From NCBI RefSeq assembly GCF_028275055.1, contig NZ_JAQCNJ010000060.1, forward strand, positions 1 through 64,000: DNA of 64,000 bases, given 5' to 3'. The DNA is from Haloplanus sp. (lineage in GTDB: Archaea > Halobacteriota > Halobacteria > Halobacteriales > Haloferacaceae). Positions 1 to 64,000 of this stretch are shown one piece after another (position 1 is the first letter of the stretch; each line of letters begins with the position of its first letter). The translations under genes and the position numbers were made by a program. The notes beneath the pieces were generated by a model. It was not told the DNA's origin. It made no database searches and saw only the letters and a program-made list of their open reading frames with translations.

Positions 1-762
1 GTCGTCGGAACGTGGGACCACTACGGGAACGTGAAAGGGTCGAATGAGCTGGGCGACCACCGCCTCGCGGCGATCCTCGGAACCCAGCATTACGGCGACG
101 ACGCGATCGAGCGGTTCGCCGCGCTCGCCGGCAAGGAGGTCGACACCGACCGCGGTCGGGGTCGGGGCAACGGGCTCGATTACGACAGCGACCTCGCGAA
201 CGCCTACCTCCAGCACATGACGGCCGACCAAACCATGCAGGCGATCCTCCGGTTCGCCCGGGGTGACAGCGGGGCGACGGTCGTCGCGAGGACGGCCGCG
301 CTCCGGGAGGACCTCCCGGTCGTCGGCGACGCGCAAGTCGTCGAAACCTGGAGCGAGACGGCGACGGCGATCGCGAGACAATACCGCCGGCTGGGCGGGG
401 AATTCACTGCGGCGGACGTTCGCGATGTCGTCGATGTCGGCGATCGACAAGTTCGCCGTGTCCTCGCCGAGCTCGTCGAGGCGGGATACCTCCGCCGAGG
501 CGACAGCGGCGCGGGGCGAGCAAACGTGTACGAGCGCGCCGACGACCCCGGCGCCGGCGAGGTTGAGCTCCCTCAGCGCGACGACAGCGTCGCGCCGGCC
601 GGCTCACCCGGGCGGTCCGTGTCTAACCAATACTATACATGGAATGTCCGGGTTCGCGGGGGTGAATTGGGCTCGTCGCTGTCTGGAGAGCCGGCGCTGA
701 TGAGACCGCGGGGCGCACCCCCCGCTCCGACGGCGGGAGACGGCGGGAAACTCCCAGGGTAA
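1..762 (+). CDS. C-terminal part of a haloarchaeal mobile-element replication/helicase-type protein (5' end outside window)
   Basis: The reading frame is open from the first base, so this is the last ~253 codons of a longer gene. It starts with the segment VVGTWDHYGNVKGSNE, followed by a HYGDD motif and a stretch resembling the MTADQTMQAILRF region that I associate with large helicase/primase-like proteins of haloarchaeal plasmids and proviruses. Residues from about ETATAIARQY to the YLRRGD segment look like a winged-helix DNA-binding domain. The last ~60 residues (Gly/Pro-rich) are low in character and may be read-through beyond an original end. It lies directly upstream of a toxin-antitoxin pair, which fits an accessory element. 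The family assignment is from memory of motifs, not a search. Confidence 0.5.
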   Translation, partial: VVGTWDHYGNVKGSNELGDHRLAAILGTQHYGDDAIERFAALAGKEVDTDRGRGRGNGLDYDSDLANAYLQHMTADQTMQAILRFARGDSGATVVARTAALREDLPVVGDAQVVETWSETATAIARQYRRLGGEFTAADVRDVVDVGDRQVRRVLAELVEAGYLRRGDSGAGRANVYERADDPGAGEVELPQRDDSVAPAGSPGRSVSNQYYTWNVRVRGGELGSSLSGEPALMRPRGAPPAPTAGDGGKLPG

Positions 763-838
763 CGGCGTCGAACCCCGACGTCCGCGCCCCGGTGACGAGC
801 GGCGGCGCTGAAGCCCGACCAATTTTCGAATTTGCCGA

Positions 839-858
839 CTACCCCTGTTGCCGGGTAG
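839..858. promoter_or_regulatory. Inverted repeat upstream of the toxin-antitoxin promoter
   Basis: CTACCC (839-844) and GGGTAG (853-858) form a perfect 6-bp inverted repeat with an 8-nt spacer. It lies just upstream of a TATA-like ATTATACT (about 866-873), which itself is ~30 nt before the DUF433 start at 902. Type II antitoxins often repress their own operon through such repeats, so an operator role is plausible. That role is inference; the repeat is short. Confidence 0.35.
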
Positions 859-901
859 ACCCCGAAGATTATACTCCTCGGGACGCCTATGTGGGTGTAG
901 A

Positions 902-1192
902 ATGGCAACGCAAACCTCCGGCGTCGCGGAGGAGCTCCTCGACGAGCCACACGTCGAGGGGCGTCGCATCTCGGTTCTCCAGCTTCGCGACCGCGTCGAG
1001 AAGGTCGGCGACACACCCCAGGCGGTTGCTAAGGACTACGACCTCGACATCGCGGCGGTGTACCAAGCGCTCGCGTACTACCACACCCACACCGAGGAGC
1101 TTGAGGCGATCCGCGAGCGTCGCGAGCGAGAGACAGCCGCGCTTCAGCGCGAGATCTCGACAGCCCGCCCGGACGGCATCACCCCGCCGTAA
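902..1192 (+). CDS. DUF433 family antitoxin
   Basis: 96-aa protein with the DUF433 layout: an N-terminal strand region ending in HVEGRRISV and a helix-turn-helix segment AVAKDYDLDIAAVYQALAYY, then a charged C-terminal helix (ERRERETAALQRE). DUF433 proteins are VapB-like antitoxins usually paired with DUF5615 PIN-like toxins, and exactly such a gene follows with no spacing: this stop codon ends at 1192 and the next ATG begins at 1193. An in-frame alternative start at 848 exists, but the ATG at 902 begins the conserved region and sits ~30 nt behind a TATA-like ATTATACT. It is probably autoregulated through the inverted repeat at 839-858. Confidence 0.8.
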   Translation: MATQTSGVAEELLDEPHVEGRRISVLQLRDRVEKVGDTPQAVAKDYDLDIAAVYQALAYYHTHTEELEAIRERRERETAALQREISTARPDGITPP

Positions 1193-1477
1193 ATGGGCGC
1201 CTCGGAGTGGGTGTTTCTCCTCGACGAAAACGTCGGCCGGTCCGTTGCCGAGGAGCTCACCCGGCGCGGCTATCACGCGGAGCTTGTCGTCGACGTCCTC
1301 AACCCTGGTGTGGCTGATTACACGGACGTCCTCCCCTACGCTCGGGAGCACGACCTCGTCGTCGTCACAAAGGACTATTCGGATTTTAGCGCGCTATCAC
1401 CGGACGAACATGAGGGGACGGTCCTCATCGCACGCCACACTCACACGGCGGCCGAAATGGCGGCCGGCGTCGTGTAA
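1193..1477 (+). CDS. DUF5615 PIN-like toxin, C-terminally shortened
   Basis: 94-aa product with the signature of DUF5615 (Mut7-C/PIN-like) toxins: LLDENVGRSVAEEL at the N-terminus with an acidic Asp-Glu, and the second acidic motif VVTKDYSDF. Such toxins are probably ribonucleases counteracted by the DUF433 partner encoded immediately upstream. Family members normally continue for another ~10-20 residues after the alanine-rich helix ending here in AAGVV, so the stop at 1475-1477 looks premature. The stop coincides with the point where the convergent lipoprotein gene loses its own normal C-terminus, suggesting a recombination junction. Whether the shortened protein is active cannot be told from sequence. 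Confidence 0.75.
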   Translation: MGASEWVFLLDENVGRSVAEELTRRGYHAELVVDVLNPGVADYTDVLPYAREHDLVVVTKDYSDFSALSPDEHEGTVLIARHTHTAAEMAAGVV

Positions 1478-1923
1478 CTCTCGCCGAACGACAGCCGTTT
1501 CGGGGCCACCTCGATGCGCCACGCTTCCTCGACCGCATCGAGACGGAAGGCGAGCGTCCCCAGATAACGGGGCGTGAGTTCGGGACTCTCCCACACGCCC
1601 GGTTCACCCGGATCGAGGGTCATGCTGACCTCTCCTTCCACCGCGCGCCACTCGCCGTCGTCGACCCTCGTGCTCAACCCGGAGGTGAACGTCCCGCGTC
1701 CGGAGCCGACGTTTCGGACCCTGATGGCGAAGGCAAGCGGGTCGTTCAATGCCACCGAATCCGGCGCTCGGACGCCCTCGAACTCGAAGTCGGCCGATCC
1801 GGTCCCGGTCTTTGTCCGGGTCGAGGGTGGCGTCCCGGTTGCACCGGAACCGGACGAGTCACCGTTCGAACAGCCCGCGACGGCTGCTATTCCGGCGGCG
1901 CCGAGAAACGTGCGACGGTCCAT
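1441..1923 (-). pseudogene. Tat-exported lipoprotein, 3' end replaced at an element junction
   Basis: 160-aa frame starting with a twin-arginine lipoprotein signal: DRRTFLGAAG, hydrophobic stretch, then the lipobox AVAGC (Cys at residue 18), followed by a Ser/Gly/Thr-rich tether typical of haloarchaeal surface lipoproteins. The body has an immunoglobulin-like beta pattern (FEGVRAPDSV, NDPLAFAIRVRNVGSG). The segment LSFGESYTTP normally leads into a further domain in related haloarchaeal proteins. Here it is followed only by AAISAAV and a stop, read from the antisense of the DUF5615 gene. The end is therefore foreign sequence and the protein is truncated, possibly to about half its original length. 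Function of the family is unknown to me. Confidence 0.6.
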
Positions 1924-2219
1924 GTGGACGTCATCCGCGTGGCCGAAATAACTGACTGTCGATTCGACGCGGCGTCGCCGCTACCCGGCCCGTGAGAAGC
2001 AACCGCGGCCCCGAACAGCGATCGACTCGTGTTCGAACTGGGGTGCCAGTTTGGTGGGGGGAGATGGGCCGCGGTCACCGCATCGTTAGGACGCCCGCGA
2101 GATAAGATTATTGTTCAGGGTCTGAGTCGACTCCGGCGGAACCGCGGGCGGGAACGGCCGCTCGGTCCGGAGGCACCCGCTCCGCAACCACTAAACGCGA
2201 TACACACCTTCATCGGGTA

Positions 2220-3671
2220 ATGACCGACTGGACGGAAACGTACCGACCGTCGACGCTGTCGGCCGTCCGTGGAAACGACAAGGCACGCGACGCACTGGCC
2301 GAGTGGGGACAGACGTGGGACGACCACCGCGAGGCGGCCGTCATCCACGGAAGCCCGGGCGTGGGCAAGACCTCCGCGGCCCACGCGCTGGCGGCCGATA
2401 TGGGGTGGGAAACGGTCGAACTCAACGCCTCCGACCAGCGCACTGCGGATGTCATCGAACGGTTCGCCGGCCGGGCGTCGAAGAACGCGACCCTCGCCGG
2501 ATCGACAGGGGCAGACGACACCGGCGGTCGGCAGTTGGTGATCCTTGATGAAGCCGACAACATCCATGGCAACTACGACCGCGGCGGCGCGAGCGCGGTC
2601 ACGCGCGTGGTGAAAGACGCCGATCAGCCGATCGTGTTGATCGCCAACGACTACTACGAGATGAGCCGGGGGCTACGAAACGCGTGTCAGGAGATCGAGT
2701 TCCGCGACGTCTCCGCGCGGTCGATCGTCCCGGTGCTCCGGGATATCTGCCGGCGGGAAGAAATCGACTTCGAGGCCGACGCACTGGACCGCATCGCCGA
2801 GGTGAACGACGGCGATCTGCGGTCGGCGGTCAACGACCTACAGGCGGCCGCCGAGGCGACCCACCGGTTGACCGTCGACGACGTGGTGACGAGCGACCGC
2901 GACCGGAGTCTCGACGTCTTCCCCTTTTTGGATGCGGTGTTGAAAGAGGAGTCAGCCGAGGAGGCCGTGCAGTCGGCCTACCGCGTCGACGAGACGCCGG
3001 ACGACCTGACGAAGTGGGTCGCCGAGAACGCGCCGAAGGTGTACGACGGGGCGGAACTCGCCCGCGCCTACGACCACCTCGCGAACGCAGATCGGTGGCT
3101 TGGGCGGGTCCGTGCGACCCAGGAGTACGGCTACTGGCGATACGCGACCGACGCCCTCGCCGGCGGGGTGGCGGCCGCCCGCGACGGGTCGAAAGGGGGG
3201 TGGACCCGATTTGCACGCCCACAGTTCTGGCCGTCGTCGGACGCGACGGCCGACGAGGTGGTACGGGCGATTGCCGAGCGTGGCGGGTTCAGCATCGCCA
3301 CCGCGAGACGCGAGGTGTTGCCCTTTCTCGCGGCGATGACTCACCACTGCAACCCCCGCGAGGTGACGGTGGCGATGGCCGCCTACTACGACCTCGACGA
3401 GGCGGCCGTCTCCTTCGTCACCGGAAGCGGCGAGACGACGAACAAGGTCGAGTCCATCGTCGCCGACGCAGAGGAGTTACGCGAGTCGGCGATGGTCGAG
3501 GAGTCGGGAGCGTTCGGCGGTCGGTCGACGCTCGACGAGAAACGCGGCGACGCAGTGGCGGCCGACGGCGAGAGTGAGAATGCAGACGGGGACGGGAGTG
3601 AGAACGATGCCGACCCCGACACGGAGGCCGACGAGGACAACAACCAGGCCGGGCTCTCGGATTTCATGTAG
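2220..3671 (+). CDS. rfcL: Replication factor C large subunit
   Basis: 483-aa AAA+ clamp loader large subunit, which with the small subunit opens the PCNA sliding clamp at primer ends. It begins TDWTETYRPSTL, has Walker A GSPGVGKT (residues 44-51), Walker B VILDEADN (~107-114) and the ELNASD sensor region. The C-terminus is a long acidic tail ending QAGLSDFM, which fits a PCNA-interacting (PIP) box QxxLxxF. The ATG at 2220 lies 27 nt after a TATA-like CTAAACGC (2193-2200), indicating a leaderless transcript. The 296-bp interval to the upstream lipoprotein gene contains a second AT-rich patch (ATAAGATTATTG, about 2101-2112) but no gene I can support. Single gene, no operon partner visible. Confidence 0.97.
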   Translation: MTDWTETYRPSTLSAVRGNDKARDALAEWGQTWDDHREAAVIHGSPGVGKTSAAHALAADMGWETVELNASDQRTADVIERFAGRASKNATLAGSTGADDTGGRQLVILDEADNIHGNYDRGGASAVTRVVKDADQPIVLIANDYYEMSRGLRNACQEIEFRDVSARSIVPVLRDICRREEIDFEADALDRIAEVNDGDLRSAVNDLQAAAEATHRLTVDDVVTSDRDRSLDVFPFLDAVLKEESAEEAVQSAYRVDETPDDLTKWVAENAPKVYDGAELARAYDHLANADRWLGRVRATQEYGYWRYATDALAGGVAAARDGSKGGWTRFARPQFWPSSDATADEVVRAIAERGGFSIATARREVLPFLAAMTHHCNPREVTVAMAAYYDLDEAAVSFVTGSGETTNKVESIVADAEELRESAMVEESGAFGGRSTLDEKRGDAVAADGESENADGDGSENDADPDTEADEDNNQAGLSDFM

Positions 3672-3702
3672 CTATTTGCTTTGCCGCGCCGTCCGACCGG
3701 GC

Positions 3703-4770
3703 ATGCGTGCCGCAGTACTCCGGACTCACGGCGAACCGTTGGAGATCGAAAACGTCGAGCGGCCGGCCCCCGCTCCCCACGGTGTCGTCGTCGCCGTCGA
3801 GGCCTGCGGGATCTGTCGAAGCGACTGGCACGCGTGGCAGGGCCACGGCGAGTGGGTTGGCGACCGGGTGCCGAGCGGCCAGATCCTCGGCCACGAACCG
3901 GCCGGTCGGGCCGTCGCGGTCGGCGACCGGGTCCGGACCGTCACCGAGGGCGACCGCGTCGCCGTTCCGTTCAACCTCGGTGACGGGACCTGCCCGCAGT
4001 GTCTGTGTGGCCACGGCAACGTCTGTGAGAACGGTCTCGCGCTCGGGTTCCAGCCCGAGGCACACGGCGCGTTCGCCGAGACGGTCCACGTTCCTCACGC
4101 CGATTACAACGCCATGCACCTGCCCGACGGTGTCGCCGCACGCGACATGGCGGCGCTTGGCTGTCGGTTTATGACCGCCTTTCACGCCCTCACCGCTCGC
4201 GGCGATGTCGGGGGTGGCGACTGGGTCGCCGTCCACGGCTGTGGCGGGGTCGGACTCTCCGCGGTCCACGTCGCGGACGCTCTCGGGGCGCGGGTCGTCG
4301 CCGTCGATATCCGCGACGAGGCGCTGGATCTGGCGGCTACCCTCGGCGCCGACGCCGTCGTGAGCGCCGACGGCCGGTCGGGGCGCGAGGTCACCGGCGA
4401 GGTTCGGGCGGTGAGCGACGGCGGCGCACACGTCTCGGTCGACGCACTGGGCGTCGCGGAGACCTGTCGGAACTCGGTGTTCTCGTTGCGCCGTCGCGGG
4501 ACACACCTCCAGGTCGGGCTGACGACCGACGATGAGCGTGGCGAGGTGTCGGTTCCCGTCGAGCGGTTGGCGATGATGGAGGCGGAGTTCAAGGGGGTGC
4601 GTGGGATGCCGCCGACGCGGTACGACGAGTTGCTCGGGCTGTTGGAGTCGGGGTCGATCGATCCCGGTCGACTGGTCAGCCGGGAGGTGTGCCTCGACGA
4701 CGTGCCGGACCGGCTGGTGGCGATGACCGATTACGAGACGACAGGCGTCGAGGTCGTCACCGAGTTTTAG
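3703..4770 (+). CDS. Zinc-dependent alcohol dehydrogenase
   Basis: 355-aa medium-chain dehydrogenase/reductase. Catalytic zinc ligands appear in ACGICRSDWH (Cys35) and GHEPAG. The structural zinc cluster is CPQCLCGHGNVC with its four cysteines. The Rossmann dinucleotide motif is GCGGVGLSAV followed by VVAVDI. Such enzymes oxidise alcohols or reduce aldehydes with NAD(P); the substrate cannot be read from sequence. The frame is open upstream into rfcL, but the conserved N-terminus MRAAVLRTHG starts at the ATG 3703, 31 nt after the rfcL stop. The gene ends tail-to-tail with heme A synthase, sharing 4 nt (TTAG). Confidence 0.93.
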   Translation: MRAAVLRTHGEPLEIENVERPAPAPHGVVVAVEACGICRSDWHAWQGHGEWVGDRVPSGQILGHEPAGRAVAVGDRVRTVTEGDRVAVPFNLGDGTCPQCLCGHGNVCENGLALGFQPEAHGAFAETVHVPHADYNAMHLPDGVAARDMAALGCRFMTAFHALTARGDVGGGDWVAVHGCGGVGLSAVHVADALGARVVAVDIRDEALDLAATLGADAVVSADGRSGREVTGEVRAVSDGGAHVSVDALGVAETCRNSVFSLRRRGTHLQVGLTTDDERGEVSVPVERLAMMEAEFKGVRGMPPTRYDELLGLLESGSIDPGRLVSREVCLDDVPDRLVAMTDYETTGVEVVTEF

Positions 4771-5618
4771 CCGGCGACCGAACCGGCCGGGTCGTCGTCG
4801 GTTCGGGCCCGGCGGGCGAGAACGGCCCCAACGGCGATTACGGTCCCCGAGAGCAGAAAGGTTCCCGCGTTGACGAGGCGGACGGTCTGGGTGTAGAAGA
4901 CGAGGTCACGGCCGAGAAGCATTCCGATGAACAAGGTCGCAAGCGCCGTAGCGGTGACCAAGCGAAGGTGTGGGACCGACGAGGCGGCGAGCCATCGCGT
5001 CGCCGCGAGCAGGGCCGCGACGGCGACGAGCCCCGCGCCGTAGAAGGCCGCCTGTGCGGCCGGTCCGTACGGGATCGGTGCGAAGACACGGCTGGCGAAC
5101 GCGCTCACGATCACCGCGCCGAACGCGACGGCGAGCGCCCGGCGCACCCGGCCGAGGGGCGAACCGGTCTCGCTTCGGACGGACAGCGTCGTCCACACGA
5201 GCAACGAGAAGATGGTGAGCGCGACGGTGAGGTGTGCGCCCTGGGTCGGGGCCGAGTAGCCCGACGGCAGGAGGCCGTTCAACGTGACGGTCACGGCCCC
5301 GATGCTGATCTGGAGGGGGAGCAACACCACGGCCAGCGTCGCGGTGAGTCGACCCTCGGTGCCGTCACGGCGCCACGACCAGAGCGCGGTACCGAGGATG
5401 AACCCCCCCGTCACCATGGCGACGAGGCGGTGGAACCACTCGATGAAACTCGGGATGGTCTGGGGCAGCAGACCGTTGTCACACAGCGGCCACTGCGCCG
5501 AACAGGCCAGCCCCGACCCCGTCGCCGCGGTGTAGACACCGAGCATGACGAGGCTGAGCGTCAGTCCCGTCGTGAACGCGGCGAATCGGGGGAACGTAAC
5601 CCGGTCGCGAAGGCTCAT
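4767..5618 (-). CDS. ctaA: Heme A synthase (CtaA/COX15 family)
   Basis: 283-aa membrane protein with eight predicted helices, converting heme O to heme A for aa3-type terminal oxidases. The first half shows the expected extracytoplasmic cysteine pair in GLACSAQWPLC (Cys39, Cys46), the heme-ligand motif EWFHR (His63) and a second His in GAHLTVAL (His129). The second half is less canonical: I see one clear histidine (His217 in VPHLRL) and no equivalent of the last heme ligand found in full-length bacterial enzymes. Archaeal CtaA enzymes vary in this respect. The gene is alone on its strand, overlapping the dehydrogenase stop by 4 nt, and diverges from the malic enzyme gene across ~140 bp. Confidence 0.92.
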   Translation of the reverse strand: MSLRDRVTFPRFAAFTTGLTLSLVMLGVYTAATGSGLACSAQWPLCDNGLLPQTIPSFIEWFHRLVAMVTGGFILGTALWSWRRDGTEGRLTATLAVVLLPLQISIGAVTVTLNGLLPSGYSAPTQGAHLTVALTIFSLLVWTTLSVRSETGSPLGRVRRALAVAFGAVIVSAFASRVFAPIPYGPAAQAAFYGAGLVAVAALLAATRWLAASSVPHLRLVTATALATLFIGMLLGRDLVFYTQTVRLVNAGTFLLSGTVIAVGAVLARRARTDDDPAGSVAG

Positions 5619-5756
5619 GTGCGCGCTCAGAACCGGGCGTACTTAGACCTGTCCGAACCGGCCTCCCCGCGGCCGTCGACACGCACTGTGGGTGGATGAC
5701 GCCGCCGCCGACGTATCACGGATAGCTTTTTACCTACCTCACCTGTGGTTGCCGCC

Positions 5757-8015
5757 ATGGGACTTGACGACGACGCCAGGGAATACCACCGGCAGGAACC
5801 CCCTGGAAAAATCGAGATTTCGACGACCAAGCCGACGAACACACAACGGGATCTGAGTCTGGCTTACTCCCCCGGCGTCGCCGCGCCGTGTTCCGATATC
5901 CACGAGGATACTGATCTCGCCTACGACTACACCTCCAAGGGGAATCTGGTCGGCGTCATTTCCAACGGGTCCGCGGTCCTCGGGTTGGGCGACATCGGCG
6001 CACAGGCGTCGAAGCCGGTCATGGAGGGGAAAGGCGTTCTGTTCAAACGGTTCGCCGACATCGACGTTTTCGACATCGAACTCGACTTCGACGATCCGGC
6101 GGACGTCGTCACCGCGACAAAGGCGATGGAACCCACCTTCGGTGGCATCAATCTGGAGGACATCAAGGCCCCCGACTGCTTCGAAATCGAGAGCCGCCTC
6201 CGCGATGAGATGTCGATCCCGGTGTTCCACGACGATCAACACGGCACGGCGATCATCATCGGATCCGGCCTGGTCAACGCCGCGGACATCGCCGACAAGG
6301 ATCTCGAGTCGCTCTCGGTGACCATCTCCGGTGCGGGCGCGGGCGCCATCGCGACCGCCGAGTTTCTCGTCTCGCTCGGCGTTCGCCGCGAGAACGTCAC
6401 GATGTGTGACTCGACGGGAATCATCACGGCAGACCGCGTCGAAAACGACGACGTCAACGAGTACAAGGCGCGCTTTGCGACAGACCGCCCCGCCGGCGAC
6501 CTCGCCGACGCCATGGCGGGCGCGGACGTCTTTGCCGGGCTTTCGGTCGGTGGTATCGTGAGCCCGGAGATGGTGCGGTCGATGGCCCAGAACCCGATCA
6601 TCTTTGCGATGGCCAACCCCGAACCAGAGATCGGTTACTACGACGCCAAGGAAGCCCGCGACGACACGGTTATTGTCGGGACCGGCCGCTCGGATTTCCC
6701 GAATCAGGTGAACAACGTCCTCGGGTTCCCCTTTCTTTTCCGCGGTGCGCTCGACGTTCGGGCGACCGAGATCAACGAGGCGATGAAAGTCGCCGCTGCC
6801 CGCGCCCTCGCCGACCTTGCACGGCAGGACGTGCCGGACGCCGTGGTGAAAGCCTACGGTGATCAACCCCTCCAGTACGGTCCCGAGTACATCCTCCCCA
6901 AGCCGGTCGACCCGCGGGTGATGTTCGAGGTGGCGCCGGCCGTCGCGGAGGCGGCCATGGAGAGCGGCGCGGCGCGCCGGTCGCTCGATCTTGACACCTA
7001 CGTGGAGGACCTCGAAGCCCGTCTCGGCAAATCCCGCGAGATGATGCGGGTCGTTCTCAACAAGGCAAAAACGGATCCGCGGCGGGTCGTTCTCGCGGAG
7101 GGTGACGACGAGAAGATGATCCGGGCGGCCTACCAGATCACCGACCAAGGGATCGCCGCCCCGGTCCTGATCGGTGACCGCGACGGGATCAGACGGACGA
7201 GGGACTCCCTCGGTCTCGATTTCGATCCGGAGATCGTCGACCCCGAGGCGGACGGACTGGACGCATACGCCGACCGACTGTACGAACTCCGAAAGCGAAA
7301 GGGCATCACGCGCCGGGAAGCACGCGAGCTTGTCCGTAACGGCAACTACCTCGGCAGCGTGATGGTCGAGATGGGCGACGCCGACGCGATGCTGACGGGA
7401 CTGATGCACCACTATCCGTCCGCGCTCCGCCCGCCCTTACAGGTGATCGGAACGGCCTCGGACGCCGACTACGCGGCCGGTGTGTACATGCTCACCTTCC
7501 GGAATCGCGTGATTTTCGTCGCCGACGCGACGGTGAACCAGGATCCGGGTGCGGCCGAACTGGCGGAGATCGGCAGACACACCGGCGAGTTGGCCCGACG
7601 GTTCAACGTCGAGCCCCGGGCGGCGTTTCTCTCCTACTCGAACTTCGGGAGCGTCGACAACGAGGGAACCCGCAAGCCACGGCAGGCCGCCGACATGCTC
7701 CGAGACAACCCCGCCGTCGACTTCCCCGTCGACGGCGAAATGCAGGCCGACACGGCCGTCGTTGAGGACATTCTCGACGGCACCTACGAGTTTTCGGAAC
7801 TGGAGGAGCCGGCCAACGTGTTGATCTTTCCCAACTTGGAGGCGGGCAACATCGGGTACAAACTCCTCCAGCGACTCGGCGGTGCCGACGCCATCGGCCC
7901 GATGCTCGTCGGCATGGACAAACCCGTCCACGTTCTCCAACGGGGCGACGAGGTGAAAGACATCGTCAACCTCGCGGGCGTGGCCGTCGTCGACGCACAG
8001 GAGCGCAACGGCTAG
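5757..8015 (+). CDS. maeB: NAD(P)-dependent malic enzyme with C-terminal phosphotransacetylase-like domain
   Basis: 752-aa hybrid enzyme. Residues ~1-430 are a malic enzyme (oxidative decarboxylation of malate to pyruvate): STTKPTNTQRDLSLAYSPGV at the N-terminus, the HDDQHGTA motif, and a nucleotide-binding segment SGAGAGAIATAEFL. Residues ~430-750 resemble phosphate acetyltransferase (VVLAEGDDEKMIRAAYQI, FPNLEAGNIGYKLLQRLGG), a domain that in MaeB enzymes is regulatory, sensing acetyl-CoA, rather than catalytic. Length matches the family. The frame extends four codons upstream to a GTG at 5745, but the ATG 5757 begins the conserved region and lies ~27 nt after the TATA-like CTTTTTACC. It ends tail-to-tail with the usp gene over a shared CTAG. 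Confidence 0.95.
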   Translation: MGLDDDAREYHRQEPPGKIEISTTKPTNTQRDLSLAYSPGVAAPCSDIHEDTDLAYDYTSKGNLVGVISNGSAVLGLGDIGAQASKPVMEGKGVLFKRFADIDVFDIELDFDDPADVVTATKAMEPTFGGINLEDIKAPDCFEIESRLRDEMSIPVFHDDQHGTAIIIGSGLVNAADIADKDLESLSVTISGAGAGAIATAEFLVSLGVRRENVTMCDSTGIITADRVENDDVNEYKARFATDRPAGDLADAMAGADVFAGLSVGGIVSPEMVRSMAQNPIIFAMANPEPEIGYYDAKEARDDTVIVGTGRSDFPNQVNNVLGFPFLFRGALDVRATEINEAMKVAAARALADLARQDVPDAVVKAYGDQPLQYGPEYILPKPVDPRVMFEVAPAVAEAAMESGAARRSLDLDTYVEDLEARLGKSREMMRVVLNKAKTDPRRVVLAEGDDEKMIRAAYQITDQGIAAPVLIGDRDGIRRTRDSLGLDFDPEIVDPEADGLDAYADRLYELRKRKGITRREARELVRNGNYLGSVMVEMGDADAMLTGLMHHYPSALRPPLQVIGTASDADYAAGVYMLTFRNRVIFVADATVNQDPGAAELAEIGRHTGELARRFNVEPRAAFLSYSNFGSVDNEGTRKPRQAADMLRDNPAVDFPVDGEMQADTAVVEDILDGTYEFSELEEPANVLIFPNLEAGNIGYKLLQRLGGADAIGPMLVGMDKPVHVLQRGDEVKDIVNLAGVAVVDAQERNG

Positions 8016-8446
8016 TCGTCGCCGATGTTGACGACGAGCACCGGAACGGCCGTGTTCTCGACGACGCGTTCGGTGACGCTGCCGAGGTGGGCGAGGCGGT
8101 CCCGGCCGGTCCGGCCGTGGGTGCCCATCGCGATGACGTCCACCCCGGCGTCGTCGGCGTAGCCGAGAATCGTTTTGGAAGGAACCCCCTCCCGAACGTC
8201 GGTCACGGCGTCGATACCGACCGCCTCACACCGGGCGGCGGCGGCCTCGACGGCGCGGTCGCCCCGTTCGCTCAGGCGCTCGATCAGATCCTCGCGGTCC
8301 TCCTCGGCCGCGAGTTCGAACCGACGGTCGATCACGTACAGCGCGTGGACCGCCGCGTCGTGGTTCCGTGCCATCGCGATGGCGTGGTTGAGCGTCCGGT
8401 CGACCCCGTCGCTCCCGTCGGTCGGAACGAGTACCGCGTCGTACAT
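8012..8446 (-). CDS. Universal stress protein, UspA family, ATP-binding type
   Basis: 144-aa single-domain Usp. The N-terminal strand YDAVLVPTDGSDG carries the family Asp. The C-terminal ATP-binding loop is complete (GTHGRTGRDRLAHLGSVTE, matching G-2x-G-9x-G-S/T), so this should be a nucleotide-binding Usp. These are cytoplasmic homodimers induced by stress; the exact client is unknown. Monocistronic: it meets the malic enzyme gene tail-to-tail and faces away from grpE. A GTTTGAAC box at about 8472-8479, ~27 nt upstream of the ATG, could serve as TATA. Confidence 0.93.
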   Translation of the reverse strand: MYDAVLVPTDGSDGVDRTLNHAIAMARNHDAAVHALYVIDRRFELAAEEDREDLIERLSERGDRAVEAAAARCEAVGIDAVTDVREGVPSKTILGYADDAGVDVIAMGTHGRTGRDRLAHLGSVTERVVENTAVPVLVVNIGDD

Positions 8447-8685
8447 ACGGGCCCGTTTTCCCGCGGATCAGTTCAAACGGACTGCTCCCCGACCGAGCCG
8501 GGACCCTGTCCACGCGACGATGTTGGGACGTCGATTACCGAACCGCACACACGAGCCGTCACGGGAGGACACCTCACTCGGCGTGCCGAGCGAACGCGGG
8601 ACCCCGAGGAGACGGGGTGGCAGGCCCGCCCGCTCGGTGGCGACGTTCTGCAAGTCTTAAACGACCCGAGGTGTTTGCTCCTACT

Positions 8686-9285
8686 ATGCAAGAGGACGTG
8701 GCCGACGAGCAGATGGGCACCGAGGCCGACACGGAGGGCGAGTCGACGGGCGAGGAGGAGACCCTCGCCGACCGTGTCGAGGGGCACGACGCCGACCTCG
8801 GTGCGGCTGTTGCGGAGCTTGAGGCGCGGGTTGCGGACCTCGAGGCGCAGGCCGAGGAGGAGGCGGCCCGCGCCGACGACCTCGAAGCCCGGTTGAAACG
8901 CACGCAGGCGGACTTCCAGAACTACAAGAAGCGCGCAAAGAAGCGTCAAGCGGAAATCAAAGAACGAGCGACCGAGGACCTGATCGCTCGGTTGGCTCCG
9001 GTACGAAACGACCTCGTCCGCGCACTCGATCAGGACGAGGACGTCGACATCCGTGATGGCGTCGAGTCGACACTCGACGCGTTCGACCGCGTTCTCGACG
9101 AGGAGGGCGTGACCGTTATCGATCCCGCTCCCGGCGACGAGGTCGATCCGGTCTACCACCAGGTCATGATGCGAACCGAGAGCGACCGGCCCGAGGGAAC
9201 CGTCGTTGAGGTGTACCGCCCGGGCTACGAGATGGCGGGGACGGTGATTCAGGAGGCACAGGTCACCGTGAGCGACGGGGACTGA
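8686..9285 (+). CDS. grpE: Nucleotide exchange factor GrpE
   Basis: 199-aa acidic co-chaperone that releases ADP from DnaK. Residues ~40-85 form a long coiled coil (VAELEARVADLEAQ, DDLEARLKRTQADFQ), followed by the family core NYKKRAKKRQAEIKERA and the C-terminal beta-wing (VIDPAPGDEVDPVYHQVM, GTVVEVYRPGYEMAG). The frame is open further upstream, but the ATG 8686 lies 27 nt after the TATA-like CTTAAACG (about 8655-8662), consistent with leaderless initiation. An internal ATG at 8716 is possible but would not fit the promoter. First gene of the grpE-dnaK-dnaJ cluster. Confidence 0.96.
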   Translation: MQEDVADEQMGTEADTEGESTGEEETLADRVEGHDADLGAAVAELEARVADLEAQAEEEAARADDLEARLKRTQADFQNYKKRAKKRQAEIKERATEDLIARLAPVRNDLVRALDQDEDVDIRDGVESTLDAFDRVLDEEGVTVIDPAPGDEVDPVYHQVMMRTESDRPEGTVVEVYRPGYEMAGTVIQEAQVTVSDGD

Positions 9286-9315
9286 CCGGAAGAATTGCAG
9301 TTCTACATAAAACCC

Positions 9316-9344
9316 TCCGGTCGTGGGGCGGGATCCCGACCGGA
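9316..9344. promoter_or_regulatory. Hairpin between grpE and dnaK
   Basis: TCCGGTCG (9316-9323) and CGACCGGA (9337-9344) form a perfect 8-bp inverted repeat around a 13-nt loop. It begins 30 nt after the grpE stop and ends ~56 nt before the dnaK TATA box (TTTAACC, 9401-9407). A CTACATAAAAC stretch (about 9303-9313) precedes it. It may be a grpE transcript-end structure or a DNA operator for dnaK heat regulation; the sequence cannot decide. Confidence 0.4.
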
Positions 9345-9433
9345 AATCAGGGGACGGAAAGGAGATGCCGAATCTCGGCGCCTCGTTCCGTCTAGTAACC
9401 TTTAACCGATTTAGGCCGGTAGTTACGGGTAAG

Positions 9434-11332
9434 ATGGCGAGCAACAAAATCCTCGGAATCGACCTCGGGACCACGAACAGCGCGTTCGCGGTGATGGAGG
9501 GAAGCGACCCGGAGATCATCGTGAACGGCGAAGGGGACCGGACGACGCCCTCGATCGTCGCGTTCACCGACGACGACGAGCGTCTCGTCGGGAAGCCGGC
9601 CAAGAATCAGGCCGTACAGAACCCCGAGCGGACGATCCAGTCGATCAAGCGTCACATGGGAGCGGAGGATCACACCGTCGAGATCGACGACGAGGAGTAC
9701 ACGCCCGAACAGATCTCGGCGATGATCCTCCAGAAGATCAAGCGGGACGCCGAGGAGTATCTCGGCGACGATGTCGAGAAGGCAGTCATCACGGTTCCGG
9801 CGTATTTCAACGACCGACAGCGACAGGCGACAAAGGACGCCGGTGAGATCGCCGGCTTCGAGGTCGAACGCATCGTCAACGAACCGACTGCGGCGTCGAT
9901 GGCGTACGGTCTCGACGACGAGTCGGACCAGACCGTTCTCGTTTTCGATCTGGGCGGCGGCACCTTCGACGTCTCCGTTCTCGATCTGGGTGGCGGTGTT
10001 TACGAGGTCGTCGCCACGAACGGGGACAACGACCTCGGTGGCGACGACTGGGACCAGGCGATCATCGACCACCTCGCCGACGAGTTCGAGAACGACCACG
10101 GTATCGACCTCCGCGAGGACCGCCAAGCACTCCAGCGGTTGACCGAGGCCGCCGAGGAGGCAAAGGTCGAACTCTCGTCGCGGAAGGAGGCAGATATCAA
10201 CCTACCGTTTATCACTGCGACCGATGACGGCCCGATCCACCTCGAAACGTCCATCACCCGAGCGAAGTTCGAGTCGTTGACGAGCGACCTTTTAGAACGG
10301 ACCGTCGGGCCGACGAAACAGGCCCTCGACGACGCGGGCTACGACACGGGCGACATCGACGAGGTGATCCTCGTCGGCGGATCGACCCGGATGCCCCAGG
10401 TGCAGGAGAAGGTCGAGGACCTCATCGGACAGGAGCCAAAAAAGAACGTCAACCCCGACGAGGCGGTCGCGCTGGGTGCGGCGATCCAAGGCGGTGTTCT
10501 CGGCGGCGAGGTCGACGACATCGTTCTTCTCGATGTGACGCCCCTCTCGCTGGGGATCGAGGTCAAAGGCGGTCTGTTCGAGCGCCTGATCGACAAAAAC
10601 ACCACGATTCCCACCGAGGAGTCCAAGGTCTTCACGACCGCCGCGGACAATCAGACGATGGTACAGGTACGGGTGTTCCAGGGTGAACGCGAAATCGCCG
10701 AGGAGAACGAACTGCTCGGCGAGTTCCAACTGACGGGGATCCCGCCTGCACCCGCCGGCACGCCCCAGATCGAGGTCGGCTTCAACATCGACGAGAACGG
10801 GATCGTCAACGTCGAGGCCGAGGACAAGGGGTCGGGCAACGCCGAGTCTATCACCATCGAGGGCGGGGCCGGGCTCTCGGACGAGGAGATCGAGCAAATG
10901 CAGGAAGAGGCCGAGGAACACGCCGAGGAAGACCAGAAGCGTCGCGAGCGGATCGAGGCACGCAACGAGGCCGAGAGTTCGATCCAACGGGCCGAGACCC
11001 TTCTCGAAGAGAACGACGAAGAGGTCGACGACGACCTCCGCGAGTCCATTGAGGACGCCATCGCCGACGTCAAGGAGATTCTCGAAGACGAGGACGCAGA
11101 TACCGAGGAGATCGAGTCGGTGACCGAAGCGTTGTCGACCGAGCTCCAAGAGATCGGCAAGCAGATGTATCAGGAGCAGGCCCAACAAGCACAGGCCGGT
11201 GCCGGCGCGGCGGGCGCCGGCCCCGGTGGCATGGGTGGCATGGGCGGTGCCGGCCCCGGCGCCGGTGCCGACGACGACGAGGAGTACGTCGACGCCGACT
11301 TCGAGGAGACAGACGACGAAGACGACGCCTGA
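9434..11332 (+). CDS. dnaK: Molecular chaperone DnaK (Hsp70)
   Basis: 632-aa Hsp70. The ATPase domain shows the phosphate-1 motif [15 protein letters not shown] at the N-terminus, phosphate-2 motif [13 protein letters not shown], and the adenosine motif [13 protein letters not shown]. The substrate-binding domain starts around [14 protein letters not shown]. The C-terminus has a Gly/Met-rich run then an acidic tail ([15 protein letters not shown]), the usual haloarchaeal version. The open frame upstream is ignored because [12 protein letters not shown] begins at ATG 9434, with TTTAACC ~30 nt upstream as TATA box, implying leaderless transcription independent of grpE. DnaK, fed by DnaJ and GrpE, folds and protects cytoplasmic proteins. 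Confidence 0.98.
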
Positions 11333-11386
11333 TCGTCGGCGAGCCACGTTTTTCAAATAGGTAGGGCCGATAACTCATACCAACTG

Positions 11387-12544
11387 ATGACCGAGGATTT
11401 CTACGACGTGCTCGGGGTGTCTCGGGACGCCTCCGAAGACGAAATCAAACGCGCGTACCGAACGAAGGCTTCCGAGTACCATCCGGACGTGAGCGACGAC
11501 CCGGACGCCGAGGAGAAGTTCAAGAAGATACAGAAGGCAAAGGAGGTGCTCACCGACGATGAAAAACGGGAGGCGTACGACCAGATGGGCCACGAGCGCT
11601 TCGAACAGGCACAGAAGCGTGGCGGCTTCGACGACGGGGGTGGTGCCGGGGGCGCCGGCGCTCGCGGCAACCCCTTCGGCGGCGGTGCCGGAGGTGCTGG
11701 GGGCTTCGAGGACATCTTCGAGCAGTTTTTCGGTGGTGGTGGCGGCCGCGGCGGCGACCGGCCCCGACAGGGCCAGGATCTGCGCGCGTCGCTCGAACTC
11801 GACTTGGAGGAGGCCTACGAGGGCGTCGAACGCGAGTTCACCGTCACCCGACCGACCCGGTGTTCGGACTGCCGCGGCGAGGGGCACCCACCCGACGCCG
11901 GCGCGAGGACGTGTCCGAACTGCGACGGCAACGGGCAGGTCACGCAGGTCCAACAGACGCCGTTCGGCCGGATGCAACAGACCGGGACCTGTCGCCGGTG
12001 TGACGGCACTGGGACGCTCTACAGTGAGACGTGTTCGACCTGTGACGGGGAGGGACAGGTCCGCGAGGAATCGTCGCTGAGCGTCGACATCCCGGCGGGA
12101 ATCCGCGACGGCCAGACCCTCCGGATGGACGGTGAAGGCGCGCCCGGTCAGAATCGTGGCCCCAACGGCGACCTGTTGATCGAGGTGTCGGTCACGGATC
12201 ATCCCGACTTCGACCGCGAGGGCGACGACCTCCACTACCAACACCCCATCTCGTTCCCGCAGGCCACGTTCGGTGGTACTGTCGAGGTGCCGACGCTCGA
12301 CGGTACCGTGGAGATGGATGTCCCCTCGGGCACACAAAGCGGCGAGACGTTCCGCCTGAAAAACAAGGGGATGCCGCGCTTGCGACGCCGAGGACGGGGC
12401 GACCTCTACGTGCGGGTGCAGATCGTTACGCCGGAGAGTATGAACGCCGAACAACGCGAAGCGCTGGAACGGTTCGCCGAGGCGGGCGGCGAGGAAGTCG
12501 AGGTGAACGAGGGCTTTTTCGAGCGGATCAAGAGTAGTTTCTGA
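11387..12544 (+). CDS. dnaJ: Molecular chaperone DnaJ (Hsp40)
   Basis: 385-aa class I J-protein. The J-domain carries the HPD tripeptide (EYHPDVSDD), then a Gly/Phe-rich linker (residues ~80-120), four CxxCxGxG zinc repeats (CSDCRGEG, CPNCDGNG, CRRCDGTG, CSTCDGEG) and the C-terminal substrate-binding domains (RLKNKGMPRLRRRGRGDLYV). It delivers unfolded substrates to DnaK and stimulates its ATPase. The 54-bp gap from dnaK holds a TATA-like TTTCAAATAGG about 27-35 nt before the ATG, so dnaJ can be transcribed on its own. The next gene begins at the base immediately following the stop codon. Confidence 0.98.
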   Translation: MTEDFYDVLGVSRDASEDEIKRAYRTKASEYHPDVSDDPDAEEKFKKIQKAKEVLTDDEKREAYDQMGHERFEQAQKRGGFDDGGGAGGAGARGNPFGGGAGGAGGFEDIFEQFFGGGGGRGGDRPRQGQDLRASLELDLEEAYEGVEREFTVTRPTRCSDCRGEGHPPDAGARTCPNCDGNGQVTQVQQTPFGRMQQTGTCRRCDGTGTLYSETCSTCDGEGQVREESSLSVDIPAGIRDGQTLRMDGEGAPGQNRGPNGDLLIEVSVTDHPDFDREGDDLHYQHPISFPQATFGGTVEVPTLDGTVEMDVPSGTQSGETFRLKNKGMPRLRRRGRGDLYVRVQIVTPESMNAEQREALERFAEAGGEEVEVNEGFFERIKSSF

Positions 12545-13249
12545 ATGTCCACCCTCGCCGACCCCATCGCCCGAGACAAACGGAGCGACCGGCCGGCACT
12601 CCGAATCGTCGACCGGGACCGCACCCACACCTACCGCGACTTCTGTACCACGGCGTGGAAAGCGGGCCACGCGCTCAGACACCTCGGCGTCCACGAGGGG
12701 TCGCGGGTCGCGGTGACACCCGACCCTGCTCCGCAGGTCGTCTGGACCCTGTTCGGTGCCGCGTCGCTCGGCGCGTTGCTGACCTTCGACGTGACCGCCG
12801 ACGCTCGGGTGGTTGTCGTTCCCGCCGACCGCGAGGCCGAGGCCGACGACGGTCGGTCGGTCGTCGCCTACGGCGGTGCCCCGACGGCGGCGACGACAAC
12901 CCACTGGGAGAAGGTCGTCTGGAGCGAGAACCCGGCGATGCCGCCGACGACGCCGTCGTCGTCCGACCCGGTTCTGGACGCCGACGCCCGGTCATACACC
13001 CACGGCGACCTGTACAACGGGGCGGAGGCGATCGTTGACGACGCCTTTCTCGACGCAGAGACGAGCGTCGCACTTCGTGCGCCGCTTGCGGATCCGCGGG
13101 CGGTCGTCGCGGGCGTGATCGCACCCCTCCTGGCCGGCGGCACCGTCGTCGTGCCCGACGGGGCCGAGGAACCCGTGGCCGACGTGGCGGTCGGTGACGG
13201 CCCGGTGCCGGAGCAACGGCAGGTCGGTCTCGACGCCGTCACCCGGTGA
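12545..13249 (+). CDS. AMP-ligase-like protein comprising only an N-terminal-type domain, dnaJ-linked
   Basis: 234-aa protein that starts like an acyl/acetyl-CoA synthetase (DRPALRIVDRDRTHTYRDF, then ALRHLGVHEGSRVAVTPDP, WTLFGAASLGALLTFD), the substrate-proximal N-terminal subdomain of the AMP-forming ligase fold. The later part has LAGGTVVVPDG-like strands, but the ATP-binding SGTTGxPK loop, the YGxTE motif and the C-terminal swivelling domain are absent, so adenylation activity is not expected. Its ATG directly abuts the dnaJ stop (no spacing), pointing to co-transcription with dnaJ. I recall small AMP-ligase-like genes in haloarchaea but no defined function. It may be a degenerate enzyme kept for a binding role. 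Confidence 0.7.
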   Translation: MSTLADPIARDKRSDRPALRIVDRDRTHTYRDFCTTAWKAGHALRHLGVHEGSRVAVTPDPAPQVVWTLFGAASLGALLTFDVTADARVVVVPADREAEADDGRSVVAYGGAPTAATTTHWEKVVWSENPAMPPTTPSSSDPVLDADARSYTHGDLYNGAEAIVDDAFLDAETSVALRAPLADPRAVVAGVIAPLLAGGTVVVPDGAEEPVADVAVGDGPVPEQRQVGLDAVTR

Positions 13250-13295
13250 GTCACGCCAGCAAATCCTTTTGGTGTCCCGCCTCCTACCGCGTCGT

Positions 13296-13880
13296 ATGTA
13301 CGTCCGGGACGCCAAGAACCGAGACGAGGTCTGGTTACTCGACAACATCGAGGAGATGGCCCTGGACGACGTCGCCTTCCGATCCAGAGATTACGTTATC
13401 GCGGTCGACGAGGGATCGAACGACCGCGCGGGGTTCGGCCGGATTCGTGTCCACAAGGTCGACGACACCGAGGTGTGTGAACTCACGGGTGTTGGCGTTC
13501 TGCCCGCGTGGCGGGGGCAGGGTGTCGGCGCACACGTCGTCGAGCGACTGGTCGAGACGGCCGCAGACGAGGGGTTCGAGACGATCTATTCGATCACCGA
13601 CCAACCGTCGTATCTCGCACGGTTTGGCTTCGAACCGATCGCATCGAGCAACCTCCCGCCGAAGATCCGCGACCGATTGAGCGAAAAACGGGAGACGGTC
13701 CAACCCGACGCCGTCGCAACGAGCCTCGACACCGGGGGGTTCTCGATGCCCACCCGCCTCCGCGAGGCGTTCAAAACCGCCACCCCACACGACCCCACCG
13801 ACGAGTCCGCCGTCGAGGACGCCGAGGACTTCGGGATCGACCCCGACAACGCCACCTACAAGTACGACACCGGGCGTTAG
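13296..13880 (+). CDS. GNAT family N-acetyltransferase
   Basis: 194-aa protein with a GNAT core in residues ~1-120: strands YVIAVDE and GRIRVHKV, then the acetyl-CoA binding motif A, GVLPAWRGQGVGAHVVERLV, and motif B-like YLARFGFEPI. The C-terminal ~70 residues are a lineage-specific acidic extension (FGIDPDNATYKYDTGR). Substrate unknown. The frame is open further upstream, overlapping the preceding gene, but the ATG 13296 starts the family N-terminus MYVRDAKNRDEV. It overlaps the convergent small membrane protein gene by 4 nt at the stop codons. Confidence 0.9.
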   Translation: MYVRDAKNRDEVWLLDNIEEMALDDVAFRSRDYVIAVDEGSNDRAGFGRIRVHKVDDTEVCELTGVGVLPAWRGQGVGAHVVERLVETAADEGFETIYSITDQPSYLARFGFEPIASSNLPPKIRDRLSEKRETVQPDAVATSLDTGGFSMPTRLREAFKTATPHDPTDESAVEDAEDFGIDPDNATYKYDTGR

Positions 13881-14092
13881 GTCCGGTCGTCGAGAAAGTC
13901 GGTGCTGAACGCGAGCCATGCCAGCACCGTCGAAAAGAGGATGGGCGGGAGGATTGCGAACGCCCACAGGGGTTCGATTCCCCAAAAAAGCAACAAGAGC
14001 ACGTCGGCGAGACCGAGCAACAGGAACGGCGTCACCGCGAGCAGGGCGCGGCGTCGGTTCGGGGTCGACTCCTCCCCCTGCGAGAGTGCCAT
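13877..14092 (-). CDS. Small two-helix membrane protein, unknown function
   Basis: 71-aa protein. After a short charged N-terminus (LSQGEESTPNRRR) come two hydrophobic segments, LLAVTPFLLLGLADVLLLLF and LWAFAILPPILFSTVLAWLAF, separated by WGIEP, then an acidic end (STDFLDDRT). Layout recalls small permease-partner proteins, but I do not recognise the family. Tail-to-tail with the acetyltransferase gene (TTAG shared) and divergent from the htrI-sopI operon across ~118 bp. Confidence 0.7.
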   Translation of the reverse strand: MALSQGEESTPNRRRALLAVTPFLLLGLADVLLLLFWGIEPLWAFAILPPILFSTVLAWLAFSTDFLDDRT

Positions 14093-14171
14093 ATGTCAGG
14101 TCGGCGTTCGACTGATAAAACACCTCGGGTGTTTGGCGCCGCTCCGACCACAATATCATTACTGATATTTC

Positions 14172-14194
14172 GGGGGATCGATTTAGTATCCCCC
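14172..14194. promoter_or_regulatory. htrI-sopI promoter: TATA box inside a perfect inverted repeat
   Basis: GGGGGAT (14172-14178) and ATCCCCC (14188-14194) are exact reverse complements with CGATTTAGT between them. The TATA-like ATTTAGTA falls in the centre, ~27 nt before the htrI ATG at 14211, so the transcript is probably leaderless. A regulator binding both arms would cover the TATA box. The architecture is seen directly; repression or activation is inference. Confidence 0.55.
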
Positions 14195-14210
14195 TGTAAA
14201 TCGTACGGGT

Positions 14211-15773
14211 ATGGTATCAGGTGCAATCAGGCGACGATACGGTGCCAAACTCGGCCTCGGCTACGTCACCACGGGCGGGTTCATCGTCGCGGTCGGACTC
14301 GTAACGAACGAGGTTAACGCGACGATGGTGGCCGCCATCGCCGGCCTGTTGACGCTCGGTTCGATCAACGCGGCCGAGACGGTCGCCAGCGTCACCGAAC
14401 TGTCGAAACAGACCGAACGTGTCGCCGACGGCAGCATCGGGAGTAAGGTGGTCTCGTCGCGGACCGACGAGTTCGGCGAACTCGCGGTCTCGATCGAGGA
14501 GATGCGTCGGGCACTCCAGACGCGCCTGGACGAGATGGAGGAGGCGAAAGCGGAGATGTCGGAGACCCAAGCCGACCTGAAGGAGGCGCGCTCGGAGGCT
14601 ACCCAGTTGGTCGAGGAGTACCAGCGTATCGCCGAGGAGTACGGCCGGACGATGGAACGGGCCGCGACCGGCGACCTCACTCAGCGGATCCACACGGACA
14701 CCGAACACGAGGCGCTCGAAACCATCGGCAACTCGTTCAACCGGATGATGGACGATCTTCAGGCGACGATCGAAACCGTCGCGACGGTTGCCGATCGAAT
14801 CGAGACCGACTCCGAGGAGATGGCGGAGATGAGCCGAACGGTCGAGTCCCGTGTCTCCGATACGGTCGATACCGCCTCGCGGATCCAAGCGCAGACCGAC
14901 GATCAGCGTCAAGAACTCGAGGCCGTTGCCGCGGATGTCGACGACGTGAGCGCCTCCGCCGAGGAGATCGCCGCCACGGTCGACGACCTCTCACAGCGGA
15001 GCGACGAGGTCGCCGAGGCAAGCAGCGATGCCCGGGAGTCCTCACACACCGCACTGGACGAGATGTCCCGGATCGAGGGGGAAGCCGAGGAGGCCGTAAC
15101 ACAGGTCGAGAATCTGCGAGAGCAGATGGACGAGATCACGGACATCGTCGACATCATCGGCGACATCGCCGAGCAGACGAATATGCTCGCGCTGAACGCG
15201 TCGATCGAGGCGGCGCGGGCGGGCGAAGGGGTCGGGAGCGGTGCCGACGGCAACGGGTTCGACGTCGTCGCCGACGAGGTGAAATCCCTCGCAGAGGAGA
15301 CCCAGTCCCGGGCGAACGAGATCGCGGGGATGATCGAGGAGGTCGCCGAGCAGACCGAGGACGTGACCGTCTCGATCCGGTCGACACAAAACCGAGTCCA
15401 GACGGGGACCGACACCGTCGAGGCGACCCTCTCCGATATCGACACCATCGCCGACTCGATCGCCGAGGTGTCCGGGTCGCTCGAGGAGATCAAGCGCACG
15501 ACGTCCGATCAAGCCGACACGGTCCAGAGCACCGCACAGTCGATCGACTCGCTCGTCAACCTGAGCGAGGACACCTCCAACAGCGCCGTCGAGACGGCCA
15601 CCCAGATGGAGACTCAAGAGGAGGTGGCACAGTCCATTGCCTCCTCGCTCCGGACGTTCCGCGAGACGGCCGTGACGAAACTGCAGGACCGTGTCGAGAC
15701 GTTCGTCGTTGAGGACGCCGACGGAACGGCGCGACCGAGCGCCGCGGCCGCGACCGATGGGGGTGAGTCCTGA
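14211..15773 (+). CDS. htrI: Sensory rhodopsin I transducer HtrI
   Basis: 520-aa phototaxis transducer. It closely follows the HtrI layout: a short N-terminus RRRYGAKLGLGYV, two transmembrane helices with a minimal external loop (TNEVNATM) rather than a large sensor domain, and the segment LTLGSINAAETVAS continuing into HAMP-like linkers. The cytoplasmic signalling domain has the conserved hairpin tip (EQTNMLALNASIEAARAG). Glutamate/glutamine-rich methylation helices flank it. HtrI pairs with sensory rhodopsin I in the membrane and controls CheA. The receptor gene follows with a 1-nt TGATG overlap, so the two are translationally coupled. No ligand-binding domain is present, so an additional chemoreceptor role like that of HtrII is unlikely. 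Confidence 0.93.
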   Translation: MVSGAIRRRYGAKLGLGYVTTGGFIVAVGLVTNEVNATMVAAIAGLLTLGSINAAETVASVTELSKQTERVADGSIGSKVVSSRTDEFGELAVSIEEMRRALQTRLDEMEEAKAEMSETQADLKEARSEATQLVEEYQRIAEEYGRTMERAATGDLTQRIHTDTEHEALETIGNSFNRMMDDLQATIETVATVADRIETDSEEMAEMSRTVESRVSDTVDTASRIQAQTDDQRQELEAVAADVDDVSASAEEIAATVDDLSQRSDEVAEASSDARESSHTALDEMSRIEGEAEEAVTQVENLREQMDEITDIVDIIGDIAEQTNMLALNASIEAARAGEGVGSGADGNGFDVVADEVKSLAEETQSRANEIAGMIEEVAEQTEDVTVSIRSTQNRVQTGTDTVEATLSDIDTIADSIAEVSGSLEEIKRTTSDQADTVQSTAQSIDSLVNLSEDTSNSAVETATQMETQEEVAQSIASSLRTFRETAVTKLQDRVETFVVEDADGTARPSAAAATDGGES

Positions 15774-16489
15774 TGGACCCGATCATGGCCGCCTACGCCC
15801 TCGCAACGGTCGCTCTCGCGGTGGGAGCCGGCATCTCCGTGCGGTTTTACCTGACGCTTGAGGACCCGAACCACCGGCGCTCGCTCGCCGCCCTTGGGGT
15901 CATTCCGGGCTTTGCCGGTCTGTCGTACGCCCTGATGGCGTTCGGTGTCGGGACGGTGACCATCGACGGCACCACGTTCGTTGGCTTCCGGTACATCGAC
16001 TGGTTGGTGACGACGCCCCTACTCGTCGGCTACGTCGGCTACGTCGCCGGTGCCACCCGGCGAGCCATCGCCGCCGTCATGATCGCCGACGCGCTGATGA
16101 TCGCCGCCGGTGCGGGTGCCGTCGCCACCAGCGGGACGCTGAAATGGGCGTTGTTCGGTCTGTCGTCGACGTTCCATGTCTCCCTCTTTGTGATGCTGTA
16201 CGTTGTCTTTCCTCGGTCGGTGCCGGACAACCCACTCCAGTACGGCCTGTTTAGCCTGCTACAGAACCACATCGCGTTACTCTGGTTGGCCTACCCGTTC
16301 GTGTGGTTGATGGGGCCGGCCGGCCTCGGTTACGTCGGCTTCGTCGGTACGAGCCTCACGTACGCCTTTCTCGACGTACTGGCGAAACTGCCCTACGTCT
16401 ACTTCTTCTACACCCGGCGTGGCATCTTCACCGAGTCGGTCGACACCGAGATGGGTGGCGGAGACGCGACGCCAACGGCAGCCGACTGA
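15773..16489 (+). CDS. sopI: Sensory rhodopsin I
   Basis: 238-aa seven-helix retinal protein that mediates attractant (orange) and repellent (near-UV two-photon) phototaxis in characterised SRI. Key positions match Halobacterium SRI without renumbering: Arg73, Asp76 (RYIDW), Tyr87 (LVGYVGY), His166 (LLQNHI, the SRI-specific histidine) and Lys205 (FLDVLAK), which binds retinal. Segments VIPGFAGLSY, ADALMIAAGAGAV and GTLKWALFG are also SRI-like rather than SRII-like. Second gene of the operon; its ATG overlaps the transducer stop. The acidic C-terminal tail is cytoplasmic. Confidence 0.95.
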   Translation: MDPIMAAYALATVALAVGAGISVRFYLTLEDPNHRRSLAALGVIPGFAGLSYALMAFGVGTVTIDGTTFVGFRYIDWLVTTPLLVGYVGYVAGATRRAIAAVMIADALMIAAGAGAVATSGTLKWALFGLSSTFHVSLFVMLYVVFPRSVPDNPLQYGLFSLLQNHIALLWLAYPFVWLMGPAGLGYVGFVGTSLTYAFLDVLAKLPYVYFFYTRRGIFTESVDTEMGGGDATPTAAD

Positions 16490-16506
16490 TCGTCGGTGCC
16501 CTGCGG

Positions 16507-16515
16507 TTATATATT
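16507..16515 (+). promoter_or_regulatory. TATA box of cdd
   Basis: TTATATATT centred 27 nt before the GTG at 16538. The spacing selects that GTG as a leaderless start and rules out the in-frame GTG at 16496, which lies upstream of the TATA box. Confidence 0.7.
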
Positions 16516-16537
16516 CATCTTGGCCGTACCAGCAACC

Positions 16538-16963
16538 GTGACCGACGACCTCGTCGACCGCGCCAGAACGGCGCTTGACTCGGCGTACGCTCCCTACTCC
16601 GGCTACCCGGTCGGAGCGGCGCTTCGGACCGCCGACGGAACGGTGTTTACTGGCTGTAACGTCGAGAACGCGAACTACAGCAACAGCCTCCACGCCGAGG
16701 AGGTCGCCCTCGGCCGGGCGATCACCGCCGGCCACCGTGAGTTCGACGCGCTGGCCGTCGCCTCCGGCGCGCGAGACGGCGTCACGCCCTGTGGGATGTG
16801 TCGCCAGTCCCTCGCGGAGTTTTGCGACGACGGCCTCCCGATCGCCTGCGATGAGGGCGACGGCGATGTAACGGAGTACACCCTCGGTGAGTTGCTCCCC
16901 ACGACCATCGGAGCCGACACGCTCAGCGCGGCCGACGGGGCCGACGGGGCCAACGAGTCCTGA
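16538..16963 (+). CDS. cdd: Cytidine deaminase
   Basis: 141-aa homotetrameric-type cytidine deaminase converting cytidine/deoxycytidine to uridine/deoxyuridine in pyrimidine salvage. The active-site motif HAEE (SNSLHAEEVALG) and the zinc-binding PCGMCRQ are both intact, as is the substrate-binding CNVENANYS. The C-terminus carries a haloarchaeal alanine/aspartate-rich extension. GTG start chosen from the TATA spacing. The next gene, uridine phosphorylase, uses the product of this enzyme, so the two form a functional pair although each has its own promoter-like sequence. Confidence 0.95.
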   Translation: MTDDLVDRARTALDSAYAPYSGYPVGAALRTADGTVFTGCNVENANYSNSLHAEEVALGRAITAGHREFDALAVASGARDGVTPCGMCRQSLAEFCDDGLPIACDEGDGDVTEYTLGELLPTTIGADTLSAADGADGANES

Positions 16964-17018
16964 CCGGACCGGCCACCGACCCCGACGCTATTTCAGCGCC
17001 GTCGGCGTACACGCGGTC

Positions 17019-17837
17019 ATGGGCAACGACACCGATCGACAGTATCACATCGAGGCGGCGCCGGGCGAGGTGGCGGAGACGGTGTTGCTCCCCGGCGATC
17101 CGGACCGCGTGGACGTGGTGACTGACCGGTGGGAGAAGGCGACGCCCGTCGCCGATCACCGCGAGTACCGGACGGTCACCGGTCGGTACGAGGACACACC
17201 CCTGTCGGTCACCTCCACGGGCATCGGCAGTCCGTCGGCGGCCATCGCGGCCGAGGAACTGGCCCGGGTCGGCGCCGAGACGCTCATCAGGGTTGGCTCC
17301 TGTGGGACCATCGACCCGGCCATCGACGTTGGCGATCTGGTCATTACGACCGGTGCGGTCAGGGGCGAGGGGACCAGCGACGAGTACGTCCGCGGTGAGT
17401 ACCCCGCGGTCGCCGACCACGCGGTGGTGTCAGCACTCGCCGCCGCGGCCGAACGCCTCGGCTACACCTACCACTGTGGACTGACGATGAGCACCGACAG
17501 CTTCTACGCCGGGCAGGCCCGCCCCGGATTCGAGGGGTTCGAGGCCGCCGGGAGCGGGTCACTGCTCGATGATCTGCGCGAGGTGAACGTAAAGAACATC
17601 GAGATGGAGGCGAGTGCCGTTCTGACGCTCGCGAACGTTTACGGCCTCCGTGCCGGCGCGGTGTGCACCGTCTTCGCCAACCGATCGACCGGTACATTCC
17701 GTACCGAGGGCGAAGGCCGCGCCGCCGAGGTCGGTAGCCTCGCCGCTGTGCTCCTCCATGAGATGGATGCCCGCCGGGACGACGCCGGGGCCAACGCGTG
17801 GCACGCCGACCTTTCTTTGGAACCCGAGTATCAGTAA
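17019..17837 (+). CDS. udp: Uridine phosphorylase (nucleoside phosphorylase family)
   Basis: 272-aa enzyme of the purine/uridine phosphorylase family, cleaving uridine with phosphate to uracil and ribose-1-phosphate. It shows LLPGDPDRV near the N-terminus, the phosphate-binding GSCGTIDPAIDVGD, a central STDSFYAGQ and the sugar-binding NIEMEASAV. Preceded by cytidine deaminase, which supports a pyrimidine nucleoside substrate over purines. The frame is open upstream into cdd, but the ATG 17019 has a CTATTTCAG box about 27 nt before it and begins the family N-terminus. Confidence 0.92.
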   Translation: MGNDTDRQYHIEAAPGEVAETVLLPGDPDRVDVVTDRWEKATPVADHREYRTVTGRYEDTPLSVTSTGIGSPSAAIAAEELARVGAETLIRVGSCGTIDPAIDVGDLVITTGAVRGEGTSDEYVRGEYPAVADHAVVSALAAAAERLGYTYHCGLTMSTDSFYAGQARPGFEGFEAAGSGSLLDDLREVNVKNIEMEASAVLTLANVYGLRAGAVCTVFANRSTGTFRTEGEGRAAEVGSLAAVLLHEMDARRDDAGANAWHADLSLEPEYQ

Positions 17838-17907
17838 CAATCGTGGACGAACGGCCGCTTGCCGGCGGTTTCAACACCTCTATCCCTACTGACGACGGAA
17901 TATATGT

Positions 17908-19086
17908 ATGACCGCTCAGGTCGTCGTTTTGGGTGCCGGTTACGCCGGGACCGGTGCCGTCTCGAGTTTCGAAGAGGCGAACGACGGTGACGCCGAGTTG
18001 ACCTGGATCTCCGAACACGACTACCACCTCGTCCTCCACGAAACCCACCGTGTCATCCGTGACACGAGCGTCGCGTCCAAGGTCGCCATCCCCGTCGAGG
18101 AAATCAAGTCCTCCGAGACGACGTTCCGGCAGGACCGTGTCACGGGGATCGACGTCGAAAACCGACAGGTCCACTGTCGGGACGGTGACCCCGTCGACTA
18201 CGACTACCTCCTTGTCGCCTTGGGGAGCCGAACCGCCTTTTATGGGATCGAGGGACTCCGCGAGCACACCCACACGCTCAAAACCCTCGACGACGCCCGC
18301 GAGATCCACGCTGATGTGGCCACCGCGGCCGCCGACGCGACCCGGTCGGCCCCCGCACAGGTCGTCGTCGGCGGGGCCGGCCTCTCGGGCATCCAGTCCG
18401 CTGGCGAGGTTGCGGCCTACCGCGACGAACACCGTGCGCCGATCGACGTGACACTCATCGAGGGTCTCGACGAGGTACTTCCGGGTCAAGACCCGGAGCT
18501 CCAAGGCGCGCTCCGCAAGCGGTTGGAGGCCGCAGATGTCGACATCATGTGTGGTGCGTTCGTCTCGAAGGTCGACGACGAGACGATATACATCGGCGGC
18601 GGCGAGAACGAGGCACCCACCGAACTCGACTACGACGTGTTTCTCTGGACCGGCGGCATCACAGGACAGGACGAACTCGGTGACGCGACGGTCGACAAGG
18701 ACGACCGGAGTAATCGGGTGTACGCCGACCGCGACTTCCGGACGAGCGACGACCGGGTGTTTGCCATCGGCGACACGGCGATGGTCGACCAGGGACCGGG
18801 AGAGTTCGCGCCGCCGACGGCACAGGCCGCCTGGCAGGCCGCCGAGGTGGCCGGAGAGAACCTCGTCCACGCGGCCCGGGGAGAGAGCCTCAGCACGTGG
18901 CGCCACGACGACAAGGGAACCCTCGTCTCGGTCGGTGACGAGGCCGTCGCCCATGGCGTCGATATCTCCCCGGTCGACACCTTCGGTGGTGTCGCCGCGG
19001 AGACGTTAAAAAAGATCGTGGCGGCGCGCTGGATCGCAGACGTGTCCTCTCTCAGTCGGGCGGTCGACGCTTGGTCGGATATGTAA
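17908..19086 (+). CDS. NADH dehydrogenase-like FAD-dependent oxidoreductase (type II NDH family)
   Basis: 392-aa flavoprotein with two dinucleotide-binding folds. The FAD motif is VVVLGAGYAGTGAV at residues ~5-18. The NAD(P)H motif is VVVGGAGLSGIQSAGEVA at ~152. The FAD/quinone-side motif is VFAIGDTAMVD near residue 287, followed by PPTAQAAWQAAEVAGENL. This is the pattern of non-proton-pumping NADH:quinone oxidoreductases and sulfide:quinone relatives; there is no conserved Cys pair for sulfide oxidation that I can see. A C-terminal amphipathic region (AAETLKKIVAARWI) could attach it to the inner face of the membrane. Standing alone, transcribed away from the HTH regulator next door. Confidence 0.85.
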   Translation: MTAQVVVLGAGYAGTGAVSSFEEANDGDAELTWISEHDYHLVLHETHRVIRDTSVASKVAIPVEEIKSSETTFRQDRVTGIDVENRQVHCRDGDPVDYDYLLVALGSRTAFYGIEGLREHTHTLKTLDDAREIHADVATAAADATRSAPAQVVVGGAGLSGIQSAGEVAAYRDEHRAPIDVTLIEGLDEVLPGQDPELQGALRKRLEAADVDIMCGAFVSKVDDETIYIGGGENEAPTELDYDVFLWTGGITGQDELGDATVDKDDRSNRVYADRDFRTSDDRVFAIGDTAMVDQGPGEFAPPTAQAAWQAAEVAGENLVHAARGESLSTWRHDDKGTLVSVGDEAVAHGVDISPVDTFGGVAAETLKKIVAARWIADVSSLSRAVDAWSDM

Positions 19087-19125
19087 CCGAGGCCCGGCGG
19101 TCGGTCGCTCCCGTCTCGGTGTGGT

Positions 19126-19659
19126 TCAGTGGCTCGGTTCTTCGGCGGGCGCCTGCATGTCGTCGATCCGGAGGATGAGGATGTTGTCGGTGTCGTCCTT
19201 TCCATCGACGGTCCCGTCGATGACGAGTTTCGAAAGCGGCGTCGGACCGACACGTATCCCGTCGCCCTCGTGGAACTCGCGAACGGACCCTTGGACGTGA
19301 ATCTCGGCCCGACACAGGTCGGGGTGGTGGACCGACGAGAGGTCGATTTCGCCGATATTTGCCGTGTCGACCGGCTCGCCGTTGTGGAGCAGCGGCACGG
19401 CGGCGGGTTCGTCCATCTGATCCACGTCGAGTGCCTCGTAGGCGTTCGCCGTCGGCTTGTACCCGCCTTTCGGACCGGGAACCCCCTCGACGAGTTGGAG
19501 CGCCTTCAGACTCTGCATCTGGTTGCGGATCGTCCCCGGATTCCGGTCTACCTCGTCGGCGATGTCCTCGCCTTTGACGGCATCCTCGGTTTCACGGTGG
19601 AGGTTGGTGAGAGCCGTGAGGATGGTCTTCTGACTCGATGTCAATTCGATTGATGACAT
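19126..19659 (-). CDS. HTH transcriptional regulator (Rrf2-like annotation in haloarchaea)
   Basis: 177-aa protein with an N-terminal winged helix: SSQKTILTALTNLHRETEDAV, then the recognition region DIADEVDRNPGTIRNQMQSLKALQL and a wing GVPGPKGGYKPT. The C-terminal half (GEIDLSSVHHPDLCRAEIHV, FHEGDGIRVGPTPLSKLVIDG) is a beta-rich domain of unknown ligand. A long open frame runs upstream opposite the arginase gene, but the real start is ATG 19659, 27 nt from a TTTAATACC box, hence leaderless. The sequence is of a type strongly conserved in Halobacteria, which suggests a core regulator. Target unknown. Confidence 0.85.
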   Translation of the reverse strand: MSSIELTSSQKTILTALTNLHRETEDAVKGEDIADEVDRNPGTIRNQMQSLKALQLVEGVPGPKGGYKPTANAYEALDVDQMDEPAAVPLLHNGEPVDTANIGEIDLSSVHHPDLCRAEIHVQGSVREFHEGDGIRVGPTPLSKLVIDGTVDGKDDTDNILILRIDDMQAPAEEPSH

Positions 19660-19824
19660 GCTTCGAGATTGCACGCTCGCGGTATTAAATTCGGGGGATG
19701 TGCAGAACAACCCCCGATTTCGTGACTTGTGTTGGAGAACGGCCGATACGGGTGCTCCTCCGTCGAACGCGGGTAGCGCCCCGGCGTCCGGCGGCCTTTT
19801 TACCGCCCCGTTCGAAATGGTACC

Positions 19825-20721
19825 GTGCAGTCGGTCCGCATCATCGGTGTCCCGACGGACTACGGTACGAGTCGCCGCGGCGTCGACATGGGTCCATCGG
19901 CCATCCGGTACGCCGGCCTCGCGGACGAACTCGGTGCCATCGGCCTCGACACAGTCGACATCGGCGACCTTCCGGCTCCACGGATCGAAGAAGCGGCGCG
20001 GGCCGACCCCGGCCGCCCCGACGCGAGATATCTCGAGGCCATCGAATCGGTGTGTACACGACTGGCCGACGAGGTGACCGAGGCTATCAACGGAAACGAA
20101 CTGCCACTCGTCTTGGGTGGCGACCACTCGCTCGCCATCGGCACGCTCACCGGGGCGAGCCGAGCTGCCGACGTTGGGGTCGTCTGGTTCGACGCCCACG
20201 GCGATTTCAACACCCCTGAGACGACGCCGAGTGGCAACGTCCACGGTATGTCGCTGGCGGCGGCACTCGGCCATGGCGAGTTCCGAACCTCGGCGTGGGC
20301 ACGAGCGGACGGCCTCGACGAGACGAACGTCGCACTGGTCGGTGTCCGTGATCTGGATTCCGGCGAGCGTCGAACTCTCCGGGAGAGCGACGTGAGCGTC
20401 TTCACTATCTCCGAAATCGACGACCGCGGTATCACGGCCGTCGCCGACGACGCTCTCAGCGTGGCGTCGTCCGGCACCGACGGCGTCCACATCAGCCTCG
20501 ATCTGGACTGGCTTGACCCCACAGAGGCACCGGGCGTCGGGACGCCGGTCCAAGGGGGTGTCACATACCGTGAGGCACACGCCGCGCTGGAACGTGTGGC
20601 CGATGTCGACCTCCTGTCGCTCGAACTCGTCGAGGTCAATCCGGTTCTCGACGACCACAACCGGACCGCGGAGGTTGCGGCCGAACTCGCCGCGAGTGCG
20701 CTCGGCAAGCGGATCCTCTGA
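19825..20721 (+). CDS. Arginase/agmatinase family ureohydrolase
   Basis: 298-aa metalloenzyme of the arginase family. Manganese-binding motifs are complete: GGDHS, DAHGDFNTP and SLDLDWLDP, with SGNVHGM in the substrate region and the C-terminal LELVEVNPVLD. The GDFNTPETTPSGNVHG pattern favours arginase (arginine to ornithine plus urea) over agmatinase, but this is not decisive. It begins with GTG; a CTTTTTACC box ~27 nt upstream supports that start as leaderless. The gene stands alone between the divergent HTH regulator and gyrA, which is convergent with it. Confidence 0.9.
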   Translation: MQSVRIIGVPTDYGTSRRGVDMGPSAIRYAGLADELGAIGLDTVDIGDLPAPRIEEAARADPGRPDARYLEAIESVCTRLADEVTEAINGNELPLVLGGDHSLAIGTLTGASRAADVGVVWFDAHGDFNTPETTPSGNVHGMSLAAALGHGEFRTSAWARADGLDETNVALVGVRDLDSGERRTLRESDVSVFTISEIDDRGITAVADDALSVASSGTDGVHISLDLDWLDPTEAPGVGTPVQGGVTYREAHAALERVADVDLLSLELVEVNPVLDDHNRTAEVAAELAASALGKRIL

Positions 20722-20733
20722 GCGCCGGGGTCG

Positions 20734-25196
<4,463 letters not shown>

Positions 25197-25350
25197 TTAT
25201 CGAAACCGGAAGATCCTCTCGCAGTACGGTAACCGGACTTCGTGATTCCCGCCGGCGACGACTCGAAACGAGACGAATCCGTTCGGGACGCGGCCTCACC
25301 GGACCCGCGCGCGAACGACCCGCTGTCACTTTCACCACGCTGGCGGTGAC

Positions 25351-25360
25351 CTTTTAAACG
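25351..25360 (+). promoter_or_regulatory. TATA box of the top6B-top6A operon
   Basis: CTTTTAAACG is centred 28 nt before the ATG at 25383 and only 16 nt before an in-frame ATG at 25371. The spacing favours 25383 as the leaderless start of top6B. Confidence 0.65.
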
Positions 25361-25382
25361 TCGTCCCGGTATGCCTCCACGG

Positions 25383-27785
25383 ATGACATCGTTCCAGTCG
25401 ACGCTCGGCGACGACGGGGGTATCGCCGAGGAGCTGGCCGAGAACCAGCGGGCCATCTCCATCGCCGAGTTCTTCGAGAAAAACAAACACATGCTTGGGT
25501 TCGACTCCGGGGCTCGTGGGCTGGTGACCGCGGTCAAGGAAGCGGTGGACAACGCCCTCGACGCCACGGAGGAGGCGGGCATCGCGCCCGACATCTACGT
25601 CGAAATCGCCGAGGCCGGGGACTACTACCGACTCGTCGTCGAGGACAACGGTCCGGGCATCACGAAAGAACAGATCCCTCGTGTGTTCGGGAAACTGTTG
25701 TACGGATCCCGGTTTCACGCCCGGGAGCAGAGTCGAGGGCAACAAGGAATCGGCATCTCCGCGGCCGTGCTCTACTCGCAACTCACCTCGGGTAAACCGG
25801 CGAAGACCACCAGCCGGACACGGGGGAGCGCCGACGCCCAGTACTTCGAACTCGTCGTCGACACGGACACCAACGAACCGGAGATCAGAAGCGAGCAGCC
25901 GACATCGTGGGACCGCCCCCACGGCACCCGAATCGAACTGGAGATGGAAGCGAACATGCGGGCGCGAACCCAACTCCACGACTACATCAAACACACGGCG
26001 GTGGTCAACCCCCACGCTCGCGTCGAACTCCGCGAACCCGGGCTCGACGAGCCTCTGAAGTTCGAACGCGGCACCGACAGACTGCCCGCCGAAACCGAGG
26101 AGATCCGCCCTCACCCCCACGGCGTCGAACTCGGGACGCTCCTGAAGATGTTGGAGGCCACGGAGTCGTATTCGGTGTCCGGCTTCCTGCAAAGCGAGTT
26201 CACCCGTGTCGGCACCAAGACGGCCACGAAGGTGTGTGACCGCTTCCGTGACCGCCACCACGGGCGCGAGATGGCGTGGAAAACGCCCGAACCCGGCGAC
26301 GACGAGGGCGTCGAGGGTGAGGTGGTCGACGCCGTCGCCAACAAAAGCGCCGAGGCGACCGACTGGTTCGCCGCCCGCGTCGCGGGGACGGTCCGCGACC
26401 GGGAGCGACTCGCCCACTCGGATCTCGTCGAACTCGTCGGGAACCTCGCCGACGCTACCGAGGCGGAGTTTGACGAGACGTTCGGTGACACCGTCCGAGG
26501 GAACGCCGTCGACGCGGCGTGGGCCGAACTCACGCGGGCGGATCTACTCGTGCGCTCGCTGTACGAGCGAATCGACGACGCGACCAGCACCCGGAAAGAC
26601 GACGCGACAAAACGGGGACTCGCCGAGCGTCTCGCAGACAAGTTCGCCGAGGCAGACGGCCACCGACACCGGGTGACCCGCGACGGCTTCACCGACTACG
26701 TCGACCGCTCGGCCGACCGTGTCGCGGAGGCGACCGACGCCGCGTTCGGCGACACCGCCCGCGAGAACGTCATCGAGACCTGTTGGTCGGTTATGCGAAC
26801 CGTTCCGGACGACCTCCCGAAGGTGTCGGTGATCGCCGACGACCGCGACACCGCCTCCGAACTGCTTGAGGCGATGCGCGCGACCGACATCCTCGCGCCG
26901 CCGACGGACTGCCTCTCGCCCATCACCGCCGACCTCGTTGAGGCGGGCCTCCGAAAGGAGTTCGACGCCGACTTCTACGCCGCGGCCACCCGCGACGCCG
27001 AGGTCCACGGCGGTGACCCCTTCATCGTCGAGGCCGGCATCGCCTACGGCGGCGAGATGGACAGCGATGGCTCGGTCGACGTGATGCGCTTTGCCAACCG
27101 GGTCCCGCTGGTTTACCAGCGTGGGGCGTGTGCCATCACCGATGTCGTCAAGCGGATCGGCTGGCGAAACTACGGGTTGGACCAGCCGGGCGGGAGCGGC
27201 CTTCCATCCGGCCCGGCCGTGGTGATGGTCCACGTCGCGTCGACGAACGTCCCGTTCACCAGCGAGTCGAAGGATGCGGTGGCAAACGTTCCGGCGATCG
27301 AAGACGAGGTCGAACTCGCTATCCGCGAGGCGGCCCGCGAACTGAAATCATACCTGAACCGCCGCCAATCCTTGGAGAAGCGCCGCCGCAAGCAGGACGT
27401 TCTCGGTCGGATCCTCCCCGAGATGGCCGACAAACTCGCCGCGGTCACCGGGCACGAGCGACCGAACATCGACGGGGCCTTGGGGCGGATCATGAACAAC
27501 GTGCTCGTCGAACGGACCGTTGAGGACGGCACGGTGACACTCGCCGTCCGAAACCACTCCGAACGCAAGGAAACCCTCGACGTGACCGACATCGTCACCG
27601 CGGAGCCGACGGCTGTACACAACGGCGCGTCCGTCGTCGACCTCGACGACGAGTGGTTCGTACAGTGGTCCCCGTCGGTGTCGGCGGGCGAGACGGCGAC
27701 GCTCACCTACGAGGTGAGCGAGGAGGCGACCTTCGACATCGATGTCGAGGGCGTTGAGAACGAGAAACTCACGGTGGACACATGA
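25383..27785 (+). CDS. top6B: DNA topoisomerase VI subunit B
   Basis: 800-aa GHKL ATPase subunit of the archaeal type IIB topoisomerase, which relaxes and decatenates DNA as an A2B2 tetramer. ATP-site motifs: [20 protein letters not shown], and [15 protein letters not shown]. The transducer domain includes [19 protein letters not shown] haloarchaeal insertion region (residues ~280-480) is rich in Asp/Glu/Ala. The C-terminal ~100 residues form an Ig-like domain ([17 protein letters not shown]). Start chosen from TATA spacing. Its stop overlaps the top6A start as ATGA. Having both gyrase and Topo VI is normal for Halobacteria. Confidence 0.97.
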
Positions 27786-28870
27786 GCTCACAGGACGACC
27801 GCGCACGACAACAGTTGATCGACCTCGCGGCGGAGTTTTACGACCAGTTCGACCGCGGGAAGGTCCCCGAGATGACCCTCCCGACTCGGACCAAAAGCAA
27901 CATCGAGTATGACGAGGAAAGCGGCGTGTGGGTGTACGGCGACCGCACGTCGACGCGGTCGGCCAACTCGGTGCGCGGGGCACGAAAGCTTCTGAAGGCG
28001 ACCTACACCATCGAGTTTCTCGCCCGCCAACTGGAGGAGGGCCGTTCTTCGACGTTGCGGGAACTCTACTACCTCTCTGAGTCGTGGGACTCCGACGAGG
28101 CCGCGTTCTCGGACCAGGACGAGTCCAACCAGTTGATCGAGGACCTCGAAATCGTCTCCGAGGTGACCCGCGAGGACTTCCATATGCGCCCCGAGGAGTC
28201 GGGGGCGACGCTGATGGGGCCCTTGGAGTTGCGCGAACAGACCCGGCGGGGCGAGCGCGAAATCCATTGCCAGAAGGATGTCGGCGAGGGCGGCTACCAG
28301 ATTCCGAACAACCCGGACAGCATCGACTTTCTCGATCACGACATCGAGTTCATCCTTTGTGTTGAAACCGGTGGGATGCGAGACCGTCTCGTCGAGAACG
28401 GCTTCGACACGGACCACAACGCCCTGATCGTCCACCTGAAAGGCCAACCCGCGCGGGCGACTCGGCGGATCACCAAACGCCTCCACGACGAACTCGACGC
28501 GCCGGTCGTGGTGTTCACCGACGGCGACCCGTGGTCCTACCGGATCTACGGCTCCGTCGCCTACGGGTCGATCAAGAGTGCCCACCTCTCTGAGTATCTC
28601 GCCACCCCCGAGGCCGACTTCATCGGCATCCAACCCGAGGACATCGTCGAGTACGACCTCCCGACCGATCCGCTCGCGGACTCCGACGTGAACGCCCTCG
28701 AGTCGGAACTGGACGACCCGCGGTTCATGACCGACTACTGGCAGGAACAGATCGAACTCCAACTCGACATCGGCAAAAAGGCCGAGCAGCAGGCGCTCGC
28801 GTCGCGTGGTCTCGATTTCGTCACCGACGAATACCTCCCCGAGCGGCTCGGCGAGATGGGCGTCATCTGA
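27782..28870 (+). CDS. top6A: DNA topoisomerase VI subunit A (Spo11-like)
   Basis: 362-aa DNA-cleaving subunit. The 5Y-CAP domain contains the catalytic tyrosine motif [12 protein letters not shown] (Tyr96/Tyr97). The TOPRIM domain shows ILCVETGG and the metal-binding [14 protein letters not shown]. This is the paralogue of eukaryotic Spo11 and makes the transient double-strand break. Translation is coupled to top6B by an ATGA overlap. A small membrane-protein gene starts two bases after the stop. Confidence 0.97.
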
Positions 28871-28872
28871 CC

Positions 28873-29103
28873 GTGTCCGATCCCGACTCGCGGTGGAGCG
28901 TTCTCGCGTTCGCCGGGGTCTGTGGGCTCTGCTGTGTCGGGTTCGGGTCGCTCGCGCTCGGCGGTGTGGCCGCCGGGAGCGTTGCCGGTGTCACCGTTGC
29001 CGACGGCGCGATCAGGAGCCTTCGGGGACTGGTCGTAACGGTTCTCGCGACGCTACTTCCGCTGATCGTCGTCGGCCTCGCCGTTCGATACCGGCGGTCG
29101 TAG
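28873..29103 (+). CDS. Small cysteine-containing membrane protein
   Basis: 76-aa protein starting with GTG two bases after the top6A stop. It has two hydrophobic helices: one containing VCGLCCVGFGSLALGGVAAG, with three cysteines, and one LRGLVVTVLATLLPLIVVGLAV. It ends in a basic RYRRS, placing both ends in the cytoplasm. Function unknown. The close spacing suggests read-through from the topoisomerase VI operon, although I see no functional link. Confidence 0.65.
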   Translation: MSDPDSRWSVLAFAGVCGLCCVGFGSLALGGVAAGSVAGVTVADGAIRSLRGLVVTVLATLLPLIVVGLAVRYRRS

Positions 29104-29107
29104 GTCG

Positions 29108-30790
29108 TCACGCGCCGGTTCCATCGTTGTCGTCATCCCCGACCAACCGCTCCACCCGACCCAACGAATCCGCGTCCCGTGGGGATTTGTCCTCCCGGAC
29201 GGTGATAAACCGGGGAAATCGAAGCGCATAGCCCGATTCGTAGGTCGGCGACCGCTGGATCTCCTCGTACCCGACCTCGAGGACCACCTCGGGGTCGATC
29301 TCCACGTCGGACCCCTCCTCGCTGCTGATCAACGGGTCGAACCGCTCGGTCAACTCGGCCAGTCGCTCGTCGGTGATCCCCGTCGCCACCTTGCCGATGG
29401 TGGCGAACGCGTCGCCGCCGTCGTCGACCCGGGCAGACAACAGGAAACTCCCGAGGTGGTTCGCCCGCCGCCCCTCGCCCCATTCGGCCCCCGTCACCAC
29501 GAGGTCGAGCGTCTCGACGTCGGGCTTTCGTTTCAGCCAGTTTTGCCCCCGATCGCCCGGCGTGTACGCCGATCCGGGGTTTTTGAGCATGATACCCTCG
29601 TGGCCGGCATCGAGAGCGGCGGCCTCGGCGGCCGCGATTTCCTCCGGATCGTCGGTGAGGGTGAGCGGCGAGACGCCAGTCCCGAGAATCGACGTGAGTC
29701 GGTCGCGACGGTCGAGCAAGGGATCGTCGAGAAGGTCCGTCCCATCGGTGTGCAGGCAGTCGAACGCCCGGAGTTCGACGGCAACCACCTCACGCATCCG
29801 TTCGATGTCGTGCTTGCGCCGGAAGCGCCGAAGCACCGCCTGGAAGGGGCGGGGATCGCCGTCGTCGTCGACGGCAATCACCTCCCCGTCGATGATCGCG
29901 GGCACGTCGACCTCGCGGTCGACGAACTCGACCACCTCCGGGAGCGCGTCGGTGACCGACTCCATGTTCCGCGAGAACACCGCCGTCTCCCCGTCGGGGT
30001 CGTGGTGGACCTGTACCCGTGCGCCATCGAACTTTGTTTCGACGGCGACCGTTCCCCACGACTCGACGGCCGCGGCGGCGGTCCCCGTCTGGGCCAGCAT
30101 CGCCCCGACCGGCCGGCCGAGCGTCAGTGTCACGTCGTTGAGCCCGGCGGTTCCCTCGTTGCGGGCGCGGGCCGCCACCGCGCCGTGGTCGTTGGTCACC
30201 TGTAGCGCCCGCTCGACGGTCCCCACCGGTACGTCGAACGCCTCGGCAACGGCGTCGCGGACGGTCCCTTCGCCGACCCCGATCCGCATCTCGTCGAGGA
30301 CGATCCGGGCCAGATACCGCGCGCCGACGGGGTCGGCCCGGGTGAACAGGCCGAACAGTTCCTCGATCTTGCGGTCCCGACTCCCCGCGCCGTCGGCGTT
30401 GGCCACCGCCCGAAGACGCTCGTTCACCTCGGCAACGGTGAGAGAGTCGGTCCCGTCGTCGCCGAAGGCGGCGAGGCCGCGTTGTCCGCCAAGGTCGAGC
30501 GATTCCGCGACGGCCCCGATCTCCCCTGCCTCGGCCAACCGGTCGGCCACGTCGTCGTCGGTGACGTTCGGCCCGGCGGCGCGGGCGAGCGCCTCGTGAC
30601 AGAGCTGTGGTCCCACATCCAGCGTCGTCGGGTCCCACGCGGGGACGATTCGTCCAAGCAGGAATCGAACGACAACGGGGAGTTCGTCGTCGGCGTCGAC
30701 GAGCAACGCAGCGACGAGGGAGGTGATCTCGAGGTCGGCCGTCTCCTGCTCGACGTCCGCAACGCGCTCTGCGAACTCCGAAAACTCCAT
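29108..30790 (-). CDS. ligA: ATP-dependent DNA ligase
   Basis: 560-aa archaeal replicative DNA ligase. The DNA-binding domain occupies residues ~1-210 and the adenylation domain has the nucleotidyl lysine Lys253 in VETKFDGARVQVH. Further motifs are SRNMESVTDALPEV, DGEVIAVDD, EGIMLKNPGSAY and NWLKRKPD. The OB-fold follows to the C-terminus. It joins Okazaki fragments using ATP and a PCNA platform. The frame is open 20 codons upstream; the ATG at 30790 (MEFSEFAERV) starts the family N-terminus. Convergent with the small membrane gene downstream of top6A. Confidence 0.97.
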   Translation of the reverse strand: MEFSEFAERVADVEQETADLEITSLVAALLVDADDELPVVVRFLLGRIVPAWDPTTLDVGPQLCHEALARAAGPNVTDDDVADRLAEAGEIGAVAESLDLGGQRGLAAFGDDGTDSLTVAEVNERLRAVANADGAGSRDRKIEELFGLFTRADPVGARYLARIVLDEMRIGVGEGTVRDAVAEAFDVPVGTVERALQVTNDHGAVAARARNEGTAGLNDVTLTLGRPVGAMLAQTGTAAAAVESWGTVAVETKFDGARVQVHHDPDGETAVFSRNMESVTDALPEVVEFVDREVDVPAIIDGEVIAVDDDGDPRPFQAVLRRFRRKHDIERMREVVAVELRAFDCLHTDGTDLLDDPLLDRRDRLTSILGTGVSPLTLTDDPEEIAAAEAAALDAGHEGIMLKNPGSAYTPGDRGQNWLKRKPDVETLDLVVTGAEWGEGRRANHLGSFLLSARVDDGGDAFATIGKVATGITDERLAELTERFDPLISSEEGSDVEIDPEVVLEVGYEEIQRSPTYESGYALRFPRFITVREDKSPRDADSLGRVERLVGDDDNDGTGA

Positions 30791-31002
30791 ACCGACCGCT
30801 CGTGTCGGCGGTTCCTGAGCGTGTCGGTCGCCGTCGCGGGGAGAACCCACGGAGCGCCGGTGAGGGTGTCCACGCCCGACCCGATACCCGACGGCCCGGA
30901 CGCTCCGACGCCCGATGGCACCGCCGACGGGGTGTGAGCCGTGAGGGTATCTCCCACTCCCGGAACACGGGTTTCAAGACGGTGTATCGTACAGAGGTGG
31001 GT

Positions 31003-32547
31003 ATGAACGGCGAGCTGGCGTCGCGTGTCCGGGACGCACTCGGCGTGAGCGTCTCCGAGTTCGACGCGCAGGCACGGGCCGACGCCGAGGTGGTCAAATC
31101 CGAACTCAGGGACGGCACGTTCGACAACTACAGATCGATCATCGGACTGGAGTACGAGTTCTACGCGGTCGCCGACGGCCGGTGGCGGCGCGAAACCGGC
31201 GACGACAGCGGCGCGGAACTCGTCCGTGTCCCCCGCCGGCTTCTCGAACTCATCCGGTTCGAAAAGGAACTCGGACTCCACAACGCCGAGCTGACCACCA
31301 GTCCACAGCCGCTGAACGCAGAGGGACTCCGGGCACAGGCCGCGGGCGTCCGCTCTCACCTCGAATCGGCGCTCCAGACGACCCGTATCGAGGGGATGCG
31401 TCTCGTCAGCGACGGGCTCTGGACGATCCCACCGTCGGGCGAGACGGCGCATGGCTACCTCACCGACAGCATCTCCGACGAGGGGATGCGGATCGCCACG
31501 AACATGACCGACGCCGTGCGGTACCACGCCATGGCCAACGGGTCGAACGCCCCGAGACCGTTCAGCCTTGACGCGCCACACGTCGGTCTCGAAGCCGACA
31601 CCGTGATGCCCGAGAGCCTCATCACCTCGATCCAACCCCACTATCAGGTGCCACACGCCTCCGACCTCCCCACCTACCACAACTACGCGCTGCGGATCGC
31701 CGGGCCGTTGCTCGCGCTCGCGGTCAACTCGCCGTTCTTTCCCCCGGACCTCTACGACGAGGGTGCCGATCCGACGGCCGTTGTCGACGACGCGTGGGCA
31801 GAGAACCGAATCTTCGTCTTCGAATCGGTGCTCAACGCCGACGAGTCGGCGAAGGTGCGGTTCCCCGACGACCTCGACACCGTCGAGGAGGCGGTTGACC
31901 GCGTCGCCAACGACCCGACGGTCGTGCCGATGCCGGTCGACCGTGGCGACCGCTTCGACGACAGGTTTGCCACGCTCCGGCGCAAGCACGGCACCTTCTG
32001 GCGGTGGGTGCGTCCGGTGTTTGGCGGGGCCACCCGTTCCTCGGCGAACGCCCGAATCGAGTTCCGCCCCATCGCCGCACAACCGACCGTCCGCGACTCG
32101 GTGGCGTTTATGGCGACGTTTGCCGGGCTGATGGAGAGCCTCCCACGACACGAACACCCGGTCATCGGACAGGACTGGTCGATTGCGAGAAAGAACTTCT
32201 ACGCCGCGGCCCGCCGTGGACTCGGGGCCGAACAACGCTGGATCACCAACGACGGTCAGGAGACGACAAACACCGAACGGCTCTACGACGATCTGCTCTC
32301 CTACGCCGTTGAGGGACTCCGGAGTGCCGGGTGTACGATGGAGACGGCGGAACAATACGTCGCGCCGCTCCGTGCACGCGTCGCGTCGGGGACCACGCCG
32401 GCCGACTGGAAACGATCATACGTCCGCGCTCGCGTCAGGGACGGCGACCCGCTGTCGGCGGCGATTCCGGCGATGCAACGGGCGTACGTCGACGAACAGA
32501 CCGACACGCTGCTTGACGGTGCGTTCACCGACTGGTCGGGAAACTGA
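31003..32547 (+). CDS. GCS2-like (glutamate-cysteine ligase fold) protein
   Basis: 514-aa protein with features of the glutamate-cysteine ligase/glutamine synthetase-type fold: the acidic metal-binding segment IIGLEYEFYAV (residues ~44-54), HNAELTTSPQPL, a central LLALAVNSPFF and the late NARIEFRPIAAQPT, MATFAGLMESL. It is longer than the ~360-430-aa GCS2 enzymes and has a mostly Asp-rich surface. Haloarchaea make gamma-glutamylcysteine as their main thiol, but this may instead be a paralogue using another amine. The open frame extends upstream; ATG 31003 lies ~27 nt after TTTCAAGAC. The upstream neighbour (ligase) is divergent. Confidence 0.65.
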   Translation: MNGELASRVRDALGVSVSEFDAQARADAEVVKSELRDGTFDNYRSIIGLEYEFYAVADGRWRRETGDDSGAELVRVPRRLLELIRFEKELGLHNAELTTSPQPLNAEGLRAQAAGVRSHLESALQTTRIEGMRLVSDGLWTIPPSGETAHGYLTDSISDEGMRIATNMTDAVRYHAMANGSNAPRPFSLDAPHVGLEADTVMPESLITSIQPHYQVPHASDLPTYHNYALRIAGPLLALAVNSPFFPPDLYDEGADPTAVVDDAWAENRIFVFESVLNADESAKVRFPDDLDTVEEAVDRVANDPTVVPMPVDRGDRFDDRFATLRRKHGTFWRWVRPVFGGATRSSANARIEFRPIAAQPTVRDSVAFMATFAGLMESLPRHEHPVIGQDWSIARKNFYAAARRGLGAEQRWITNDGQETTNTERLYDDLLSYAVEGLRSAGCTMETAEQYVAPLRARVASGTTPADWKRSYVRARVRDGDPLSAAIPAMQRAYVDEQTDTLLDGAFTDWSGN

Positions 32548-32556
32548 ACCGCGGGG

Positions 32557-33288
32557 TTACAGGAGGTCCTCGAAGTCCTTGTGGTTCGTGATCTCGACGC
32601 CCTCGTCGGTGACGATGGCCACGTTGATCCCGTTGCCGGAGGCCAGGTCACGCTCGACGGCGCTCTGGACGGCGTGGGCGGCAACCGAGCGGGCCTCCTC
32701 GATGGAAAGCGCCGACTCGTACTCCTGTTCGAGAACACCGAGCGCGTACTGACTCCCGGACCCGGAGACGGCGTACTCCTCTTCCATCATGCCACCGAGG
32801 GGGTCGAGGCTGTAGAGGTGCGCGCCCTCCTCGTCGACACCGCCGAGCAGGGGTGAAACGATGAAAAACCCGCCGGAGCGCAGAAAGTTGCTCGTGAGCG
32901 TCGACAACGCTTCCATGCTCATATCCTTGCCACGACGGGTCTCGTAGAGGCTGGTTTCGGACTTGAGCGCGCGGATGAGCGACTGTGCGGCCGACACCGA
33001 CCCGGCGATGGTGAGGGCGGCGGTCGGGTGGATCTCTTCGACCTTCTGGACGTCCTTGCTTGAAACCATCCGCCCGGCACTGGCGCGCATATCCGTCGCC
33101 ATCACGACGCCCTCCTCGGTCGCGAGGCCGACGGTCGTGGTTCCGGTTTTCATCTCCTCGCCCTCCGCACCGGTGAGGTGTTCGTCGGTGTCGGTGAACT
33201 CACCGATCTCCGGCCCGAACACCGGCTGTTCGTTGCCGTTGAGGTGGTCCTGCGTCCGCGAAAAGTCCTGATTCGTGGGGGTACGCAT
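32557..33288 (-). CDS. psmB: Proteasome beta subunit
   Basis: 243-aa precursor of the catalytic 20S proteasome subunit. The propeptide is 49 residues, cut before Thr50 in MKTG|TTTVGLA, giving the N-terminal threonine nucleophile; this matches the propeptide length I recall for Haloferax. Asp and Lys of the active site follow (VVMATDMRAS, with Lys in GRMVSSKDV). The core GSGSQYALGVLE is conserved. The ATG 33288 is preferred to the GTG one codon before it; CATTTATCACC ~27 nt upstream is a good TATA box, so the mRNA is leaderless. The alpha subunit is not in the window. Confidence 0.97.
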   Translation of the reverse strand: MRTPTNQDFSRTQDHLNGNEQPVFGPEIGEFTDTDEHLTGAEGEEMKTGTTTVGLATEEGVVMATDMRASAGRMVSSKDVQKVEEIHPTAALTIAGSVSAAQSLIRALKSETSLYETRRGKDMSMEALSTLTSNFLRSGGFFIVSPLLGGVDEEGAHLYSLDPLGGMMEEEYAVSGSGSQYALGVLEQEYESALSIEEARSVAAHAVQSAVERDLASGNGINVAIVTDEGVEITNHKDFEDLL

Positions 33289-33336
33289 CACTCGCCCTTA
33301 TAGAGGGGCGGTGATAAATGCAACCCTTCCCGACCG

Positions 33337-33504
33337 TCACGCGGCGTTCTCGTAGGCATGACCGGCCGCCGTCACGGCCTTGCCCAACGGGAGCGTGATG
33401 CCGAAACGGCGGGTCAACATCGCAACCGGCATCAGTGCGATGCCGAGAACGAGGGTCAACTGGTAGAGTACGAACGCAACGGCGCGGGACGGTGAGTTGA
33501 ACAT
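33337..33504 (-). CDS. Small conserved haloarchaeal membrane-associated protein (55 aa)
   Basis: Short gene encoding MFNSPSRAVAFVLYQLTLVL, then GIALMPVAMLTRRFG and ITLPLGKAVTAAGHAYENAA. One hydrophobic segment (residues ~9-29) is followed by a basic turn (TRR) and an amphipathic helix. I recall similar small proteins ending in AYENA in other haloarchaea, but know no function. A GATATGTAT box about 27-35 nt upstream of the ATG supports expression. It sits 48 bp upstream of psmB on the same strand. Confidence 0.7.
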   Translation of the reverse strand: MFNSPSRAVAFVLYQLTLVLGIALMPVAMLTRRFGITLPLGKAVTAAGHAYENAA

Positions 33505-33758
33505 CTACGTAGTCTTTCTGCCGGGAGTCGGGATACATATCCTTTCCCCCTCCTCGGCAGGGCCGATCCCGACGCGGTCCCTCGATTCGCTCCGCAGGCC
33601 GCGCATGGTCGCCGCCGACAGCCGACCGATCCAGTTCGGTCGATACTGGGCGTGGCGTACGCCCGGCATACCCATAACTTACGACGAGGATCGACAGGGC
33701 GTACGCGCCGGCGTCGGTGTGGGAAACGCTGATACGTTGCCTTTCCGTATACGTTCTC

Positions 33759-34196
33759 ATGTCGGACTGGACCGACAGGATCGTCAGCGACCGGATGGCC
33801 GTCGACCGGGAGTTCAGCGATCGGGTCCGCGCTTCCGCGTTCAACAATCAGGAGTGGGGACTGATCATGACTGCCGTCGAGTTCGAGATCGAACACCCGG
33901 ACGACCCGGATCGCGCACGGCTCGTCCCCGACACCGAGAACCTCCCGCAGATGGTCCCCGAACTGGAGAAGGTACAGGGTGGGATGGGTCCCGGCGGCCC
34001 GACCGGTGGCGGTGACCACGCCGGCAGCGGCGGTGTCTTCGACGCCATTAGAGGTGTTCTGGGCCTGAGCGGTGACGACGACGCCGAGCGACTCAACGAT
34101 GCCGAGCGACTGGTCGGCGAATACGCCGACGCGTTACAGCAACATCTCGAGGACAGCGGCAAGTGGGACGATGTTCGCGACGAGTACGGGGAATAG
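33759..34196 (+). CDS. DUF5799 family protein
   Basis: 145-aa cytoplasmic protein. The N-terminal part (SDWTDRIVSDRMAVDREFSDRV, NNQEWGLIMTAVEFEIE) is the DUF5799 core, followed by a predicted loop rich in Gly (GGMGPGGPTGGGDHAG) and a C-terminal helix (ERLVGEYADALQQHLEDSG). Known only as a Halobacteria-specific family without assigned role. The open frame runs upstream to 33717, but ATG 33759 begins the family core. The 254-bp region before it holds promoter-like AT patches (CATAACTTACG, CCGTATACG) and a GGGCGT/ACGCCC inverted repeat at 33648-33664. Confidence 0.85.
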   Translation: MSDWTDRIVSDRMAVDREFSDRVRASAFNNQEWGLIMTAVEFEIEHPDDPDRARLVPDTENLPQMVPELEKVQGGMGPGGPTGGGDHAGSGGVFDAIRGVLGLSGDDDAERLNDAERLVGEYADALQQHLEDSGKWDDVRDEYGE

Positions 34197-34362
34197 ACCT
34201 CGTCGCCGTTGTAGAACGGTGTCGACTCCTCAACCCCGTGGATATCGATCGGTTCTGTAACGCCCTCACCGTACGCCTCGTTTTCCCGGCCCAAGCCATC
34301 GAGGCGTCGATCCTCTTCTCGTTTAGGAGAGCGTAACGTGTGGCGTACGACTCGGAGCGGTC
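34197..34362 (-). other. Possible gene remnant downstream of leuB
   Basis: No complete gene, but on the minus strand a frame immediately after the leuB stop reads REEDRRLDGLGRENEAYGEG and then VTEPIDIHGVEESTPFYNGD. This has the composition and third-position G+C of haloarchaeal coding sequence. There is no ATG or GTG; a TTG lies at 34294. The frame then runs antisense into the DUF5799 gene, where it loses coding character. It may be the fragment of a decayed gene or a chance frame. Confidence 0.25.
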
Positions 34363-35349
34363 TTACGTTTCAGGCAGGCGTTCGATCACCGCGTCGGCGA
34401 ACGCCTCGGTGTTCGCCGAGCCGCCGAGATCCGGGGTCCGTGGACCTGCGGCGAGCGTCGACTCGACGGCCGCCCGTACGTCCGCGGCCGCGCCGTCGTG
34501 ATCGAGAAACTCGAGCAGCATCGCTCCCGAGAGGATCGCCGCCGTCGGGTTCGCGACGCCTTCGCCCGCGATGTCCGGCGCACAGCCGTGGACCGGTTCG
34601 AAGATCCCCCGCTCGGAGCCGACGTTCGCGCTCGGAAGCAACCCGAGTCCCCCGACCAGTCCCGCCGCCAGATCGGAGAGCATGTCGCCGGCCAAGTTGG
34701 GACAGACGATCACGTCGTACTCGGCGGGGTTCAACCCGAGTTCCGTCGCCATCGCGTCCATGTACTGGGTGTCGATATCGACACCGTGGGCCGCCGCCAC
34801 GTCGGCGACGCTGTCGACGAACAGACCGTCCGTGACCCGCATCACGTTGTTTTTGTGTGCGACGGTGAACCCGTCGTGGCCGTTCGCGTCGACGTAGTCG
34901 CAGGCGAACTCCCCGAGTCGCCGCGAGGCGCTCCGGGTCACCAGCCGTGTCAGCGTGGATACGCCCTCGGAAAGACGGTTCTCGATCCCGGCGTAGACAC
35001 CCTCGGTGTTTTCGCGTAGGATCACGAGATCCGTCTCCGGTCGGAGGGCGTCGACCCCCGGATACGTCCGTGCCGGGCGTACGTTGACAAAGGAGTCGAC
35101 CGCGTCCCGGAGCGGGAGAATCACGTCCGCAGAGGTTTCGCCCGTCGCGCCGAACAGCGTCGCATCCGCGTCCACGACCGCCTCCACCGTCTCCTCGGGG
35201 AGTGGCTCGCCGGTCCGCTCCGCGACGGCGTCGCCGGCCTCCACGTGGACGAACTCGAGGTCGACAACGGCGTCGAGCACCCTGAGGGTTGCAGGAACGA
35301 CCTCGTGGCCGATTCCGTCCCCCGGGATCACCGCGACGGTCTCGGTCAT
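34363..35349 (-). CDS. leuB: 3-isopropylmalate dehydrogenase
   Basis: 328-aa beta-decarboxylating dehydrogenase, third step of leucine synthesis (3-isopropylmalate to 2-oxoisocaproate with NAD). Motifs: [31 protein letters not shown] with the substrate-binding Arg, the metal-binding [16 protein letters not shown] and the nucleotide loop [18 protein letters not shown]. Isocitrate and homoisocitrate dehydrogenases share the fold; operon context with leuC and leuD fixes the assignment. The start at 35349 overlaps the leuD stop (ATGA). Last gene of the branched-chain operon. Confidence 0.95.
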
Positions 35350-35972
35350 CGGGACTCGACGTACGGCAGGTCCGTCGCCGTCCCGTCGATGGCGTCCATG
35401 TTCGACCGGAGCAACGCAACGGTGTCCCAGATGCCCTGCACGAGTGCGCCGTGCATCGCCTCGTCGATGCTGACGTCGACGGTTTCGTTGCCGTAGGTGA
35501 CCTGTTTGTCGACCACGTCGAGTTCGATCCCTGCTTCGGGGGTCGCCTCGATAACGTCCTGTAGCTCCGCGACCGTCTCGGGGTCGGCCGTCGCGGCTGG
35601 GATACCCAGTGACTTGCAGTTGTCGGCAAATATCTCTGCGAAGGACTCGCCGACGATGGCCTCGACACCCCACCGGGCCAGCGCCCGTGGGGCGTGTTCC
35701 CGTGAGGAGCCACAGCCGAAGTTGTCGTTGACGACGAGAACGTTCGCGCCCTTGTACTCGTTGAACGGGTGGTCGTTGAGTTCGCCGTCATCGTCGCGGC
35801 GGGCGTCGTAGAAGGCGTACTCGTCCATCCCTTCCCAGGTCGTCGTCTTGAGAAAGCGGGCGGGAATGATCTGATCGGTGTCGATGTCGTCGCCCCGGAT
35901 CGGGACGCCCGTCCCGGCGACACGACGGACCTTCATCTCCTCGACGCCGTCATCGTCCGTGGCGTCGCTCAT
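35346..35972 (-). CDS. leuD: 3-isopropylmalate dehydratase small subunit
   Basis: 208-aa swivel-domain subunit of isopropylmalate isomerase. It shows [33 protein letters not shown] and [11 protein letters not shown], all family signatures, with the CGSSREHA loop contacting substrate. It pairs with LeuC, which is encoded just upstream and whose stop overlaps this ATG. The N-terminal acidic ~15 residues ([11 protein letters not shown]) precede the core; the internal ATG of MKVRRVAG is a possible alternative start, but the overlap favours 35972. Confidence 0.95.
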
Positions 35973-37390
35973 GTGTCCACCTCGGCGAGGTCGCGCACGT
36001 CTGTCACCTCGCCCTCCACGGCGGCGGCGGCGACCATCGCCGGACTCATCAGCACGGTTCGCCCGTCCTTGCTCCCCTGCCGACCCACGTAGTTGCGGTT
36101 CGACGAGGATGCACACCGCTCGTCGCCCTCGAGCGAGTCGTCGTTCATGGCCAGACACATCGAACAGCCTGCCTCACGCCAGTCGAAGCCGGCGGCACGA
36201 AACACGTCGTCGACCCCTTCGGCTTCGAGTGTCGACTTCACCGTTTGCGAACCCGGGACCGCTAGCGCGCGCACGTCCGGGTGGACCTCGCGACCCGCCA
36301 AGACGGCCGCGGCCTCCCGGAAGTCGCTCGTCCGGCCGTTGGTACAGGTGCCCAGAAAGGCCACGTCGATGTCGTAGCCCGCCATCGACTCGCCGGGTTC
36401 GACGCCCGTGTGTGCTTGTGCGGTCCGGGCGGCCTCGCGTTCGCCCTCGGGGAGGTTCTCGGGGGCCGGAACCGGATCGGAGACACCGACTGCCTGCCCG
36501 GGGGTTGTTCCCCACGTGACCATCGGCTCCAAGCCGTCGACGTCCAACCGAACGACATCGTCGTAGTCGGCGTCATCGTCGCTGGCGACGGCCTCCCAGT
36601 ACGCCTTGCGCTCCTCGAAGGCGTCGCCCTCGGGGACGAACTCGCGGCCCCGGAGGAACTCGTAGGTCGTCTCGTCGGGGTTGATGTACCCCGCGCGGGC
36701 CCCGCCCTCGATGGACATGTTACACACCGCGAGCCGTTCCTCCATCGAAAGATCTCGGACCGCCTCGCCGCCGTACTCGTAGACGTAGCCGACGCCGCCG
36801 TCGACGCCGAGTTCGGCGATGATCTTCAGAATGAGATCCTTCGAGTGGACACCCGGGCCGAGCGTCCCGTCGACCTCGATCTGACGGACCGCGGCCTTGT
36901 CGGCGGCGACACACTGCGAGGCCAACACGTCCCGGACCTGACTCGTCCCGATGCCGAAGGCGATAGAGCCGAACGCACCGTGGGTGGCGGTGTGGGAATC
37001 GCCACACACGACGGTCATCCCCGGTTGCGTGAGACCGAGTTCCGGCGCGACGACGTGGGTGATACCCTGCTTGTCGGAGTCCAACCCGTAGAACTGGATG
37101 TCGGACTCGGCGGTGTTTCGTTCCAGCGCGGTGAGCATCCCCTCTGCGGAGCCATCCGCCAGCGGCCGCTCCCGACCCTCGGGGCGCGTCGGAACGATGT
37201 GGTCGACCGTCGCGACGTTGCGCTCGGGGTACGGCACCTCGATGCCCCGTTCGCGCAGTTCCGAGAACGGCTGCGGGCTGGTTACCTCGTGGATGAGGTG
37301 AAGACCGATAAACAGTTGATCCTGCCCGTTCGGCAGGTCAGCCACCTTGTGACGGTCCCACACCTTATCATACAGCGTGCCCTCACTCAT
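35969..37390 (-). CDS. leuC: 3-isopropylmalate dehydratase large subunit
   Basis: 473-aa aconitase-family [4Fe-4S] enzyme subunit. The N-terminus is GTLYDKVWDRHKVADL. Cluster cysteines are visible in AFLGTCTNGRTSDFR and AGCSMCLAMND. The substrate-binding VCGDSHTATHGAFG motif is intact. Length is normal. The ATG at 37390 lies within the stop region of the upstream 45-aa ORF (ATGAGTGA), and its own stop overlaps leuD by 4 nt, so the genes are translated in series. Confidence 0.96.
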   Translation of the reverse strand: MSEGTLYDKVWDRHKVADLPNGQDQLFIGLHLIHEVTSPQPFSELRERGIEVPYPERNVATVDHIVPTRPEGRERPLADGSAEGMLTALERNTAESDIQFYGLDSDKQGITHVVAPELGLTQPGMTVVCGDSHTATHGAFGSIAFGIGTSQVRDVLASQCVAADKAAVRQIEVDGTLGPGVHSKDLILKIIAELGVDGGVGYVYEYGGEAVRDLSMEERLAVCNMSIEGGARAGYINPDETTYEFLRGREFVPEGDAFEERKAYWEAVASDDDADYDDVVRLDVDGLEPMVTWGTTPGQAVGVSDPVPAPENLPEGEREAARTAQAHTGVEPGESMAGYDIDVAFLGTCTNGRTSDFREAAAVLAGREVHPDVRALAVPGSQTVKSTLEAEGVDDVFRAAGFDWREAGCSMCLAMNDDSLEGDERCASSSNRNYVGRQGSKDGRTVLMSPAMVAAAAVEGEVTDVRDLAEVDT

Positions 37391-37520
37391 CGGTTGACTC
37401 TCGTACGGGCGAGGCGTCTCGGTCCCGCGCCCAGATGTCGCTTGTCCCCTCCCGGTCCGGGGACGTGCGTGAGACGCCGTCGCGTCCAGCGCCACCGGCC
37501 ACGTCGGTCCGCTCAGTCAT
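37383..37520 (-). CDS. 45-aa ORF translationally coupled between ilvC and leuC
   Basis: Short hydrophilic ORF (TERTDVAGGAGRDGVSRTS...VRESTDE). Its ATG (37520-37518) lies 8 nt inside the end of ilvC, and its stop overlaps the leuC start within ATGAGTGA (37383-37390). It therefore bridges the whole ilvC-leuC gap, keeping ribosomes on the message. Composition is charged (Arg, Asp, Glu) with no membrane helix and no motif I recognise. It may be a real microprotein or only a coupling element; I know of no assigned function. Confidence 0.5.
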   Translation of the reverse strand: MTERTDVAGGAGRDGVSRTSPDREGTSDIWARDRDASPVRESTDE

Positions 37521-38553
37521 CCGCCGGTGCCTCTGCTTCCCCGGCGTTCTCTTTTTCGGCCCACGAGAACAACGCCCGCAACCGCTCGCCGACCTCCTCG
37601 ATGTCGTGGTTCCGGTCGGCGCGGTGGAGTTGCGTATAGGACGGGCGGCCGGCCTGATTCTCCGCGATCCACTCCCGGGCGAACTCGCCGTTCTGGACCT
37701 GTTCCAGCGCCTCGTCCATATTCTCGCGGACACCCTCGTCGACGATTTCGGGACCGACCGCGAGACCGCCGTACTCGGCGGTGTCGGAGACCGAGTTCCA
37801 CATCTCGGCCATCCCGCCCTCGTACATCAGGTCGACGATCAGTTTCATCTCGTTGAGACATTCGAAGTACGCCATCTCCTCGCTGTAGCCGGCGTCAACG
37901 AGCGTCTCGTACCCCTTCTTGATGAGTTCCGTAATGCCGCCACAGAGGACGGCCTGTTCGCCAAAGAGGTCCGTCTCGACCTCCTCTTTGAACGTCGTCT
38001 CGACGACGCCGGCGCGGGTACAGCCGATGGCTTGGGCGTACGCGAGGGCCTCCTGTTTCGCGCTCCCCGTCGTGTTCTGGGACACCGCGAGCAACGCCGG
38101 CGTCCCCGTGTCCTCGACGTAGTTGCGCCGCAGGAGGTGCCCCGGCGTTTTCGGGGCGATCATCGTTACGTCGACGCCCTCCGGGGGCTGGATCTGGTTG
38201 TAGTGGACGTTGAACCCGTGGGCGAACTGGAGGGTGTTGCCCTCCTCCACCCCGTCGCTGATGGCCTCGAACACGGCTGGCTGGACCGTATCGGGGACCA
38301 ACATCGAGACGATGTCGGCCTCCGCGGCCGCGTCGTCAGGTGTGGCCACACGCAGGCCGTCGTTCTCGGCTTGCGACCAGGAGTCCGAGTCCCGCCGTAG
38401 CCCGACGATCACGTCGATTCCGCTGTCGTTGAGGTTCTGTGCGTGGGCGTGACCCTGACTGCCGTAGCCGAGAACGGCTACGGTCTTGCCGCTGATTTCG
38501 TCGCTGTTTGCGTCGTCATCGTAGTATACCGGTGTGGTGAATTCGTCTGTCAT
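37513..38553 (-). CDS. ilvC: Ketol-acid reductoisomerase
   Basis: 346-aa class I (short-form) KARI, converting acetolactate to dihydroxyisovalerate with NADPH and Mg2+. The Rossmann motif is AVLGYGSQGHAHAQNL; the following loop GLRRDSDSW suggests NADPH preference. Metal ligands occur in the knotted domain ETDLFGEQAVLCGG and YFECLNEMKLIVDLMYEGG. The C-terminus has a short acidic extension. Within the operon it follows ilvN by 2 nt and shares 8 nt with the small ORF downstream. Confidence 0.97.
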   Translation of the reverse strand: MTDEFTTPVYYDDDANSDEISGKTVAVLGYGSQGHAHAQNLNDSGIDVIVGLRRDSDSWSQAENDGLRVATPDDAAAEADIVSMLVPDTVQPAVFEAISDGVEEGNTLQFAHGFNVHYNQIQPPEGVDVTMIAPKTPGHLLRRNYVEDTGTPALLAVSQNTTGSAKQEALAYAQAIGCTRAGVVETTFKEEVETDLFGEQAVLCGGITELIKKGYETLVDAGYSEEMAYFECLNEMKLIVDLMYEGGMAEMWNSVSDTAEYGGLAVGPEIVDEGVRENMDEALEQVQNGEFAREWIAENQAGRPSYTQLHRADRNHDIEEVGERLRALFSWAEKENAGEAEAPADD

Positions 38554-38555
38554 GA

Positions 38556-39146
38556 TTACGTAGTCTTCCGCGTGCCGCGTTCGAGCGCCGCCGTCCCGGT
38601 CCGGACGATTTCGTGGATACCGAACCGACCGAACGTCTCGATCGCGGCATCGATCTTCTGTTCGCTCCCCGTGATCTCGACCGTCACCGACTCCTGAGAG
38701 ACGTCGACGGTCTTGCCCTCGTACATCTCCGCGACCGCACCGACCTGATCGGGTTTGGAGCCGTCAACCTTGATCAAGGCGAGTTCACGCTGGATCGCCG
38801 TCGGTTCGAGTTCCGTGACGGCGACCACGGGAACGAGCTTCTGGAGCTGTTTTTTGGCCTGCTCGATGCCCGGCTCGGGCTCCTCGATTTCGAGCGTCAT
38901 CCGTGCCCGATCGGGATCGGTGGTCGGCCCGACGGTGAGGCTCTCGATGTTGAACTGGCGTCGTCGAAAAAGCCCGGAGATGTTCGCCAACACGCCCGGT
39001 TCGTGTTTCACGAGCGCCGACAGAACGGCCCGTCTTGCCTCCGGTTCTGCCTCCACCTCCGGATCGATCCGGATCCCTTGGGAGTTGCGCCGTCCCTCGG
39101 GGGCCGGACGGTCCTCCGGTTCGGGGCCGTCGAGGCCGCTGCTCAT
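38556..39146 (-). CDS. ilvN: Acetolactate synthase small (regulatory) subunit
   Basis: 196-aa ACT-domain regulatory subunit that makes the catalytic subunit sensitive to valine. The ACT core is visible as VLSALVKHEPGVLANISGLF and RRRQFNIESLTVGPT, followed by the C-terminal ALS domain (IKVDGSKPDQVGAVAEMY). The first ~35 residues are a Pro/Glu/Arg-rich extension. The start at 39146 overlaps the ilvB stop as ATGA; the stop is two bases from the ilvC start. Confidence 0.95.
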   Translation of the reverse strand: MSSGLDGPEPEDRPAPEGRRNSQGIRIDPEVEAEPEARRAVLSALVKHEPGVLANISGLFRRRQFNIESLTVGPTTDPDRARMTLEIEEPEPGIEQAKKQLQKLVPVVAVTELEPTAIQRELALIKVDGSKPDQVGAVAEMYEGKTVDVSQESVTVEITGSEQKIDAAIETFGRFGIHEIVRTGTAALERGTRKTT

Positions 39147-40906
39147 AGCTGGTCCTCCGAGAGCGCGAACTTGTCGTTTGCCCCGCCGCTCGGCACCATC
39201 GGGTAGACGTTCTCCGCGGGATCGATGTGGAAGTCGACGACCGACGGCCCGTCGTAGGCGAGTGCCTCCTCGACGGCGTCTGCCACCTCGTCGTAATCGT
39301 CGACGCGCCACCCGCGTGCGCCGAACGCCTCGGCGAGTTTATCGAACTCGGGGATCCAACTGTAGCCGGCGGCCATATGCCGACCCTCGAAAAAGGCGTC
39401 CTGCCACTGGCGGACCATCCCGATGTACTCGTTGTTGAGGATGGCGACGGTGATGTCGAGGTCCTCACGGACGGCCACGGAGAGTTCCTGAACCGTCATC
39501 AGGAAGGAGCCGTCGCCGTCGATACAGACGACCTCCTCGCCGTCGTCGGCCGCCATCTTCGCCCCGATGGCCGCGGGGAGGCCATAGCCCATCGTCCCGA
39601 GGCCGTGCGAGGAGACCCACTTCCGTGGCTCGCGGAACGTCCAGTACTGCGACGCCCACATCTGGTGTTGGCCAACGCCCGACGTGACGATGGCCCCGTC
39701 GCTCGTGGCCTCGTCGAGTGCCTCGACGACGAACTGCGGTTTGAGCGGTTCGTCCTCCGGGGCGGCGTAGTCCATCGGATACTCCTCCTGCCAGGTCAGA
39801 CACTGCTCGCGCCACTCGTCGGCGTCGGGCGCGGTCGTCATCGATCCGTCCAACTGTTCGAGAACGCGCCCCGCGTCGCCGATCAGCGGGTAGTCAGCGT
39901 GGATGTTCTTGTTGATCTCGGCGGGATCGATATCGATGTGGATCACCTCCGCTTCGGGGGCGAACGTCTCGATGCCGCCCGTGAGGCGGTCGTCGAACCG
40001 CGTGCCGACGCCGATCAACAGGTCCGCGTGGCTGATCGCCATGTTGGCGTAGCCGGTGCCGTGCATCCCCGCCCACGACAGGCAAAGGTCGTGGTCCTCG
40101 GGCATGGTGCCGATGCCGGGCATCGTCGTCACGACCGGAATACCGTATGAGGTGGCGAACTCGCGGGCCGTCTCGGCCGCGTTCGCCTTCACGATGCCGC
40201 CGCCGAACAACAACAACGGCTTGTCAGCGGACTGGATGGTGTGGGCGGCCTCCTCGACGCTTGCTGGGTCGGCCTCGTTCTGTGGCGTGTACGCCTCCGG
40301 CGTCTGTGCCATGCCCGGTTCGCGGTCCGTCTCGGCGCCGGTCACATCCTTCGGGAGGTCGACGAGGGTCGGTCCCGGCCGGCCGCTCCCCGCGAGCGCA
40401 ACCGCCTCCCCGACGGTGTCGCCGGCGGTGTCGGCGTCGCTCGCGAAGTAGTTGTTCTTCGTGATGGGCGCGGTGATGCCCGTCGTGTCCGTCTCCTGGA
40501 AGGCATCGCTTCCGACCATGCTCTGGGGAACCTGCCCGGTCAGCGCCACGACGGCGTCGGAGTCCATGTTGGCGTCGGCGATGCCCGTCACGAGGTTGGT
40601 CGCGCCGGGACCCGAGGTGGCCAGGCAGACGCCCGGTTCTCCAGACACCACGTTGTAGGCGTCGGCGGCGTGGGCCGCCCCCTGTTCGTGAGCCATCATG
40701 ATGTGGCTGATATTGGAGTCCCACAGGGCGTCGTACACCGGCATTATCGCGCCGCCTTGGACGCCGAACATCACCTCGATACCGGTGTTCTCCAAGGCGC
40801 GGACGACCGATGTCGCGCCGGACGACACCGTCGTCGGCGTCGGTTCGGTGCCGTCCTCGGTGTCTTCGGCCTCCGTCTCGGGCGGCTGGGTCGTTCGTTC
40901 GCTCAT
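39143..40906 (-). CDS. ilvB: Acetolactate synthase large (catalytic) subunit
   Basis: 587-aa thiamine diphosphate enzyme condensing two pyruvates (or pyruvate with 2-oxobutyrate), first common step to valine, leucine and isoleucine. PYR domain: MFGVQGGAIMPVYDAL, with the catalytic Glu in HEQGAAHAADAY. The ThDP motif in the C-terminal domain is CIDGDGSFLMTVQEL ending ILNN. FAD-binding central domain present. The first ~25 residues are an acidic leader. First gene of the operon; its ATG overlaps the stop of a 17-codon upstream ORF. Confidence 0.96.
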   Translation of the reverse strand: MSERTTQPPETEAEDTEDGTEPTPTTVSSGATSVVRALENTGIEVMFGVQGGAIMPVYDALWDSNISHIMMAHEQGAAHAADAYNVVSGEPGVCLATSGPGATNLVTGIADANMDSDAVVALTGQVPQSMVGSDAFQETDTTGITAPITKNNYFASDADTAGDTVGEAVALAGSGRPGPTLVDLPKDVTGAETDREPGMAQTPEAYTPQNEADPASVEEAAHTIQSADKPLLLFGGGIVKANAAETAREFATSYGIPVVTTMPGIGTMPEDHDLCLSWAGMHGTGYANMAISHADLLIGVGTRFDDRLTGGIETFAPEAEVIHIDIDPAEINKNIHADYPLIGDAGRVLEQLDGSMTTAPDADEWREQCLTWQEEYPMDYAAPEDEPLKPQFVVEALDEATSDGAIVTSGVGQHQMWASQYWTFREPRKWVSSHGLGTMGYGLPAAIGAKMAADDGEEVVCIDGDGSFLMTVQELSVAVREDLDITVAILNNEYIGMVRQWQDAFFEGRHMAAGYSWIPEFDKLAEAFGARGWRVDDYDEVADAVEEALAYDGPSVVDFHIDPAENVYPMVPSGGANDKFALSEDQL

Positions 40907-40956
40907 GCTGTACTCCGGTAACGATGTCTCGGTGGCTGTCGGTATGGGTTAGTCAT
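40903..40956 (-). other. Upstream mini-ORF overlapping the ilvB start
   Basis: ATG at 40956 opens a 17-codon frame, MTNPYRQPPRHRYRSTA, whose TGA stop overlaps the ilvB ATG (ATGA). Placement is ideal for translational coupling. It contains no Leu, Val or Ile codons, so it is not a classical branched-chain attenuator peptide. It could be chance. Confidence 0.35.
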
Positions 40957-41021
40957 TGCTGTGTAACTGTCTGGCTCCCTGTATGTCGTACGGTCGGGCC
41001 GGAGAACGTGATGGTGATGTG

Positions 41022-41039
41022 AGGGGCTATACAGCCCCT
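41022..41039. promoter_or_regulatory. Perfect inverted repeat around the likely ilvB promoter
   Basis: AGGGGCTATACAGCCCCT: 7-bp arms (41022-41028, 41033-41039) around ATAC. On the minus strand the centre reads CTGTATAGC, a possible TATA box giving a ~100-nt ilvB leader. The arrangement suits an operator for an Lrp/AsnC-type or other dimeric regulator; alternatively it is a hairpin downstream of leuA. The surrounding 41040-41233 contains nothing else I can name. Confidence 0.45.
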
Positions 41040-41233
41040 ACAATAGGGCCGATCCGTCCGTCGGCGCCGCGGCTCCGGGCCGGCGGATCGTGGCTTGTGG
41101 CCGGGCTGCGGGCTGAATCTGGCCCTCGCATCGTGTTCGATGCGTGCTTCTCCGAGGACATAACTGTTTCCGTCGCGGTCCACGAGAGGAGCCACCCGCC
41201 GCTCCACGGGCAGAGCGAGCGGGGACGACTCCA

Positions 41234-42394
41234 TCAGGCGCGGACCTCCTCCTCCCGGGTGACGTTCTCCTCGCGGGCGAAACGTCGGAGGTCGGCCATG
41301 GTGACGCGTTGTTTGTCCGCACCGTAATCCTTGACCAACCGCGTCACGGCCCGCACCTCGGCGTCCGTCGGATCGTACCCGATTTCGCCGAGTCGCTTTC
41401 GAACCGAGTGGGTCCCTGTATGCTTGCCTAGGACGAACTCGCGGGTCGCACCCACCATCTGTGGTGTCATCACTCCCGGTTCGAACGTGTCCGAGTTCTC
41501 GATCACGCCCGCGGCGTGGATGCCGCTCTCGTGTGAGAACGCGTTCCGTCCCACGACTGGCTTGTTCGGTGGGTTGGGGATGTCGCTGTAGTCCTCGACC
41601 ATCCGGGACAGTTCCGTGATCCGGGTGGTGTCGATGCCGGTGTCGACGTCGTACAGCGCCTCGGAGGCCATCACGACCTCCTCGAAGGCGGCGTTGCCAG
41701 CCCGTTCGCCGATGCCGTTGACCGACACCTGTGCTTGTGCCGCGCCGGCCTCGAACCCGGCTATCGCGTTGGCTGCCGCCAGCCCGAAGTCGTCGTGGGC
41801 GTGGACATCGACCCGCGCGTCGGTGTTCTCACGGACCATCCCGACGAGGTTCATAAACCGCGTGGGCGTCGCCACGCCGCAGGTGTCGGGGATGTTGATC
41901 CAGTCGGTTCCCGCCTCGCTGACGGCCTCCACCATCTCGACGAGAAAGTCGTCGTCGGTGCGGGTGGCGTCCATGGGCGAGAACATACACTCCGCGCCAG
42001 CCTCCTTTATTCGCTCGACACAGCTGACCGCGCGGTCCACCGCCTCCTCGCGGGAGGCGTGCATGGAGTCTTGGAGTTGCACGTCGCTCGTGCTCACGAA
42101 GACGTGTACCAACCCCACACCCGAGTCGAGCGCCGCTTCGACGTCCTTGTCGACGACACGGGCCAATCCACACACCGTCGTGTCGGTGGCGTTCGAGATG
42201 TCCCGAACCGCCTCGAACTCCGCGTCCGAGTTGACCGGGAACCCCGCCTCGATGACGTGAGTGCCCATCTCGTCGAGTACTTCGGCGATGTCTCGCTTCT
42301 CGTCGTAACTGAACGACGTGCGTGGCGACTGCTCACCGTCTCGTAGCGTCGTGTCGAAAATTCGTACACCGTCGATTTCACCGGTGCGGGCCAA
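41234..42394 (-). CDS. leuA: 2-isopropylmalate synthase (start uncertain, possible 5' frameshift)
   Basis: Committed enzyme of leucine synthesis, condensing acetyl-CoA with 2-oxoisovalerate. The DRE-TIM core is complete: RIFDTTLRDGEQSPRTSF, HVIEAGFPVNSDAEFE, DVHAHDDFGLAAANAIAG, and SVNGIGERAGNAAFEEV. It lacks the C-terminal leucine-binding regulatory domain, as usual for ~390-400-aa archaeal forms. The start is a problem: conserved coding appears to extend upstream (RRIEFFQGTL), but the only in-frame start I find is TTG 42394. The ATG at 42455, correctly spaced from the TATA box, is in another frame. Coordinates here use the TTG; homocitrate or citramalate synthase are alternative family members, disfavoured by context. 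Confidence 0.85.
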   Translation of the reverse strand: MARTGEIDGVRIFDTTLRDGEQSPRTSFSYDEKRDIAEVLDEMGTHVIEAGFPVNSDAEFEAVRDISNATDTTVCGLARVVDKDVEAALDSGVGLVHVFVSTSDVQLQDSMHASREEAVDRAVSCVERIKEAGAECMFSPMDATRTDDDFLVEMVEAVSEAGTDWINIPDTCGVATPTRFMNLVGMVRENTDARVDVHAHDDFGLAAANAIAGFEAGAAQAQVSVNGIGERAGNAAFEEVVMASEALYDVDTGIDTTRITELSRMVEDYSDIPNPPNKPVVGRNAFSHESGIHAAGVIENSDTFEPGVMTPQMVGATREFVLGKHTGTHSVRKRLGEIGYDPTDAEVRAVTRLVKDYGADKQRVTMADLRRFAREENVTREEEVRA

Positions 42395-42480
42395 CGTGCC
42401 CTGGAAGAACTCGATCCGCCGGGGTATCCGACGAATCCTCCATGTCGTTAGACATTGTACTACATGAGACGCTTCGCCCA

Positions 42481-42490
42481 CTATATAAAA
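42481..42490 (-). promoter_or_regulatory. TATA box for leuA
   Basis: On the minus strand TTTTATATAG, centred ~30 nt upstream of the ATG at 42455. It predicts a leaderless start there, which disagrees with the reading frame of the LeuA core. Confidence 0.6.
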
Positions 42491-42610
42491 CTGTCCTTGT
42501 CGGTGTCGGGGGCGGTCCGGCGACTCGCCCTCGGATCGCCGGCGGAGTCGACCGACGCGGCGCACACGTTCGGGACAACCCCTTGGTCGCCGGGGCGTCC
42601 AGGGTGACCG

Positions 42611-42988
42611 ATGCCAACGATAGACTTCGACGCCCAACGCGAGTACGACGACGAGAGCTTCGCCGCACACGGCGTGTTCCGGAGCGACCGGGCGAAAGTC
42701 GTCTGTGGGTTCTTCGAGCCCGGACAGTTCATTCCGGTCCACGCGCCGGACAGCGACGTGGTCGTGTCGGTTCGGTCGGGGAGCGGACTCGTCCGCGAGG
42801 GCGAGGTCGACCACGAGGTCGACGCCGGCGACGTCGTCGTCGTCGTCGCCGCGGGGACCGCCCGCGGGATCAAGGCCGACGACGACACCAGACTGGAGGC
42901 GCTACTGGTGACCGCGCCGCCGCCGACAGAGGCCGAACACGACCCGGTTCGGCAAGGACTTCGGGAGGGGGTGTTCGACCCCGACTAA
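42611..42988 (+). CDS. Cupin domain protein
   Basis: 125-aa single-domain beta-barrel. The pattern GFFEPGQFIPVHAPDSDVVV then GSGLVREGEVDHEVDAGDVV fits the two cupin motifs, though the first has only one His and the second lacks the usual Gly-His pair, so metal binding is uncertain. The C-terminus is a charged helix (HDPVRQGLREGVFDPD). Role unknown. Divergent from leuA with ~155 bp between the leuA TSS region and this ATG. Confidence 0.8.
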   Translation: MPTIDFDAQREYDDESFAAHGVFRSDRAKVVCGFFEPGQFIPVHAPDSDVVVSVRSGSGLVREGEVDHEVDAGDVVVVVAAGTARGIKADDDTRLEALLVTAPPPTEAEHDPVRQGLREGVFDPD

Positions 42989-43138
42989 CGTCTCAGGCCC
43001 GCCGGCACGAGCGGTCGGATTGGCCGCGCCGCCGGAATAAATCACTCTTAGAACGGTTTCAATTGCCGTACAACAATATGTGTGTGGATTGACCGAACTG
43101 GTGCCTCGTGACCGTAATTCGGCACGGGGATATCACTC

Positions 43139-43663
43139 ATGAACCGGAGACAACTATTGGCGGGGATCGGGGTTCTCGGCGGTGGCGGGGCCGTCGTCAC
43201 CAGTACGGGCGCGTTCACGAGCGTCGAGGCCGACAGGGACGTTGCGGTGCAGGTGGCGAGTGACGCGAACGCCTACCTCTTGTTGAACACGATCGGCCCC
43301 AACGCGCCATACACCGAGACGAGTAACGGCAAACTGGGCATCGATCTTACCGAGGCCAACGCGACCGAGGCAGGTGGTGCGGGGGTCAACGCCGACGCAG
43401 TCACCGTGTTCGAGGAACTCATCGAGGTCGGTAATCAGGGGACACAGGAGGTCGACGTGTCGATCACGCCGGCGACGCTCGTCGAGACGGAGTCGGGCGA
43501 TGTGCTCCTCGTCCTGTTCGTCCCGCAAACGGAGTTCCCGTCCACGACACTCTCGACGGGCGGTGCGGAGACGTACAGCCTCGTCGTGGCTGCTTACCCC
43601 GGAGAAGTGGGCACCGACGCCGACTTCGACGAGGCCGTGACGATTTCGGGCGAGGCGGTCTGA
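43139..43663 (+). CDS. Tat-exported DUF1102 family protein
   Basis: 174-aa secreted protein. The N-terminus has a twin-arginine-type motif NRRQLLAGIGVLGGGGAVV followed by a cleavage-like STGAFTS. The mature part (VEADRDVAVQVASDANAYL, EELIEVGNQGTQEVDVSI) is a beta-sandwich typical of the haloarchaeal DUF1102 cell-surface family, rich in Thr, Glu and Asp. Such genes often occur with a signal peptidase or surface-layer locus, not seen here. The next gene's ATG overlaps its stop by one base. Upstream 42989-43138 is AT-rich (AATAAATCACTC, CAACAATATG) and probably carries the promoter. Confidence 0.85.
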   Translation: MNRRQLLAGIGVLGGGGAVVTSTGAFTSVEADRDVAVQVASDANAYLLLNTIGPNAPYTETSNGKLGIDLTEANATEAGGAGVNADAVTVFEELIEVGNQGTQEVDVSITPATLVETESGDVLLVLFVPQTEFPSTTLSTGGAETYSLVVAAYPGEVGTDADFDEAVTISGEAV

Positions 43664-43899
43664 TGCCGGACAGACACGGCCCGATGAGAGTGGTCGTCGA
43701 GGAGTCGCCGGTCGCCTTCGAGGGGATTCCGACCGACGTTCGGGATCGGGTCACCCAGGCGATCCTGAACCTCGACGCGGCCTGGCCGAAGGAGTACCTC
43801 GACGAAGGGGCCAGCGACGAACCGATCGAGGAGCCGAAACCGGAACCGCAACCCGAGCCCGCTTCCATAGCGCCTCCACTCGCCGAGACGACCGACTGA
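43663..43899 (+). CDS. Small acidic protein with Pro-Glu tail, coupled to the DUF1102 gene
   Basis: 78-aa hydrophilic protein beginning at the ATG overlapping the DUF1102 stop (TGATG). Residues ~8-50 (MRVVVEESPVAFEGIPTDVR, AILNLDAAWP) look like a small folded domain. The tail EEPKPEPQPEPASIAPPL is Pro/Glu repeat-like and probably extended. No motif recognised. Coupling suggests a partner or regulator of the exported protein. An oligo-T run (T8, 43967-43974) after it may end the transcript, though its spacing also suits a promoter for the next gene. Confidence 0.6.
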   Translation: MPDRHGPMRVVVEESPVAFEGIPTDVRDRVTQAILNLDAAWPKEYLDEGASDEPIEEPKPEPQPEPASIAPPLAETTD

Positions 43900-43994
43900 G
43901 TCTCAGAGAGTCACCGCGGCTACAGCGGCGAGACGGTGCTCGGTCCGCCAGCCCTCGCCCGAACGCTTTTTTTTCGCCCCGCTGATACGCATCT

Positions 43995-44294
43995 ATGAGC
44001 GAGTTCGACCTCGACCTCCGGAACGCGGAGGAGCGACTGGAGGAGGGAAGCGACGACGACGGCGGCTCCGAGGTCGTTCTCGGCGTTCTCGACGGGGGGA
44101 CCGATCCCGAGGAGTGGATCGCCGCCGTCGAGGCCGGCGAGATACTCGTGTTGAACGTCGAGGGCGACCTGAACCGGCTGGCGGCCGGGTTCGCCCGCGA
44201 GGTGCGTGACACCGGCGGCACGCTGATGCGGTTTCGGGGCTTCCTCGTCGTGACGCCGCCCGGCGTCGACATCGATACGGACCGCCTCTCCTGA
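43995..44294 (+). CDS. DUF5779 family protein
   Basis: 99-aa acidic protein. The core VVLGVLDGGTDPEEWIAAVEAG, LNVEGDLNRLAAGFAREVRD and MRFRGFLVVTPPGVDIDTDRL match my memory of DUF5779, a small family of Halobacteria. The alternating strand/helix pattern recalls SepF-like or STAS-like folds, but that is only a resemblance. Single gene with weak T-rich promoter ~27 nt upstream. Confidence 0.75.
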   Translation: MSEFDLDLRNAEERLEEGSDDDGGSEVVLGVLDGGTDPEEWIAAVEAGEILVLNVEGDLNRLAAGFAREVRDTGGTLMRFRGFLVVTPPGVDIDTDRLS

Positions 44295-44346
44295 CGGACC
44301 GGTCGTCGGTCGAAGGTTTATGCGCGTTCCGACCCCACCTGATGGT

Positions 44347-45027
44347 ATGCCACTGAAGGGAGGTCGTGCGACCCTGCGCGAGATCGACCGCTGGGAGGGC
44401 GGCGTCGGCTGGATCGCCTACCCTGAAGAGGACATGCAACGGGCGAGTCACGCCCTCGCCGTCGACGACGAGGTGTGGGTCGTCGACCCGGTCGACGCGC
44501 CGGGCGTCGACGACTTGCTCGCCGACCTTGGCGAAGTCACCGGCGTCGTACTCTGTCTCGACCGCCACAAGCGCGACGCCGCCGCCGTCGCGAACAGACA
44601 CGACGTGTCCGTCTTCATCCCCGAGTGGATGGACGGCGTCGCGTCGAAACTCGACGCCCCGGTCGAGCGGTTCGGTAACGAACTCGGCGACACGGGCTAT
44701 CGCGTGCGACGGGTCCGAGACGCCTCGTTCCCACCCTGGCAGGAGGCCGCGCTCCACCGCCCCGGTGAGACGCTTCTCGTGCCGGAGGCGGTCGGCACCG
44801 CTTCCTTTTTCCGGGCCGACGGCGAGCGACTCGGGGTCCACCCCATGCTTCGGCCGATCCCCCCGCGTGGCGCGCTCGCCGACTGCTCGCCCGAGCGGGT
44901 GCTTGTCGGCCACGGTGAGGGGGTCTTCGACGACGCAGCCGACGCGCTCCGCGACGCTCTCTCCGGTGCGCGCCGCCGACTCCCGGCCGCGTACGCGAAG
45001 ATGGTCCGTGAGATGGTGTTGGGGTGA
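44347..45027 (+). CDS. Conserved protein related to metallo-beta-lactamase fold, without metal motif
   Basis: 226-aa cytoplasmic protein. It follows the strand order of MBL-fold hydrolases (EVWVVDPVDAPGVDDLL, VTGVVLCLDRHKRDAAAV, VLVGHGEGVFDDAADALRDAL), but the HxHxDH zinc motif is replaced by DRHKRDAAA, so it is probably not a canonical hydrolase. I recall haloarchaeal homologues annotated as hypothetical or MBL-like. ATG 44347 begins the core MPLKGGRATLREI; the frame extends nine codons upstream. Its stop overlaps the next gene (GTGA). Confidence 0.65.
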   Translation: MPLKGGRATLREIDRWEGGVGWIAYPEEDMQRASHALAVDDEVWVVDPVDAPGVDDLLADLGEVTGVVLCLDRHKRDAAAVANRHDVSVFIPEWMDGVASKLDAPVERFGNELGDTGYRVRRVRDASFPPWQEAALHRPGETLLVPEAVGTASFFRADGERLGVHPMLRPIPPRGALADCSPERVLVGHGEGVFDDAADALRDALSGARRRLPAAYAKMVREMVLG

Positions 45028-45464
45028 CTCGGAGCAACGACACGACGGATGTCTACGCGACCCGGGGGCTGATCGAGGTGTTGCTCGATCGGGCCCCCGA
45101 TGTCGAACCCTCGCGGATGAACACCATTCTCGACGCGACGCCGGCCGAGGAGTTCGACGCCGACCTCGGTCTTGCCCCGTCGACGCCGGTGTTGACGCAT
45201 CTCTACTTCCCCGCGGCGGGGCAGGCCGTCAGCGACGTTTTCGGCGTCGACCTCGGGACGCCGGCCGGCCGGGGACGCGCACGGTTCCTCACGCATCCGC
45301 AGGGCCCGCCCGAACTCACCCGCCGCGACGACCTCGCTGGCGTCGTGTTGCTCGCGGTGCCGCCGTGGACGGTGCCGTCCGTGACCGCGTTCGACCGACG
45401 GGGACGGCGACTCGACCTGACGGTCGTCGACGCGGAGCCGCCGGCCGAGTCGCTGCCCGAGTGA
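45024..45464 (+). CDS. Conserved haloarchaeal protein of unknown function
   Basis: 146-aa protein starting with GTG that overlaps the previous stop (GTGA), so the two are co-translated. Segments TRGLIEVLLDRAPDVEPSRMN, PVLTHLYFPAAGQAVSDVFG and DDLAGVVLLAVPPW look well ordered, with a small alpha/beta pattern. No catalytic motif or family recognised. Pairing with the MBL-like protein suggests a common process. Confidence 0.7.
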   Translation: MTRSNDTTDVYATRGLIEVLLDRAPDVEPSRMNTILDATPAEEFDADLGLAPSTPVLTHLYFPAAGQAVSDVFGVDLGTPAGRGRARFLTHPQGPPELTRRDDLAGVVLLAVPPWTVPSVTAFDRRGRRLDLTVVDAEPPAESLPE

Positions 45465-45548
45465 TACGGACGATCGTACCCGTTTGTCGGTGGGTCGCCG
45501 GATCGTCTCGGCGAACCTCCGGTAGAACGTTACGGGAACCCGCATGAG

Positions 45549-45758
45549 TCAGTCGAGGTAACCGAGATCCGCCAACTGCTCCGTGATTTCGTCGAACTCG
45601 GCCTCGGTCAGTTCTCCACGGCGCTGGTGCTGGATGACGATGCTCCGGAGCAGGAAGCGTACGAGGTCGCTCGTGCTCGAAAAACTCGTGCCCTCGATGG
45701 TGTCCTCGACGCGGTCGCCGAGTTCCTTCGGGATCGAGACGGTCGTGTAGTCGGTCAT
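45549..45758 (-). CDS. Ribbon-helix-helix (CopG-type) DNA-binding protein
   Basis: 69-aa protein: a beta strand TTVSIPKELGDRV followed by two helices with FSSTSDLVRFLLRSIVIQH, the RHH/CopG layout in which the strand dimerises and reads the major groove. The C-terminal helix (LTEAEFDEITEQLADLGYLD) is acidic. Probably a small repressor; no toxin gene adjoins it, so an antitoxin role is not supported. ATG 45758 is chosen over upstream in-frame starts because it begins the strand. A GTAAGGGTAAT box lies 27-32 nt upstream. Confidence 0.85.
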   Translation of the reverse strand: MTDYTTVSIPKELGDRVEDTIEGTSFSSTSDLVRFLLRSIVIQHQRRGELTEAEFDEITEQLADLGYLD

Positions 45759-45916
45759 GGTGACGACACGACCGCGGGACGCATTACCCTTACCCCTCTC
45801 CGGCCGGTCAGAACCTCGTCCGGCCACGACGGTGTGTGCCGGGGAGACGAAGTCACCTCACCGGCGATACACCGAATGTCGGTCGTTTTTAGTGCTTCGG
45901 TAACAATCCGAGCACA

Positions 45917-46243
45917 ATGGCAGCGAGGCCGCCACAGCAGGATACGTCGTCGCCCGATTCGGTCGAGTTCGGTATCGCAGCCCTCGTCGGCCACCTCGAT
46001 CAGGCGGAGTTGGAGTTCCCCGCGACCCGTGACGAGGTCGTTCGGGCGCTTGGCGATCCGAAGATTCCCTACGACGGGTCGGGCGGCGCCGTCGCACTGT
46101 CCGAGGCGATGGACTCGCTCCCGAAACAGACGTTCGACACAGAGTCGGAACTGCTTGACCTGCTCCATCCGGTGTTCGAGGAGTACCGCGTCTCCACGGG
46201 CGGGAGCCTCATCGGGCGACTCCGGTCGATCCTCCCCTTTTGA
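45917..46243 (+). CDS. DUF5789 family protein
   Basis: 108-aa protein with the DUF5789 core: SVEFGIAALVGHLDQAELEFP, TRDEVVRALGDPKIPYDGSGG and LLDLLHPVFEEYR. Family restricted to Halobacteria, function unknown; the N-terminal acidic and Pro-rich residues vary. TTTTTAGT about 27 nt upstream indicates a leaderless transcript. The following 188 bp up to the MFS gene contain no gene I can support. Confidence 0.85.
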   Translation: MAARPPQQDTSSPDSVEFGIAALVGHLDQAELEFPATRDEVVRALGDPKIPYDGSGGAVALSEAMDSLPKQTFDTESELLDLLHPVFEEYRVSTGGSLIGRLRSILPF

Positions 46244-46431
46244 TTCGGTCCCGTCCACGGCGCGGTATCGAGCGACATCCCGAATCGTCCGACGGTGAAC
46301 CGTGTGATAACTACCTTCTCGGCACGGTAGCGAACGGCACTGTCGGCCGACCTCACTGTTCCCATCTTGTCGGTCGGTGGGTCGTGGCGGCTCCCGGCGA
46401 CATCGGCGGACGTTCCGAGTGACCCACGTGG

Positions 46432-47754
46432 GTGACGCTCTCACCGCGCGGCGGAAACGAACCGTTCACGTATGCGAGTTTCCGATTCCACGACGTGTTC
46501 GGATCGACGCTAGAGACGGTCCGTGGGTTCGACCGTCCGGTCTACGCCGTCGCGGGTGGGCGGTTAATCAACGTGTTCGGCTCGGGACTGGTCTATCCCT
46601 TTGCGACCATCCACTTCCACCTGCAGGTGGGTATCCCGCTGAGCGTCGTCGGACTCGGACTTCTTGCAAACAACGTCGCCACGGCGGCTGGAACGGCGGT
46701 CGGGGGCTACCTCACGGACCGGTACGGCCGGCGGCCGGTGATGATCGGGAGCATGGCGTTCTCGGCGGTCACCCTTGCGGTGTACGCGCTCGTGACCTCG
46801 GGCGCGGGCTTCGTTGCCGTCGCGACGGCCGCCGGTCTCACGACAGGGTTGTACGCCCCGGCCAGCCAAGCCATGATCGCCGACCTCACCGACGCCACGG
46901 ACCGAGAACGCGGCTACGGTCTCCTGAAAGTCGCCAGCAACGTCGGATTCGGTTCCGGCTTCGTCGTCGGTGGGGTGCTCTACGAGGTGGCGAACGTCGC
47001 CGTCTTTGTCGCCGACGGTCTCACCTCCGCCGTCGTCGCCATCGTTCTCGTCGCCGCGTTGCCACGGGTCCACGACGGTCGGGCCGCCCCCCTCGCCGAG
47101 AGCGTCGGCGATTGGGGACGGATCGTCTCCCGCCGTCGCCTTCTCGGCCTCGCCTTTCTGAACGTCGTGTTCGCGGTCATGTACGCCCAGATGCAGGCGA
47201 CCGTCCCGGTGGTCGCCAGCGAACGACTCGGTCTCGACTCGGCACAACTCGGTACGCTGTACGTTCTGAACCCGGTCGTTCTCGTTCTCTTCCAGTTGCC
47301 CATCCTTGAGGCAGTCGGCGACTGGCGACGCACCCGCGGACTGCTCGCCTCCGTCGCGTTCTGGGCGGTCAGCTTTCTTGCCGTCGCCGGGGTGGCGCCG
47401 GTCGCCGCCGCGGTAGACGGCGCGGCGGCAACGACGGTCGGTGTCGGTCTGATCGGCGTTTTTCTGGTTCTCCGAACTGTCGGTGAGGTGTTGCACTCGC
47501 CGCTTGTCACCTCGCTCGCCAGCGACTTCGGCACCGCCGACGGTCGCGGCTCGCGGCTTTCGCTGATCGAAATCGCCAAACGCCTCGGGATGGGGTTGGG
47601 CGCGGCCCTCGGCGGGGTGTTTTTCGATTACGGGGTCGCGGCCCTGCTCTGGCCGGCGCTGATCGCCGCGTGTGCCGGTCTCGCGGTCGGGGTGTTCGCA
47701 CTCGAGCGCCGCGTCTCGCCGGCCGAAAACGGCGCCGTTGCCCGCGGCGAGTGA
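46432..47754 (+). CDS. MFS transporter
   Basis: 440-aa protein with 12 hydrophobic segments. The loop 2-3 motif GGYLTDRYGRRPVMIG is the major facilitator signature; the drug-efflux subgroup is suggested by the overall similarity to MdtH-like exporters, but substrate is unknown. The central cytoplasmic loop separates the halves (VHDGRAAPLAESVGDWGRIV). The second half has an unusual Gln/Met segment (FAVMYAQMQATVPV) seen in this subgroup. GTG start at 46432 is tentative; ATG-free N-terminus until MIGSM. Monocistronic. Confidence 0.88.
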   Translation: MTLSPRGGNEPFTYASFRFHDVFGSTLETVRGFDRPVYAVAGGRLINVFGSGLVYPFATIHFHLQVGIPLSVVGLGLLANNVATAAGTAVGGYLTDRYGRRPVMIGSMAFSAVTLAVYALVTSGAGFVAVATAAGLTTGLYAPASQAMIADLTDATDRERGYGLLKVASNVGFGSGFVVGGVLYEVANVAVFVADGLTSAVVAIVLVAALPRVHDGRAAPLAESVGDWGRIVSRRRLLGLAFLNVVFAVMYAQMQATVPVVASERLGLDSAQLGTLYVLNPVVLVLFQLPILEAVGDWRRTRGLLASVAFWAVSFLAVAGVAPVAAAVDGAAATTVGVGLIGVFLVLRTVGEVLHSPLVTSLASDFGTADGRGSRLSLIEIAKRLGMGLGAALGGVFFDYGVAALLWPALIAACAGLAVGVFALERRVSPAENGAVARGE

Positions 47755-47928
47755 CGGACAGGCCCGCGACCGGCCGCCGCTCAACCCCCGCGTGCCCCCC
47801 GACAGCCGATAACCAAGCGTCGGTGGCCGGCCGGTTCAACGTGGCGTTCGTCCCGGTCTACGCCTCTAGTTATATCGTCTGATACTGTGGCCAGAGCGTT
47901 TTTTGACGGGCGCTACACCCCCTCTGAC

Positions 47929-49913
47929 ATGGCAGGGTCAACGAGCCGACCGGACTCCGCTCGCTCTCCGAGCAATCGTTCGGAGAACACGCTTCGGGAG
48001 TTTGTGACGTACATCCCGAGTGGCGACACCATCCCCGAGTCGACGTGGCGAAGCCGACACCGGAAAATCCTTCTTTTGCTTGCGGCACACGTCCCCTTTC
48101 TCGTGGCGCTCGGGCTGTACGAGGGAACGGAGTCCGCCGTCACCGGCGCGACGATTCCTGCCATCCCTACGACACACGTCCTTCTTGAGGTCGGTGTCGT
48201 CATCGCCCTCGGAGCCCTGCCGGCCGTCCCGTGGTTCGGGCGGCGCGTCCGGACCGCGCTCGCGACGCTTGGACTGGTGACCACCTCGGGCTTTCTGGTC
48301 CACTTCTCGGGTGGCTACATCGAGGCACACTTCCATTTTTTCGTCGTGATGGGTGTCGTCGCCGTCTACGAGGACTGGCTCCCCTTTGCTCTCGGCATCG
48401 GCTACGTCACTCTCCAACACGGCTACTTCGGGATGATCGAACCCAGCCGGGTCTACAACCACGCCGCCGCAATCGCCAACCCGTGGGTGTGGGCGTTCAT
48501 CCACGCGGCGTTCGTTCTCGGTCTCGCTGGGTCGTTGGTGGCACACTGGTACTCGACCGAACGATCACGCGAGAAGGCGGCTGAGAAACTCCGGATGGCC
48601 GAGAAAAAGAGCGAACAGGTCGAGACCCTCGAACAAAAGAACGCCGAGATCGAGCGGGCAAAAACCGCGGCCGAGGAGGCAAAGGCGGAGGCAGAGGCCC
48701 GGCAGGCGGAGGTCGAACGGCTGAACGAGCACCTCGAAACCACTGCCAACGACTACAGCGCCGCGATGGCCCGTGCGGCGACGGCGACCTCACGGTTCGG
48801 CTGGACGCGGAGAGCGAGAGCGAGGCAATGGTCCAGATCGCCGAGGCGTTCAACGGGATGATGGACGAGACGGAGTCGGTGCTGAGCGAGATCCAAACGT
48901 TTGCCCGGCAGGTCACCGAGGCGAGCGAGGCGGCCGAGTCCGGCGCGGACGCGGCCGAGTCGGCGAGTGACGCGGTGAACGAGTCGATTCAGGAGATCAC
49001 CGATAGCGCGAACGAGCAGCGCGAGATGCTCGAAACCGTTACCGGCGAGATAACGAATCTGGCGGCGACCGTCGAGGAGGTGGCGGCGTCCGCCGAGACG
49101 GTCGCCGAGACGTCCCACGAGACCGCGGAGGTCGCCGACGCCGGCGAGGCGACCGCTCAGAAGGCCATGGACTCCGCACGGACCGTCCAGTCGTCGATCG
49201 ACTCGACGGTCGAGCACGTCGAACGCCTCAACGAGCGGATGACCGAGATCGGCGAAATCGTCGAACTTATCGCCGACGTGGCCGAGCAGACGAACCTGCT
49301 TGCGCTGAACGCCAACATCGAAGCCGCCCGTGCCGGCGACGATGGCACAACGGGTGGCGACGGGTTCGCCGTTGTCGCAAACGAGGTCAAACAGCTAGCC
49401 GAGGAGACCCGGGAGTCCGCGGGCGAGATCGAGGAACTCATCGAGAAGACCCAGACCCAGACACAACGGACCGTCGAGGAGGCCCGCGAGGCCGACCGGT
49501 CCATGCAACGGGGCGTCGAGGCCGTCGAGGATGTCGTCGAGGCGTTCTCGCAGGTGGTGGCAAACGTCGAACGGACCGACAGCGGACTGCAGGATATCAG
49601 CGACACGACCGACGATCAGGCCGCAACCACCGAGGAGGCGGCGTCGATGGTCGAGGAGGTGGTGGACATCAGCCGTTCGACCGCCGACGAGGCCGACCAC
49701 GCGTCAACGGCCGCGGCCGAGCAGGCGTCGTCCGCCTCACAGGTCAGTGACACCGTCGCGTCGCTGAGCGAACAGGCAGAGCGTCTCCGGAGCCTCCTCT
49801 CGACGTTCGAGGTGAGCGATGCGGACTCCACCCTCGGTGTGAACGCGGGACCGGGACCGAGAACGGACCCGAACGGCGCCCTCACGATGGAAGACGGCGG
49901 GCGACCGGAGTAA
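47929..49913 (+). pseudogene. Frameshifted aerotaxis-type transducer (HtrVIII-like)
   Basis: Two frames together make one methyl-accepting transducer. Frame 1 (47929-~48785) encodes six transmembrane helices with histidines in AHVPFLVALG, GGYIEAHFHFFVVMG, TLQHGYFGM and FIHAAFVLG, then a coiled coil, resembling the membrane domain of Halobacterium HtrVIII. Frame 2 (~48786-49913) continues with [20 protein letters not shown], then the signalling tip [18 protein letters not shown]. One missing G near 48783-48784 (reading ARAAT|GDLTV) breaks the HAMP region. Restoring it gives a normal ~660-aa protein. Either a recent pseudogene or an assembly error; it has a TTATATC box ~55 nt upstream. Confidence 0.85.
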
Positions 49914-49940
49914 CGACCGCCGGTTCGTCGCCGACCCCGC

Positions 49941-51431
49941 TCATTCCAGACGCTCCCGCACCGCGTTCCGACTGACGGTCCCGGAGTCGGTCCGTGGAAC
50001 GACGTCGCCAAACCGGATCGTCCGCGGGAGCTCGTACCCCGCGAGCCGGTCTCGGCAGTGTGAGCGTATGTCGGCAGCCGAGAGGTCGGCCTCGTCGTGG
50101 GGAACGACCAGCGCGGCGACGCGTTCACCCCACTCGTCGTCCGGAAGGCCGACGACCGCCGCGTCCGCCACGTCCGGATGCGCCACGATGGCGTCGGCCA
50201 CCGTGGCTGGGGCGACGTTCTCGCCGCCGGTGACGATCAGGTCGTCGGTGCGGCCGGTGACCCACACCAGACCGTTTTCGTCGCGGTACCCCACGTCGCC
50301 GGTGTGGAGACCGCCCGGGCCAAACGCCGATCGGTCGTCGTCCAGATAGCCGGGGGAGACGGTCGGCCCCGACACGACGAGTTCGCCGACCTCACCTGGC
50401 GGTCGCTCGTCGCCGTTCTCGCTCCGCACCGAGAGATCGGTCCAGAACAGCGGTCGACCGACCGTTCCCGGGTGTGCCCGCGCCTCCGCAGGTGTCGCCG
50501 TCGCGATCTGTGAGGCCGTTTCGGTCATCCCGTAGGTCGGAAAGATCGGCACTCCCCGGTCGCGACACCGGTCGAGCAGGTCACCTGTCGCCGGGGCGCC
50601 ACCGAGCAGGACTGCCCGCATCGACGGGCCGAGCGATCCGTCCGTCGCGTCGAGGAGGCGGGCGAGTGTCGTCGGCACGAGCGACGTGGCCGTCACGTCG
50701 TAGGTCTCGAAGTCGGCGGCGACCGCGGCGGCGTCGAACGATTCCCGGGTGACGACCGTCATGCCGTACAACGGGAATCGGACGAGTGGTGTGAGACCGC
50801 CGACGTGGTGGCAGGGCAGGGCGACGTGCCACGTCTCTGCCCGATCCAGCCCGAGTCGGACCGCCGAGGCGACGGCGCTGGCGAGAACGTTTCCGGCCGT
50901 CAGCCGGACGCCTTTGGGCCGTCCCGTCGTCCCCGAGGTGAACGGGACGAACAGCGTCGAATCGAGGGCCCAGTCGTGGGGAACGACCGCCTCGGGTGTC
51001 CGTCCCGCGAGCGCGGTGGCCCCGGCCTCCGAGCCGTCGACGGAGGCGACGGGAACGGCCGACTCGTCGACCCCCGCCGTTGCCGCGGCCGCGATGGCAT
51101 CACGTTCGGTCGTCGCATCACAGAGTATGGCCGCGGCTTCGGCGCGATCCAACCGGTCCGCGAGGTCGGGTTCCGGGAGTTGCGGGTCGAGGGGGACTGT
51201 GACCGCGCCCAGTCGGATCGCGGCGTGAACGGCCTCAACCGCCGCCCGCCCGGTCGGGAGAAGCACCGCGAGACGGTCGCCGGGCCGGACCCCGAGTGCG
51301 GCCAGTCGGCCGGCCATCCGCTCGACCGCGGCGTCCAGATCGGCGACCGTCAGCCGCTCGCCACGGTCGGCATCGATAACTGCGGTCGCCCCCGGTGTCA
51401 CGGCCGCCCGGTGGGTGAGCGGACCGTTCAT
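49941..51431 (-). CDS. menE: O-succinylbenzoate-CoA ligase (MenE-like)
   Basis: 496-aa AMP-forming ligase, placed by overall similarity in menaquinone synthesis (activating o-succinylbenzoate with CoA). Motifs: VPFTSGTTGRPKGVRLT (ATP loop), TYGMTETASQIA, and GLHTGDVGYRDENGLVWVTGRTDDLIVTGGEN. The C-terminal A10 motif reads PRTDSGTVSRNAV, with Thr where most ligases have the catalytic Lys (usually SGKxxR). Its ATG overlaps the stop of the epimerase gene. The substrate is inferred; other aryl-CoA ligases remain possible. Confidence 0.8.
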   Translation of the reverse strand: MNGPLTHRAAVTPGATAVIDADRGERLTVADLDAAVERMAGRLAALGVRPGDRLAVLLPTGRAAVEAVHAAIRLGAVTVPLDPQLPEPDLADRLDRAEAAAILCDATTERDAIAAAATAGVDESAVPVASVDGSEAGATALAGRTPEAVVPHDWALDSTLFVPFTSGTTGRPKGVRLTAGNVLASAVASAVRLGLDRAETWHVALPCHHVGGLTPLVRFPLYGMTVVTRESFDAAAVAADFETYDVTATSLVPTTLARLLDATDGSLGPSMRAVLLGGAPATGDLLDRCRDRGVPIFPTYGMTETASQIATATPAEARAHPGTVGRPLFWTDLSVRSENGDERPPGEVGELVVSGPTVSPGYLDDDRSAFGPGGLHTGDVGYRDENGLVWVTGRTDDLIVTGGENVAPATVADAIVAHPDVADAAVVGLPDDEWGERVAALVVPHDEADLSAADIRSHCRDRLAGYELPRTIRFGDVVPRTDSGTVSRNAVRERLE

Positions 51432-51817
51432 GCGTGTTCGACGAGTTCGACGAGGACACCGCCGGTCGAGTCGGGGTGGAGAAACGCAACCTCGTGGCCC
51501 CACGCGCCCGGCCGGGGGTTGTCGTCGACGGTCTCGACACCGACGGCCCGAGCGGCGTCGAGGGCCGCCGCCACGTCTCCCGTCGCGAGCGCAACGTGGT
51601 GGAGCCCGGTCCCCCGAGCGTCGAGGTGACCGGCGACCGGTCCCTCGTCGGTTCGGGGTTCGAGCAGTTCGAGATACCCGTTGTCCACGTCGAGAAAGGT
51701 CACGTTGAGGCCGTCGAATCGCTCCCGGTGGGCGACCGGTGTATCGAAGACGGTTCCGAACAGGTCGGCCAAGGCGTCGGCGTCGCGTGTTGCGACGCCG
51801 ACATGATCGAAACGCAT
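51428..51817 (-). CDS. mce: Methylmalonyl-CoA epimerase
   Basis: 129-aa VOC-fold metalloenzyme interconverting (R)- and (S)-methylmalonyl-CoA in propionate metabolism. Paired betaalphabetabetabeta modules: RFDHVGVATRDADALADLF with the first metal His, NGYLELLEP, then GTGLHHVALATGDVAAAL with a second His and HPDSTGGVLVELVEH with the Glu. Partner of the methylmalonyl-CoA mutase at 52668. ATG 51817 begins the core; its stop overlaps the menE ATG, an odd mixed operon. Confidence 0.92.
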   Translation of the reverse strand: MRFDHVGVATRDADALADLFGTVFDTPVAHRERFDGLNVTFLDVDNGYLELLEPRTDEGPVAGHLDARGTGLHHVALATGDVAAALDAARAVGVETVDDNPRPGAWGHEVAFLHPDSTGGVLVELVEHA

Positions 51818-51859
51818 GCCGCCATCACTGGCCCGCGCGGGCATATAGATTGGTGGGGA

Positions 51860-52150
51860 TTACGACTCGTCGACCGCAAATGGCGAGTCATCGCGGTGGA
51901 CGTAGTCGACCCGTCGGGCGCGGTTGGCCAATCGGGAGAAGTAATCGAGCGCGATGTTGTTGATTTCTCCGTCGGTCGCGAGTTTGAACCGACCGTCGAT
52001 GAAACCGAGGTGTTCGGTTCCCTCGCCCAGCGGTTCGATTTTCAACACCCACTCAGGACCGTTCGTGTTGAGCCAGTTCGCGATTTCGTTGGCCGTGATC
52101 GTGTCCCGGTCGAGTACCTCGCCCGAGGGTTCGCTCTCGCTCTCACTCAT
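51860..52150 (-). CDS. Small conserved haloarchaeal protein
   Basis: 96-aa protein with an acidic N-terminus (SESESEPSGE), a helical part (TITANEIANWLNTNGPEWVL) and beta-like GEGTEHLGFIDGRFKLATDG, ending in a helix LDYFSRLANRARRVDYVHRD. No family recognised. 42 bp upstream of mce on the same strand, so possibly co-transcribed with the mce-menE pair. Starts at ATG 52150, one codon after a GTG. Confidence 0.7.
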   Translation of the reverse strand: MSESESEPSGEVLDRDTITANEIANWLNTNGPEWVLKIEPLGEGTEHLGFIDGRFKLATDGEINNIALDYFSRLANRARRVDYVHRDDSPFAVDES

Positions 52151-52508
52151 CACCTGGAGAAAGAACGGGGGTAACTAAACGTTGTCCCCGTAGACGTGGC
52201 ACTCACACCCGCCGCCACGGCTCCGATTCCCCTTCGGACCGGCCCATTCAGTTCCGTTCCGTCCCGTTCCGGTATCCCCCGCCGACGCCGTCTGAGGGCC
52301 TGTGGCGACGAACGGCCACACGAGCACCGGCGTTACGTGAGCGCACGACCGGTTCGGCGGTGCGACCATCGTGCGCTTCCACCATCGACACACACCTGCC
52401 CGGCCGACCCACGAATCCGGATCGCCGTCGGAACTCGACGACCCGTTCGATCATAACGGCCACCCAAATCTATAAGCCCGATCCTGTCGTCGTCCATAAC
52501 GAAAAACC
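52151..52508. other. Intergenic region without a supported gene
   Basis: About 358 bp between the divergent genes at 52150 and 52509. It is GC-rich with a C/T-rich run (GTTCCGTTCCGTCCCGTTCC, 52252-52271) and ends with the TATA-like AATCTATAAG for the zinc-finger gene. The open frames here have non-coding composition. No tRNA-like arms were found. Confidence 0.5.
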
Positions 52509-52664
52509 ATGAATGATACTGTTCGGGTCGACTGTCCGCTCTGCCCACGGGCCGTGTCGGGTCGTGAGGAACTCCGATTCCACCTACAGGTCGACCACCG
52601 GAAAAGCGCCGTCGTCAACGAGTACGTCGACCGCCTCGACCGGTCGCCACCGGCGACCCCCTGA
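52509..52664 (+). CDS. C2H2-type zinc-finger microprotein (51 aa)
   Basis: MNDTVRVDCPLCPRAVSG leads into REELRFHLQVDHRKSAV. Cys9-x2-Cys12 and His25-x4-His30 with 12 residues between fit a classical C2H2 finger, including the Phe/Leu hydrophobic positions. The rest is a short acidic helix (VVNEYVDRLDR). Single-finger proteins of this size occur in haloarchaea and may bind nucleic acid or protein. AATCTATAAG at about 52467-52476 is the TATA box, giving a leader of ~10 nt. It ends 3 bp before the convergent mutase stop. Confidence 0.75.
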   Translation: MNDTVRVDCPLCPRAVSGREELRFHLQVDHRKSAVVNEYVDRLDRSPPATP

Positions 52665-52667
52665 TTG

Positions 52668-54344
52668 CTACATCCCGGGCTGATACTCCCCGAACTCCTC
52701 GCGGAGGGCGTTCGATATCTCGCCGACCGTCGCGTAGGTCTTGACCGCACCGACAATGGGCGGGAGCAGATTGTCGTCGCCGCGGGCTGTCTCCCGAACG
52801 GCCGCAAGCGCCGCATCGACCGCCTCGTCGTCGCGTTCGGCCCGCACGGTTTCGAGGCGGTCGACCTGCCGGCGTTCGTCCTCCTCGGTAACCTCCTCTA
52901 AATCCACCTCGGGATCCTCGTCGACCTGATACTCGTTGACGCCGACGATGATCCGCTCGCCCTCCTCGATCTCCTGTTGGCGGTCGAACGCCACGTCCTG
53001 AATCCGTCCCTGCACCCACTGTGACTTCACGGCGTCGAGCATCCCCCCACGTTCGTCGACCTCCTCTAAGATATCGAACGCCTCCGCCTCGATGTCGTCG
53101 GTGAGTGACTCGACGTAGTAACTTCCTGCCAAGGGGTCGATGGTGTCGGCAGCGCCGGACTCGTGGGCGAGGATCTGTTGGGTCCGAAGCGCCGTCCGGA
53201 CGCTCTGTTCGGTCGGCAGCGACAACGCCTCGTCCTTGCCGTTGGTGTGAAGACTCTGAGTGCCGCCGAGCACCGCAGCGAGGGCTTGATACGCCACCCT
53301 GACCACGTTGTTGTCGATCTGTTGGGCCGTCAGCGTCGACCCGCCCGTCTGGGCGTGGAACTTCAACTGCTTTGACTTGGGGTTCTCGGCCCCGAACCGT
53401 TCCTCCATGGTCGTGGCCCACATCCGTCGGGCCGCCCGGAACTTCGCCACCTCCTCGAAGATGTTGTTGTGGGCATTAAAGAAAAAGGAGAGCTGTGGGG
53501 CGAACTCGTCGACATCGAGACCGGCATCGAGGGCGGCGGTCACGTACTCGATGCCGTTGCCGAGGGTGAACGCGACCTCTTGGGCCGCCGTGGACCCGGC
53601 CTCACGGATGTGGTACCCTGAGATGGAGATGGTGTTGAACTTCGGCGTCTCCGCGGCACAGAACTCGAAAGTATCGGTGATCAAACGCATCGACGGCTCC
53701 GGCGGGTAAATATACAGGTTGCGGGCGATGTACTCTTTCATGATGTCGTTCTGGATCGTCCCCCGGAGTTCGGACCGCTCGACGCCCTGCTGATCGCCGA
53801 TAGCGACGTACATCGCCAGCAGAATCGCCGCGGGTGCATTGATCGTCATACTCGTCGACACCTCCGAAAGCGGGATTCCGTCGAACACCGTCTCCATATC
53901 CCGCAAGCTGTCGATGGCGACGCCAGACTTCCCGACTTCCCCGGCGGCCATGGTGGCGTCGGAGTCGTAGCCCATCTGTGTCGGGAGGTCGAAGGCCATC
54001 GAGAGACCGGTCTGTCCCTCGTCGAGCAGGTAGTTGAACCGCTCGTTGGTCTCGGCGGCCGTCCCCATGCCCGCGTACTGTCGCATGGTCCACAGACGAC
54101 CGCGGTACATCGTCGAGTAGACCCCGCGGGTGTACGGTTCCTCGCTCGGAAAGCCCACGTCCTCGCGATAGTCCAGGTCGGCCACATCGGCCGGCGTATA
54201 AAGCGGGTCGACCGCCTGCCCGCCCGTATCCGTGGTAAACGAGTCCTTGCGCTCCCCGAACCGATCCACGGTCGGATCGTACGTTTCGCCCTCCCAGTCG
54301 GCTTTTGCCTCGCGGATCGCCGCCAGATCCTCGGGGTCGAACAT
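52668..54344 (-). CDS. mcmA1: Methylmalonyl-CoA mutase large (catalytic) subunit
   Basis: 558-aa TIM-barrel subunit of the B12 enzyme that isomerises (R)-methylmalonyl-CoA to succinyl-CoA. Family signatures: [56 protein letters not shown] and [20 protein letters not shown]. The cobalamin-binding domain (DxHxxG) is not part of this protein and is not in the window, as in split archaeal mutases. ACTTATACT on the opposite strand, 27 nt upstream of ATG 54344, supports leaderless transcription. Epimerase lies 0.85 kb away on the same strand. Confidence 0.95.
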
Positions 54345-54512
54345 GACCGATCCGACGGGAGCCGCGAACTTATACTGTTGGCCGGTCGTTGACCGAAGAC
54401 CCCGCCACCACGGCGCGTCGGAACGATGACGGCCTCGCCGATTCCCAGTCGTTGGAAACCGGCGAGACGGTTAGGTTCACGGGGAACCGATCGCCGCGTG
54501 GAGGCGAGACCG

Positions 54513-54833
54513 ATGCAACTTCAACAATACGTACCGACGGACACACTCACACAGGTCCATCCCGGACCACACGGGCCCCATCCGGGTCCACACTGGGGCG
54601 GGCCGATGGACGGCGCGGGCATGGGTGCCGTCGGCGGGGTAAGCGGTTGGTTCGTGGTGGTCCTCCTCGTCTTCCTGCTCACCGTTCTCGTGGTCGTACT
54701 GGCGTACGCGTCGGTCCGGGTCGATGATCCCGACGACGGAGCGACCCGCACCCTCCGCGAGCGGTATGCCGCGGGTGCCCTTGACGACGACGAGTTCGAC
54801 CGCCGACTGGACCGACTCCGTGAGGGCGATTAG
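54513..54833 (+). CDS. SHOCT domain membrane protein
   Basis: 106-aa protein. N-terminal part is Pro/His/Gly-rich (VHPGPHGPHPGPHWGGP), followed by one transmembrane helix WFVVVLLVFLLTVLVVVLAY and a C-terminal SHOCT motif LRERYAAGALDDDEFDRRLDRL. SHOCT domains are small helical oligomerisation units of unknown function. The frame is open from 54426; ATG 54513 begins the mature-like N-terminus and avoids the Arg-rich shadow. Confidence 0.75.
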   Translation: MQLQQYVPTDTLTQVHPGPHGPHPGPHWGGPMDGAGMGAVGGVSGWFVVVLLVFLLTVLVVVLAYASVRVDDPDDGATRTLRERYAAGALDDDEFDRRLDRLREGD

Positions 54834-55207
54834 CTCTGCCGGGAGTGAGGCGATGGGCACTGTAAGCCGTTCAACGGGGGGGTGGACGACATCGAGGCGA
54901 CACCGGGACAGGTCCGCTCTTTTGTCGGCGAGGTGACGCCCACAAACCACCAGGTGACAACGAGCACCGAGGGGAGTCGAACGCGGGAGTGAGAACCTGA
55001 ACACATTGGTCGTCGGAGCGCGCCGAGTCGCTCCGGGAACCCGGTCGGCGCACCGTCCGTGCGGACGTGGACGCGGTACTCGCGCCGGAGTCCCGGCCCG
55101 GCCCGGAGACGGACGGCCGCCGGATCGCCGCCCGTCGCGGTCGGTAGCCGCTCGGCGGTACCGCTCAGTGGCACGATTGAAGAGGCCCCGCCCCGATGCG
55201 TGGACAA
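54834..55207. other. Intergenic region with a possible coding remnant
   Basis: No complete gene in ~374 bp. On the plus strand 54882-54992 reads VDDIEATPGQVRSFVGEVTP then TNHQVTTSTEGSRTRE and stops, which has coding-like acid-rich composition. It is preceded by a stop and lacks a promoter, so it may be a fragment of a decayed gene. An ATTGAAG box at about 55172-55178 is the likely promoter of the next gene. Confidence 0.35.
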
Positions 55208-55978
55208 ATGTATATGGCAGACGAGACGTGGCCGGAGTTGGGCGACTACTTCGCAAACGAGTCACTGGCGCTTGTCCCGCTTGGATCGACCGAACAGCAC
55301 GGTCCCCACCTTCCCCTCGCCACCGACCACCTGATCGCGGAGGGGTACGCCCGAGAGGCCGCTGAGCGGACCGGCTTTCTTTGCACGCCCACCATCAACG
55401 TCGGCGTCAGCCCCCACCACAGACAGTTTCACGGGACGATGTGGGTCGACGCTCCCACCTTCCGGGACTACGTGGAGTCGGTCACCCGCAACCTCGCGTA
55501 CCACGGTATCGACCGCGTTGTCTACGTCAACGCACACGGCGGCAACGTCAAACACCTCCGCGAGGTCGGGCGCCGCCTCCGCGACGACGGGACGCTGTAC
55601 GCCGTCGAGTGGATGTGGAACGACAGTATCCCCGAGTTGGTCGATGACCTGTTCGAACAGAACGGCCCCCACGGCGGCCCGAAGGAAACGGCGATGATAC
55701 AACACCTCCATCCGGAGTTGGTCCGCGAGGACCGACTCGCCGATGCCCGCGACGGCGGGGTACCGGATGTCGAGGCGGCCGACACGGTCAAACACGGTGC
55801 ACGGACCTTCTACGACGCCGCCGACAACACGGGCAACGGCGTTCTCGGCGACCAGACCGACGCCACCGCACAGAAGGGTGAGCGTATGTTCGAGGCGGCG
55901 GTCGACCACCTGTGTCAGCTTTGCGTGTGGCTCGACGACCAGCGATTCGAGGATCTGCTTCCCGAGCCACACGTCTGA
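55208..55978 (+). CDS. Creatininase-family amidohydrolase
   Basis: 256-aa metal-dependent amidohydrolase. Signature metal ligands: [17 protein letters not shown] (Glu, His, Asp), then [13 protein letters not shown], and a later Glu in PKETAMIQ. In archaea members include ArfB, the formamide hydrolase of riboflavin/F420 synthesis, which is the best functional guess here; creatininase itself is unlikely. Two further in-frame ATGs (55196, 55214) exist; 55208 fits a TATA-like ATTGAAG ~30 nt upstream. Confidence 0.85.
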
Positions 55979-56043
55979 GGTTGCGGCGTGTCGACGCGGG
56001 CGCTCCGCCATCCTTTTGCCGTCACGACCCCCACAGACGAGCC

Positions 56044-56430
56044 ATGTTTGGTGGTGGCGGCGGTATGAACCCCCGGAAGATGAAACAGATGATGGAACAG
56101 ATGGGCATCGACGTTGCCGAGCTCGATGCCGAGGAGGTCGTCATCCGGACGGCCGACGAGGAACTCGTCTTCTCCGACGCGCAGGTGACCCGGATGGATG
56201 CCCAAGGGCAGGAAACCTACCAGGTCGTCGGCGAACCCGAGAGCCGCGAGCCCGGATCGGATGCGACGGCCATCGAGGCCGGTGACGACGAAGCCGACGC
56301 CGACGAGGGGCCCGACCCCGACGACGTCGCCCTCGTCGCACAGCGCGCAAGCGTCGACGAGGAGACGGCCCGCAACGCGTTGGAGGCGACGGACGGCGAC
56401 CTGGCGGCGGCGGTCGCCCGACTGGAGTGA
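56044..56430 (+). CDS. nac: Nascent polypeptide-associated complex protein
   Basis: 128-aa archaeal NAC-alpha homologue that binds nascent chains at the ribosome. The Gly-rich start ([21 protein letters not shown]) precedes the NAC beta-barrel ([19 protein letters not shown]). An acidic linker leads to a C-terminal UBA domain ([30 protein letters not shown]). ATG 56044 is fixed by the family N-terminus. Its stop overlaps the GTG of the tRNA methyltransferase gene. Confidence 0.95.
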
Positions 56431-57155
56431 TCCTGCTGGTCCGCGGCGACCGGGAGTACCTCCGAGCGCCCGGCGAGGAGCTTCAGACCGACCTCGGCGT
56501 GTTGACGGTCCCCGACGACGTCGAGTCCGGGGAACGACTCGAAACCCATCTCGGTGAGGAGTTCGTCGTCCGCGAGCCACGCGGCCCGGATCTGTTCGAC
56601 CACTTCGAGCGCACCGGCGCGCCGATGATGCCCCGCGATATCGGTCTCGTGCTCGGTCTTACGGGTGTTACGGCCGACGACACCGTGCTTGATGCGGGGA
56701 CCGGGACGGGGGTTCTCGCTGCCTACCTCGGTCGGATCGGGGCCGCGGTCCGGACCTACGAGGTCGACCCCGACTTTGTCGATGTCGCCCGAGAGAACAT
56801 GCAACTCGCCGGCGTCGCCGACACCGTCGACGTGCGGACCGGCGACGTGACCGACGACCTCGACGCCCTCGCCGACGGGCCCGGCTTCGACCTGCTCACC
56901 CTCGACACGGCGGACGCCCCGGCGGTGATCCGACGGGCGGACGAGCTTCTGGTAAGCGGCGGCTTCGCGGTCGTCTACTCGCCGTTCGTCGAGGGGTCCC
57001 GCGACGCGGTCGAGGCCGCTCGAGCGGCAGGCCTCGACGACGTGACGACTCAGGAAACCATCCAGCGGGAGATGCAGTTCGGCGACCGCGGCTCGCGGCC
57101 GGACACCCGCGGCGTCGGTCACACAGGGTATCTCACCGTCGCGCGCCGGCGCTGA
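56427..57155 (+). CDS. trmI: tRNA (adenine-N1)-methyltransferase TrmI
   Basis: 242-aa SAM-dependent enzyme, expected to methylate A57/A58 in the T-loop of archaeal tRNA. N-terminal domain ([20 protein letters not shown]), then the class I SAM-binding motif [20 protein letters not shown] with the acidic [15 protein letters not shown], and the late LDTADAP and [11 protein letters not shown]. Starts with GTG overlapping the NAC stop (GTGA), so translation is coupled; NAC-TrmI pairing is common in haloarchaea. Confidence 0.92.
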
Positions 57156-57218
57156 TCGGTCGCTGTCGGCCGCCACGCCGCCCGACCGTATAAGTGTGTG
57201 GCCGCCAAACCGGCGGCC

Positions 57219-57449
57219 ATGAGTCGGGAGCGCGGTGCGAACATCGACGACGTCCAGACGTGGCCCGAACTGGCGATCGGCCTCTACGAACGGCTCACCG
57301 GCCGCGGAGCCGAAATCACCTACGAGTTCGACGATCTGGAGGTACGGGTCCCCGACCGGATGGGCCCGGACGCCGACCACGCGCGCTGGCGACTCGACGG
57401 AACCGTCCGCATCCGGACCCGGAACCGCGACACCGACACCGACGAGTGA
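57219..57449 (+). CDS. Small conserved protein, unknown
   Basis: 76-aa protein with NIDDVQTWPELAIGLYERLTG followed by two or three strands (EITYEFDDLEVRVPDRM, WRLDGTVRIRTRN). Family unknown to me. CGTATAAGTG (about 57187-57196) is the TATA box ~27 nt before ATG 57219. The stop overlaps the next gene's GTG. Confidence 0.75.
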   Translation: MSRERGANIDDVQTWPELAIGLYERLTGRGAEITYEFDDLEVRVPDRMGPDADHARWRLDGTVRIRTRNRDTDTDE

Positions 57450-57775
57450 CCTCCTCCGCAGACCGGCCACTCGACGTGATCGCCGATCTGACGGTCGAGG
57501 TCGGTGGCCGAACGGTGTCGGTCCGCGGGTACGGTGACCTCGTCGTCGTCTCTGCTCCGACGTTTTCGGCCGCACGGGCGCTCGCCACGGCACCCGAGAC
57601 GGCCGTCGACCGACTGACGACGGCGGATGTGACCGTCGACATCCGTGTCCGGGGACGGAGCGTTGCCCGGGCGGGACCGGACCACGACCCGGGTCCCCTG
57701 TCGCAGGCTCTGGGCGTTGCTCCTGCCAGCGTCAGTCCGGGCGGCCTGCTTCTCGCGGCGTTGTCGCGGCGATGA
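57446..57775 (+). CDS. Conserved protein of unknown function
   Basis: 109-aa protein coupled to the preceding gene by GTGA. Strand-rich: LDVIADLTVEVGGRTVSVRG, YGDLVVVSAPTF, VDRLTTADVTVDIRVRG, then a more hydrophobic end (PGGLLLAALSRR). No motif recognised. With its neighbour it forms a two-gene unit of unknown role. Confidence 0.7.
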   Translation: MTSSADRPLDVIADLTVEVGGRTVSVRGYGDLVVVSAPTFSAARALATAPETAVDRLTTADVTVDIRVRGRSVARAGPDHDPGPLSQALGVAPASVSPGGLLLAALSRR

Positions 57776-57794
57776 CTCCGCCGTCAGCGTTGAC

Positions 57795-58376
57795 TCACCC
57801 CGTTTCGCGAAGCAGTTCGAACAGCTCCGACCGGAACGCCGCCGGATCGAGTGTGTCCCGAAGCGCCGCGGCGGCGTCGGGGTCGGCCGCGTCGACGATA
57901 GCCGTCGGGTAGGCCCCGCCGGCCAGGCGGACGTCCCGGTCGGGCACCCACGTCGCTAGCCAGCCGTCGATGGAGAGGGTGACGCCCTCGACCTGACACA
58001 GAGCGTCGTAACGAAACAGGGTCGCGTCGTCGTCACCGACCCGGAACGAGCGGCGCTCGGCGCGGTCGACATCGGTGAACCCACGTGCGTCGAGGCGGTC
58101 GGCGAAGTCGTGACCGGCGCGGGTCGCGACCAGTCCTCGAAGGGTTCCCGGCACCGGCGGCGTCGGCGACACCGATAGCCGGGCCGCGAGAAAGAACCGC
58201 CACGTTCGGTCGACACCCGCCCGGTCCTGAATCGCGGTTCGCAGAGTGTCGTCCGCAAAGAGGAGGAGTCGCGCCGAGACGGTGACGCCGGGCGCGTCGA
58301 ACGGCGTCTCCGTCGAGTCGTCTACCTGTCGCCAGTCGGACAACCGTTCGTCGGGGACCGACGGCGATGCGACCAT
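57795..58376 (-). CDS. DUF6517-like protein
   Basis: 193-aa protein without signal peptide. Segments VTVSARLLLFADDTLRTAIQ, WRFFLAARLSVSP, GHDFADRLDARGFTDVDRAE and GWLATWVPDRDVRLAGGAYP recall a haloarchaeal family (DUF6517) whose other members are often lipoproteins; the assignment is tentative. ATATATCC on the opposite strand, ~27 nt upstream of ATG 58376, gives the promoter. The longer open frame upstream is a shadow. Confidence 0.65.
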   Translation of the reverse strand: MVASPSVPDERLSDWRQVDDSTETPFDAPGVTVSARLLLFADDTLRTAIQDRAGVDRTWRFFLAARLSVSPTPPVPGTLRGLVATRAGHDFADRLDARGFTDVDRAERRSFRVGDDDATLFRYDALCQVEGVTLSIDGWLATWVPDRDVRLAGGAYPTAIVDAADPDAAAALRDTLDPAAFRSELFELLRETG

Positions 58377-58428
58377 CGTTGGAATATTTCCCGTGGCCGT
58401 GGATATATGTCCGTCGACGGGCGGCTGT

Positions 58429-58746
58429 TCAGTGGTCGTCTTCCCGCCACTTGTGTTCACACTCTGTACAGACGAAAAAGCGGGTTTCGGACTCGTCGGC
58501 CGCACGAATCTGTTGCATGTACCAGTGGGCGGTGTCGTTGTCACACTCCGGGCAGTCGGCGCTCGTCGTCGGCAGTCCGCTTGACCCGCCGGCCGACTCG
58601 ATGATCTCCGACTCCTCCTGTGCCTGCGTGGTGACCATTCCGGCCTCCGCCGCCTCGTCTCGAAGTGTCTCGTGACCACACTGCGTACAGACCCACACGC
58701 CGTCCTCTGCCTGCATCATCGACCCGCATTCGTCGCAGAACTCCAT
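58429..58746 (-). CDS. tfs: Transcription factor S (RPB9/TFIIS-like)
   Basis: 105-aa zinc protein. N-terminal ribbon CDECGSMM...CTQCGH and C-terminal ribbon CPECDND...CTECEHKW provide eight zinc-ligand cysteines. The hairpin tip RAADESETRFFVC keeps the Asp-Glu pair that TFS/TFIIS uses to promote cleavage of backtracked transcripts, which favours TFS over a plain RPB9-type subunit. GTTAAAGAC ~27 nt upstream is the TATA box. Confidence 0.95.
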   Translation of the reverse strand: MEFCDECGSMMQAEDGVWVCTQCGHETLRDEAAEAGMVTTQAQEESEIIESAGGSSGLPTTSADCPECDNDTAHWYMQQIRAADESETRFFVCTECEHKWREDDH

Positions 58747-58843
58747 GGTAGCTTCTACTGCGACGGTCGATTGTCTTTAACCCACGGATTCGCCGTGTTG
58801 AGGCGTCCGCTCGTCGTCGGTGGCCGCGGTGTCACGGGGTCGC

Positions 58844-59386
58844 TCACGTCGCCGGACCGGACTCCGGTTCGGCGTCCGACCCCACGTCGGTCCGTTCGAC
58901 GATCAGGAGGAGCACGCCGAACAGGACGAGAAAGCCCACGCCCACGGGAAGTTGGACCCCCGGGAATCCGCGGGTCACGAGCAGATACGCCGCGACGGCG
59001 AGAACGACACCGGCCGTCAAAAGAAGGGTACCGAGCAGGCGGACGGGGTCGACCGCCCATGACTCCGCCCACGACTCGCGACGGTAGTAGACAACGGAGA
59101 CGACCAACGCGAGTGCGAAGACGGCGGCACCGAGCGTCCAGACCCGGTAGGCCACCGCGATGGTCTGTCCCTGTTGGAAGGCGGTGGCCGACAACGGGTC
59201 CGTGACGGCGATACCCCTCGCGAGCGGGACGCCGAAACTGTACCTGATCTGGACGAGCGGAAACCGGACGAACAACAACGCTCCGCTACCGATCCCCGAT
59301 GTGTACGTCACGGTCCACGGGATCAGCGCGGACAGCCACGTCGACAACACCGCCAGTTCGCCGGCGTACTCCGACCGGACCCACAT
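58844..59386 (-). CDS. DUF7549-type membrane protein
   Basis: 180-aa integral membrane protein with about four helices. The N-terminus VRSEYAGELAVLSTWLSALI is the family signature; later VRFPLVQIRYSFGVPLARGI, VWTLGAAVFALALVVSVVYY and LPVGVGFLVLFGVLLLIV. Known only in Halobacteria. The ATG 59386 lies ~27 nt from the TTTTATC box; a start at 59422 would lie inside the promoter. Confidence 0.8.
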   Translation of the reverse strand: MWVRSEYAGELAVLSTWLSALIPWTVTYTSGIGSGALLFVRFPLVQIRYSFGVPLARGIAVTDPLSATAFQQGQTIAVAYRVWTLGAAVFALALVVSVVYYRRESWAESWAVDPVRLLGTLLLTAGVVLAVAAYLLVTRGFPGVQLPVGVGFLVLFGVLLLIVERTDVGSDAEPESGPAT

Positions 59387-59494
59387 ACGCGTGTCCGAGG
59401 AGGGCTGACTGATAAAACCCATCGGCATCTCCCGACGCGATGGCCCCGATGGCGTTACGTTCATACCGCCTGAACCCAAAGGGAAGCGTACGGA

Positions 59495-59965
59495 ATGAGG
59501 CGCGACCACTTCGAACTGGAGGCACACAACGTCGACTGGGTGGAGACGAACGACCCCCCGGCCGAACCCCGTGTCGTCATCGACTTTGACGGACCGAAAG
59601 AAACGCTGACGCAACGACTGACCGGCACGAACGGTGACCTGTTGGACGCGTCCGAAACGGACGTGGCCTTCCGGCTTCAGGACTCCCTCAACGCATCCGA
59701 CGCGACGGGTGTCGTCGGTGTCACCGACCGCATCACCGGCGACTTCCTTCTCGAACTCAACGAGAACGCCGATGACGTACTCCGGTTTGTCCGCGCCGCC
59801 CGCGAGTATGGCCAGTCGACCGGTGACGCCGGAAAATACGCCGTCACGCTCCGGGTGGACGGCGAACCGGTTACGACGTACTCGAAGAGTACCTTTCTCG
59901 TCTACGACGCCAACGGGAGTCTCCTCCGATCGAAGAGCCTCATCCCCTCCGGTGTCGAACTCTAA
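59495..59965 (+). CDS. DUF5793 family protein
   Basis: 156-aa protein: MRRDHFELEAHNVDWVETND, VVIDFDGPKETLTQRL, then AFRLQDSLNASDATGVVGVT and DRITGDFLLELNENADDVLR. This is the DUF5793 pattern, a Halobacteria-restricted family without function. Acidic and soluble. It begins ~108 bp after the divergent membrane gene and ends 30 bp before the glycosylase gene. Confidence 0.85.
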   Translation: MRRDHFELEAHNVDWVETNDPPAEPRVVIDFDGPKETLTQRLTGTNGDLLDASETDVAFRLQDSLNASDATGVVGVTDRITGDFLLELNENADDVLRFVRAAREYGQSTGDAGKYAVTLRVDGEPVTTYSKSTFLVYDANGSLLRSKSLIPSGVEL

Positions 59966-59995
59966 ATTTAGGTTCCTCGACGCGTACCACCGGTC

Positions 59996-60622
59996 GTGCG
60001 AAACGTCACCGACCGTACACGGAACCCGTTCGGCATGCAACCACCCTGCGAGCGGTTCGTCCCCGGATACGGCGACGCAAACGCCCACTTCCACGTCGTC
60101 GGCGACCACCCTGGCGTCCACGGCGGGGCCGAGACGGGCGTTCCCTTCACCGACTGCGTCGTCGGCCGCCGGTTGCAGCGAGCGCTCGATGGCGCCGGGC
60201 TCCTTGAGACGACCGGCGACGCCCCCGCGGTCGACCTGACATACCTCTCCTACCTCCACACCTGTGTTCCCAATTGCGATCCGACAAAGGACGACTACGG
60301 TGCGATGGAACCGTTTTTCGACGCCGAACTCAGGGCCATCGCCGCACACGTTCTCCTCCCGGTCGGGGAGCGAGCGACCCGGCACGTTCTCGAAACGTAC
60401 ACGGCCCACGACCCGGCCGGTCTCGACTTCGAGAAGCTTCACGCCACGGAACTCCACGGAAGCGGGTGGCTCGTGGTCCCGATCCGTGACCCGGTGGACT
60501 GGACGGGTGCGGACATGGACCGGCTCGTCGACGCCCTCGATACCCTCCGGGACACCGACTACCGTCGCGAAAGCGACCTCGGGCGCTTTGTCGCCGGCAA
60601 CGAACCGTACTTCGTCCGGTAA
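59996..60622 (+). CDS. Uracil-DNA glycosylase family protein
   Basis: 208-aa protein of the UDG superfamily (family 4/5-like). Motif 1 region DANAHFHVVGDHPGVHGGAE with the nearby VPFTD, then TYLSYLHTCVPNCDPTKDDYG and a late LHATELHGSGWLVVPIRDP. Such enzymes remove uracil from DNA, though the exact family cannot be assigned without alignment. Cys in CVPNC is not clearly an iron-sulfur set. GTG start 59996; no better upstream. Confidence 0.8.
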   Translation: MRNVTDRTRNPFGMQPPCERFVPGYGDANAHFHVVGDHPGVHGGAETGVPFTDCVVGRRLQRALDGAGLLETTGDAPAVDLTYLSYLHTCVPNCDPTKDDYGAMEPFFDAELRAIAAHVLLPVGERATRHVLETYTAHDPAGLDFEKLHATELHGSGWLVVPIRDPVDWTGADMDRLVDALDTLRDTDYRRESDLGRFVAGNEPYFVR

Positions 60623-60737
60623 CCGACTCGCCATGGCTTACGGAAGATCGTCGCACACATGAGGCCTTGATTCGATATTTGTCGTCTATATTGAACCTAT
60701 CGACAGATTTTTTATCACAAGTGTAAACGTTACTGGT

Positions 60738-60880
60738 GACGCGGGCGGGTTCTGCCCGGCGCGTCATGGTACCGATACACATTGCGAGTCAGGTGCTCCT
60801 CGCAGTGGCTTGGTCAGTCGGGGACCACGACGCGTGGTCCCGTACGTTCTCCGTTCGGGGGACGCCTTCGGCGTCACCCG
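60738..60880 (+). ncRNA. Candidate structured RNA with three hairpins, upstream of rpoL
   Basis: An AT-rich block ends in ATTTTTTATCAC (about 60707-60718), a good TATA box. About 27 nt later, at 60738, starts hairpin 1: GACGCG (60738-60743) with CGCGTC (60760-60765). Hairpin 2: GGGACCAC (60821-60828) with GTGGTCCC (60834-60841). Hairpin 3: CGGG-G-GACGCC (60856-60866), loop TTC, GGCGTC-A-CCCG (60870-60880). rpoL has its own TATA box downstream. No family (SRP, RNase P, tRNA) recognised; a 47-codon frame from 60766 lacks coding character. Confidence 0.4.
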
Positions 60881-60947
60881 TTCATCGGAGCGTCCGTCGC
60901 TTCCCGTAGACGAAAGCTTGAAACGCGAACCGGCGGTACCGGAAGGT

Positions 60948-61229
60948 ATGGAACTGCGGGTCATCGAAAAGACCGACGAGGAACTTCGCATGGAGATCGC
61001 GGGCGAGGACCACACGTTCATGAACGTCCTCAAGGGTGCGTTGCTGAAAACGCCGGGCGTGGTGGCGGCGACGTACGATATGAACCCCGAGCAGTCCGGC
61101 GGCCAGACCGAACCCATCCTCTCGGTCAAGACCGAGTCCGGGACCGATCCCCTCGACGCCGTGGGTGACGCCTCCCGGCGCGTGCAGAACCTCTCCAAGG
61201 ACTTCACCGACGCGTTCCGAGCGGCTTAA
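60948..61229 (+). CDS. rpoL: DNA-directed RNA polymerase subunit L
   Basis: 93-aa archaeal RNA polymerase subunit (RPB11/alpha-like) that dimerises with subunit D to start assembly. [19 protein letters not shown], then the signature [20 protein letters not shown] and the C-terminal helix [19 protein letters not shown] 60948 is 28 nt after CTTGAAAC (60917-60924), hence leaderless; the open frame upstream is non-coding. Stop shared tail-to-tail with hisF (TTAA). Confidence 0.96.
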
Positions 61230-62041
61230 CGTCGAACGGGAACGCCCCGCTCGTCGAGGTACTCCTTCATTTCGCGGATCGTGTACTCGTCGAAGTGGAA
61301 AATCGAGGCCGCAAGCGCCGCGTCAGCGCCGGCCTCGGCGAACACTTCGCGGGCGTCCTCCGGACTCCCACACCCTGAAGAGGCGATGACCGGCGTCGAG
61401 ACGTTCTCACACACCGCGTGGGTCAGCGGGATGTCGTAGCCGTTCTTGGTCCCGTCGGCGTCGATGGAGTTGACGAACAGTTCCCCCGCGCCGCGGGACT
61501 CGACCTCCCGTGCCCACTCGACAACGTCGATGCCGGTCCCCTCGCGGCCGCCCTTGATCGTACACTCGAACCAACAGGACTCGCCGTCGACGCGTTCGTA
61601 GTACTCGCCTTCCTCGTTGTAGCGTCGCTTGGCGTCGACGCTGATGACGATGCACTGACTGCCGAAGGCGGCCGCTCCCTCGTCGACCAGTTCGGGGTTC
61701 TGGATGGCGGCGGTGTTGATGGATACCTTGTCCGCACCGGCCCGGAGCGTCTCCTTGATATCCCCTCGGGTGCGGATCCCGCCCCCGACCGTCAGCGGGA
61801 TGAACACCTGATCGGCGATATCCTCAACCACGCCGAGCATCGTCTCCCGCCCCTCGGCGCTGGCCGTGATGTCGAGACAGACGAACTCGTCGGCTCCCGC
61901 CTCGTTGTACTCCCGGGCCATCTCGACGGGGTCGCCGGTGTATTTCAGATCCTCGAAGTTGACGCCCGTATACACCGCCGGCTCCCCATCGTCGTCGATG
62001 TCCACGTCGACACAGGGAATGATTCGCTTGGTTACGGCCAT
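61226..62041 (-). CDS. hisF: Imidazole glycerol phosphate synthase subunit HisF
   Basis: 271-aa TIM barrel that uses ammonia from HisH to form imidazole glycerol phosphate and AICAR in histidine synthesis. Catalytic Asp in [11 protein letters not shown] (N-terminus); second Asp in ISVDAKRR. Phosphate sites [11 protein letters not shown] and [16 protein letters not shown]. HisH and other his genes are not adjacent. Length is normal for haloarchaea. Confidence 0.97.
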
Positions 62042-62142
62042 CCGTGCCCGCGGCTACGACAGGAGCGGTCAAAAGACGCCCGGTGCGCCGTCGCCCACGC
62101 GCTCCGGGAGCCTTTTTATCTCACGGCGCTTCATCGCGGGTT

Positions 62143-62307
62143 ATGGACGACCACGGATACGACCACCACGAGCATCACCCACACGGCAACGCCGAAGGAC
62201 GTGTCACCGCGCCGATGCAGGAGTTCTCGGCCGGACAAGCCGGTGTCGGCGCTGTCGTTTTGTTGCTCGGCCTCGCAGTCACGTTCGGCCTGCCGTTGCT
62301 TCTGTGA
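62143..62307 (+). CDS. DUF7550-type small membrane protein (54 aa)
   Basis: Histidine-rich, acidic N-terminus (MDDHGYDHHEHHPHGNAEGR), then APMQEFSAGQAGVGAVVLLL and GLAVTFGLPLLL, a single C-terminal helix. It resembles DUF7550, a very short family found throughout Halobacteria. CTTTTTATC at about 62111-62119 is 27 nt upstream of ATG 62143. Its stop abuts the purL stop. The His cluster might bind metal; nothing more can be said. Confidence 0.75.
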   Translation: MDDHGYDHHEHHPHGNAEGRVTAPMQEFSAGQAGVGAVVLLLGLAVTFGLPLLL

Positions 62308-64000
62308 TCACTCCAGTTCGCGTTCGATGACCGCCCGCAGGTCGGCCACGTCGTCGGCGTCGTAATCGAGTGGTTCTCCGGCCACCGAGAGTGAAAGCGT
62401 CGCCTCGGCGGTCGACACGCCGAGTTTCCGGACCGGAACCTCGCCCGTGGCCGCCCGCACCGCGTCCGGGTCGGTCGTCTCGACGACGACCCGGCCGGGC
62501 GTCTCGTCGAACAACGCGTCGACGCTCCCGACGCTCGCCGACACGCCCGCGTCGCCGACCATCTCCGCGAGCGTCACCGCGAGGCCGCCGTGGCTCACGT
62601 CGTGAGTCGCGAGCGTCGACTCCTGCTTCGCGACGGCCGCGGCGGCGTCGACGGCCGCCGCCGGATCGGCAGGCAGGTCGGGAAACCGGTCGCTCCCGCC
62701 GACCCGTTTCAGATACTCCGAACCGCCCAAGCCGTCGCCGCGTGCGCCCACCTCGAGAAGCGTTCCCTCGCCGGCGGCCGAGAGCGGCGGCGCGTCGTAC
62801 CCCTCGCGCGTGCCGAGCATCGCCACCGTCGGCGTCGGCGGGATGGGGCCGGCGACGGAGTCGTTGTACAACGAGACGTTGCCGCCGACGACGGGCACGT
62901 CGAGGGTCGAACACATGCCGGCGAGACCGTCGACGATAGCGCCGAACCCACCGTACACGTCCGGTTTCTCCGGGTTGCCGCCGTTGAGACAGTCGACGGC
63001 CGCGAGAGGCGTCGCGCCTTTGGCCGCGAGGTTGGTGGCGTTCTCCAGTGCGACCGCCCGCGCACCGTCGTGGGGATTCGCGTCCGTCCACGCCGGGATG
63101 GCTCCGGCAGAGAGCGCGAGGCCGGTGCCGGCCTCGCGAATCGCCATGATCGCGGCGTCGTCGCCGGGTCGGCGGGCCGTCCGTGTCCCGACCTCGTGGT
63201 CGTACTGGCGGTACACCCACGCCTTGCTCGCCGTGTTGGGACTCGCGACGACCGCTTCGAACGCGTCTTCGAGGTCCGGGGCGGGCAGGTTGCGGGGTGT
63301 CTCCGTCGGCTCCGCCATCGGTAGGTCGTTCATCGGCGCGCCGTCGGCGAGAAACGCCGCGGGCACGTCGACGACCGTCTCGCCCGCGAACGTACAGACG
63401 TAATTGCCCTCGCGGACCTCGCCGATGACCGAACAGCCCAGGTCGTACCGGTCGGCGATCTCCTCGACCCGCGCCACGTCATCCGGGCGCACCTCATAAC
63501 ACATCCGCTCCTGTGACTCGGCGAGCAGGATCTCTAAGGCCGACATATCGGGTTCGCGTTGGTGGACGGCTTCGAGTTCGATCCGGGCGCCCAACCCGCC
63601 TTTTGCGACCAGTTCGCTGGAGGCCCCGCCAAGTCCGGCCGCGCCGAGGTCACGGGCCGCGCGGATCAGGTTCTCGTCGACCAGTGTCTCGTTGGCCTCG
63701 ATCAGCAGTTTCTCCGTGTACGGGTCGCCCACCTGCACGGCCGGGCGGTCCTCCGTCTCTGCGTCCTCGCTCAGACCCTCGCTGGCGAAGGAGGCCCCAC
63801 CCAACCCGTCGCGGCCGGTGGCGTTGCCAACGAGAACGAGTTTGTTCCCCGGAGCCTTCGCCTCGGCCGTGACGAGGCGGTCAGGCGTGACGAGACCGAC
63901 ACAGGCGACGTTCACCAGCGGGTTCCCCTCGTAGCCGTCGTCGAACTCGACGCTTCCCCCGACCGTCGGGACGCCGATTGCGTTGCCGTAGTCGGCGATG
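62308..64000 (-). CDS. purL: Phosphoribosylformylglycinamidine synthase subunit PurL (N-terminus outside window)
   Basis: C-terminal 563 residues of the FGAM synthase catalytic subunit, which turns FGAR to FGAM with ATP and ammonia in purine synthesis. The frame is open at the right edge, reading [20 protein letters not shown]. Later signatures: [66 protein letters not shown]. The usual archaeal PurL is ~700-730 aa, so ~150-170 residues lie outside. It ends one base after the convergent small membrane gene's stop. PurQ and PurS partners are not in the window. Confidence 0.96.

Follow-up and report, generated by a model that had tools for sequence, protein, structure and literature searches.

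What is encoded by the hairpin-rich stretch that lies in front of rpoL in Haloplanus sp., and how might its product act? In a sequence-only reading of the window, that is, of the whole 64,000 nucleotides of DNA that were analysed, a TATA box in an AT-rich block was seen to be followed by three strong hairpins, a separate promoter was assigned to rpoL, and the stretch was taken for an independent structured RNA of unknown class. We have compared the locus with those of related genomes, and we have considered both its status as a gene and the possible targets of its RNA.

Anatomy of the locus

The following features all lie on the + strand of the window. Fractions of invariant columns refer to 12 aligned Haloplanus genomes, and A6 is the alignment discussed in the next section.

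59996..60622, + strand: uracil-DNA-glycosylase superfamily gene (PF03167, E 2.4e-10), which by synteny precedes the RNA in most of the family
60687..60706, + strand: upstream promoter element ATATTG...ACAG including a BRE-like part, with the family form ~ATTGGC-N3-AACAAAG (upstream alignments)
60708..60731, + strand: TATA-like box TTTTTTA (60708-60714) in an AT-rich block, and a conserved block before the start (sequence; 13/24 columns invariant)
60733..60850, + strand: predicted mature RNA of ~115 nt (covariance-model match 60737-60852, E 4.6e-23; fold; both ends deduced from the positions of promoter and terminator-like hairpin)
60738..60765, + strand: SL1, the 5' hairpin, variable in sequence with pairing kept (helices 1 and 2 of A6)
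60780..60807, + strand: SL2 hairpin, with loop 60789-60798 = TCAGGTGCTC, near-invariant GTRCTC (helix 3 of A6; genus alignment)
60805..60819, + strand: conserved linker GTGGCTTGGTCAGTC, the first three bases of which also close SL2; proposed pairing segment (conservation; complement present in the Haloferax HVO_0416 3'-UTR)
60821..60841, + strand: SL3, terminator-like hairpin, then a T/C-containing tail (helix 4 of A6; T-rich tails in several other genera)
60849..60890, + strand: SL4, hairpin restricted to Haloplanus, behind the RNA and in front of the rpoL promoter (36/50 columns invariant)
60910..60926, + strand: separate rpoL promoter ACGAAAGCTTGAAAC (15/17 columns invariant)
60948..61229, + strand: rpoL, neighbour outside the RNA (PF13656, E 1.4e-16)

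The TATA box and the separate rpoL promoter of the sequence-only reading are thus both found in blocks that are conserved within the genus. As to the three hairpins, SL1-SL3 indeed form the ~115-nt RNA and occur family-wide; however, the stretch holds four hairpins, and the fourth, SL4, was not seen among the compared sequences of other genera. In one Haloplanus genome (G002, locus L010) part of the 3' arm of SL4 seems to be duplicated. The glycosylase neighbour scores 31 bits, compared to NCBIfam family-4 cut-offs of 250 and 125, and is a divergent member of the superfamily.

The fold of 60733-60850 has an energy of -57.3 kcal/mol, with z = -2.44 relative to dinucleotide shuffles (a value reached by 3 of 200 shuffles), and for the longer segment 60730-60920 the value is z = -2.19. 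This thermodynamic signal is real but moderate, and comparative data are therefore needed to decide.

Covariation and conservation

Two alignments were used to evaluate the structure. The first, A4, is a MAFFT alignment of 24 sequences with a structure written by the authors, and it served as seed for the covariance model R1. Here, 91.8% of the cells pair and 6 pairs are changed on both sides. None of 500 shuffles reached A4 in cells paired, two-sided cells or covariation, while 19 of 500 did so in pair count and 209 of 500 in further pair types; A4 beats all shuffles on three of the five measures, and not on further pair types. The second alignment, A6, contains 60 matches from 60 chosen loci (58 distinct rows) and was fitted to the model, a procedure that works in its favour; 92.9% of its cells are paired, and 21 of the 26 pairs are changed on both sides, amounting to 161 cells over the 58 distinct sequences. 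No measure was reached by any of 500 shuffles, and slid versions gave at most 10 two-sided pairs. Compensatory changes, the check that had been named for the stems at the outset, are thus abundant.

All three hairpins contribute to this result. In SL1, 98.2 and 93.0% of the cells are paired in helices 1 and 2, and 7 of the 10 pairs are changed on both sides; the corresponding values for SL2 are 97.6% and 5 of 7 pairs, and in SL3 all 9 pairs are changed on both sides. A pseudoknot between loop and linker (GACTG with CAGTC) was also considered. By inspection it is possible outside Haloplanus and broken by the Haloplanus loop TCAGG, and it was rejected.

The most conserved parts of the RNA are the SL2 loop and the linker behind SL2. 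Among the 12 Haloplanus genomes, 26/27 columns of SL2 and 12/12 of the linker are invariant, as are 18/40 in SL1 and 11/24 in SL3, while the spacer behind the upstream gene has 1/53 invariant columns and the spacer before the rpoL promoter 0/16. Between groups of genera, the length of the loop stem differs by one base.

When 60 relatives were searched at the nucleotide level, 28 genomes gave a match, and each of the 11 further Haloplanus genomes gave a strong one. Searching the genome collection with the core pattern returned 38 loci, of which 37 are haloarchaeal (Haloferax, Halobellus, Halogeometricum, Halonotius, Haloquadratum and others); the remaining one (L055, Armatimonadetes) was dropped as chance. 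With R1, at E up to 0.01, a match is found in 113 of the 170 genomes of the family, covering 21 of 28 genera. A second model, R2, matches 119 of 391 genomes of the class, 112 of them within the family; the seven matches elsewhere have E values of 0.0013-0.0076, which is near chance level for the cut-off. Of the weak matches outside the family from another class search, the seven that were inspected (L118-L124) have no convincing core. No convincing match was obtained in any other family of the class.

Strong model matches occur once per genome, which indicates a single-copy gene. R2 has no match in the genomes listed for g3, g5, g10, g17 and g20, and the RNA is therefore dispensable. What look like degenerate remnants, with a piece that resembles the loop (GGTGCTC or TGTCAG), can be seen in g20 (L168) and g17 (L170), which suggests decay or loss.

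A candidate target in Haloferax

We now turn to the question of what the RNA could pair with. A first clue was given by weak secondary matches of the model in Haloferax that lie antisense to mRNA and consist of the complement of the linker followed by that of the loop, the complement of the SL2 stem being missing. A pattern search for this bipartite complement in the 170 family genomes found exactly one place besides the RNA gene in 14 of the 15 Haloferax genomes. Only one further non-self match was obtained (G115), and the Haloferax genome G082 has the RNA and no matching site. The reversed control pattern gave 9 matches in the 170 genomes, that is, ca 0.05 per genome with a loose 16-base pattern.

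At all 14 sites, the distance from the stop codon of the preceding gene is 10-15 nt. This gene codes for a 58-residue protein, one copy of which (from G080) was identified as a zinc-finger protein of the HVO_0416 family (NF041910, E 1.9e-32). The site reads CUGACCAAGCCA(C), also written CTGACCAAGCCA(C), then a spacer of 0-2 nt and (G)AGCACC, and is complementary to the linker and then to the SL2 loop. The shared parts of both half-sites are invariant over the 14 sites, and the spacer is what varies. In G077 and G079 the first half-site lacks its last base and the second is longer by one, so that the total stays at 19 pairs.

For seven genome pairs, the calculated duplex energies range from -34.9 to -38.6 kcal/mol and the z values from -2.8 to -4.0. 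It should be noted, however, that the lowest of 300 shuffled-site energies equalled or passed the real value in 3 of the 7 pairs, and the duplex energy alone is therefore weak evidence. In the six cases tested, the site is predicted to be more open than its surroundings (0.51-0.59 compared to 0.37-0.39 unpaired).

According to the relevant passages of PMC6490895, the HVO_0416 transcript has no 5'-UTR, i.e. it is leaderless, and carries a Northern-confirmed 3'-UTR of >100 nt that 'must have an important function', while Table 2 of PMC6562870 gives a gain of biofilm formation upon deletion of HVO_0416. The long 3'-UTR of the candidate target had thus already been flagged as functional. We consider the HVO_0416 3'-UTR to be probably a true target in Haloferax. 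The site represents one evolutionary event common to one genus, and it was found post hoc; with no counterpart yet in Haloplanus, the mechanism there remains a matter of inference.

Other targets were also searched for. No bipartite site is present in Haloplanus, and no gene common to all 12 Haloplanus genomes was found with the linker complement, either exact or with one mismatch. At leaderless starts, the linker complement ATGACTGACCAAGC is present in 3 of 119 family genomes. Among the 29 matches listed for a nine-base core near start codons in 18 genomes, there is no recurring target gene, and the plasmid records contain no match to the 58-residue HVO_0416-family protein or to the RNA. Two side observations can be mentioned here. 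In three Haloplanus species (L144, L146, L149) proA opens with ATGACTGAGCAAGCCAC, a start-codon sequence that differs from the linker complement by a single mismatch, and in two Haloferax species (L125 in G079, L126 in G077) a probably leaderless gene begins ATGACTGACCACGCCAC, where 14 of 15 bases match the complement of the linker.

Promoter, neighbours and alternative explanations

The promoter region upstream of the TATA box is conserved well beyond the genus. An ATTGGC-like element is similar, and its spacing nearly fixed, in most of 51 aligned upstream regions across genera; among the 12 Haloplanus genomes, 7 of the 32 columns of 60676-60707 are invariant. The element is situated some 20 bases upstream of the TATA box and is near-palindromic in some species (TTGG-N5-CCAA). 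Its conservation suggests that transcription of the RNA may be regulated.

In a redundant set of 110 loci, 85 neighbouring ORFs cluster together as the glycosylase-superfamily gene immediately upstream of the RNA, and a second cluster of 79, mostly a DUF5793-type gene (Pfam names), precedes the glycosylase gene; the glycosylase genes given for H. volcanii in PMC9997560 are HVO_0231, HVO_1038, HVO_2792 and HVO_0444. Since the glycosylase gene is found upstream in most of the family, and rpoL follows the RNA in 12/12 Haloplanus genomes, the conserved stretch could be imagined to be a cis element, either the 5' leader or an attenuator of rpoL or the 3'-UTR of the glycosylase gene. We regard this as highly improbable. 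Both the RNA and rpoL have conserved promoters of their own; in Haloferax the RNA is followed by a convergent MBL-fold gene, in genus g4 (L174) the glycosylase gene stands directly before rpoL with the RNA absent, and in g14 the RNA is located at other genes. The RNA is thus not the rpoL leader, because rpoL has its own conserved promoter and is found elsewhere or without the RNA in other genera, and the cis element is refuted as a general explanation. A promoter that is conserved across genera while the neighbours change indicates instead a gene of its own. Taken with the compensatory changes, this bears out the independence claimed in the sequence-only reading, and we consider it virtually certain that the locus is a real, independent, structured RNA gene.

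What kind of RNA it is can be narrowed down further. A compact RNA of ~115 nt with several hairpins in an archaeon might be a divergent member of a known stable class, such as an H/ACA or C/D guide, SRP RNA or RNase P RNA, but neither the window nor 12 related loci give an Rfam match at the gathering score, guide-RNA and SRP RNA models included, and a permissive search (E up to 10) yields two noise matches only. One of these, to SNORD74, has an E value of 3.6 and 13.7 of 41 bits and is on the opposite strand. RNase P RNA (RF00373) is a separate gene in 4/4 genomes tested, in G000 at C60, the window being negative, and the complementarity of loop and linker to the 16S/23S loci is at shuffle level, with scores of 8.5-9.3 compared to shuffle means of 8.4-9.3, which speaks against a guide RNA. 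Membership in a known class is accordingly very hard to credit. Even less credence can be given to an encoded small protein. An ATG frame of 47 codons (60766-60909) can be read from the sequence through SL2, but the ATG is missing from the other 11 Haloplanus sequences, the stems change by compensation, and the length of the loop stem is not constant among genera. A more serious competitor is a protein-binding decoy or scaffold with CsrB- or 6S-like logic, in which loop and linker would be a protein recognition site and the complementarity to HVO_0416 would be secondary or accidental. It would explain that loop and linker are nearly invariant family-wide, yet have one mRNA target in one genus only; to our knowledge, however, there is no haloarchaeal protein of the CsrB- or 6S-partner kind, and the Haloferax site fits both elements, in the right order and with a spacer of 0-2 nt. 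We therefore find the decoy unlikely.

Proposed mechanism

The anatomy of a 5' hairpin, a hairpin with an invariant loop, an invariant linker and a terminator-like hairpin, together with the bipartite site in Haloferax, points to a trans-acting sRNA, and that the RNA acts by pairing in trans appears likely from these sequence features. The explanation that we favour as a whole, with a probability of roughly 60%, is that of a family sRNA that pairs with mRNA and has HVO_0416 as its target in Haloferax. According to this proposal, the haloarchaeal family to which Haloplanus and Haloferax belong has an intergenic, single-copy sRNA gene that would be transcribed from its own promoter to give an RNA of ~115 nt with three hairpins, with SL3 acting as the terminator. 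The working surface would be made up of the loop of SL2 (GGUGCUC) together with the linker next to it (GUGGCUUGGUCAGUC), through which the RNA would pair with mRNA. In Haloferax, linker and loop would pair with the 3'-UTR of the HVO_0416-family zinc-finger mRNA, skipping the SL2 stem, and binding would change the stability or the translation of this leaderless mRNA, in one direction or the other.

A more specific version, which we put forward only tentatively, is an intermolecular clamp, in which 6-7 nt of the SL2 loop and 12-13 nt of the linker directly behind its stem would pair with the adjacent half-sites in the 3'-UTR while the stem stays closed, and the target strand would cross it with 0-2 nt; in Haloferax, this clamp would control the leaderless HVO_0416 mRNA. 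If this is the case, the unexplained long 3'-UTR of HVO_0416 would acquire a function. With a candidate target at hand, the question of how sRNAs find their targets in haloarchaea, most of whose mRNAs are leaderless, can be put to a direct test in a genetically tractable organism.

Comparison with known sRNAs

Of the features expected for a trans-acting intergenic sRNA, the comparative evidence gives an own promoter, the terminator-like SL3, independence from the neighbours and a conserved structure; complementarity to a distant mRNA is found for the HVO_0416 3'-UTR in 14/15 Haloferax genomes, with none recurring in Haloplanus. Methanosarcina mazei sRNA162 and sRNA154 are trans-acting archaeal sRNAs, and two interaction regions have reportedly been mentioned for sRNA154. 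Their sites, as described in passages of PMC6560208, are at mRNA 5' ends, whereas the site proposed here is in a 3'-UTR.

A closer parallel is sRNA132 (HVO_1405s) of Haloferax volcanii, which passages of the same source (PMC6560208) describe as an intergenic haloarchaeal sRNA with its own promoter, like the RNA considered here. Its predicted sites are in ORFs or 3'-UTRs, and HVO_0416 mRNA belongs to its regulon, being lowered transiently by sRNA132 after phosphate starvation. In those passages, however, sRNA132 is reported from Haloferax only, with two stems, a 13-nt pyrimidine-rich linker and another location, whereas the present RNA is family-wide (21/28 genera), has three hairpins and a G/T-rich linker, and does not match the description of sRNA132. 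Homology between the two is not suggested.

Finally, we have considered whether the RNA is already on record. An oligonucleotide search of the literature gave no paper that is haloarchaeal by title among the 25 listed of 47 matches, and the RNA is not mentioned in the main-text passages on HVO_0416 and haloarchaeal sRNAs. Passages of PMC5892119 describe a 111-nt intergenic sRNA of H. volcanii, STRG.2577.4, which is the most highly expressed one (905,191 TPM); its size fits the present RNA, and identity is a lead that comes from comparing size alone. The H. volcanii sRNAs H225.2R, hts10 and htsf_359, listed in Tables 1 and 5 of PMC3956466, are likewise intergenic and widely conserved, being present in >10 haloarchaeal genomes, a likeness drawn from their description and not from coordinates. 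The Haloferax copy may already be catalogued, unnamed, in a list of H. volcanii sRNAs.
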